Source: a virus. Taken from it: 31,637 bases of DNA. The stretch covers positions 1-31,637 of the IMG/VR virus record IMGVR_UViG_3300042879_000865. One strand, written 5' to 3'. Both the position numbers and the translations under genes were made by a program. Every line of letters starts with the position of its first letter. The first letter of the stretch is position 1. A model generated the notes under the pieces. The model made no database searches, was not told the origin of the DNA, and saw nothing but the letters and a program-made list of their open reading frames with translations. Shown piece after piece: positions 1-31,637 of this stretch.

Positions 1-776
1 CCGTCGATGCCCGGTCGGTCGAAGGTACGGACAAGGCAGTCTATGAGCAAATCATCCACGAATACGGGCCTGACAGCGTTCAGGCTCACGTCGAAGTCTA
101 CGGTGAGTTTCCCAGTGCTGGAGATGATCAGTTCATCCCCGTTCATCTCGTCGATGACGCCATGGACCGCCCCCGCTACAAGGACACCTCAGCCCCCATC
201 GTACTGGGCGTCGATCCAGCGCGTTTCGGTGCCGACGCGACGGTCATCGCGGTAAGGCAGGGGCGTGACCTGGTCGCCATCAAGCGGTACAGGGGCGACG
301 ACACCATGGAGGTGGTCGGCCGCGTCATCGAGGCCATCGAGGAGTACAAGCCTGCACTCGTCGTCATCGACGAGGGCGGGTTGGGGGCGGGGGTCGTGGA
401 CCGCCTCAAGGAGCAGCGCTACAAGGTCAGGGGAGTGAACTTTGGGTCGAGGTCATCCAAGCCAGTCATGTATGGCAACAAACGTTCAGAAATGTGGGGG
501 TCGATGCGGGAATGGCTGAAAAGCGCGTCGATCAGCCCGGACCGGACGCTGAAGAGCGACCTGATCTCGCCCATGATGAAGCCGGACAGCAAAGGGGCGA
601 TCTATCTCGAGGGCAAGAAAGAGATGAAAGCCCGAGGCCTCGCCTCACCAGACGCCGCGGACGCGATAGCCGTTACGTTCGCGTTCCCTGTCGGCTCACG
701 AACCGAGCGCGTTGACAAGTCGCCGCGCAGGGCCTATGGTCAGTCCAGTGTTGCAACCTCTTGGCTAGGGTCATAA
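1..776 (+). CDS. terL: Terminase large subunit, C-terminal nuclease part (5' partial)
   Basis: The frame is open from base 3 and ends with TAA at 774-776, so the ATPase half lies outside the window. The visible part is the RNase H-like nuclease that cuts concatemeric DNA during headful or cos packaging. It begins with the linker motif GEFPSAGDDQFIP, common just before terminase nuclease domains. The acidic metal-binding residues are visible in order: GVD (Asp codon 213-215), VVIDEGG (Asp at 369-371), and SPDAADA near the C-terminus. The pattern DEGGLGAGVVDRL is typical of TerL nucleases. The stop overlaps the next start (TAATG), so translation is probably coupled. An ATG at 162 is internal and should not be used as the start. 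The family call is firm; the packaging type cannot be told. Confidence 0.93.
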   Translation, partial: VDARSVEGTDKAVYEQIIHEYGPDSVQAHVEVYGEFPSAGDDQFIPVHLVDDAMDRPRYKDTSAPIVLGVDPARFGADATVIAVRQGRDLVAIKRYRGDDTMEVVGRVIEAIEEYKPALVVIDEGGLGAGVVDRLKEQRYKVRGVNFGSRSSKPVMYGNKRSEMWGSMREWLKSASISPDRTLKSDLISPMMKPDSKGAIYLEGKKEMKARGLASPDAADAIAVTFAFPVGSRTERVDKSPRRAYGQSSVATSWLGS

Positions 777-1018
777 TGGCGCGCAAAGGCGTATCGCTGT
801 CAGTGGGACGGGGCGAAAAGCTACCCGTCTCCAAAGGCGCTGGCCTGACAGCCAAGGGCCGGGCCAAGTACAACGCCGCCACGGGCAGCAAGCTGAAGCC
901 CCCGCAGCCCGAGGGCGGCGCGCGCAAGAGGTCATTTTGCGCCCGTATGGGCGGCGTAGTCGCCAAATCGAAGAACGCAGAACGGGCGAAAGCCTCCATG
1001 CGGCGGTGGAAGTGCTAA
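776..1018 (+). CDS. Small basic phage protein, DUF6321-like
   Basis: 80 residues, very rich in Lys, Arg, Gly and Ser. It opens with MARKGVSLSVGRGEKLPVSKG and continues AGLTAKGRAKYN, ending in a Cys-containing RWKC tail. I recall near-identical openings in many phage proteins of the DUF6321 type (unknown function), usually beside terminase or portal genes. The start at 776 is preferred over an in-frame ATG at 761 because it gives the family's usual N-terminus and overlaps the terminase stop. Two Cys residues (RSFCARM and the final WKC) are conserved in the homologues I remember. The charge suggests nucleic-acid binding, but that is inference. Confidence 0.85.
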   Translation: MARKGVSLSVGRGEKLPVSKGAGLTAKGRAKYNAATGSKLKPPQPEGGARKRSFCARMGGVVAKSKNAERAKASMRRWKC

Positions 1019-1020
1019 AA

Positions 1021-1170
1021 ATGGCGTCAAAACCCGGACTTTACAGCAATATTCACGCTAAACGCGCCCGGATCGCCGCCGGATCAGGCGAAAAGATGCG
1101 CAAACCAGGCACGAAGGGCGCACCGACCGCCGCTGCCTTCCGCAAGTCGGCCAAAACACGGAAAAAGTGA
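1021..1170 (+). CDS. 49-residue basic conserved phage protein
   Basis: The protein starts MASKPGLYSNIHAKRARIA and contains GSGEKMRKPGTKGAPTAAA; about a third of its residues are Lys or Arg. The same motif order (GLYxNIHAKRxRIAAGSGEKMRKPG) is one I recognise from small hypothetical proteins placed just after terminase in many phages. The ATG at 1021 lies two bases after the preceding stop and is preferred to the in-frame ATG at 937, which lies within the previous gene. Function is unknown. Its position in a run of basic small proteins suggests a virion or packaging role. Confidence 0.8.
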   Translation: MASKPGLYSNIHAKRARIAAGSGEKMRKPGTKGAPTAAAFRKSAKTRKK

Positions 1171-1171
1171 T

Positions 1172-1456
1172 ATGCCGCTCGTCAAATCAGCCACAAAATC
1201 CGCATTTCGCAAGAATATCGCCGCTGAAATCAAGTCTGGACGCCCCCAGAAGCAGGCGGCAGCCATTGCATACGCCGTCCAGCGCGCTGCCAAGGGCAAG
1301 CCGAAGGCTGGCGGGGATATGAAGTACACGCAGCCGATGCCAATGCCCAAGCCGAAGACCGGCGGCATGAAGAGAACCATGCCCATGCCCGCACCCAAGC
1401 CGAAAATGGGCCGTGCCAACATGATGGCGCGCACAATGATGAAAAAAGGGGTCTAA
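1172..1456 (+). CDS. Small basic protein with a Met-Pro-Lys repeat tail
   Basis: 94 residues in two parts. Residues 1-45 form a compact segment (MPLVKSATKSAFRKNIAAEIKSG, then KQAAAIAYAVQRAAKGK) that I recognise from many small phage proteins of unknown function. Residues 50-94 are low complexity and carry two imperfect copies of a PMPMPxPKxGGMK unit, unusually rich in Met, Pro and Lys. It lies one base after the previous stop, in the same operon between terminase and portal. The repeat tail looks unstructured and could bind DNA or a virion partner (inference). No catalytic motif is visible. Confidence 0.8.
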   Translation: MPLVKSATKSAFRKNIAAEIKSGRPQKQAAAIAYAVQRAAKGKPKAGGDMKYTQPMPMPKPKTGGMKRTMPMPAPKPKMGRANMMARTMMKKGV

Positions 1457-1457
1457 A

Positions 1458-2138
1458 ATGGCCGAACAGAGCGTTACACGCAGCGGTAAGAGCAGCAGCC
1501 AACGCAAGAGCGAGGCGCAGTCCGTCAGCCGTGCTGGCAAGGGCGACCTTCAGACCGGTGTTTATGGTAAGACGACCATGGCCAACCCGATTGGCCGTCG
1601 TTATGCCTCGCCAATCGGCCCATCCAATCGCGGCTTTATACCCGGCGGCGACGGAATTATGGCACTAAACAACATTCGGATGACGCCTACAAGCAAAGCT
1701 CCTAAAGCGACGCCAAACGTCATTCCCGCCGCGCAGGTCATCAGCAACGTGACCCGCGAGCGCACGTCACCCGCGCCGTCCCGCCCCGCAGCGCCCGCCC
1801 GCATGGGCGTCACGCCAGCAACCGGCAAGACGACGGGCTTCACGTCTGGCACCAAGACCGGCACGACCATGACCAAGGCCGGTAAGGCCTTCAAGACGGC
1901 CGAGAGCGCCTATCAGCGTCAGCAGCGCATGGCGTTGGAAAAGATGGGTGTTGCAGGCCCTCGCGGTGGCACTAGCAAGACCAGCAGCAGCGCTGGCGGT
2001 ATGCGCAGCACGGGCGGCGGTTCGCGTAGCTCTGGCGGCGGCGCCGTTGGCAGCACCTCAGGAACGCGCGGCTACGGATCCGGCGGCAACGTGGGCCGTG
2101 GAGACGTCGGTGCAGGACGCAGGGGCGGCGGACGGTAA
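1458..2138 (+). CDS. Gly/Ser/Thr-rich basic protein with RGG-like C-terminus
   Basis: 226 residues, dominated by Ser, Gly, Thr, Ala, Lys and Arg, with almost no hydrophobic core. The last 60 residues are a run of SSGGG, TRGYGSGG and RGDVGAGRRGGGR segments resembling RGG-box tails. I do not recognise a domain. An AAGGGG-type ribosome site at the end of the previous gene precedes ATG 1458, and the stop codon abuts the portal ATG. The gene is probably real: it fills the operon exactly, and the Gly-rich coding is in frame throughout. Disordered basic proteins in this place may coat DNA or attach to the portal, but that is a guess. Confidence 0.7.
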   Translation: MAEQSVTRSGKSSSQRKSEAQSVSRAGKGDLQTGVYGKTTMANPIGRRYASPIGPSNRGFIPGGDGIMALNNIRMTPTSKAPKATPNVIPAAQVISNVTRERTSPAPSRPAAPARMGVTPATGKTTGFTSGTKTGTTMTKAGKAFKTAESAYQRQQRMALEKMGVAGPRGGTSKTSSSAGGMRSTGGGSRSSGGGAVGSTSGTRGYGSGGNVGRGDVGAGRRGGGR

Positions 2139-4298
2139 ATGGCTGACAACAGCGGCATCAAGGGCGCGGAGATCGTCGCAGACGGCGGGACGGACAAGGC
2201 TGACCTGCTCGCCACCATGCGCTCGCGCTTTACCATGGCCATCTCGGCATATGGTGAGAGCCGTGAAGACGAGTTGGACGACCTGCGTTTCATGGCAGGC
2301 TCGCCCGACAACCAGTGGCAGTGGCCAGCCGACGTGCTGGCCACCCGTGGTTCCGTGCAGGGCCAGACCATCAACGCGCGTCCGTGCCTGACCATCAACA
2401 AGCTGCCGCAGCACGTCCGGCAGGTTACCAACCAGCAGCGGCAGAACCGCCCGTCTGGCAAGGTGATCCCGGCCGACGACAACGCCGACGTAGCCGTGGC
2501 CGAGGTGTTCGATGGCATCATCCGGCACATCGAGTACATGTCCGACGCCGACGTGGCTTACGACACCGCCTGCGACAACCAGGTGACCTACGGCGAGGGC
2601 TACATCCGCATCCTGACCGAGTACGCCCGCGAGGACAGCTTCGATCAGGACCTGCGCATCGGGCGCATTCGCAACGCTTTCAGCGTCTACATGGACCCGA
2701 CGATCCAGGACCCGTGCGGTTCTGACGCCCAGTGGTGCTTCATCACCGAGGACATCGTCAAGGCCGACTACGAGCGCATGTTCCCGGACGCAGCACCCAT
2801 CTCGTCCATCCTGACCCGTGGCATTGGCGACCAGTCGCTCTCCATGTGGCTGTCGGAGAACACCATCCGCATCGCGGAGTATTTCTACATCGACCACAAG
2901 AAGGCGACGCTGCACCTCTATCCGGGCAACGTCACGGCCTTCAAGGGGACGCCGCAGGACCAGAACCTTGCGGCCATGTTCGGCAAGCCGCTGCGCACCC
3001 GCGTCGTGGACCGCCGCCGTGTCATGTGGCTCAAGACCAACGGCTACGAGGTGCTTGAGGAGCGTGAGTGGGCGGGCAAGTACATCCCCGTCGTCCGCGT
3101 CGTCGGCAACGAGTTTGAGGTCGATGGCCGCCTCTACGTCTCCGGCCTTGTGCGCAACGCCAAGGACGCGCAACGCATGTACAACTACTGGGTCAGTCAG
3201 GAAGCAGAAATGCTGGCTCTGGCCCCCAAGGCACCCTTCATTGGCTATGGCGGCCAGTTTGAAGGCTATGAGATGCAGTGGAAGACGGCCAACACCAACA
3301 ACTGGCCGTACCTCGAAGTGAACCCGGATGTGACAGACGGCGCGGGCAATGTCCTGCCTCTCCCGCAGCGTGCGCAGCCGCCGCTGGCACAGACGGGCCT
3401 TATTCAGGCCAAGATGGGCGCTGCCGAGGACATCAAGGCCACCACGGGCCAGTACAACGCCTCGCTGGGCCAGCAAGGCAATGAGCGCTCCGGCCGGGCT
3501 ATCCTTGCCCGCGTGCAGGAGGGCGACACCGGCACCTACCACTTCGTGGACAACCTCGGCCGCGCCATCCGCCACGTCACGCGCCAGCTTGTGGACCTGA
3601 TCCCGAAAATTTACGACACCGAGCGCATCGCCCGCATCATTGGCGTGGACGGTGAGGTCGGCATGGCCAAGATCAACCCGATGCAGCCCGAGCCGGTCAA
3701 GAAGATTTACGACCAGATGGGCAACGTGATTGAGAAGATTTACAACCCGTCTGTCGGTCAGTACGACGTCGTCATCACGACCGGTCCGAGCTACCTGACG
3801 AAGCGCCAGGAGGCCGTCGAGGCCATGGCCAACATCCTCCAGACTAGCCCGCAGCTTTGGCAGGTGGCAGGCGACCTGTTCATCAAGAACATGGACTGGC
3901 CGGGCGCGCAGGAGATGGCGGCCCGCTTCAAGAAGATCATCGACCCGAAGGTGCTGGCGGAAGACGACAAGTCGCCGGAACTTCAGTCTGCTGAACAGAT
4001 GGTCGAGGCGCTCACGCAGCAGTTGAATGAAACCATGGGTATGGTCGAGAACATCCAGAACTCGATGGAGGCCCAAGAGCTTCAGATCAAGGCATACGAT
4101 GCCGAGACGAAGCGGATCAGCGCCATGCAGCAGGCCATGACGCCTGAGCAAATCCAAGACATCGTCATGGGAACCATCGCGGCTGCGGTGGAGACGGGCG
4201 ACATCTCGTCTGGCAAGCCCATGATGCCCCAGCCAACCGAAGCACCCCGCGAGATGCCGCTGGGGCCTGAGATGCTTCCTGAAGGAGCGCCCGTATGA
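2139..4298 (+). CDS. Portal protein, P22 type
   Basis: 719 residues, the usual size for P22-type portals (about 720). The N-terminal part carries the typical early signature: RSRFTMAISAYGESREDELDD, then FMAGSPDNQWQWP, then RPCLTINKLPQHVRQVTNQQR. A middle region has VTYGEGYIRI and IQDPCGSDAQWCF. The C-terminal 100 residues are helical and Gln/Met/Glu-rich, compatible with the long barrel of P22-like portals. The portal forms the dodecameric ring at the unique capsid vertex, docks the terminase and passes DNA. Its last bases overlap the next start by 4 (ATGA). The antisense strand is also long and open, but that follows from GC-rich third positions. Confidence 0.93.
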   Translation: MADNSGIKGAEIVADGGTDKADLLATMRSRFTMAISAYGESREDELDDLRFMAGSPDNQWQWPADVLATRGSVQGQTINARPCLTINKLPQHVRQVTNQQRQNRPSGKVIPADDNADVAVAEVFDGIIRHIEYMSDADVAYDTACDNQVTYGEGYIRILTEYAREDSFDQDLRIGRIRNAFSVYMDPTIQDPCGSDAQWCFITEDIVKADYERMFPDAAPISSILTRGIGDQSLSMWLSENTIRIAEYFYIDHKKATLHLYPGNVTAFKGTPQDQNLAAMFGKPLRTRVVDRRRVMWLKTNGYEVLEEREWAGKYIPVVRVVGNEFEVDGRLYVSGLVRNAKDAQRMYNYWVSQEAEMLALAPKAPFIGYGGQFEGYEMQWKTANTNNWPYLEVNPDVTDGAGNVLPLPQRAQPPLAQTGLIQAKMGAAEDIKATTGQYNASLGQQGNERSGRAILARVQEGDTGTYHFVDNLGRAIRHVTRQLVDLIPKIYDTERIARIIGVDGEVGMAKINPMQPEPVKKIYDQMGNVIEKIYNPSVGQYDVVITTGPSYLTKRQEAVEAMANILQTSPQLWQVAGDLFIKNMDWPGAQEMAARFKKIIDPKVLAEDDKSPELQSAEQMVEALTQQLNETMGMVENIQNSMEAQELQIKAYDAETKRISAMQQAMTPEQIQDIVMGTIAAAVETGDISSGKPMMPQPTEAPREMPLGPEMLPEGAPV

Positions 4299-4660
4299 GC
4301 AACTGCGACAAGTTTCTAGGGATGCTGTTTCTGGCGCGCGACGTGACCCACTCCGCGCACCTGAACACGCGGTCCTACGCCAAGCACAAGGCTTTGGGTA
4401 AGTTTTACGACGAAATCATTGAATTGGCGGACAAATTTGCCGAGATGTATCAGGGCAAGTATGGCCTGATCGGCCCTGTCGCGCTGATGTCGGCCGACAA
4501 GTCGAACAACGTGACCGAGTTCTTGGAGCGTCAGGCCGAGCAGATCATGAAGACGCGCTATGACATCGTGGACCGCGAGTGTACCCCGCTCCAGAACGTC
4601 ATAGACGAGATTGTCGGATTGTACTATAAAACTCTGTACAAGCTCAAGTTCCTCGCATAA
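4295..4660 (+). CDS. Small helical phage protein, DUF5856-like
   Basis: 121 residues, predicted mostly helical, starting MSNCDKFLGMLFLARDVTHS and continuing HLNTRSYAKHKALGKFY. The patterns ARDVTHSAHLNT and ALGKFYDEIIELADKFAE look like a small four-helix bundle with His and acidic residues spaced along helices. I recall such proteins in phages under DUF5856 (a Dps/ferritin-like fold has been suggested for similar ones), but the assignment is from memory. It follows the portal with a 4-base overlap and so is probably made with the head-neck proteins. Role unknown. Confidence 0.7.
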   Translation: MSNCDKFLGMLFLARDVTHSAHLNTRSYAKHKALGKFYDEIIELADKFAEMYQGKYGLIGPVALMSADKSNNVTEFLERQAEQIMKTRYDIVDRECTPLQNVIDEIVGLYYKTLYKLKFLA

Positions 4661-4672
4661 GGACCGCTACCT

Positions 4673-4969
4673 ATGGGCCTCAAAACCACAACCGTTTGCC
4701 TCGGCTATCAGCAGATTACGCCGAACTCCGCCACCAGCCTCACGGTGCCTGCGATTGCGCCGGACGGCTCCAAGCAGCAGGCCACCTTCGCGGTCATCAC
4801 GCCGGAAATCCAGAACGTGCGCTGGCGGGACGACGGTACGGACCCCACGGCGTCGGTCGGCATGCCGATCTATGTTGGCACGTCGTTCCTCTACGACGGC
4901 GACCTGACCAAAATCCGCTTCATCAACACCGTCGCTGGCGGCAAGGTTAATGTGAGCTACTACGCATGA
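4673..4969 (+). CDS. Conserved small beta-rich virion-region protein
   Basis: 98 residues, beta-rich. The segment VRWRDDGTDPTASVGMPIYV followed by GDLTKIRFINTVAGGKVNVSYY is one I remember from small phage proteins near portal or coat genes. It probably forms a beta-sandwich, as in small head or fibre decoration proteins, but no function is established. A short purine-rich stretch (AAGGACCG) precedes the ATG. The stop overlaps the next gene's first ATG by 4 bases, so the two are translationally coupled. Confidence 0.7.
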   Translation: MGLKTTTVCLGYQQITPNSATSLTVPAIAPDGSKQQATFAVITPEIQNVRWRDDGTDPTASVGMPIYVGTSFLYDGDLTKIRFINTVAGGKVNVSYYA

Positions 4970-5331
4970 TGAACGTCACGGGGGTTCCGCTCAACATTGC
5001 TGGCGCGGCCTCCGCGGCCGGCTACATCATCACGGCCGATGCGATCATCACCGAAAGCACGACCACCCGCACGCTGTCGGCTGCCGACAACGGCAAGATC
5101 ATCTACTGCACCAACGGATCGGCTACGACCATCACTTGCGCCGCAGGGCTGGGCGCTGGCTTCTCCTGCACCATCATCCAAGGTGGGGCTGGCAAGGTCA
5201 CGGTCGCCGCGGGCGGTCAGACGCTGGTGTCCTACTCCAGCCTCTTCAGCACGATGGGGCAGTACGCGGTCATTTCTCTCATCTGCCCGGTCGCCAACAC
5301 GTTCGTGGCGGCGGGCAACCTCGGAGTTTAG
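4966..5331 (+). CDS. Small beta-rich structural protein of unknown role
   Basis: 121 residues, hydrophobic and rich in Thr, Ala, Gly and Ser, with alternating beta-strand pattern and very few charges. The segment TRTLSAADNGKIIYCTNGSA, followed by TTITCAAGLGAGFSCTIIQG, resembles short beta domains found in phage fibre and spike proteins. Two start codons are in tandem (4966 and 4969); the first overlaps the preceding stop. It sits directly before the spike gene and could be a spike-associated or head-decorating protein (inference). Three internal Cys residues are present. Confidence 0.65.
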   Translation: MMNVTGVPLNIAGAASAAGYIITADAIITESTTTRTLSAADNGKIIYCTNGSATTITCAAGLGAGFSCTIIQGGAGKVTVAAGGQTLVSYSSLFSTMGQYAVISLICPVANTFVAAGNLGV

Positions 5332-5334
5332 CCT

Positions 5335-7284
5335 ATGAGTGTAGCTCTTTCGCCCGTCGCTGGCGCCGCTGCGCAGTTTTTTGACAGCAATGGCGATCCG
5401 CTTAGTGGCGGAAAGATTTACACATATGACGCAGGATCTACCACACCGCGCGCGTCGTATACTAGCTATACGGGTGGCACCCCACACACAAACCCAATCG
5501 TTTTAGACGCCGCAGGTCGTGTACCTGGCGGCGAGGTTTGGGTTACCAACGGTGTTCAGTATAAGTTTGTCGTACGCACTTCTGACGACGTTTTGATCGG
5601 TACGTACGATAATCTTGTTTCTATAGTGACAATAGATAACAAGGCGCCTTTTGTTTCCGTAGCGGACTATGGTCCCATCAATACTGCGTCGCTTCTGGCG
5701 GCTATCTCCGCCAGCGACTACGTCTTTGTCAATAGCGGTACATACAACGGGCCTATTGACATTGCGCAGTCTAACAAGACCCTGATGATGGGCGACGATG
5801 TCGTTTTCTTCTTGCCGAACGGCACTGTAACGTCGTCCCTTGCTACCGGCCCAGCAGTCCTTCAAATCAGCGGAAATAACGTAACTATTCAGGGTGATTT
5901 TACCGTCAACGGTAATAAAGCGAACAATGATAGTTCGTCGTTCTCTTCATCCGTTCTTATCGGCAGTCTCAACATTTTAGGTGATAACTGCCAAATATAT
6001 GGCACGGCTACGGTTCTCGACGCATACTACCGCGGCGTTACGGTTGGCGGCAGCCTGGTGTCTGGCGGAGAAGTGCAGGGTTTTTACGCCAACAAAATCT
6101 ACGTTGCAAACGCAAACTTCTACTCAGTCATGCTGTGGTCTGTTGTCGATTGGCGTATTGAAGAAGTCCGCGCTACCACTAACGCACCGGGTACAACGCG
6201 CGATCAGCGCATTCGCACTGGGACACAGTCTTCTGCTACATCAATCTGCGGGCGCGGGTATATCGGCCTTGCGTACACCGATATAAATTGCGGATTTGTT
6301 GGAGAAGCAAAGACGATTGATGTCAGCATTGACACTGTGATGACTGGCGATGGCGGTAAACTGGAAGACTGCACTAACGTCCGCATCGGGCATTGGAACG
6401 CATATGATTGTTCTCGCGCGGCAGCACGTACTGCGTTCTTTTTAAACAACTGCGATAACTGTCATGTCGATAGCGTTATCGTAAATAGTTTTAACGATGA
6501 CGGTTCAAACACTCCCGCCATTTCTTTTAATGGGACTACTTCCTGTAGTGTCGGCTCAATCGTATCTGTCGGCAATCAGACAAACACTCCTAACTCAGAA
6601 CTTCGTATCCGCCAAGCTGATGGTCTTTATCTTGGTACTGTTGTCCTGCGCGATCCGGTTGGAACCTGCGAAGGGTTTTATTACGATCACGGCTATCCGA
6701 CGCAGCAAGACATTATTGTTGACGATCTTATCTCGCGTGGTCATACCACTTGGGATATTGTGGTCGAGAACAGAACCCCGATTACCATTCGCAGCTTTAA
6801 TTCAGATGCGCTAGTCCAATATCCGACGAACACGTACTACCCCAACATCACCGACAAAGACTTCCAAGAAATTGCCGCTTGGTCTCCAACGTATACAACG
6901 TCTGGAACTAATTTTACGTCCGTTACATACGACGGGATTACGGGCGCTAGGTACGTTAAACTTGGGAAGTTGGTGCATATATCTGGCATTCTGCGCACTG
7001 ACGCTATTACGGTCGGTGGGGCTAGCGGAACGGTGTGCATCGGTAATCTACCTTTTCCGGTAAAAAATGATGGCGATGCGTATGCGGCTATTCCCTTGTC
7101 CTCGGCGAACAGTTTTGCTGGCGATGTTCCGCTGAATGGCCGCGCAGTTCCTAATACCTCTCGTATAGAACTATACTACCGCACTAGCGTTAATGGCGAT
7201 GATACAGGCCTGGCCGTTTCCGACCTGAATACAGGGGCTAACTCAAACACTCTTGTTTTTGGCGGCGCTTATGAGACGGATTAA
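5335..7284 (+). CDS. Tail spike / receptor-binding protein with beta-helix body
   Basis: 649 residues. Residues 1-100 are a virion-attachment head: FFDSNGDPLSGGKIYTYDAG, then NPIVLDAAGRV, then YKFVVRTSDDVLIGTYDNL, a pattern seen at the start of many podovirus spikes and fibres. The middle (about 110-480) has short strands with regular Asn, Gly and Val spacing (NNVTIQGDFTVNGNKAN and similar), as expected of a right-handed parallel beta-helix. The C-terminal 150 residues look like a separate beta domain, perhaps for trimerisation or receptor binding. No catalytic residues can be assigned, so depolymerase activity is possible but not shown. Its base composition is much more AT-rich than its neighbours (22/60 GC at 5941-6000), which points to acquisition by transfer. 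Confidence 0.85.
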   Translation: MSVALSPVAGAAAQFFDSNGDPLSGGKIYTYDAGSTTPRASYTSYTGGTPHTNPIVLDAAGRVPGGEVWVTNGVQYKFVVRTSDDVLIGTYDNLVSIVTIDNKAPFVSVADYGPINTASLLAAISASDYVFVNSGTYNGPIDIAQSNKTLMMGDDVVFFLPNGTVTSSLATGPAVLQISGNNVTIQGDFTVNGNKANNDSSSFSSSVLIGSLNILGDNCQIYGTATVLDAYYRGVTVGGSLVSGGEVQGFYANKIYVANANFYSVMLWSVVDWRIEEVRATTNAPGTTRDQRIRTGTQSSATSICGRGYIGLAYTDINCGFVGEAKTIDVSIDTVMTGDGGKLEDCTNVRIGHWNAYDCSRAAARTAFFLNNCDNCHVDSVIVNSFNDDGSNTPAISFNGTTSCSVGSIVSVGNQTNTPNSELRIRQADGLYLGTVVLRDPVGTCEGFYYDHGYPTQQDIIVDDLISRGHTTWDIVVENRTPITIRSFNSDALVQYPTNTYYPNITDKDFQEIAAWSPTYTTSGTNFTSVTYDGITGARYVKLGKLVHISGILRTDAITVGGASGTVCIGNLPFPVKNDGDAYAAIPLSSANSFAGDVPLNGRAVPNTSRIELYYRTSVNGDDTGLAVSDLNTGANSNTLVFGGAYETD

Positions 7285-7290
7285 AACAGT

Positions 7291-8484
7291 ATGATTACTC
7301 CATCTTACGCAATAACCGCTACAGAACGAGTTCTACCTCGTCTCGCGCTCAACTTTACAACTGGCGTGCTTGATCCGCGCGTGACTGTTACTCGCGCTTT
7401 GAACACCGCCACTCGCGTCAACAGCAGTGGTCTTATTGAAACAGTCAACGCTGATCTACCGCGCTTTGACTATGATCGTACAACACTAGCCCCTAAAGGT
7501 CTGCTAATTGAAGAAGCACGTACAAACTTGCTTTTGCAATCTTCAGATGCTTCTCAGTCGCCTTGGACGCCAGCGTCAGGCGGCGCGGGCGCTTTAGCGG
7601 TTGTAACTGCTGCTGCTGGGATTGCGCCTGACGGTACAAACACTGCCGTTAGAGTTCAGTTCAATTGCACAGATGCGTCTTCGTCAAGTAATCGGTCGCG
7701 TATTCAACAGTCCGTAACTGTCGTTAACGGAACTACATACGCCAAGGCGGTGTGGATAAAAGCGTATGACGAAAATAACGTAGGAAAAACCGTTCGTTTT
7801 TCTGTTGAAGGCATCGCAAATAACGTTACCCATACACTTACTAATCAGTGGGTCCGCGTTTCCGCGCCAGCCGGCGCCGCCAACACAACCGCAGCCGTTT
7901 TTATAGTTGAAACGCGCGGTACCCTTACGACCCAAACTGCTGACGTTCTTATGTGGAATGGCACGGTTGAGGCCGGGGCTTTCCTGACTAGCGACATTAT
8001 TACTGGGGCAACGACAGCAACAAGAAATGCTGATGTTGCCACCATGACAGGTACTAACTTCAGCGATTGGTGGCAGGCGACGACAGGCGCCGCGGCGGCC
8101 CGTGCGCTGCCATCTACCGTATCTGGCACCCGTCCAGTTATTCAGTTTGACGATAATACCGCCGACAACTTCATTACGCTGCGCGGAAACACAACCAACC
8201 CGGAACTTTATATCAAGGCCGCCACTGACCAAGCGCAAATTGACGCCGGCACAATTTCGGCAAACACCGCATATACGCTTGCCGGAAGCTGGAACACAGA
8301 CAGTTGCGCCGCCGCGCTTAACGGCGCCGTCGCAATTACGGATGCCAGCGCAACTATCCCAACGGTCACTCAAGCCCGATTGGGATCGGACGGAACAAAC
8401 TATTTGAACGGCCATCTTCAGACCGTTCGATACTGGCCTCAACGCTTAATTAACGCAGAAGTACAAGCATTTAGTAAACTTTGA
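7291..8484 (+). CDS. Second spike/fibre protein with lectin-like fold
   Basis: 397 residues. The N-terminal third contains RFDYDRTTLAPKGLLIEEAR followed by TNLLLQSSD, a block I know from many phage virion proteins. The middle (about 85-230) reads as a carbohydrate-binding beta-sandwich. The section TTATRNADVATMTGTNFSDW and the end NGHLQTVRYWPQRLINAEVQ resemble concanavalin/LamG-like fibre domains. It starts six bases after the spike gene's stop and shares its elevated AT content at the 5' end, so the two look like one host-recognition cassette. Likely role is receptor or polysaccharide binding; the exact place in the virion is unknown. Confidence 0.8.
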   Translation: MITPSYAITATERVLPRLALNFTTGVLDPRVTVTRALNTATRVNSSGLIETVNADLPRFDYDRTTLAPKGLLIEEARTNLLLQSSDASQSPWTPASGGAGALAVVTAAAGIAPDGTNTAVRVQFNCTDASSSSNRSRIQQSVTVVNGTTYAKAVWIKAYDENNVGKTVRFSVEGIANNVTHTLTNQWVRVSAPAGAANTTAAVFIVETRGTLTTQTADVLMWNGTVEAGAFLTSDIITGATTATRNADVATMTGTNFSDWWQATTGAAAARALPSTVSGTRPVIQFDDNTADNFITLRGNTTNPELYIKAATDQAQIDAGTISANTAYTLAGSWNTDSCAAALNGAVAITDASATIPTVTQARLGSDGTNYLNGHLQTVRYWPQRLINAEVQAFSKL

Positions 8485-8489
8485 CTACC

Positions 8490-8506
8490 GTAACAAAACA
8501 TGTTAC
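8490..8506 (+). terminator. Small hairpin after the spike cassette
   Basis: A six-base stem (GTAACA with TGTTAC) and a five-base loop lie just after the spike gene stop and are followed by the T-containing stretch ACATTCTTT. It could be a weak intrinsic terminator or attenuator separating the spike cassette from the scaffold/coat genes. The stem is short and AT-rich, so this is tentative. Confidence 0.3.
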
Positions 8507-8562
8507 ACATTCTTTGACGACCGTACTGGCCCGGTAGACCAGGATACCGAAAGGTGACGTGA

Positions 8563-9342
8563 ATGAACGAGAACGAACTAGCGGGTGCGCCCGCGCCGGA
8601 ACCGGAGGCCACGGCCGCCCCCGCGCCCGATGCAGACAATTCTTCGCCGGAACCGAAGCCTGCGGAGGCGCCCAAGACCTTCACACAAGAAGAGCTGGAT
8701 GCCATCGTAAGCAAGCGTCTCGCAAGAGAGCAACGGAAATGGGAACGCGAGCAGAAGACCAAGGCTCCTGTCGCTCCGGCTGCCCCGCCGCCGGAACCTC
8801 TGAAGCCCGACGACTTCACCAACGCCCAGGCTTATGCCGACGCGATGGCCGAACGCAAGGCGCAGGAACTCCTCGCCAAGCGCGAAGCCGAAGCGGAACA
8901 GGCCGCGATGCTCGAAGCCTATCAGGACCGTGAAGAGGACGCCCGGAACAAGTACGACGACTTTGAACAGGTCGCCTACAACCCGAAGCTCCCCGTCACG
9001 GAAACGATGGCGCAGACCATTCAGGCCTCCGAGATCGGTCCCGACGTCATCTACTGGCTAGGGTCCAACCCCAAGGAAGCCGAACGGATTGCGCGCCTTA
9101 ACCCGCTCTTGCAGGCACGGGAAATCGGAAGGATCGAGGCGAAGATCGCGTCGAACCCCCCGGCTAAAAAGACCTCAACCGCCCCGGCGCCAATTGCTCC
9201 GGTGACGGCCCGTACCGCCTCCGGTACGCCTGCATACGACACCACCGACCCGCGCTCGGTCAAGGCCATGAGCACCTCGGAATGGATCGAACAGGAAAGG
9301 CTGCGCCAGATCAAGAAGTACGAGGCACAACGTAGACGCTAG
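8563..9342 (+). CDS. Capsid scaffolding protein
   Basis: 259 residues, highly charged. Residues 1-45 are Pro/Ala/Glu-rich and disordered. The motif FTQEELDAIVSKRLAREQRK (about 46-65) is a hallmark of podovirus scaffold proteins. A long coiled coil follows, then the conserved block KYDDFEQVAYNPKLPVTETM and IGPDVIYWLGSNPKEAERIA. The C-terminus is basic (QIKKYEAQRRR), as expected for the coat-binding tail of P22-type scaffolds. Such proteins guide coat assembly and leave the prohead. A good ribosome site, AAGGTGA, lies six bases before ATG 8563. It would normally be followed directly by the coat gene, but an antisense endonuclease gene lies between. The stop codon overlaps that gene's stop. Confidence 0.9.
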   Translation: MNENELAGAPAPEPEATAAPAPDADNSSPEPKPAEAPKTFTQEELDAIVSKRLAREQRKWEREQKTKAPVAPAAPPPEPLKPDDFTNAQAYADAMAERKAQELLAKREAEAEQAAMLEAYQDREEDARNKYDDFEQVAYNPKLPVTETMAQTIQASEIGPDVIYWLGSNPKEAERIARLNPLLQAREIGRIEAKIASNPPAKKTSTAPAPIAPVTARTASGTPAYDTTDPRSVKAMSTSEWIEQERLRQIKKYEAQRRR

Positions 9343-9968
9343 AGAAGGATTTTGTAGTCGGGGAAGTTCTCAGAGAGACACCGCTTACGAATGACAAACC
9401 GATGAATACCAGTGGCTTCCGCAGCAGCGGCAAAAGAACGGTACTCTACCCCCAACACGCTACACCGCGTGTTGCGGACGTGCTGTTCCTTACGCCGTTG
9501 CTTCGAGGCTTCCGAGTGGCCCGCACGCTTAAAGTACGGGCGTGTTCTGCCAACCAGCGCAGCCCGCTGTTTGGCCTTGGTTTCCTCGGACGTAACGCGC
9601 CCGGTGCGGTACTCCCGCAGTTTTGCGCGCGTTTCTTCGGTTCGTTCGTATTTACCAAGTCGCACCAGCATATCGGCGTGGCGGCCGATAAGATGCTCCT
9701 GCGGCGTAAGGCACCCCAGATTTTCCAGTCTGTTGTCCGTCTTGTCGCCGTTGATGTGGTGGATGTGTTTGGTCGGATCAAAGCCGTCCATCCAACACAT
9801 TGCTACCACGCGGTGCAACAAGTGCTTGCTGCCAATACTCAAATATCCGTGCGGATGTTTGCTAGGGGTGTGCGGGCGGTGCTTTCTGAGAACTTTCCCG
9901 CAGCGCGAGACGGCGTAATTGTTGTTGAAAACCCGGTATTGAATACCGTCAACTTCAAAGCTAATCAC
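9339..9968 (-). CDS. HNH homing endonuclease with NUMOD3 and HTH tail
   Basis: 209 residues from the GTG at 9968, chosen because AAAGGAG lies seven bases upstream; the frame stays open to an ATG at 10052, but that would begin inside the coat gene. Domains in order: an N-terminal segment; an HNH nuclease around LHRVVAMCWMDGFDP and HIHHINGDKTDNRLENLGCL (His-His/Asn motif); a NUMOD3-like DNA-binding segment (RVTSEETKAKQRAALVGRTR); and a C-terminal helix-turn-helix resembling NUMOD1/IENR1 (YRSFAAAAEATGIHRFVIRK). This is the layout of intron-type or free-standing phage homing enzymes, which nick a homologous site and are copied into it. It lies antisense between scaffold and coat, and its stop shares CTAG with the scaffold stop. 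Confidence 0.9.
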   Translation of the reverse strand: MISFEVDGIQYRVFNNNYAVSRCGKVLRKHRPHTPSKHPHGYLSIGSKHLLHRVVAMCWMDGFDPTKHIHHINGDKTDNRLENLGCLTPQEHLIGRHADMLVRLGKYERTEETRAKLREYRTGRVTSEETKAKQRAALVGRTRPYFKRAGHSEASKQRRKEQHVRNTRCSVLGVEYRSFAAAAEATGIHRFVIRKRCLSENFPDYKILL

Positions 9969-9995
9969 GTTGTAACTCCTTTGGTTAACTACCAA

Positions 9996-10028
9996 ATCAT
10001 ATCTAGCACCACTTAGAGAGAAAGTCAA
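9996..10028 (-). promoter_or_regulatory. Possible promoter for the antisense HNH gene
   Basis: On the minus strand TTGACT (10028-10023) is followed after 17 bases by TAGATA (10005-10000). The overlapping TATGAT (10001-9996) is a better -10 match but lies 21 bases from the -35. Either would start transcription shortly before the HNH ribosome site. The -35 lies against the coat gene's start codon region on the other strand. Confidence 0.35.
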
Positions 10029-10030
10029 AC

Positions 10031-11236
10031 ATGGCAAATTCATTGCTGACAATTGACATGATCACCCGCAAGGCGCTGGAGATCTTGGAAAACAACCTCG
10101 TCATCACCCGCAACGTCAACCGTCAGTACGACGACAGCTTCGCTGTCGAAGGTGCCAAGATCGGTTCGACCCTGCGTATCCGTCTGCCCGACCGCGCTCT
10201 GGTCACGGACGGCGCTGCTCTTCAGGTGCAGGACGACAACGAGCAGTTCACCACGCTGACGGTCAACAGCCAGAAGCACATCGGTGTGAACTTCACGTCT
10301 GCCGAACTCACCATGCAGCTTGACGACTTCGCTGATCGTGTGCTCAAGCCGCGTATCTCGCAGCTTGCGTCCTCCATCGACGCTGACGTCGCCAATGCCT
10401 ACAAGGGCATCTATAGCTCTGTCGGCACCCCCGGCACGACCCCGGCCACTTCGCTCGTCCTGCTTCAGGGCCAGCAGAAGCTGAACGAGTTCGCTGCCAT
10501 GATGCCGAACCGCTACGCGACCGTGAACCCGGCCGCCAACGCTGGTCTGGTCGAAGGCATGAAGGGTCTCTTCAACCCGGTTGACACCATCTCTCGTCAG
10601 TTCCGCAACGGTCTGATGGGCGAGGGCGTGCTGGGTTACGAAGAGATCAACATGTCTCAGTCCATCCAGCAGTTCACGACTGGTTCGCGCTCCGGCACGA
10701 TCACGGTCGATGGCACCATGACGGTGGAAGGCTCCTCGAAGATCACCCTCAACGGCACCACGGGTCATACCCTCGCCGTCGGCGACGTCTTCACGATTGC
10801 CAACGTGTACGCGGTCAACCCGCAGACCCGTCAGTCCACTGGTTCGCTCCAGCAGTTTGTCGTCACTGCGGCCAACACCGCGGCGGGCAACAAGTTCACG
10901 GACGTCAACATCAGCCCGGCGATCTACACCGCGTCGAACGCTCTGGCCACTGTGAACAGCTTCCCGCAGAACCTCGCCACCGTCACGTTCGTCGGCGCGG
11001 CCTCGACGGCCTACCCGCAGAACCTGATCTACCACAAGGACGCCATCTCGTTCGCCACCGCGGACCTGCTGCTTCCGAACGGTGTGGACATGGCTTCCCG
11101 CCAGGTGCACAACGGCATCTCGATGCGCGTTGTCCGTCAGTATGACATCAACAACGACCGTATGCCCTGCCGTATCGACGTGCTTTACGGATATTCCGTG
11201 ATCCGCGCGCCGATGGCCGTGCGTCTCTGGGGCTAA
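10031..11236 (+). CDS. Major capsid protein, P22 coat type
   Basis: 401 residues, close to P22 gp5 (430). The start ANSLLTIDMITRKALEILEN and the following LVITRNVNRQYDDSFAVEGA are typical of the P22-coat family. An insertion-type domain is visible around residues 220-300 (GTITVDGTMTVEGSSKITLN, then LAVGDVFTIANVYAVN), as in the P22 I-domain. The C-terminal part has QNLIYHKDAISFATADLLLP and ends in RAPMAVRLWG. It forms the HK97-fold icosahedral shell. Codons are strongly GC-ending, as expected for a highly expressed gene here. Only a weak purine-rich site (AGAGAGAAAG) precedes the ATG, possibly because the HNH insertion changed the leader. Confidence 0.93.
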   Translation: MANSLLTIDMITRKALEILENNLVITRNVNRQYDDSFAVEGAKIGSTLRIRLPDRALVTDGAALQVQDDNEQFTTLTVNSQKHIGVNFTSAELTMQLDDFADRVLKPRISQLASSIDADVANAYKGIYSSVGTPGTTPATSLVLLQGQQKLNEFAAMMPNRYATVNPAANAGLVEGMKGLFNPVDTISRQFRNGLMGEGVLGYEEINMSQSIQQFTTGSRSGTITVDGTMTVEGSSKITLNGTTGHTLAVGDVFTIANVYAVNPQTRQSTGSLQQFVVTAANTAAGNKFTDVNISPAIYTASNALATVNSFPQNLATVTFVGAASTAYPQNLIYHKDAISFATADLLLPNGVDMASRQVHNGISMRVVRQYDINNDRMPCRIDVLYGYSVIRAPMAVRLWG

Positions 11237-11261
11237 CAGGTAAAGATAGGAGAATACGACA

Positions 11262-11690
11262 ATGGCACTTCCTTCTGTTGGTGGCGGCTATCAGTTCAGC
11301 GATGGCAACGTCAATGAAGTCAAGCTTGGCACACAGGGTACTCCCGCCGCCGTTCCGGCTGGTAACGCTACCCTGACGTCTGCCCAGCTCGTCAACGGCA
11401 TCATCCTCGGTTCGCCGGGGTCGAGCGCCGCTGCCTACACGCTGCCGCTGGCGGCCGATCTGGACAGCTATCTGGGCAACGCCCACAATGGCTCCAGCTT
11501 CGACTTCTCGGTGATCAACGTGGACGGCTCCAGCTCTGGCGTCATCACCATGACGACCAACACCGGCTGGTCCATCGGCACGTCTGGCTCGCAGGGCCTG
11601 ATGACCATCGCTGCTACCGCTGGCACCGTGCGTCGCTTCCGCGCCCGCAAGACCGGTGACGCGGCTTGGGCGCTCTACGCGATCTCGTAA
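11262..11690 (+). CDS. Small head-region protein, possible decoration protein
   Basis: 142 residues, beta-rich and nearly uncharged, rich in Gly, Ser, Thr and Ala. It contains TLPLAADLDSYLGNAHNGSS and VITMTTNTGWSIGTSGSQG and ends FRARKTGDAAWALYAIS. Proteins like this often follow the coat gene and are thought to decorate the capsid or form fibres on it; I cannot name a family. It has a good ribosome site (AGGAGA) and is followed by a strong hairpin. A capsid-surface role is inferred from position only. Confidence 0.7.
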   Translation: MALPSVGGGYQFSDGNVNEVKLGTQGTPAAVPAGNATLTSAQLVNGIILGSPGSSAAAYTLPLAADLDSYLGNAHNGSSFDFSVINVDGSSSGVITMTTNTGWSIGTSGSQGLMTIAATAGTVRRFRARKTGDAAWALYAIS

Positions 11691-11696
11691 GCAACA

Positions 11697-11720
11697 AGGC
11701 GGGCGGTCAACCGCCCGCCT
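11697..11720 (+). terminator. Perfect 10-bp GC hairpin after the decoration-type gene
   Basis: AGGCGGGCGG (11697-11706) pairs perfectly with 11711-11720 around the four-base loop TCAA. No T-tract follows; the next bases are AACCCTTCAAGG, the last part being the next ribosome site. It may slow or end transcription partly, or act as an mRNA stabiliser or processing site. Confidence 0.6.
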
Positions 11721-11740
11721 AACCCTTCAAGGAGAACCAC

Positions 11741-12034
11741 ATGCCCAATACGAAGCCTGTTGGTGTTGCCTACGAGGACCCGTACCTCGACGGCGCCACA
11801 ATCGCCAACCCGGTCTACCCGGCCAAGGGCGCGGCGCTGACGGCCGCTCTGACGACCATCACGTCCACGGCTCCCGGTACGGCCGACTATGCCATTCAGG
11901 ATTTGACCCAGACGACCCCGTTTGGGTTCGTGACCAAGGACGAGGGTAATTCGGTGCTGGCGGTTATCGCCAACCTCCAGACCCGCGTCGCTCAGCTTGA
12001 GAGCCGCCTTCAGGCTCTTGGCCTGATCTCGTAA
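11741..12034 (+). CDS. Small head-fibre/decoration-type protein
   Basis: 97 residues. The first 60 are a beta-type, uncharged segment (PVGVAYEDPYLDGATIANPV). The last 30 (VLAVIANLQTRVAQLESRLQ) form a clear heptad-type coiled coil, suggesting a trimeric foot or stalk like those of small phage head fibres. Ribosome site AAGGAGA precedes ATG 11741. The gene is framed by two strong hairpins, so its mRNA segment may be made or stabilised separately. Family not recognised with certainty. Confidence 0.7.
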   Translation: MPNTKPVGVAYEDPYLDGATIANPVYPAKGAALTAALTTITSTAPGTADYAIQDLTQTTPFGFVTKDEGNSVLAVIANLQTRVAQLESRLQALGLIS

Positions 12035-12038
12035 CCAG

Positions 12039-12062
12039 ACAGGCGGTCTTCGGGCCGCCTGT
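12039..12062 (+). terminator. 10-bp hairpin with C(UUCG)G tetraloop
   Basis: ACAGGCGGTC (12039-12048) pairs with 12053-12062 (one T-G wobble) around TTCG, giving the extra-stable C(UUCG)G tetraloop in RNA. It lies four bases after the stop codon at 12032-12034. No T-tract follows; the ribosome site AAGGA of the next gene comes eight bases later. Confidence 0.6.
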
Positions 12063-12080
12063 TCCTCATAAGGAAAAACA

Positions 12081-12335
12081 ATGGCTGAAATTTACCTGAT
12101 GCACCACAAGCACGGCATCAAGATTGCCACCATGGAAATGGAAGCGCAGTACGATGAGAGCCACGGCTGGGTGCGGTTTGACCCGGAAGACCTCCATGAC
12201 GAGGTCATCGAAGAGGTTGTCGAGGAGGCTGTCGAAGCTCCTGCGGCCGACTTGCCAGAGCCGGTGGTTGAGGTTAATGTGCTGTCCGAGGCTCCGCGCC
12301 GTCGCGGTCGCCCGCGCGTGACGAAGGACGAATAG
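12081..12335 (+). CDS. Acidic small protein with AT-hook-like C-terminus
   Basis: 84 residues. It opens MAEIYLMHHKHGIKIATMEM and HGWVRFDPEDL. The middle is very acidic (EVIEEVVEEAVEAP) and the last 14 residues flip to basic, with RRRGRPRVTKDE. The RGRP core matches the AT-hook minor-groove binding motif. I recall phage proteins with this HGWVR plus basic tail layout near coat and neck genes, without known function. A DNA or capsid-interior role is possible. It has a good ribosome site (AAGGAA) and ends one base before the next gene. Confidence 0.7.
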   Translation: MAEIYLMHHKHGIKIATMEMEAQYDESHGWVRFDPEDLHDEVIEEVVEEAVEAPAADLPEPVVEVNVLSEAPRRRGRPRVTKDE

Positions 12336-12336
12336 C

Positions 12337-13047
12337 ATGGCATCGGCTGGCGACATTATCAATGGCTCCCTGCGACTGATTGGTGTGCTGGCCGAAGGCG
12401 AAACGCCGTCTTCCGAGACGGCGCAGGACGCCCTGAACGCGCTAAACCAGATGATCGAGTCGTGGAATACGGAGCGCCTCGCCGTCTTCGCAACGCAGGA
12501 TCAGGTTGTTAGCTGGCCGCCTGGCGCCCGTTTCCAGACGTTTGGGCCGACCGGCAACATCGTCGGCAACCGCCCGGTTTTGATCGACGACGCGACCTAC
12601 TTCCGTGATCCGGCCAGCGGCATCTCCTACGGCCTGAAGCTGATCAACCAGCAGCAGTACAACGGCATCGCGGTCAAGACCGTCACGTCCACCTACCCGC
12701 AGGTGTTGTGGGTCAACATGACCTACCCGGACATCGAGATGTACGTCTATCCGGTGCCGACCAAGGTGCTGGAGTTCCATATCGTGTCGGTGCAGGAACT
12801 GAACCAGCCTGCCAATTTGGCGACCAATCTGGCCTTCCCGCCAGGCTATCTGCGCTGCTTCCGCTACAATCTGGCCTGCGAACTGGCCCCTGAGTTCGGC
12901 GTCGAGCCGTCGCGGCAGGTGTCCCGCATCGCCATGACGTCCAAGCGCAACCTGAAGCGCATCAACAACCCTGACGACATCATGGCGCTGCCCTACAGCA
13001 TCGTCGGAACGCGGCAGCGCTACTCAATATTTGCCGGGAATTTCTGA
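12337..13047 (+). CDS. Tail accessory factor, P22 gp4-like
   Basis: 236 residues; P22 gp4 is 166 and relatives run longer. The N-terminus ASAGDIINGSLRLIGVLAEG followed by SETAQDALNALNQMIESWNT is the typical helix pair of gp4-type head-to-tail adaptors, which dock beneath the portal to close it after packaging. The middle is beta-rich (YGLKLINQQQYNGIAVKTVT; YPDIEMYVYPVP). Residues 165-200 give FPPGYLRCFRYNLACELAPE. It ends RYSIFAGNF. The final 28 bases overlap the stop end of an antisense HNH gene. Position after the coat and before the gp10-like gene agrees with the role. Confidence 0.87.
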   Translation: MASAGDIINGSLRLIGVLAEGETPSSETAQDALNALNQMIESWNTERLAVFATQDQVVSWPPGARFQTFGPTGNIVGNRPVLIDDATYFRDPASGISYGLKLINQQQYNGIAVKTVTSTYPQVLWVNMTYPDIEMYVYPVPTKVLEFHIVSVQELNQPANLATNLAFPPGYLRCFRYNLACELAPEFGVEPSRQVSRIAMTSKRNLKRINNPDDIMALPYSIVGTRQRYSIFAGNF

Positions 13048-13511
13048 TGAAGTTTGCGTTTGGCATCAATATAGGCTGCGTGCGCCGCTTCGGGGGTTTC
13101 AAACAGCCCAATCCGGATCGGTTTGTAGTTGACTTTGATCTCGGCCAGCCACTTATTGTTTTCCTTTCGGACACCCGAAAATCCGCTTTTATTTTTTCGC
13201 GGTTTTTGGTTTTGCGCGTTTTCGGCGTTTGTGACTTCGCGGAGATTGCGCAGCGTATTATTCGCGCGGTTTCGGTCAATGTGGTCCAATTGTTCAACAG
13301 GCCAGCGCCCGTGCACATGAAGCCATGCGAGTCTGTGGGCCAAATACAGTCGGTCATCAACACGAATGACAACGTAACCGTTCCGCATGACGCACCCAGC
13401 GACGCTGCCTTTTCTACATCTACGGCGGCTAATTGCCCATGTAAAAATTCCCGTGCGTGGGTTATAGTCAAGCAATTCACGAACACGTTCCGCCGTCAAA
13501 CTATGTTCCAT
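13020..13511 (-). CDS. HNH endonuclease with AP2 DNA-binding domain
   Basis: 163 residues. The ATG at 13511 is preceded by GGAGGA at a good distance. An N-terminal helical segment (EHSLTAERVRELLDYNPRTG) is followed by the HNH_3-type nuclease (LAHRLAWLHVHGRWPVEQLD, then HIDRNRANNTLRNL) and an AP2-type beta-sheet DNA-binding domain (SGFSGVRKENNKWLAEIKV, then IRIGLFETPEAAHAAY). This is a free-standing phage homing endonuclease type. Its last eight codons lie inside the 3' end of the tail accessory gene. Composition is AT-richer than its surroundings (27/60 GC at 13141-13200), which fits a mobile gene. It has its own apparent promoter inside a palindrome. Confidence 0.92.
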   Translation of the reverse strand: MEHSLTAERVRELLDYNPRTGIFTWAISRRRCRKGSVAGCVMRNGYVVIRVDDRLYLAHRLAWLHVHGRWPVEQLDHIDRNRANNTLRNLREVTNAENAQNQKPRKNKSGFSGVRKENNKWLAEIKVNYKPIRIGLFETPEAAHAAYIDAKRKLHQKFPANIE

Positions 13512-13527
13512 ATCTGTCCTCCAACCA

Positions 13528-13549
13528 ACACAGTTAATATTAACTGTGT
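13528..13549. repeat. 22-bp perfect palindrome over the HNH -10 element
   Basis: ACACAGTTAAT is followed immediately by its exact reverse complement, giving 22 bases of perfect dyad symmetry without a spacer. It lies between the divergent HNH and tail-fibre genes in AT-rich DNA, and contains the likely -10 of the HNH promoter. It could be an operator for a dimeric repressor or a hairpin-forming element at the 5' end of the HNH mRNA. Confidence 0.75.
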
Positions 13550-13565
13550 CGTATTAAAAGGTCAA
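13537..13565 (-). promoter_or_regulatory. sigma70-like promoter for the antisense HNH gene
   Basis: On the minus strand TTGACC (13565-13560) and TAATAT (13542-13537) are separated by exactly 17 bases. Transcription would begin near 13530, about 20 bases before the start codon at 13511 and just upstream of the GGAGGA ribosome site. The -10 lies inside the 22-bp palindrome, so a protein bound there would block it. Confidence 0.55.
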
Positions 13566-13570
13566 GCCTA

Positions 13571-14359
13571 ATGTCCACTGTTGCCATCTCACAACTTCCC
13601 GCTGCACTCACTGCTGATCCGGCAGATGAAATTCCTATTGTCCAGAGCGGCATCACGAAGAAAATCACCAACGCGCTGTTGTTCAGCACCACGTCACTGG
13701 CCAGCGCAACTGGGCTTCCGATTGTCGCCGGTACAACCGGAACGCTGAGCGTCGCGCGGGGGGGTACTGGGGTTACCACCTCTACAGGTACTGGAAGCAC
13801 GGTTCTGTCCAACGCACCGACGCTGGTTACGCCGACGCTTGGAGTTGCGACCGCCACCTCCATCAACAAGGTGGCCATCACCGCTCCTGCAACCAGCGCC
13901 ACGCTGACGATTGCAAATGGCAAGACGCTGACGGCTAATCACTCGCTGACGCTGGCAGGCGCCGACAGCACAACAATGACGTTCCCGTCCACCAGCGCGA
14001 CCATCGCGCGGACGGACGCGGCGCAGACGTTTGCGGGCAACCAGACCTTTAGTGGAGCGTTCATTCAGGGCGCACAGGCGCTGTCTGGCGCTGGCGCAGT
14101 CAACATCACGCAGCCAGTCACCAAGTTCACGTCTACGGCTACAGGCAACGCGCTGACGCTGGCCGACGGCGTTGAGGGCCAACTCAAGACCATCGTTTAT
14201 GTGGCAGAAGCCGCTGGTGGCGACACCGGCATTCTTACGCCGACCAATCTCGGCGCCGGAACGACCATTACGTTCAACGCGGTGGGAGATGCTTGCGTGC
14301 TCCAATTCCTTGGCTCGGATTGGTGGGCTATCTCGCTCCGTGGCGCAGTGCTGGCTTAA
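13571..14359 (+). CDS. Tail fibre protein
   Basis: 262 residues. The N-terminus (TVAISQLPAALTADPADEIP, then VQSGITKKITNALL) is an attachment segment seen in several phages. The motif LSVARGGTGVTTSTGTGSTV and following VLSNAPTLVTPTLGVATATS is the widespread fibre repeat that forms trimeric beta shafts. Ala/Thr-rich strands follow, and the C-terminal tip ends VLQFLGSDWWAISLRGAVLA. It starts with AAAAGG ten bases upstream. Its leader is shared with the divergent HNH promoter, so HNH transcription and fibre expression may interfere. Confidence 0.85.
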   Translation: MSTVAISQLPAALTADPADEIPIVQSGITKKITNALLFSTTSLASATGLPIVAGTTGTLSVARGGTGVTTSTGTGSTVLSNAPTLVTPTLGVATATSINKVAITAPATSATLTIANGKTLTANHSLTLAGADSTTMTFPSTSATIARTDAAQTFAGNQTFSGAFIQGAQALSGAGAVNITQPVTKFTSTATGNALTLADGVEGQLKTIVYVAEAAGGDTGILTPTNLGAGTTITFNAVGDACVLQFLGSDWWAISLRGAVLA

Positions 14360-14362
14360 CCG

Positions 14363-15997
14363 ATGCAGACGCCGATCCTCGGTTCATCTTATGTGGCTCG
14401 CAGCGTAAATGCTGCGGATAGCCGTATGGTGAACTTGTTCCCTGAGATGGTGCCGGAAGGCGGCAAACAGCCCGCCTTCCTGCAACGGTGTCCTGGTCTG
14501 TCCTTGCGGACTACAGTCGGCACCGGTCCTATTCGGGGGCTTTGGGAACACGGCGCGTATATTTACGTTGTGTCGGGCAACACGTTTTACCGCGTAACCA
14601 GTTCTTTTGCATCTACGGCGCTCGGCACAGTGTCCGGTACTGGGCCTGTCAGCATGGCCGACAACGGCACGCAGATCATGATCGCCGCCGATCCGGCTGG
14701 CTACATCTACAACACCTCGACCAACGTCTTCGCGCAGATCACCGACCCGGACTTCCCCGGTGCCTCAGTCGTGGACTATCTCGACGGCTATTTCGTTTTC
14801 ATTGAACCCAACAGCCAGCGCATCTGGGTGACGGCACTATTGGACGGCACCAGCATTGATCCGCTGGACTTCGTAAGTGCCGAAGGCGACCCGGACAACA
14901 TCATCAGCATGATCGTCGATCACCGCGAGGTCTGGCTGTTCGGCAACAACTCGACCGAGGTTTGGTACAACGCTGGATTGTCTGACTTCCCGCTTGTGCG
15001 TATTCAGGGTGCCTATAACGAGTTGGGTTGCGCCGCGCGTTACTCCGTGGCCAAGATGAACAATCAGGTCTACTGGCTCGGTAAGGACTTCCGCGGTCAG
15101 GGCATTGTCTACGTCGCCAACGGATATCAGGGACAGCGCATCTCGACGCACGCGGTCGAGTGGCAAATCCAACAGTACGGCAATATGTCGGACGCTGTGG
15201 CGTATACTTATCAGCAGGACGGCCATTCGTTCTATGTGCTGTCGTTTCCGTCTGCGGGCGCAACATGGGTCTACGACGCCACGACCGGCGCATGGCATGA
15301 GCGTTGGGCGTGGGAAAACGAGCAGTGGGCGCGGCAGCGCGGCGCGACGCAGGTGTTCTTTAACGGCGAAAATTTGGTTGGAGACTACCAAAACGGCAAT
15401 CTGTATGCTTACGATCTGGATGTCTATTCCGACAACGGGCAAACGCAGCGCTGGCTGCGGTCGTGGCGCGCGCTGCCGACCGGCGAGAACACGCTTCGGC
15501 GCACGGCGCAGTATTCGCTTCAGCTTGACTGCGAGACGGGCGTTGGCCTCAATTTGTACCCGGCGTACTCGGCTGAAGACCTGACGGCTGAAGATGGCGA
15601 CATTTTGCTAGCGGAATACGCGCAGAACGACCTGACGACCGAAAGCGGTGAGACATTGACGACCGAGGCAAACGATGGGTTGGAAACGATTGCCGACAAT
15701 CCAAACCCGCCTTACGATTTTACACCGCCCGTGTACCTGACCACGACCAGCTATCCGGCAGCGCCTGGTTACGATCCACAGGTCATGCTTCGCTGGTCCG
15801 ACGATGGTGGCCACACTTGGTCGAATGAGCACTGGCGGTCGATGGGCAAGATCGGCCAGTTCGGTTACCGCACCATTTGGCGCCGCCTTGGCATGACGCT
15901 CAAGATACGCGACCGCGTCTACGAGGTATCTGGCACCGACCCCATCAAGATCGCCATCATGGGGGCTGAACTACAGGCGAGCGGCACCAGTGGTTAA
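14363..15997 (+). CDS. DNA stabilisation protein, P22 gp10-like
   Basis: 544 residues (P22 gp10 is 472). The start PILGSSYVARSVNAADSRMV and NLFPEMVPEGGKQPAFLQRC is the family signature. The body is repeated beta-type blades (YVVSGNTFYRVTSSF; HREVWLFGNNSTEVWYNAG; GHSFYVLSFPSAGATWVYD), fitting the beta-propeller-like hub that closes the tail under gp4 and keeps packaged DNA in. The C-terminal region RSMGKIGQFGYRTIWRRLGM is typical too. An insertion at about 395-440 carries the near-repeats LTAEDGDILLAEYA, LTTESGETLTTEA and similar. It ends with an 8-base overlap onto the next gene. Confidence 0.9.
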   Translation: MQTPILGSSYVARSVNAADSRMVNLFPEMVPEGGKQPAFLQRCPGLSLRTTVGTGPIRGLWEHGAYIYVVSGNTFYRVTSSFASTALGTVSGTGPVSMADNGTQIMIAADPAGYIYNTSTNVFAQITDPDFPGASVVDYLDGYFVFIEPNSQRIWVTALLDGTSIDPLDFVSAEGDPDNIISMIVDHREVWLFGNNSTEVWYNAGLSDFPLVRIQGAYNELGCAARYSVAKMNNQVYWLGKDFRGQGIVYVANGYQGQRISTHAVEWQIQQYGNMSDAVAYTYQQDGHSFYVLSFPSAGATWVYDATTGAWHERWAWENEQWARQRGATQVFFNGENLVGDYQNGNLYAYDLDVYSDNGQTQRWLRSWRALPTGENTLRRTAQYSLQLDCETGVGLNLYPAYSAEDLTAEDGDILLAEYAQNDLTTESGETLTTEANDGLETIADNPNPPYDFTPPVYLTTTSYPAAPGYDPQVMLRWSDDGGHTWSNEHWRSMGKIGQFGYRTIWRRLGMTLKIRDRVYEVSGTDPIKIAIMGAELQASGTSG

Positions 15998-17228
15998 CAT
16001 CACCAACATCACCCCGCCGCGCGTACCGCTGACGGACCCGCGGACGGGGCTGATCGCGCGTGAGTGGTATCTGTTCCTGTTGAGCCTGTTCAACCAGACG
16101 GGCGGCAGCTTGGTGTCGCTGGAAGACATCCAGAAGGGACCTGTCACTGAGGCGGGTTTTTCTGATACGTCAGAACTGGACAAGCAGATCATGGGCCTTC
16201 AGATGGCCCCGCAGCCGGAACTCGGCACCATGGCGTCGGTCCAGCAGGACAACGTACGCTTCCTGCGGTTCTCCCGCAACCCCTCGCCGCCGGTCGTGTC
16301 GGACGTCGGTGTCATGGCGTGGAACACTGCGGACCAGACGCTGAACCTCGGCATGGAGTACGGCGTCACCCAGCAGATCGGGCAGGAGACTTACGCTCGC
16401 GTTGGCAACACGACCGGCGTTACGATCCCGAACGGCTCGGTCGTCGGCTTTGCTGGCGCTACGACCGACGCCCTTCTGGTTGCGCCCTATCTGGCGGACG
16501 GCTCCACACCGACGCTCTACATCCTCGGCGTCATGACGCACGACCTGCCGGATAGCGGCGACAAGGGCTATTGCTGCACCTGGGGTTTCGTGCGGGGCAT
16601 CGACACCAGCGCGTTCAGCGCAGGCGACATCCTCTACGCCAGCCCAACCGTGGCGGGCGACCTGACCAACGTCAAGCCCACAGCGCCGGACAACGTCATC
16701 CCGCTAGCCGCTTGTGTGGTGTCTGACGCGACCAACGGCGTCATCTTCGTCCGGCCGACCATTGAGCAGGAGCGGTATTACGGCGAGTTCTACAACACCA
16801 CGGGCGTGACGCCTCTGTCCAACAACACCGCCTACGCCATGGAGTGGGACGGCGCTAGCATTGCGGACGGCGTCTCAATAGCCGGTACACCTGTCACGGA
16901 ACTTACAGTGTCGGAAAGCGGGTTGTATCAGTTCAACGCCCGCGTTCAGTTTTCGTCCGGTAACTCCAGCATTAAAAGAGCATGGGTCTGGTGGCGGCTG
17001 AACGGGATTACAGATTACCCCAACAGCGCGGTGATCGGATCGCTGTCTGACAGCAGCGGCTATCTGGTGGCGCGCAACTCTGAGTTCTTTTCGCTTGCCG
17101 CAAACGACTATATTGAGTTGATGTGGGCGGTAGACGATACGGATTTGGCGCCGACCAGCGTCGCCGCAACAGCGTTTGCCCCGGCTGCTCCGTGCGCAGT
17201 CGTTGAAGTTACGCAAATTCAGCAGTAG
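15990..17228 (+). CDS. Tail fibre/needle-type protein with C1q-like tip
   Basis: 412 residues from GTG 15990, inside the previous gene. Residues 1-40 (VNITNITPPRVPLTDPRTGL, IAREWYLFLLSLF) are a short attachment segment common in podoviruses. The middle (about 125-255) carries GYCCTWGFVRGIDTSAFSAG and PTVAGDLTNVKPTAPDNVIP, a beta domain also seen in T4-like fibre proteins. Residues 264-412 look like a C1q/TNF-type jelly roll (ELTVSESGLYQFNARVQFSS; FFSLAANDYIELMWAVDD), a usual trimeric tip. It follows the gp10-like gene, where P22 has its needle gene 26, so a needle or fibre role is likely. Confidence 0.75.
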   Translation: MVNITNITPPRVPLTDPRTGLIAREWYLFLLSLFNQTGGSLVSLEDIQKGPVTEAGFSDTSELDKQIMGLQMAPQPELGTMASVQQDNVRFLRFSRNPSPPVVSDVGVMAWNTADQTLNLGMEYGVTQQIGQETYARVGNTTGVTIPNGSVVGFAGATTDALLVAPYLADGSTPTLYILGVMTHDLPDSGDKGYCCTWGFVRGIDTSAFSAGDILYASPTVAGDLTNVKPTAPDNVIPLAACVVSDATNGVIFVRPTIEQERYYGEFYNTTGVTPLSNNTAYAMEWDGASIADGVSIAGTPVTELTVSESGLYQFNARVQFSSGNSSIKRAWVWWRLNGITDYPNSAVIGSLSDSSGYLVARNSEFFSLAANDYIELMWAVDDTDLAPTSVAATAFAPAAPCAVVEVTQIQQ

Positions 17229-17237
17229 GATGACGCC

Positions 17238-17573
17238 ATGACCGTCACTGTTAAGACACTCGTCCCCGCCCAGACCGCGAACAACACGCAGTCCACCGTC
17301 TACACGGCCACGGGCGTGACGGCCATTATCGACAAGTTCACCGCCACCAACTACTCGTCCAGCGCGGCGACGATCAGCGTCAACTTGGTCAACCCTGCCG
17401 GATCGGCCGGTAACGACAATTTGATCGTCAAGACCAAGACGCTCCAGCCATCCGAGACGTATACATTCCCCGAACTGGTCGGTCACGTCCTGTCACCTGG
17501 CGGGTTCATCTCGACCCTTGCCGGAACGGCGTCTGCCATCAACATCCGCGTGTCTGGCCGCGAGGTGACGTAA
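17238..17573 (+). CDS. Small beta-sandwich virion-region protein
   Basis: 111 residues, beta-rich, resembling an Ig-like or jelly-roll domain (TGVTAIIDKFTATNYSSSAA, then ISVNLVNPAG; ending INIRVSGREVT). Homologues I recall are unnamed phage proteins next to fibre genes. A TAGGATGA-type ribosome site precedes ATG 17238, and the stop overlaps the next ATG (TAATG). Probably a virion component; the role is not established. Confidence 0.7.
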   Translation: MTVTVKTLVPAQTANNTQSTVYTATGVTAIIDKFTATNYSSSAATISVNLVNPAGSAGNDNLIVKTKTLQPSETYTFPELVGHVLSPGGFISTLAGTASAINIRVSGREVT

Positions 17574-18016
17574 TGGACGAGGCGGCGCAATCCCTCGTTG
17601 TACACTTTCAAGAGTTGGACCTGCCGCCGGAAGCGATTGCTTGGCTGCTGGACGTCTGGCAGATGATCCAGTCGCTGGACGACGTGGCGGATGGCGACGT
17701 CATCGACCGCCCAAGGCTGGACGGCACCATCTGGGCGTCCCTCGTCACCATGCCCGCCAATCCCTTCTATCTCGCCAACGCGCAGGCGTTACAGACCGGG
17801 CTGGCCCTGCTGGTCCTCAAGTGGCAGGCGTCGGATGACGCCGAGCGGGAGGACAAGGCCGACGCCCGGTCGTTCATGTGGCGGGCTGGCTATTATGATC
17901 TCATCCTGCTGGTTGTCCTTTTGACGAAAGGGCACGCAGGTGCTATGAAGAACGCCATGAAGGTGATGCACCTCTATGGTGAGACACTGCACGAATACTT
18001 GAAGGAGTTTTCCTGA
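17573..18016 (+). CDS. Helical conserved phage protein of unknown function
   Basis: 147 residues, almost all helical, acidic at the N-terminus. It contains LPPEAIAWLLDVWQMIQSLD, DDVADGDVIDRP and ANPFYLANAQALQTGLALLV, with a hydrophobic helix DLILLVVLLTKG near residue 120 that could be a membrane-active segment. I recognise the WLLDVWQxIQxxDDVADGD pattern from podovirus hypothetical proteins next to ejection genes, but no function. The gene overlaps both neighbours by one base (TAATG, TGATG), so it is tightly coupled to the ejection operon. Confidence 0.7.
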   Translation: MDEAAQSLVVHFQELDLPPEAIAWLLDVWQMIQSLDDVADGDVIDRPRLDGTIWASLVTMPANPFYLANAQALQTGLALLVLKWQASDDAEREDKADARSFMWRAGYYDLILLVVLLTKGHAGAMKNAMKVMHLYGETLHEYLKEFS

Positions 18017-18702
18017 TGCCCGCACCAGTCGTAGCCGCTATTGCAGGTGCTGCCACGCTCGGCAGCGCAGCCATCGGTGCCATCGGCGCAAGCAGCGCTG
18101 CGGACAAGCAGAAAGATGCCGCCAAGAAGGCATCCAAGGCTCAGCAGCAAGCACTTGCCCAACAGACCGAACTGGCCAAGCCTTATGTTGAGGCGGGCAA
18201 GAACGCGCTGGCCGAGTACCAGAAGCTGGCGCCGTACACGCCGTTTGGCATGTCTCAGTTTCAAGCTGACCCCGGTTACCAGTTCCGCATGTCGGAAGGC
18301 ATGAAGGCGCTGGAACGCTCGGCCGCTGCCCGCGGTCTGCTCCAGTCTGGCGGCACGCTGAAGGGCATTCAGCAGTACGGCCAGAACCTTGCTAGTTCCG
18401 AATACGAAAACGCCTTCAGCCGCTACCTGACCCAGCGCGAGGCAGCGATGGACCCGTACCGTTATCTGACGGGCGTCGGTCAGGCCGCTGCGGCCGGTCA
18501 GGCCGCCAATGTCGGTACGGCAGGCACTAATCTGGCTAGCCTCGCTGCGGCGCGCGGCGACATCGGTGCCGCGCAGGCGATGGGTACGGCGCAGGCGTTC
18601 AGCGGTGCGCTCGGCAGCATTGGTCAGGGCGTCAGCAGCTATTACGCCAACCAGCCGTATCAGAATTATCTGGCGTCTATTACGCCGCAAGGCGTTTACT
18701 GA
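18016..18702 (+). CDS. DNA-ejection (injection) protein, gp7-like position
   Basis: 228 residues. It starts with a very Ala/Gly-rich hydrophobic segment (AAIAGAATLGSAAIGAIGAS), followed by a Lys/Ala/Gln-rich helix. It then carries FQADPGYQFRMSEGMKALER and SAAARGLLQSGGTLKGIQQY, a block found in many phage DNA-transfer proteins, and ends in Ala/Gly-rich repeats. Such proteins are packed in the capsid and enter the host envelope before the DNA. P22 equivalents are gp7, gp16 and gp20; the position after the tail genes and before two further long helical proteins fits. There is no direct homology that I can see to P22 gp7. Confidence 0.75.
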   Translation: MPAPVVAAIAGAATLGSAAIGAIGASSAADKQKDAAKKASKAQQQALAQQTELAKPYVEAGKNALAEYQKLAPYTPFGMSQFQADPGYQFRMSEGMKALERSAAARGLLQSGGTLKGIQQYGQNLASSEYENAFSRYLTQREAAMDPYRYLTGVGQAAAAGQAANVGTAGTNLASLAAARGDIGAAQAMGTAQAFSGALGSIGQGVSSYYANQPYQNYLASITPQGVY

Positions 18703-18710
18703 GGTGGACC

Positions 18711-19709
18711 ATGCCGCTCGATCCTAGCATCATCGCAAACTCCATGACCAACATCACGTCGGCCATGCCGGACGTCAGCAACCTGATGGCGCAGCGTGCG
18801 CAGGGCATGGAGAACATCTACAAGATCGAACGGCAGCGCGAGGCGGACGCTCAGGCCGCGGCGCAGGCACAGGCTGAAGAACTGACGGCGGCGCTGTCGC
18901 CTGCCGTCGCTGCGGCGTTCTCGGACCCCAGCGACGAAGGCTTGAGCGCAGCGCTTGGCATGGTGCCGGAACAGTACCGCAGCGCAGCGCAGGCGCAGCT
19001 TGACCAGCTTCGCAGCATTGGCGACCTCAACCAGCGCAAGAATATCATGCGTGCGGCCTTGGTGCAGGATGATGTCGGCCAGCGTCTGCTGGCCCAGCTT
19101 GAGCCGACCGCCAACATGCGCCTTCAGGCCGACACCGCTGCTTCAGCGCAGGCGTTGAAGAGGCGTGAGTTGCAGTTGCGCGAGGCACAGGTGCAGGCGG
19201 CCAAGCAGGCTCCGATCAGCACACAGCAGCCGCCGAAAGAAACGGCGGAAGAAGTCAAGAAGCGCTTGGCAGATGAAAAGCGCGCCAAAGACCTTGATCT
19301 GGCTATCGGTGAAGTCGAAACTATCATGCAGCCCGGCGGTTTGATTGACCAAGCTACAGGCAGTTACATTGGCAATCTAGTGGATACGGCGGCAGCGACT
19401 ATCGGCGCGGGTACGGAAGGTTCAGCGGCTATTGCGCGTTTGGCGCCGATTGCTGATCTTGTGCTCAAGATGGTGCCGCGCTTTGAAGGTCCGCAGTCCA
19501 ACTTTGATGTGCAGTCTTACAAAGACGCCGCGGGCAATCTGGCTAACCCTAATGTGCCAGTCAGCGTTAAAAAAGCAGCGGCGACCGAGATTGTTCGGTT
19601 GTTCCGCAAGTACCGCGACCAGTTTGAGTACGCTGGCGAAGGCGCTGGCGCATCCGCGGCGGACGAAGAAGCACCCGGCGTCATTGATTTTGGCGACTTA
19701 GAGGATTGA
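18711..19709 (+). CDS. Ejection-type internal virion protein
   Basis: 332 residues, mainly helical and Ala/Gln/Glu-rich with long coiled-coil regions (IERQREADAQAAAQAQAEEL; LQLREAQVQAAKQAP). The C-terminal domain (about 225-310) has IADLVLKMVPRFEGPQSNFD and VQSYKDAAGNLANPNVPVSV, a block I recognise from podovirus ejection proteins. The end is acidic. It has a good GAGGTGG ribosome site, and its stop is two bases before the next gene. Probably one of three virion proteins ejected with the DNA. Confidence 0.72.
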   Translation: MPLDPSIIANSMTNITSAMPDVSNLMAQRAQGMENIYKIERQREADAQAAAQAQAEELTAALSPAVAAAFSDPSDEGLSAALGMVPEQYRSAAQAQLDQLRSIGDLNQRKNIMRAALVQDDVGQRLLAQLEPTANMRLQADTAASAQALKRRELQLREAQVQAAKQAPISTQQPPKETAEEVKKRLADEKRAKDLDLAIGEVETIMQPGGLIDQATGSYIGNLVDTAAATIGAGTEGSAAIARLAPIADLVLKMVPRFEGPQSNFDVQSYKDAAGNLANPNVPVSVKKAAATEIVRLFRKYRDQFEYAGEGAGASAADEEAPGVIDFGDLED

Positions 19710-19711
19710 CA

Positions 19712-21562
19712 ATGGACGTTCGGCTTCCAGACGGCACAGTCATCAAGAACGTTCCCGAAGGCACGACCAAGCAGCAGCTTTTGCAGAAGCTGGAGGCAAA
19801 GGGTTACGACGTCAAAAAGTTGACTGCACCGAAGCAGCCGAAAATCGAACGGCCGCCTGCGCCTGAACCGACTTACGCCGAACAAGCCGCCGATTTCGGT
19901 CGCGGTGTGCTGCGCGGCGCTGTTTCGACAGCGGACATCATTGCCGAGGCCGTACCCGGCACTGCCGCCATGATCGCGTACCCGTTCCGCCGTGCGGCTG
20001 GACTGGTGACGGGCGAGACGGCGGAAGACATCGCAGCCAGTCAGGAACGTGTGCTGGGTGCTACCGCGCAGCCGATTGGCCGCATGACAGGCGTTGCCGA
20101 GACGCCGGAGTACCAAGAGAACGCACTGCGTCAGGCAGTTACTTACGTTGCAGAGAACCTTGACGAGGGTGCCGACTATCTGGCCAAGGCCACGGGCTTG
20201 CCTAAGTCCGACGTCGCCAACATGATGCAGGTCGCGCTGTCTGCAACTCCGGCCAAAGTTCCGGGTGCAAAGACAGCCAAGAAAGTTACGTCGGCCACCA
20301 TCAACAAGATGCGCGACGTCATCGACCCCAAGACCGCGTTCTACCGCGATATTGCAGAGGGGCGCGGAGCCGAACTGATCCGCGCTGCCCGCACGCCGGA
20401 AGCTGAAATTGTCCCCGGCGTCCGCCCGACCTTCGCGCAGGCGACGGCCGAGGTTGGACTGCCGCGTGTCGCGGCTGTTGGTGAGCAGGCGGCGCGGCTC
20501 CAGCCGACCGAAGCTATCCGACTGCGCGACATTCAGGAAGCCGGGCGTGTGGGCGAACTGCGCGCGATTGAACAGACGCCGGAAATCCGCGCTAGGGCGG
20601 AAGAGGCGCGCGCGCGTCGGTCTAAACCACTCTACAAGGCCGCTGAAGAAGCTGGCGACGTTGTGGACGTCACGCCGACGCTGGATTACATTGACAGCCT
20701 AATCGAAATTAGCCCCGGCAATCCTCAACTGTTGTCCGAGTTGCGTAAGGTGCGCAAAGGACTTACCAAGCGCGAATTGGATGAAAGCGGCAGTCCGGTT
20801 CTAGTTCCGCGCACAAACGCTAAGGAAATAGCCTCGACGCTGGATGGCCTCAAGACGGCACTGGCAAAAGAAGACAACACCTTTATTAAGGACCAGCTTA
20901 CCACCATCAAGGACGACCTGACCGAAGCCATCCCGTCGATGAAGAAGGCGCAGGAAGCCTTCCGCAAAGGCTCCAAGCCGATCAACCAAATGGACATCGG
21001 CAAGTACCTGCGCGAGAAGCTGGAGACGGCGCTGCCCGAAGGTCGTCAGCGTCCTGGCGTATTTGCCGAAGCGGTGCGCAATGCTCCGCAGACCATCAAG
21101 CGCGCCATCGACAGCAAACCGCGCTACTCTGAACTGACCGAAGTGTTGTCGCCTCCCCAGCAGGCGCGCGTTGATCGTGTCATGCAAGACCTGTCCCGCG
21201 ACGCGCGGGTGCAGGAACTGGCGCAGTTGGGCCGCGAGACGGCGCCCGAACTGGCGCGTCCAGCAGGCCGCTTCTCCCTGCCGCCGTTGCTGGACCGCGT
21301 GGCAACCATCGCCAACGAAATCTTGCGGCGTCTTGAGGGCAAGATCAACGACAAGATGGCAATGGAGATTGCCATGGAGTTCTTGGATGCTGAACGCGCC
21401 GCAGCCGCTCTGGAAACGGCCTTGAAGCGGTCGGGAAGCCGCGGCGGTGCAGCGCCTGCTCGTCGTTCGTCTGGTCCGGTGTCGCGCGCGGTCAAGCGTG
21501 CGCCGGTTGTCACCGCGCCCAATACGATGTCCGAAGAAAACCGCAACTCAATGGCTAGGTGA
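19712..21562 (+). CDS. Large ejection-type internal virion protein
   Basis: 616 residues from ATG 19712; an in-frame TTG two codons earlier is less likely. The N-terminal motif VRLPDGTVIKNVPEGTTKQQ and LLQKLEAKGYDV is a frequent opening of large phage virion/ejection proteins. Then come amphipathic segments (GRGVLRGAVSTADIIAEAVP, AMIAYPFRRAAG) that could insert into membranes, followed by long charged helices and coiled coil to the end. The C-terminus is basic and Ala/Arg-rich. No lysozyme or peptidase motif is visible. It is the last gene before lysis and is the counterpart by position of P22 gp16/gp20. Confidence 0.72.
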   Translation: MDVRLPDGTVIKNVPEGTTKQQLLQKLEAKGYDVKKLTAPKQPKIERPPAPEPTYAEQAADFGRGVLRGAVSTADIIAEAVPGTAAMIAYPFRRAAGLVTGETAEDIAASQERVLGATAQPIGRMTGVAETPEYQENALRQAVTYVAENLDEGADYLAKATGLPKSDVANMMQVALSATPAKVPGAKTAKKVTSATINKMRDVIDPKTAFYRDIAEGRGAELIRAARTPEAEIVPGVRPTFAQATAEVGLPRVAAVGEQAARLQPTEAIRLRDIQEAGRVGELRAIEQTPEIRARAEEARARRSKPLYKAAEEAGDVVDVTPTLDYIDSLIEISPGNPQLLSELRKVRKGLTKRELDESGSPVLVPRTNAKEIASTLDGLKTALAKEDNTFIKDQLTTIKDDLTEAIPSMKKAQEAFRKGSKPINQMDIGKYLREKLETALPEGRQRPGVFAEAVRNAPQTIKRAIDSKPRYSELTEVLSPPQQARVDRVMQDLSRDARVQELAQLGRETAPELARPAGRFSLPPLLDRVATIANEILRRLEGKINDKMAMEIAMEFLDAERAAAALETALKRSGSRGGAAPARRSSGPVSRAVKRAPVVTAPNTMSEENRNSMAR

Positions 21563-21568
21563 CGTGCC

Positions 21569-21811
21569 GTGTTTGATGATCAAGCGATGAAGGTGCTGAG
21601 TGCAATCATGCAGTGGGTTGTGGCCCCTGTAGCGGCATTCGTGTGGGTGCTGTATCAAAAACAGCAGAACCACAGCACCGACATCGCTGTACTCAAGGCC
21701 GAGACGGCCAGTGCACGGCTGGCGCATGACCGCGAGATCAAGGAAATTCGGGAGACGAGCCGCGCCATCATGGCGAAGCTCGACAGCATCGAGGAGGCCC
21801 TGCGCAAGTGA
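21569..21811 (+). CDS. Single-span membrane protein with coiled coil, lysis cassette
   Basis: 80 residues from GTG 21569, with AGGTGA six bases upstream. Residues 9-29 (VLSAIMQWVVAPVAAFVWVL) form one transmembrane segment. The rest is a charged coiled coil (KAETASARLAHDREIKEIRE). The layout resembles XhlA-type or spanin-like (Rz) lysis helpers. A spanin would place the coiled coil in the periplasm; topology cannot be decided here. It overlaps the endolysin start (GTGA), which supports a lysis role. Confidence 0.65.
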   Translation: MFDDQAMKVLSAIMQWVVAPVAAFVWVLYQKQQNHSTDIAVLKAETASARLAHDREIKEIRETSRAIMAKLDSIEEALRK

Positions 21812-22230
21812 AACTCAACAGCACCTCTTTCTCCCGGCTCAAGGGCGTCCATCCTGACCTCGTCCGCGTTGTACTGCGTTGCGCCGAGGACTGGGCGGAC
21901 CCCGCGACCGGCTTCATCGTCACGCAAGGGCTGCGCACGTTGGAAGAGCAGAAGCTCCTGAAGGCCAAGGGTGCCTCCAAGACGCTGCGCTCGCGGCACC
22001 TCAAGGCGCCAAACGGATACGCGCACGCCGTCGATCTGGCCTGCACGCTGAAGGGTCAGGTGCGCTGGGATTGGCCCATGTACGACAATCTGGCCAAGCG
22101 CATGAAAGCCGCCGCCAAGAAGGAGAAGGTGCCGCTGGAGTGGGGCGGCGACTGGGTTTCTCTGAAAGACGGACCGCATTTTCAACTGCCATGGGCGCAG
22201 TACCCAGGCACCAAAGCAGGAGCAAAGTGA
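21808..22230 (+). CDS. Endolysin, M15-type peptidase
   Basis: 140 residues from GTG 21808, with GAGGAGG upstream. It carries the full zinc-peptidase set of the VanY/M15 endolysins (L-alanyl-D-glutamate type, like T5 endolysin): SRH (His64), GYAHAVDLA (Asp76), EWGGDW (Glu111 as likely catalytic residue) and DGPHFQL (His124). It also has the typical QGLRTLEEQ at about 40-48. It has no signal peptide, so it needs a holin to reach the cell wall. It cuts the peptide cross-links of peptidoglycan. Confident at family level. Confidence 0.93.
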   Translation: MKLNSTSFSRLKGVHPDLVRVVLRCAEDWADPATGFIVTQGLRTLEEQKLLKAKGASKTLRSRHLKAPNGYAHAVDLACTLKGQVRWDWPMYDNLAKRMKAAAKKEKVPLEWGGDWVSLKDGPHFQLPWAQYPGTKAGAK

Positions 22231-22413
22231 ATGGAAATGACTGCACATAAGGCGGTTGCCGCCTTCCTGACGAGCCTTGTGACCCTTGTCGCCATGTTCG
22301 GCATCTCGACCGGCTGGGTGACGCCGTCCCTGATCGACAGCGTGTCGGTCGTGCTGGGCGCGGTGCTGACCGCCGTCGTCACCTACATGGTCCCGAACAA
22401 GCCCAAGGCATGA
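22231..22413 (+). CDS. Small two-span membrane protein, probable holin
   Basis: 60 residues, starting MEMTAHKAVAAFLTSLVTLV. Two hydrophobic helices (about 8-27 and 33-54) are separated by a short Gly-Trp-Val-Thr-Pro turn, and the tail is basic (VPNKPKA). This is the class II holin layout. It starts directly after the endolysin stop. A second in-frame ATG at 22237 could give a dual-start protein as in several holins, but I see no proof. It overlaps the next gene by 4 bases (ATGA). Confidence 0.75.
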   Translation: MEMTAHKAVAAFLTSLVTLVAMFGISTGWVTPSLIDSVSVVLGAVLTAVVTYMVPNKPKA

Positions 22414-22640
22414 GCTGGCTTGAGATCGCCGCCATCGTCGTGCTGTTCATCGGCATCGGCGCTGGCGGCTATCTTGTCGCCCAGCGGCCGACCTTCTGGT
22501 TCGGGCTGGGCGTCGTCATGTTCAAGGCAGCGTGGCCCTACCTGTCGCGGCGTATGACGCCGGAGCAGGAGAAGGCGATGCAGGACTGCCATCGTCGGGG
22601 TGGTCAGTGGGACCACATTCGGAAACGCTGTAAGCGTTGA
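22410..22640 (+). CDS. Small membrane protein of the lysis cassette
   Basis: 76 residues. The first 24 (WLEIAAIVVLFIGIGAGGYL) are a membrane helix. A second hydrophobic stretch (FWFGLGVVMFKAAWPYL) follows, then a basic C-terminal tail with two Cys (DCHRRGGQWDHIRKRCKR). It starts by ATGA overlap with the holin-like gene. Its role could be an accessory holin, antiholin or inner spanin; the sequence does not decide. The last 119 bases are antisense to the C-terminus of the DUF6378-type gene. Confidence 0.65.
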   Translation: MSWLEIAAIVVLFIGIGAGGYLVAQRPTFWFGLGVVMFKAAWPYLSRRMTPEQEKAMQDCHRRGGQWDHIRKRCKR

Positions 22641-22875
22641 CGATCAACTGGGCATAACCCGCGATGTCCCTCCAATGGTCCACCTCATGCGGGTTGCCCG
22701 ACAAAATCCGCCCGATTTTGCTGGCCAGCATCTCCAGCGTTTCGCGCTGCATGTCGTCGAGGTGCTTCCAGTTCTTGCCCCCGCGCAGGGTATCCTTCAG
22801 CGCCTGCGCCATTGAGGCGACATCGTCGTAAGAGCCGTGGGTCTTTTCGCGTGCGTCCAAAACGTCATTTACCAC
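22522..22875 (-). CDS. DUF6378-like phage protein
   Basis: 117 residues from GTG 22875, with GGAGAA upstream. The first 80 residues match the DUF6378 pattern as I recall it: REKTHGSYDDVASMAQALKD, then NWKHLDDMQRETLEMLASKI, then DHWRDIAGYAQLIVNAY. The conserved domain ends near 22635, right where the opposing gene stops. The remaining 37 residues are Pro/Ser/Ala-rich low-complexity read-through and may have no function. It is the last gene of the minus operon and overlaps the gene before it by 11 bases. Function unknown. Confidence 0.82.
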   Translation of the reverse strand: MVNDVLDAREKTHGSYDDVASMAQALKDTLRGGKNWKHLDDMQRETLEMLASKIGRILSGNPHEVDHWRDIAGYAQLIVNAYSVSECGPTDHPDDGSPASPSPAPASYAATGRATLP

Positions 22876-23056
22876 TGATCTTCTCCATGATTTCCTTCCG
22901 TTCCCGCTGCGCCCGGAGCGTTGTATACCGCTGGTGGATACGGACGGCGTAGGTCGCGCGCTTGTGGACGTTCACCTCGTCGTCCAGCATCGCCTTCACC
23001 TGGTCCTCCGTCCGCATGGACAGCAGCACGTTCAGGTCGTGCCATGCACTTTTCAT
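22865..23056 (-). CDS. Small conserved phage protein, 63 residues
   Basis: The protein reads MKSAWHDLNVLLSMRTEDQV and continues with a charged helical segment including HKRATYAVRIHQRYTTLRAQ. I have seen the same pattern (WHDLNxxLSMRTExQVxxxLDxE) next to phage SNF2-type helicase genes. It starts inside the helicase stop (ATGA overlap) with AAAAGG just before. It could be a helicase partner, but no activity is known. Confidence 0.75.
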   Translation of the reverse strand: MKSAWHDLNVLLSMRTEDQVKAMLDDEVNVHKRATYAVRIHQRYTTLRAQRERKEIMEKISGK

Positions 23057-24384
23057 CCTTTTAGCTCCTCAAGGGCCACGTCAGAGATTGCCCGCTTGTC
23101 GGCAAGCGCGGCCCAAATGCGCTCGTCGATGGTCTTGTTGGTCAGCAGGACGTAGACCCACACGTCGCGCTCCTGCCCGCTGCGGTGCAGACGGCCGACG
23201 ACCTGCTCGTAGAGTTCCAGCGACCACGGCAGCGACAGGAACACCATGCGGCAGCCGCCGTGCTGGAGGTTGAGGCCGTGGCCTGCCGATTTGGGGTGGA
23301 CCGCCAACAGCGGTATCTTGCCCTTGTTCCAACGCTCAATCACGTCCGGGCCGTCGTCCAGCGTCCACAGCGTGCCGGGATAGCGGCGCTTCAGTTCCGC
23401 CAGTTCCTCGACGAAGTTGTAGACGATCAGGGTGTTGGCCCGCTGGTTGCCCTCCAGCACCTCGTCCAGCAGGTCGAAGCGGTGCGTCGAGAACCAATGC
23501 GGGGCCTTGACCGTCTTGAACTGGCCGGGGCTGTCGGACGCCTCCGTCACCGTGTCGTACACCCAGCCGCCCGCCATCTGCTGGAGCTTGGTCGTGACCG
23601 CGGCGGCGGACAGGGCAGTGATGTCCTGCCACATGAACTCGCGCTTCATCTTGTCGTATGGCTCGCGGTCGGGCATGTCACAACGCATCTCGACCACATG
23701 GCAAGGCGGCAGCTTGTCCTTGTAGACGCCAGGTTCAAGGACGAAGGTAGCCGGACGGATGCGGGTCATGACTTGCTCCAGCGCGCCCTTGCGTGGCATC
23801 CACTCGCCAAAGTCGCGGTTGATGCAGACGAAGTACTGCTGCATGAAGGCCCCCTTGGTGCGGCCCAGCAGCTTCTCATCCACCACCTTGCACTGGCCGA
23901 ACACGTCCTCAAGGCCGTTCGATGTGAACGAGCCGGTCAGGCCCCAGCGCACCGGGAAGCGGTCGAGCACCTTGAGGAGCGCCTTGAACCGCTTGCCGGA
24001 CGGGTTTTTGAGCCGCGTCAGTTCGTCGAATACGATCCCGTCGAACTGGCCATCCGGCAGCTTGTCGAGGTTGTCGTAGTTGAACACGACGATGTCCGTC
24101 TTGGCCTCGAAGGCCGCGCGGCGCTGGGCAGCGGTGCCGATAGCGACCGACATCGTCAGGCTTGGCGCCCACTTCTTGATCTCTACCGGCCAGACGTCCG
24201 TACAGACCCGCTTGGGAGCGACGACCAGCCAGCGCTTGGCGTGGCCGTCCCGCTTCATCTCGGCCATGGCCGACAGCGTAATGGCGGTCTTGCCAGCACC
24301 GACCGGCGCCAAGATCATGGCGCGGTCACGCTCGTACAGGAACGTCACCGCGTCGTTCTGGTATGGTCTGAGGGTCAGCCCCAT
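23053..24384 (-). CDS. SNF2-type superfamily 2 helicase/ATPase
   Basis: 443 residues, full length for the short phage SNF2-like group. Motif I APVGAGKT is at 26-33. Motif II is FDELTRLKN (119-127), with DELT in the place of DEAH/DECH. Motif III GLTGS is at 148-152. Motif V region SAGHGLNLQH (366-375) and motif VI QVVGRLHRSGQ (394-404) are intact. Such proteins use ATP to move along or remodel DNA-protein complexes. Phage versions usually lie in the replication-recombination block beside VRR-NUC and DUF2800 genes, as here. It overlaps the methyltransferase by 10 bases with no strong ribosome site of its own, so translation is probably coupled. Confidence 0.92.
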   Translation of the reverse strand: MGLTLRPYQNDAVTFLYERDRAMILAPVGAGKTAITLSAMAEMKRDGHAKRWLVVAPKRVCTDVWPVEIKKWAPSLTMSVAIGTAAQRRAAFEAKTDIVVFNYDNLDKLPDGQFDGIVFDELTRLKNPSGKRFKALLKVLDRFPVRWGLTGSFTSNGLEDVFGQCKVVDEKLLGRTKGAFMQQYFVCINRDFGEWMPRKGALEQVMTRIRPATFVLEPGVYKDKLPPCHVVEMRCDMPDREPYDKMKREFMWQDITALSAAAVTTKLQQMAGGWVYDTVTEASDSPGQFKTVKAPHWFSTHRFDLLDEVLEGNQRANTLIVYNFVEELAELKRRYPGTLWTLDDGPDVIERWNKGKIPLLAVHPKSAGHGLNLQHGGCRMVFLSLPWSLELYEQVVGRLHRSGQERDVWVYVLLTNKTIDERIWAALADKRAISDVALEELKG

Positions 24385-24923
24385 TGTGCTGCCATCGCCG
24401 CGGCGATGCCCTTGTAGGTGCGGCTGCGCTCCTTCCAGCGGTCAGGGCTGGGCGGCATCTTGTGGACGCGCGCCTCGCGGCCTTCAACGATGTTGGTCGG
24501 CGTCAGTTTCGGCAGGTTCTTGAGCCACAGGCAAGTTGCCTTTGTCTCACCGTGGCCATATTGCCACGGCTGGATGATCTGGTCCGGCTTGCGAATGCGG
24601 CTTGATACGATGCTGATCGGGTTTTCCAACGCGATGCGCGGGATCGGGGCATCAAGAAGCAGGCGCACGAAGTCGAGCGCTTCGGCCTGTTCGGCCAACT
24701 TGTCCTTGAACCAACGCGCGCCGCTGACAGCCAGATGCGTGCACGGCGGATGCGCAATCATCAAATCCCATCCGTCATGCAGAACGTCGCGCACGTCGCC
24801 TTGATGGTGCGCCCCCGGCGTTTCCGTTGGCAGCAGGTCACAGGACAAGGCGTCATGGCCTGAACGCAGGAACGCATCCCGCACTACTCCTGAGTATTCG
24901 CAAGCGACAAGGACGCGCGCCAT
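24375..24923 (-). CDS. Small DNA methyltransferase-like protein
   Basis: 182 residues. The start MARVLVACEYSGVVRDAFLR resembles the SAM-binding first strand of C5-cytosine methylases. A Pro-Pro-Cys motif follows in AHPPCTHLAVSGARWF (catalytic Cys at about 61), then an ENP motif (ALENPISIV). The remaining part has GHGETKATCLWLKNLPKL, a block I know from short phage proteins annotated as DNA cytosine methylase. It lacks a large target-recognition domain, so specificity and even activity are uncertain. No partner restriction enzyme gene is next to it; self-protection of phage DNA is the usual interpretation. GGAGA precedes the ATG. Confidence 0.75.
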   Translation of the reverse strand: MARVLVACEYSGVVRDAFLRSGHDALSCDLLPTETPGAHHQGDVRDVLHDGWDLMIAHPPCTHLAVSGARWFKDKLAEQAEALDFVRLLLDAPIPRIALENPISIVSSRIRKPDQIIQPWQYGHGETKATCLWLKNLPKLTPTNIVEGREARVHKMPPSPDRWKERSRTYKGIAAAMAAQWG

Positions 24924-25180
24924 TCATCTATCTCCGTTTTTGTCCATAGTGTCGTGTAGTTTTGCTTCAGTTCCTTCATGCGGGCCGCGAACAGTTTCTG
25001 CAACGGCGACAACCGTCCGGTCGGGGCTTTCAACTCCACGAACCAGACCGATCCGTCAGGCAGACACGCGATGCGGTCGCTGACGCCCCGGTGGTTGCGC
25101 GAGTTGAACTTGTAGGCCGTCCCGCCCATGCGTTCGACCGTCCAAACGAAATACTTCTCGATGTGACTTTCACCGCCCAT
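24884..25180 (-). CDS. VRR-NUC domain nuclease
   Basis: 98 residues from ATG 25180; an in-frame TTG at 25195 is possible but less likely. It shows the VRR-NUC fold in minimal form: ESHIEKY at the start (Glu4), GVSDRIAC (Asp35), the VELK core (Glu49, Lys51) and SPLQ (Gln61). Stand-alone phage VRR-NUC proteins are Holliday-junction or branched-DNA nucleases, and usually accompany SNF2 helicase and DUF2800 genes. It is the first gene of the minus operon and overlaps the methyltransferase start by 40 bases. Confidence 0.9.
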   Translation of the reverse strand: MGGESHIEKYFVWTVERMGGTAYKFNSRNHRGVSDRIACLPDGSVWFVELKAPTGRLSPLQKLFAARMKELKQNYTTLWTKTEIDEWRASLSLANTQE

Positions 25181-25185
25181 GCCCC

Positions 25186-25231
25186 TGTCTACCAAACAAT
25201 CATTGACAGGTCAACAAACATTCTGTAGTGC
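25186..25231. promoter_or_regulatory. Divergent promoter region with TTGAC/GTCAA inverted repeat
   Basis: TTGAC (25203-25207), AG, then GTCAA (25210-25214) is a small dyad between the two divergent operons. It provides TTGACA on the plus strand and TTGACC on the minus strand. At exactly 17 bases each has a poor -10-like hexamer: TAGTGC (25226-25231, plus) and TAGACA (25191-25186, minus). This is the only space where the two replication operons can start. The exact promoters are uncertain. Confidence 0.4.
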
Positions 25232-25254
25232 CCGGGCAAATCACAGGAGACGAC

Positions 25255-26379
25255 ATGGCAGCACACTCAAATATCGTCGGCGGATCGACCGCCAAGCGCG
25301 TCATCGCTTGCCCCGGCAGCGTGGCGTTGGTCCAGAAGATGCCGCCTAAGCCGTCCAGCAAGTACGCCGACGAGGGCACGCTGCTGCACCACGTCATCGC
25401 GGCGGTGCTGGAGACAGGCAAGCCGCCGGAGGATTTTCTCGGTACAGTCTATAACGGCGTTGAACTGACCGAAGACCGGCTGGAGCGCAAGCTGCTGCCC
25501 GCGCTGGCGGCGCTCGATGAGATCGATCCCGACAAGATGATGGAATACGATGTCGAAAAAGTTGTTGGGTTTGGTCACGTTCTTCCTGGCGTTTTCGGGT
25601 CCGCTGATCTTGTTGGTCGTATTGGCGACCGTGGCATACTGGTGGACTGGAAGTTCGGAGACGGCGTCGCCGTCGAGGCGGAGGAGAACCCGCAGGCGCT
25701 CTTTTACATCGCAGCCGCCATGCACACGACGACAACGGCTTGGGCGTTCAGGGACGCTGCGGCGATTGACGTCTACATTGTTCAGCCGCCGTATGTGAAG
25801 AAGTGGACTACCGACATCGCGCGCGTCAGGCGCTTCGAGGCCGAGCTTGTTCTCGCCGTGCGGGCTGCCGAGCAGCCGGACGCGCCCTTGAAGACGGGCG
25901 ATCACTGCCGCTGGTGCGCCGCCAAGTCGGTCTGTCCGCTGGTGACGGGTGCCGTCGAGCGCGCCGACCGCGCTGCGCTCAAGACGGTGAACGTCGATGA
26001 TCTGGCAGCCGCGCTCGACAAGATCGAGGTGCTGGAGGGCTGGATCAAGGACGCCCGCGAGATGGCGCAGACGCTGCTGGAGAACGGCGTGGACGTGCCG
26101 GGCTACAAGCTGGTCGCCAAGCGGGCAACGCGGCAGTGGGTTGACGAGGCAGCGGCCTTGACAGCGCTCAGCGAAGCAGGGCTAAATGCGACAGAATTGA
26201 CGGAACTGAAATCTCCGGCGCAAGTTGAGAAGGTGCTGAAGAAGCACAAGATCGACATGCCAGAAGGTCTGATCAGTTCCGTCTCAACGGGTAACACTCT
26301 GGCAAACGCGGACGACCCGCGCCCAGCAGCGTTACAGATCGGCGCACGTCTTGTGGCCGCTCTTGGTAAACTAGTCTAA
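25255..26379 (+). CDS. DUF2800 RecB-like nuclease with probable Fe-S cluster
   Basis: 374 residues from ATG 25255, chosen for the CAGGAGA site just upstream rather than an upstream ATG at 25228. It follows the DUF2800/PD-(D/E)XK plan: IACPGSV (Cys19), DEGTLLHH (about 39-46), GSADLV (Asp118), VDWKFG (Asp131, Lys133) and a Gln at about 147. Cys218, Cys221 and Cys227 (CRWCAAKSVCP) with Cys19 give the one-plus-three pattern of Cas4/AddB Fe-S nucleases. A helical C-terminal domain follows. Probably an exonuclease for phage recombination or replication, next to the SSB-type and polymerase genes. Confidence 0.88.
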   Translation: MAAHSNIVGGSTAKRVIACPGSVALVQKMPPKPSSKYADEGTLLHHVIAAVLETGKPPEDFLGTVYNGVELTEDRLERKLLPALAALDEIDPDKMMEYDVEKVVGFGHVLPGVFGSADLVGRIGDRGILVDWKFGDGVAVEAEENPQALFYIAAAMHTTTTAWAFRDAAAIDVYIVQPPYVKKWTTDIARVRRFEAELVLAVRAAEQPDAPLKTGDHCRWCAAKSVCPLVTGAVERADRAALKTVNVDDLAAALDKIEVLEGWIKDAREMAQTLLENGVDVPGYKLVAKRATRQWVDEAAALTALSEAGLNATELTELKSPAQVEKVLKKHKIDMPEGLISSVSTGNTLANADDPRPAALQIGARLVAALGKLV

Positions 26380-26392
26380 ACAGGAGAAGACA

Positions 26393-27034
26393 ATGAACGA
26401 CATCGTAAACTTTGTTAACGCCAAACTCCCCTCCGTCCAGAACCTGTCCTCCGCGCTGCGCTCTCTTGAGAGCGAGGTCGGCGGCACTGGCATGGCGATC
26501 CTCAAGATGGACAAGACCGGGCATTGGGTGTTCGGCGCTGACCAGACTGAGGTCGAGGACGACAGCACTTGGGCAGTCAATCCGTTCTCGTTCGTCCACG
26601 GCTATATCGCCTGGGGCGAGGGTGACGTGCTTGGTGAGAAGATGGTGCCGGTGGCTGAGCCGCTGCCGGAGATGGACGTGCCGCCACCCGGTGCCAAGCG
26701 TGGCTGGGAGTTGCAGGTGGGCATGAGCCTGAAGTGCATGGGTGGCGACGACAAGGGGCTGGAGGTGACGTACAACGTGACCTCCGTGGGCGGCAAACGC
26801 GCCGTCCAGAAGCTGGCCCTTGACATCGCCGCGCAGGTCGAGAAGGACCAGACGAAGCCTGTGGCTGTGGTGCGCCTCAAGAAGGAGCACTATACCCACA
26901 AGTCCTACGGCCGCATCTACACGCCGATCTTCGAGATCGTGTCGTGGATCGGTCTGGACGGTCAGGCTGACGAGACGCCCGCGAGTGATCCGGCAGCGGA
27001 CGCTGCCCCTGTTCGCCGCCGTCGTAGCGCGTAA
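26393..27034 (+). CDS. Probable single-stranded DNA-binding protein
   Basis: 213 residues. The centre is beta-rich (MAILKMDKTGHWVFGADQTE; FSFVHGYIAWGEGDVL; VVRLKKEHYTHKSYGRIYTP). The C-terminus is Asp/Ala-rich before a short basic end (DPAADAAPVRRRRSA). I recognise the FVHGYIAWGxGxxLGE pattern from podovirus proteins of unknown function. Its place between DUF2800 and PolA is where DUF2815-type SSB proteins sit in many phages, so an SSB role is inferred from synteny and fold. Ribosome site CAGGAGAAG is good. A strong hairpin follows before the polymerase. Confidence 0.6.
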   Translation: MNDIVNFVNAKLPSVQNLSSALRSLESEVGGTGMAILKMDKTGHWVFGADQTEVEDDSTWAVNPFSFVHGYIAWGEGDVLGEKMVPVAEPLPEMDVPPPGAKRGWELQVGMSLKCMGGDDKGLEVTYNVTSVGGKRAVQKLALDIAAQVEKDQTKPVAVVRLKKEHYTHKSYGRIYTPIFEIVSWIGLDGQADETPASDPAADAAPVRRRRSA

Positions 27035-27042
27035 GCGGGCCA

Positions 27043-27068
27043 GGGGGGTGGGCGTCAGCCTGCCCCCC
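27043..27068 (+). terminator. 11-bp GC hairpin in front of the polymerase gene
   Basis: GGGGGGTGGGC (27043-27053) pairs with 27058-27068 (two G-T wobbles) around GTCA. It ends eight bases before the polymerase ATG. No T-tract follows and no clear ribosome site is left, so it could limit transcription or translation of the polymerase. Confidence 0.55.
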
Positions 27069-27075
27069 GACCACC

Positions 27076-29043
27076 ATGAGCATCCTTTGGGTTGACCTAG
27101 AAAGCCGCAGCCGCTGCGATTTGCCGAGCCGCGGTGTGTATAATTATGCGCAAGACCCCAGCACCGAACTGCTGTGCATGTCCTACGCCTTCGACGATGA
27201 GGACGTCACCACATGGACGCCAAACCAGCCGTTCCCGACGCGGGTGGCACTGCATCGCGGGCAAATACGCAGTCATAATGCTGCCTTTGAGAGATTATTT
27301 TTCTGGTATGTTATCTGTCCCGACTTCGGTGTGCCGGAGCCCGCGCTGGAGCAGTTCTATTGCACTGCAACACAAGCCCGCGCCAACTGCGCGCCGGGCA
27401 GCCTTGAAGACGTCGGCCGTTTCGCTGGCGCCAGCATGAAGAAGGACCATCGCGGCGCGGCGCTGATCCGTGCGCTGTCGATCCCGCAGGCCAACGGGCA
27501 GTTCCGTGAGGACGCCGACCTGATGGCCGAGATGATCCGGTACTGCGAGACGGACGTCAAGGCCATGCGGGCTATCTCTCAGTCCATGCGCGACCTGACG
27601 GACGAGGAACTGGCCGACTATCACGTCAACGAGCGCATCAACGACCGCGGCGTCAAGCTGGACGTGCCGCTAGCACAATCTGCTATCACCTACGCGGCGG
27701 CCGAGTTGGAAGATATCGAGGCCACGTTTCAGGAGATCACTGGCCTCAGCAGCATCCGCAGCCCCCGCATGAGGGAGTGGGTCTGGGAGCGTGTCGGGCC
27801 GGAGGCCCGCAAGATCATGACAATCCACAAGGACGGCGAGGCGAAGGTCAGCATCGACAAGGCCGTGCGTGCAAACCTGCTGGCAATGGAAAACCCTGAT
27901 GAAGTACCCCCGGAAGTCCGTGAGGTGGTGCAGTGCGCGGACGATGTCTGGGCATCGTCCGTGGCGAAGTTTAGCCGAGCCGAGGCGCTTAGCGATGATC
28001 AAGACTGTCGCGTCCGGGGTGCGTTTGTATTCGCTGGGGGTTCTGCTACAGGACGAGCTTCGAGCTATGGCCTCCAGGTCCACAACTTTCCCCGACGATG
28101 CGCCGACGAGCCTGAATTAGTCCGGCAGGCCATGGTGCGCCGGCACTCCATTGTGCCGCAGTTCGGCAAGCGGGTGACGGACGTGCTAAAGTCCATGCTG
28201 CGGCCGTCGCTGATCCCCGACAAGGGCAAGTCCTTCGTCGTGGCCGACTGGTCATCCATAGAGGCTCGCGTCACGCCGTGGTGCTCAGGCCCTGACGGCG
28301 ATGAGAAGCTCGACCTGTTCCGCAATGGCGCTGACGTCTACAAGGTCAACGCAGCCGCAACGTTCCGGTGCAGCGTGGACGAGGTGACGAAGGACCAACG
28401 CCAGGTCGGCAAGGTGCAGGAACTTGCCTGCGGGTTCGCCGGCGGCGTCGGCGCGTTCAGCGCGATGGGTCGCGTCTATGGCATCATCATGCCCGAGAGC
28501 GAAAGCCGCAAGATGGTGGACGCATGGCGTCGTGCCAACCCGTGGTCAGTGCCTTATTGGTCTGAATTAGAGGTTGCTTATACACGCGCCATCCGCAATC
28601 CGAAGACGATCATGCCCGCTGGACGTGTCAAGTATTATTTCGACGGTGTTCATCTTTGGTACTCGTTGCCGAGTGGCCGCGTTCTCTGTTACCCTTACGC
28701 TCTTATCGAAGAGGATGGCGTGACCTACGCGAAAGCATCGTGGAAGCCGGCAGCGGACGCCAAGCAGTGGCCGCGCGCGCGTCTTTGGAAGGGCCTTGCG
28801 TGCGAGAACATCACGCAGGCCGTGGCGGCCGACATCCTCCGCCATGCGCTGCGGCGCTTGGATGCGGAAGGCTTTGCAGTCGTATTGCATTGCCATGATG
28901 AGGTCTTGCTGGAGTGCGACAAAGCAGACGCCGAACGTTCTAAAGACATATTAGTCGATATTATGTGTACGCCGCCTGATTGGTGTGCTACGTTACCCTT
29001 GGGCGCTGAAGCGTCCGTTATGGCTCGTTACGGGAAAGGGTGA
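27076..29043 (+). CDS. Family-A DNA polymerase with 3'-5' exonuclease
   Basis: 655 residues. Exonuclease domain: WVDLESRS (Asp7, Glu9), HNAAFE (67-72) and YCETD (Tyr156, Asp160) are all present. Polymerase domain: motif A VVADWSSIEAR (Asp391), motif B RQVGKVQELACGFAGG (Arg442, Lys446), motif C VLHCHDEV (His607, Asp608, Glu609). Aligning motif B with E. coli Pol I puts Leu450 at Phe762 and Phe454 at Tyr766. No 5'-3' nuclease domain is present. It copies the phage genome with the primase-helicase encoded downstream. The start is MSILWVDLES, with no good ribosome site and a hairpin directly upstream. A HNH gene begins three bases after the stop. Confidence 0.95.
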   Translation: MSILWVDLESRSRCDLPSRGVYNYAQDPSTELLCMSYAFDDEDVTTWTPNQPFPTRVALHRGQIRSHNAAFERLFFWYVICPDFGVPEPALEQFYCTATQARANCAPGSLEDVGRFAGASMKKDHRGAALIRALSIPQANGQFREDADLMAEMIRYCETDVKAMRAISQSMRDLTDEELADYHVNERINDRGVKLDVPLAQSAITYAAAELEDIEATFQEITGLSSIRSPRMREWVWERVGPEARKIMTIHKDGEAKVSIDKAVRANLLAMENPDEVPPEVREVVQCADDVWASSVAKFSRAEALSDDQDCRVRGAFVFAGGSATGRASSYGLQVHNFPRRCADEPELVRQAMVRRHSIVPQFGKRVTDVLKSMLRPSLIPDKGKSFVVADWSSIEARVTPWCSGPDGDEKLDLFRNGADVYKVNAAATFRCSVDEVTKDQRQVGKVQELACGFAGGVGAFSAMGRVYGIIMPESESRKMVDAWRRANPWSVPYWSELEVAYTRAIRNPKTIMPAGRVKYYFDGVHLWYSLPSGRVLCYPYALIEEDGVTYAKASWKPAADAKQWPRARLWKGLACENITQAVAADILRHALRRLDAEGFAVVLHCHDEVLLECDKADAERSKDILVDIMCTPPDWCATLPLGAEASVMARYGKG

Positions 29044-29046
29044 CTT

Positions 29047-29544
29047 GTGGTTACGCAAGAGAAGCTTAAAGAGTTATTTGTCTATGAAGCGGATACAGGC
29101 TTGTTTATCCGCCGCAAAGCGGTAGGGCGCCACGGTCGTCATAAAGCGCTGACCGTTGCCGGTACGCGGCAAAATCACGGCTACATCGTTTTGAATATAG
29201 ACGGCCGCCGGTACATGGCGCATCGTTTAGCGTGGCTGTACCACTACGGTCAGTGGCCAAATAACGACATAGACCACATCAACGAAGTGAAAAATGACAA
29301 CCGCATATCAAACCTGCGCGAAGCGACGCGGGCGCAGAACATGCAGAATGTGCGAAGGCATAAGCATAACACAAGTGGATACAAGGGCGTATCTTGGATG
29401 CCCGCCCGGCGCAAATGGCGAGCATACATTTTCGTAAACTACAAACAGCAGCATATAGGTCTGTATAATTCGCCTGAAGAAGCGCGCGACGCGCGCGCAA
29501 ACGCAGAAGAGCGACTTCATTCGCATCGTAGCGGAAAGGGCTGA
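29047..29544 (+). CDS. HNH endonuclease with AP2 domain, after DNA polymerase
   Basis: 165 residues from GTG 29047; the polymerase end GGGAAAGGGTGA supplies the ribosome site. An N-terminal helix (QEKLKELFVYEADTGLFIRR) is followed by an HNH_3-type nuclease (MAHRLAWLYHYGQWPNNDID, then HINEVKNDNRISNLRE) and an AP2-type domain (TSGYKGVSWMPARRKWRAYI, then IGLYNSPEEARDA). The architecture matches the endonuclease at 13020-13511, though the sequences differ clearly, so they are related but not a recent duplication. Unlike the other two it is co-directional with its neighbours, so it is probably transcribed from the polymerase operon. Homing endonucleases next to polymerase genes are common in phages. 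Confidence 0.9.
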   Translation: MVTQEKLKELFVYEADTGLFIRRKAVGRHGRHKALTVAGTRQNHGYIVLNIDGRRYMAHRLAWLYHYGQWPNNDIDHINEVKNDNRISNLREATRAQNMQNVRRHKHNTSGYKGVSWMPARRKWRAYIFVNYKQQHIGLYNSPEEARDARANAEERLHSHRSGKG

Positions 29545-29546
29545 GC

Positions 29547-29705
29547 ATGAATAACAGCGTTGTGCTGGTATCCGGCGCCGCAGCGGTACTGCGGTTTTTC
29601 TGTCTGCGAGGTTGTCAGCACCAACTCAGAGTTATCCGCAAGGCCTCAAGTATAGGCGCACTGGTGGCCCTCAGTCTAACCACCAGTGCGCAACTTGCCC
29701 AATAA
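29547..29705 (+). CDS. Possible 52-residue small protein
   Basis: A short reading frame starts two bases after the HNH stop, with GGAAAGGG upstream. It reads MNNSVVLVSGAAAVLRFFCL and ends SIGALVALSLTTSAQLAQ. Two hydrophobic stretches might insert into a membrane. The last part covers a strong 12-bp hairpin, so the codons there may only reflect the RNA structure. I recognise no family. If it is not a gene, 29545-29722 is a leader/spacer carrying only the hairpin. Confidence 0.35.
   Translation: MNNSVVLVSGAAAVLRFFCLRGCQHQLRVIRKASSIGALVALSLTTSAQLAQ
29656..29691 (+). terminator. Perfect 12-bp hairpin upstream of the primase gene
   Basis: GCGCACTGGTGG (29656-29667) pairs perfectly with 29680-29691 around a 12-base loop. 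The bases after it (AACTTGCCCAATAAG) contain no T-tract. It may be a partial terminator, an RNA-processing site or a protein-binding site between the HNH and primase genes. Confidence 0.55.
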
Positions 29706-29722
29706 GAACACGAGGAAACAAC

Positions 29723-31637
29723 ATGATCGACCTTTTGGAATACCTGACAGGGCTGGCCCCGGCCGGTGAGACGGCGCTCATCGTGCGCCAGAAGCCCGTC
29801 ATGCGTGACGGCGAACAGGCGACACACCGCGACGGCACGCCCAAGTTCACATGGCCCGCGTTCCTGCCCAGCCACAAGCGCAAAGACGGCGAGAGCTGGT
29901 TTATCAACACCGGCTGCTTCATCGCGGAACGTTTCACCGACGGCAAGCCGTCCGCCTCCGCAGCAAACTGCGAATATGTCCTCTTCATGATGCTTGACGA
30001 CATCGGCACCAAGTCCAAGGAGCCGCCAGTCCCGCCGACGTGGGTCGTCGAGACGTCGCCCGGAAACTTCCAATGGGGTTACGCCTTCTCGGAACAGCCA
30101 ACCAAGGGCGAGTTCGTCGCCGCCATCACCGCCATTGCAGAGGCAGGCTATACCGATCCCGGCGCCACCAACGCGGTGCGGAACTGCCGTTTGCCAGGTT
30201 CGCCCAACCTGAAGCCCGGCAAGGACGGCTTCCTTGCCCGTCTGGTCGAGTTCCATCCGGGCCGCGAGTATACGCTGGCCGACATCTGTGCCGGTCTGGG
30301 CGTGACGCCCGGCCCCGCCGAGGGCGCCAGCATCCAAGGCATCAAGCTCCGCGACACCGGCACCGACAGCGTGCTCCGCTGGCTGTCTGATCAAGGGCTG
30401 GTGCTGTCTCAGGTCAACCAAGAGGGCTGGTGCGGCGTCGTTTGCCCGAACCATGCCGAGCATACGGACGGCCAGATTGAAGCGCGGTACTCACCGATCA
30501 ACCGCGCGTTTTGCTGCTATCATGCGCATTGCGACCACCTCGACAGCAATGCGTTCCTTGCATGGGTTAGCGAACAAAACGGGCCGACAGTTCAACCAGG
30601 CTTCCGTGAGGAGCTAGTTGCTGAGCGCATGGCTAAGGTGGCGGAAGCGATCCAGCCAACGCGGGAGTTCCCTGACGTGGCAGCCGAGGTCGTGGCCGAG
30701 GTGGACCGCAAGGAACTGGGCCGTTTGACGAAACGCGAGTGGTTCACCCGGTTCGCCTACGTCGTCGAGGACGGCACTTACTTCGACATGATCGACCGTT
30801 GCGAGATGACGCGATCCGCCTTCAACGCAGTGTTCCGTCACGTCGATTGCAAGTCGATCCACACGAACCGCCAGATCGAGCCGTCCGTCTGCTTCGACGA
30901 GAACCGCCAGGCGGCGGGCGGGCGTGTGCTGCGCGGCGTCACCTATGCCGCGGGCGAGAGCGTGCTGGTGGCGCGCGACGGCGACGTCTACGGCAACCGC
31001 TGGGTTGATGCCCGGCCTGACCTGTCTGGCGTCGCCAGCGGCGCGGACGTCACGCCGTGGCTCGACCATGCCAAGCTGCTGATCCCCGACGACGTCGAGC
31101 GCGAGCACGTCCTCGACGTCATGGCGTACAAGCTCCAACACCCGGAGGTGAAGATCAATCACGCGATCCTGCACGGTGGCGATGAGGGCTGTGGCAAGGA
31201 TACGCTCTGGTATCCGTTCATTTGGAGCGTCTGCGGGCCAGGCTTGCGCAATCGCGGGCTGGTGGACGCTGACGGCATTAACAGCCGTTGGGGCTACGCC
31301 TTGGAAAGCGAAATCCTGATCCTGAACGAGTTGAAGGAGCCGGAAGCGAAGGAGCGCCGCGCGCTGTCCAACAAGCTGAAGCCCATTATTGCGGCGCCGC
31401 CCGATACGCTGACCATTGAGCGCAAGGGTCTGCACCCATACGACATGGTCAACCGTTTGTTCGTTCTTGCCTTCACCAACGATCCGGTGCCGCTGTCGCT
31501 GCCGTCTCAGGATCGGCGCTGGTTCTGCATCTGGTCGCACGCGCCCAAGATGGCCAAGGCTGACGCCGCGGCGCTGTGGAAGTGGTACAAGGGCGGCGGC
31601 TTGCAGGCGGTCGGGCGCTGGCTGGCGGATCGTGACG
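29723..31637 (+). CDS. Primase/D5-type helicase, DUF5906-like (3' partial)
   Basis: The frame opens at ATG 29723 (GAGGA upstream) and is still open at the window end, giving at least 638 residues. Residues 85-175 resemble an archaeo-eukaryotic/RepB-like primase: FMMLDDIGTK (Asp92-93), SPGNFQWGY (112-120) and RLPGSPNLKPGKDGF (156-170). A zinc-finger-like region with Cys and His (CPNHAEHTDG; FCCYHAHCDH) lies at about 241-272. The helicase part has a Walker A GGDEGCGKDT (485-494, Asp after the Lys), Walker B EILILNELKEP (530-540) and RLFVLAFTND with QDRRW (578-600) as sensor/arginine region. It would unwind and prime DNA for the polymerase two genes upstream. Confidence 0.85.
   Translation, partial: MIDLLEYLTGLAPAGETALIVRQKPVMRDGEQATHRDGTPKFTWPAFLPSHKRKDGESWFINTGCFIAERFTDGKPSASAANCEYVLFMMLDDIGTKSKEPPVPPTWVVETSPGNFQWGYAFSEQPTKGEFVAAITAIAEAGYTDPGATNAVRNCRLPGSPNLKPGKDGFLARLVEFHPGREYTLADICAGLGVTPGPAEGASIQGIKLRDTGTDSVLRWLSDQGLVLSQVNQEGWCGVVCPNHAEHTDGQIEARYSPINRAFCCYHAHCDHLDSNAFLAWVSEQNGPTVQPGFREELVAERMAKVAEAIQPTREFPDVAAEVVAEVDRKELGRLTKREWFTRFAYVVEDGTYFDMIDRCEMTRSAFNAVFRHVDCKSIHTNRQIEPSVCFDENRQAAGGRVLRGVTYAAGESVLVARDGDVYGNRWVDARPDLSGVASGADVTPWLDHAKLLIPDDVEREHVLDVMAYKLQHPEVKINHAILHGGDEGCGKDTLWYPFIWSVCGPGLRNRGLVDADGINSRWGYALESEILILNELKEPEAKERRALSNKLKPIIAAPPDTLTIERKGLHPYDMVNRLFVLAFTNDPVPLSLPSQDRRWFCIWSHAPKMAKADAAALWKWYKGGGLQAVGRWLADRD

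Follow-up and report, generated by a model that had tools for sequence, protein, structure and literature searches.

The antisense HNH gene described here is probably part of a homing-type cassette, set backwards in a P22-like late operon and supplied with its own promoter and with an open plus-strand "bridge" frame that would relay ribosomes across it. The window (the whole stretch analyzed) is 31,637 nucleotides of IMG/VR virus record IMGVR_UViG_3300042879_000865. It is also likely, in our judgment, that where mobile endonuclease genes lie antisense in phage operons, selection maintains a stop-free, translationally coupled relay cistron on their complement, whose amino acid sequence is irrelevant, with the operon shaping the orientation, codons, and promoter of these genes. 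In the open-license papers searched, we found no account of antisense endonuclease genes with such a relay on the complementary strand. If correct, an essential late operon can accommodate a reversed selfish gene cheaply, because the codons of that gene let the other strand be read through; translation-transcription coupling in phage operons becomes testable by silent mutations; and annotators are warned that relays may account for many antisense "hypothetical proteins."

The window derives from a podovirus of high GC content (60%) and is a fragment of its genome, encoding a P22-like portal, coat, and stabilization protein and its own DNA polymerase. An earlier note, made from the letters of the window, described late genes running on one strand save for the HNH gene; all likely genes of the window indeed lie on the plus strand, with that sole exception. 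Features of the junction between adaptor and fiber genes are listed in Table 1. Elsewhere, two large genes between portal and scaffold (5335 to 7284 and 7291 to 8484) have no Pfam match and a GC3 (0.50 and 0.46, respectively) far below that of most others; they were possibly acquired recently. A 699-amino-acid minus-strand frame (2058 to 4157) faces the portal gene; its openness was put down to codon bias (GC3, 0.85), and it was not accepted as a gene.

Table 1. Features of the occupied adaptor/fiber junction, in window coordinates
Feature	Position	Strand	Remark
Upstream late gene (tail adaptor/gp4-like, 236 aa)	12337..13047	+	
Whole insert relative to empty relatives	13020..13570		
HNH_3 + AP2-like free-standing endonuclease gene, 163 aa	13020..13511	-	Antisense to late operon
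Bridge frame, 174 codons	13047..13571	+	Codon-aligned antisense of HNH gene
HNH gene Shine-Dalgarno GGAGG	13518-13522	-	
22-bp perfect palindrome ACACAGTTAATATTAACTGTGT over HNH promoter -10	13528..13549		Fully self-complementary
Palindrome 12-bp core GTTAATATTAAC	13533-13544		
HNH promoter -10 TAATAT	13537..13542	-	17 bp from -35
Fiber gene Shine-Dalgarno AAAAGG	13556-13561	+	Brought by insert
HNH promoter -35 TTGACC	13560..13565	-	
Downstream late gene (fiber-like, 262 aa)	13571..14359	+	
Empty junction order			Adaptor end - TAAGGATACATC - fiber start

The minus-strand gene product has an HNH_3 domain (E value, 4e-15), an AP2-like domain (E value, 5e-6; below the Pfam cutoff), and, in profile comparison, a weak resemblance to 1u3e, the structure of an HNH homing endonuclease, and its catalytic Asp-His and Asn residues are invariant across 16 relatives. 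Judged at the sequence level, the unit is a putative free-standing HNH homing endonuclease, for which cutting and spread are predicted. In empty relatives such as L019, L020, and L101, with adaptor genes 96 to 99% identical to that of the window, 12 nt separate the adaptor stop from the fiber ATG. At this site, genes of a P22-like late operon are tightly coupled: across 87 distinct empty junctions, the distance between adaptor stop and next start is mostly -1 to +9 nt. The insert takes the place of the adaptor gene's final 25 nt and of the 12-nt spacer, and its left border falls at the HNH stop codon. Compared with L101 and L020, the adaptor gene is near-identical until 25 nt before its stop, after which 9/25 positions differ; the insert's version of the last eight codons keeps the protein end (SIFAGNF versus NIFAGNY). 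The insert brings the promoter, the palindrome, and a new Shine-Dalgarno for the fiber gene. The earlier note had asked whether the palindrome drifts freely in relatives lacking the HNH gene; searched as an exact match, its core GTTAATATTAAC occurs in 0/87 empty junctions. As read from these alleles, the HNH gene, its promoter, and the palindrome form a single insert.

Occupied and empty alleles both exist at this one site, which is a hot spot, since at least five HNH families (clusters at 50% identity) occupy the same junction: the window's own AP2-like family, further ones at 44 to 48% identity (one including annotated phage ctNMl277), and NUMOD4-HNH genes. The HNH and adaptor trees are broadly concordant and do not show frequent cassette transfer between distant backbones. 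Scars are found at the junction in L125, L045, and L076. That of L125 (55 nt) has no HNH gene, keeps the -35, and retains an open 16-codon bridge ending in TGATG, which suggests that the HNH gene was lost and the relay retained. Short scars following the adaptor stop, in L125 and also in L045, L076, and L089, start with ATGTTTA as NUMOD4-HNH inserts do.

The cassette resembles T-even mob genes and Xanthomonas phage HNH-AP2 genes (PMC2988022, PMC2248197) in joining HNH to a C-terminal DNA-binding module, in its intergenic insertion, in its occupied and empty sites with coexisting scars and relatives, and in overlaps with neighbors that suggest translational coupling. The homing endonuclease genes of T4 are all sense oriented except segD, and several rely on promoters of their neighbors; segD, the only antisense one, was described without its own promoter (PMC2988022). 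Unlike in T4, the HNH gene here is antisense, has its own promoter, and has a bridge frame kept on the other strand.

Both the 22-bp perfect palindrome and TTGACC-17-TAATAT reading into the antisense HNH gene, as given in the earlier note, were confirmed. The promoter match by itself is ordinary (2 overlapping matches versus 1.3 expected in 3 kb), and the promoter is credible because relatives conserve it. Within the HNH family of the window, the -35/17/-10 geometry is kept at 60 to 75% protein identity, with fourfold sites near random (17 to 38% identity) and near saturation, and the element is gone where the HNH gene is gone, which supports the earlier proposal of an independent HNH promoter. 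TTGACC-17-TAATAT itself is kept in L011, L030, L176, and L187, and L193 and L194 have the full consensus TTGACA-17-TATAAT. HNH genes with a leader and Shine-Dalgarno are those of the window, L011, L030, L176, L187, and L199; the remaining majority have the start codon exactly 7 nt past the -10 and 36 nt past the start of the -35, a spacing from which leaderless mRNAs are probably made. An intrinsic terminator was looked for, and none was found. The complement of the -35, GGTCAA, abuts or overlaps the Shine-Dalgarno region of the fiber gene and encodes Gly-Gln in the bridge frame, so the HNH and fiber genes share that stretch, which bears on the earlier suggestion that binding there could affect the fiber gene too. 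Compact, divergent, mostly leaderless, and accompanied by a dyad in some lineages, this promoter is a model for the timing of homing endonuclease expression.

The palindrome is the longest perfect one in the window (next longest, 16 bp). Palindromes of at least 22 bp are expected 0.01 times per 31.6 kb in first-order Markov simulations, and one of such length arose in 0/4000 local 250-bp simulations. Exact 22-mer copies in viral contigs are confined to the same phage species; the first matches (L002 to L005, 98.6 to 99.9% identical) were accordingly discarded as conservation evidence. Searching viral contigs with the 18-mer core added one diverged relative, L176. The same core, searched exactly in 84,980 species genomes, gave 6 scattered matches, about the chance level, which speaks against a host operator or regulon for the exact 18-mer core and leaves the host regulator that the earlier note offered as a possible binder unsupported.

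We consider the dyad over the -10 most likely, at a little under even odds, to be a candidate protein-binding site that tunes the promoter in some lineages. In its specific form, the palindrome would be an operator used by the HNH protein, or by some other phage repressor, to shut the endonuclease's own promoter, as in I-TevI, a reading to which we give not quite an even chance. Besides the overlap with the -10, it draws on L176, which keeps 21/22 palindrome bases despite a fourfold identity of just 17% between the two HNH genes, and on the 12-bp core, present in 9/11 class-I promoters, although the -10 part of that core is under constraint in any case. The arms flanking TAATATTA in the other promoter class vary in concert (GACTT/AAGTC, GGCTT/AAGCC, GCCTT/AAGGC, and GTCTT/AAGAC), with a covariation score of 0.128 versus 0.067 shuffled (13/500), clear against slid controls but modest against shuffles; the genes in this test, as in the codon tests below, are phylogenetically non-independent. 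Against an operator, arm covariation in the window's own promoter class was not above shuffles, L011 keeps the left half only, its right arm having drifted, and the dyad arms are lost in L010 and L184, whose HNH proteins are sisters of that of the window. AP2 residues are also similar between genes with different arms. AP2 residues tracking the arms were considered and rejected as inconsistent: in L198, L264, and L206, whose dyad arm differs, Cys or Asn replaces the Arg that follows "GV," a hint not borne out consistently.

The likeness to I-TevI autorepression (reviewed in PMC2988022) is that a candidate operator overlaps the endonuclease's own promoter. The I-TevI operator resembles its homing site, and its binding was demonstrated (PMC2988022), whereas the candidate dyad here is absent from the empty site (exact match to the core) and so does not resemble an obvious homing site. 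A repressor site is plausible but not obligatory from the sequence comparisons. The repressible control put forward in the earlier note fares likewise: retention of the dyad in L176 and L030 speaks for it, and loss in L010 and L184, together with arm covariation no better than shuffles in the window's own class, speaks against it.

A contender that we rate as quite possible, though short of even, is that the promoter alone matters and the palindrome is an incidental, drifting extension of an AT-rich -10. Most members keep TAATATTA alone, full arms are limited to a few, and outer arms are absent in L010, L184, L188, L192, and L280. This reading has to accommodate the rarity of palindromes of this length, the near-identity of L176 and the 9/11 pairs kept by L030 at saturated divergence, and the compensatory arm changes of the other promoter class. 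Other dyads lie close to the promoters or leaders of unrelated HNH genes found at this junction: TTAGGTATAGCATACCTAA at the NUMOD4-HNH promoter of L039, that of L035/L036 (GGTGTTTTC...GAAAACACC in L035), and GGTAAAC...GTTTACC in L092.

It is unlikely that the dyad acts at the RNA level, by forming a hairpin ahead of the fiber Shine-Dalgarno on the late plus-strand mRNA. The plus-strand 22-mer does fold at -9.5 kcal/mol and leaves the Shine-Dalgarno free, but the other promoter class would give a 5- to 6-bp stem with a 12-nt loop, G-U is not consistently preferred over A-C mismatches, and ribosomes on the bridge frame would melt the structure.

That plus-strand frame, which runs through the same DNA, had been overlooked in the earlier note. 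In the window, its start (TGATG) overlaps the adaptor stop, and its stop (TAATG) overlaps the fiber start. It is open across the insert in 31/31 junction loci analyzed (28 clusters at 90% identity and 5 HNH families at 50%; mostly one HNH family and not fully independent, with fourfold sites near saturation). At 30 of these junctions it overlaps the next gene by ATGA/GTGA or TRATG; in L341 its stop falls about 12 nt short of the next start. The frame begins at or near the adaptor stop, with an ATG overlapping that stop in about half, and an ATG lying away from it is often preceded by a Shine-Dalgarno (L188, L190, L277, and L278). The antisense position of the HNH gene would account for the need for a bridge: lacking one, the late mRNA would contain some 520 nt that no ribosome translates, set between two coupled genes.

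A stop on the complementary strand requires TTA, CTA, or TCA in the HNH gene. Junction HNH genes have CTA at 2/272, TTA at 1/159, and TCA at 0/54 (together, 3/485), so that 3 antisense stops were seen versus about 41 predicted by the rates in adaptor genes of the same phages. Antisense-stop codons are absent from 30/33 junction HNH genes; each of the remaining three carries a single one among its last six codons, which lies upstream of where the bridge starts and outside the frame. HNH relatives elsewhere have 4.5 on average at equal mean GC3, and only 3/54 GC3-matched ones are without any. In other contexts, as delimited with a simple gene caller, HNH genes antisense in operons are open in 4/9 cases versus 2/41 in sense. 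For the window gene alone the lack is not significant (14 Leu/Ser codons), and the case rests on the family. The codon statistics show selection for bridge openness, and loss of TTA, CTA, and TCA is a codon signature with which relay frames can be found.

Two other accounts of the open frame are very improbable. A functional plus-strand protein would fit a full-length frame with start signals, but the frame has no protein-family match, its amino acid identity (39%) barely exceeds the 35% expected from HNH constraint alone, which indicates that openness and position are kept rather than protein sequence, and fourfold HNH sites, which are the first positions of plus-strand codons, are near random. 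That codon bias in GC-rich phages merely leaves such a frame open gains some color from long codon-aligned antisense frames opposite some window genes, such as that at the portal, and is equally remote: it was rejected on adaptor, downstream-gene, and HNH-elsewhere controls, since adaptor genes of the same phages are open in 1/31 cases despite a higher GC3 (0.73), GC3-equal HNH relatives elsewhere are not open, junction HNH genes use other A-ending codons freely (16 to 26% in six other fourfold boxes), and start and stop overlaps are left unexplained.

Under the relay model, a sigma-70-type promoter belonging to the HNH gene, recognized in the manner of host promoters, would drive its minus-strand transcription, probably early, and late plus-strand transcription would then oppose it. 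The HNH protein would promote copying of the insert into empty phages. Late ribosomes may finish the adaptor, continue through the bridge, and begin again at the next gene by termination-reinitiation, and this translation would shield the late mRNA from Rho termination.

Overlaps of -1 and -4 nt (ATGA/TGATG) are given as the standard signature of termination-reinitiation (PMC6728339, PMC10666635), and the same overlaps stand at the bridge ends. Where such coupling is known, it joins two functional genes, whereas the present bridge would be a filler that passes ribosomes from one to the other. The bridge has its closest precedent in ShiLan, where an insert in a phage methylase (PMC11855218) likewise hides an HNH gene, is stop free in the host reading frame, and has suggested leaderless initiation. 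ShiLan lies inside a gene, with the HNH read out of frame and the host protein carrying the insert (PMC11855218); by contrast, the insert here is intergenic, its HNH gene runs antisense, and the frame in the host direction forms a bridge cistron of its own.

In L207, L201, L250, and L013, HNH relatives lie antisense in other phage operons, with the complementary frame nearly or fully open, including some cases of low GC3, which hints at relays as a general feature beyond this junction.
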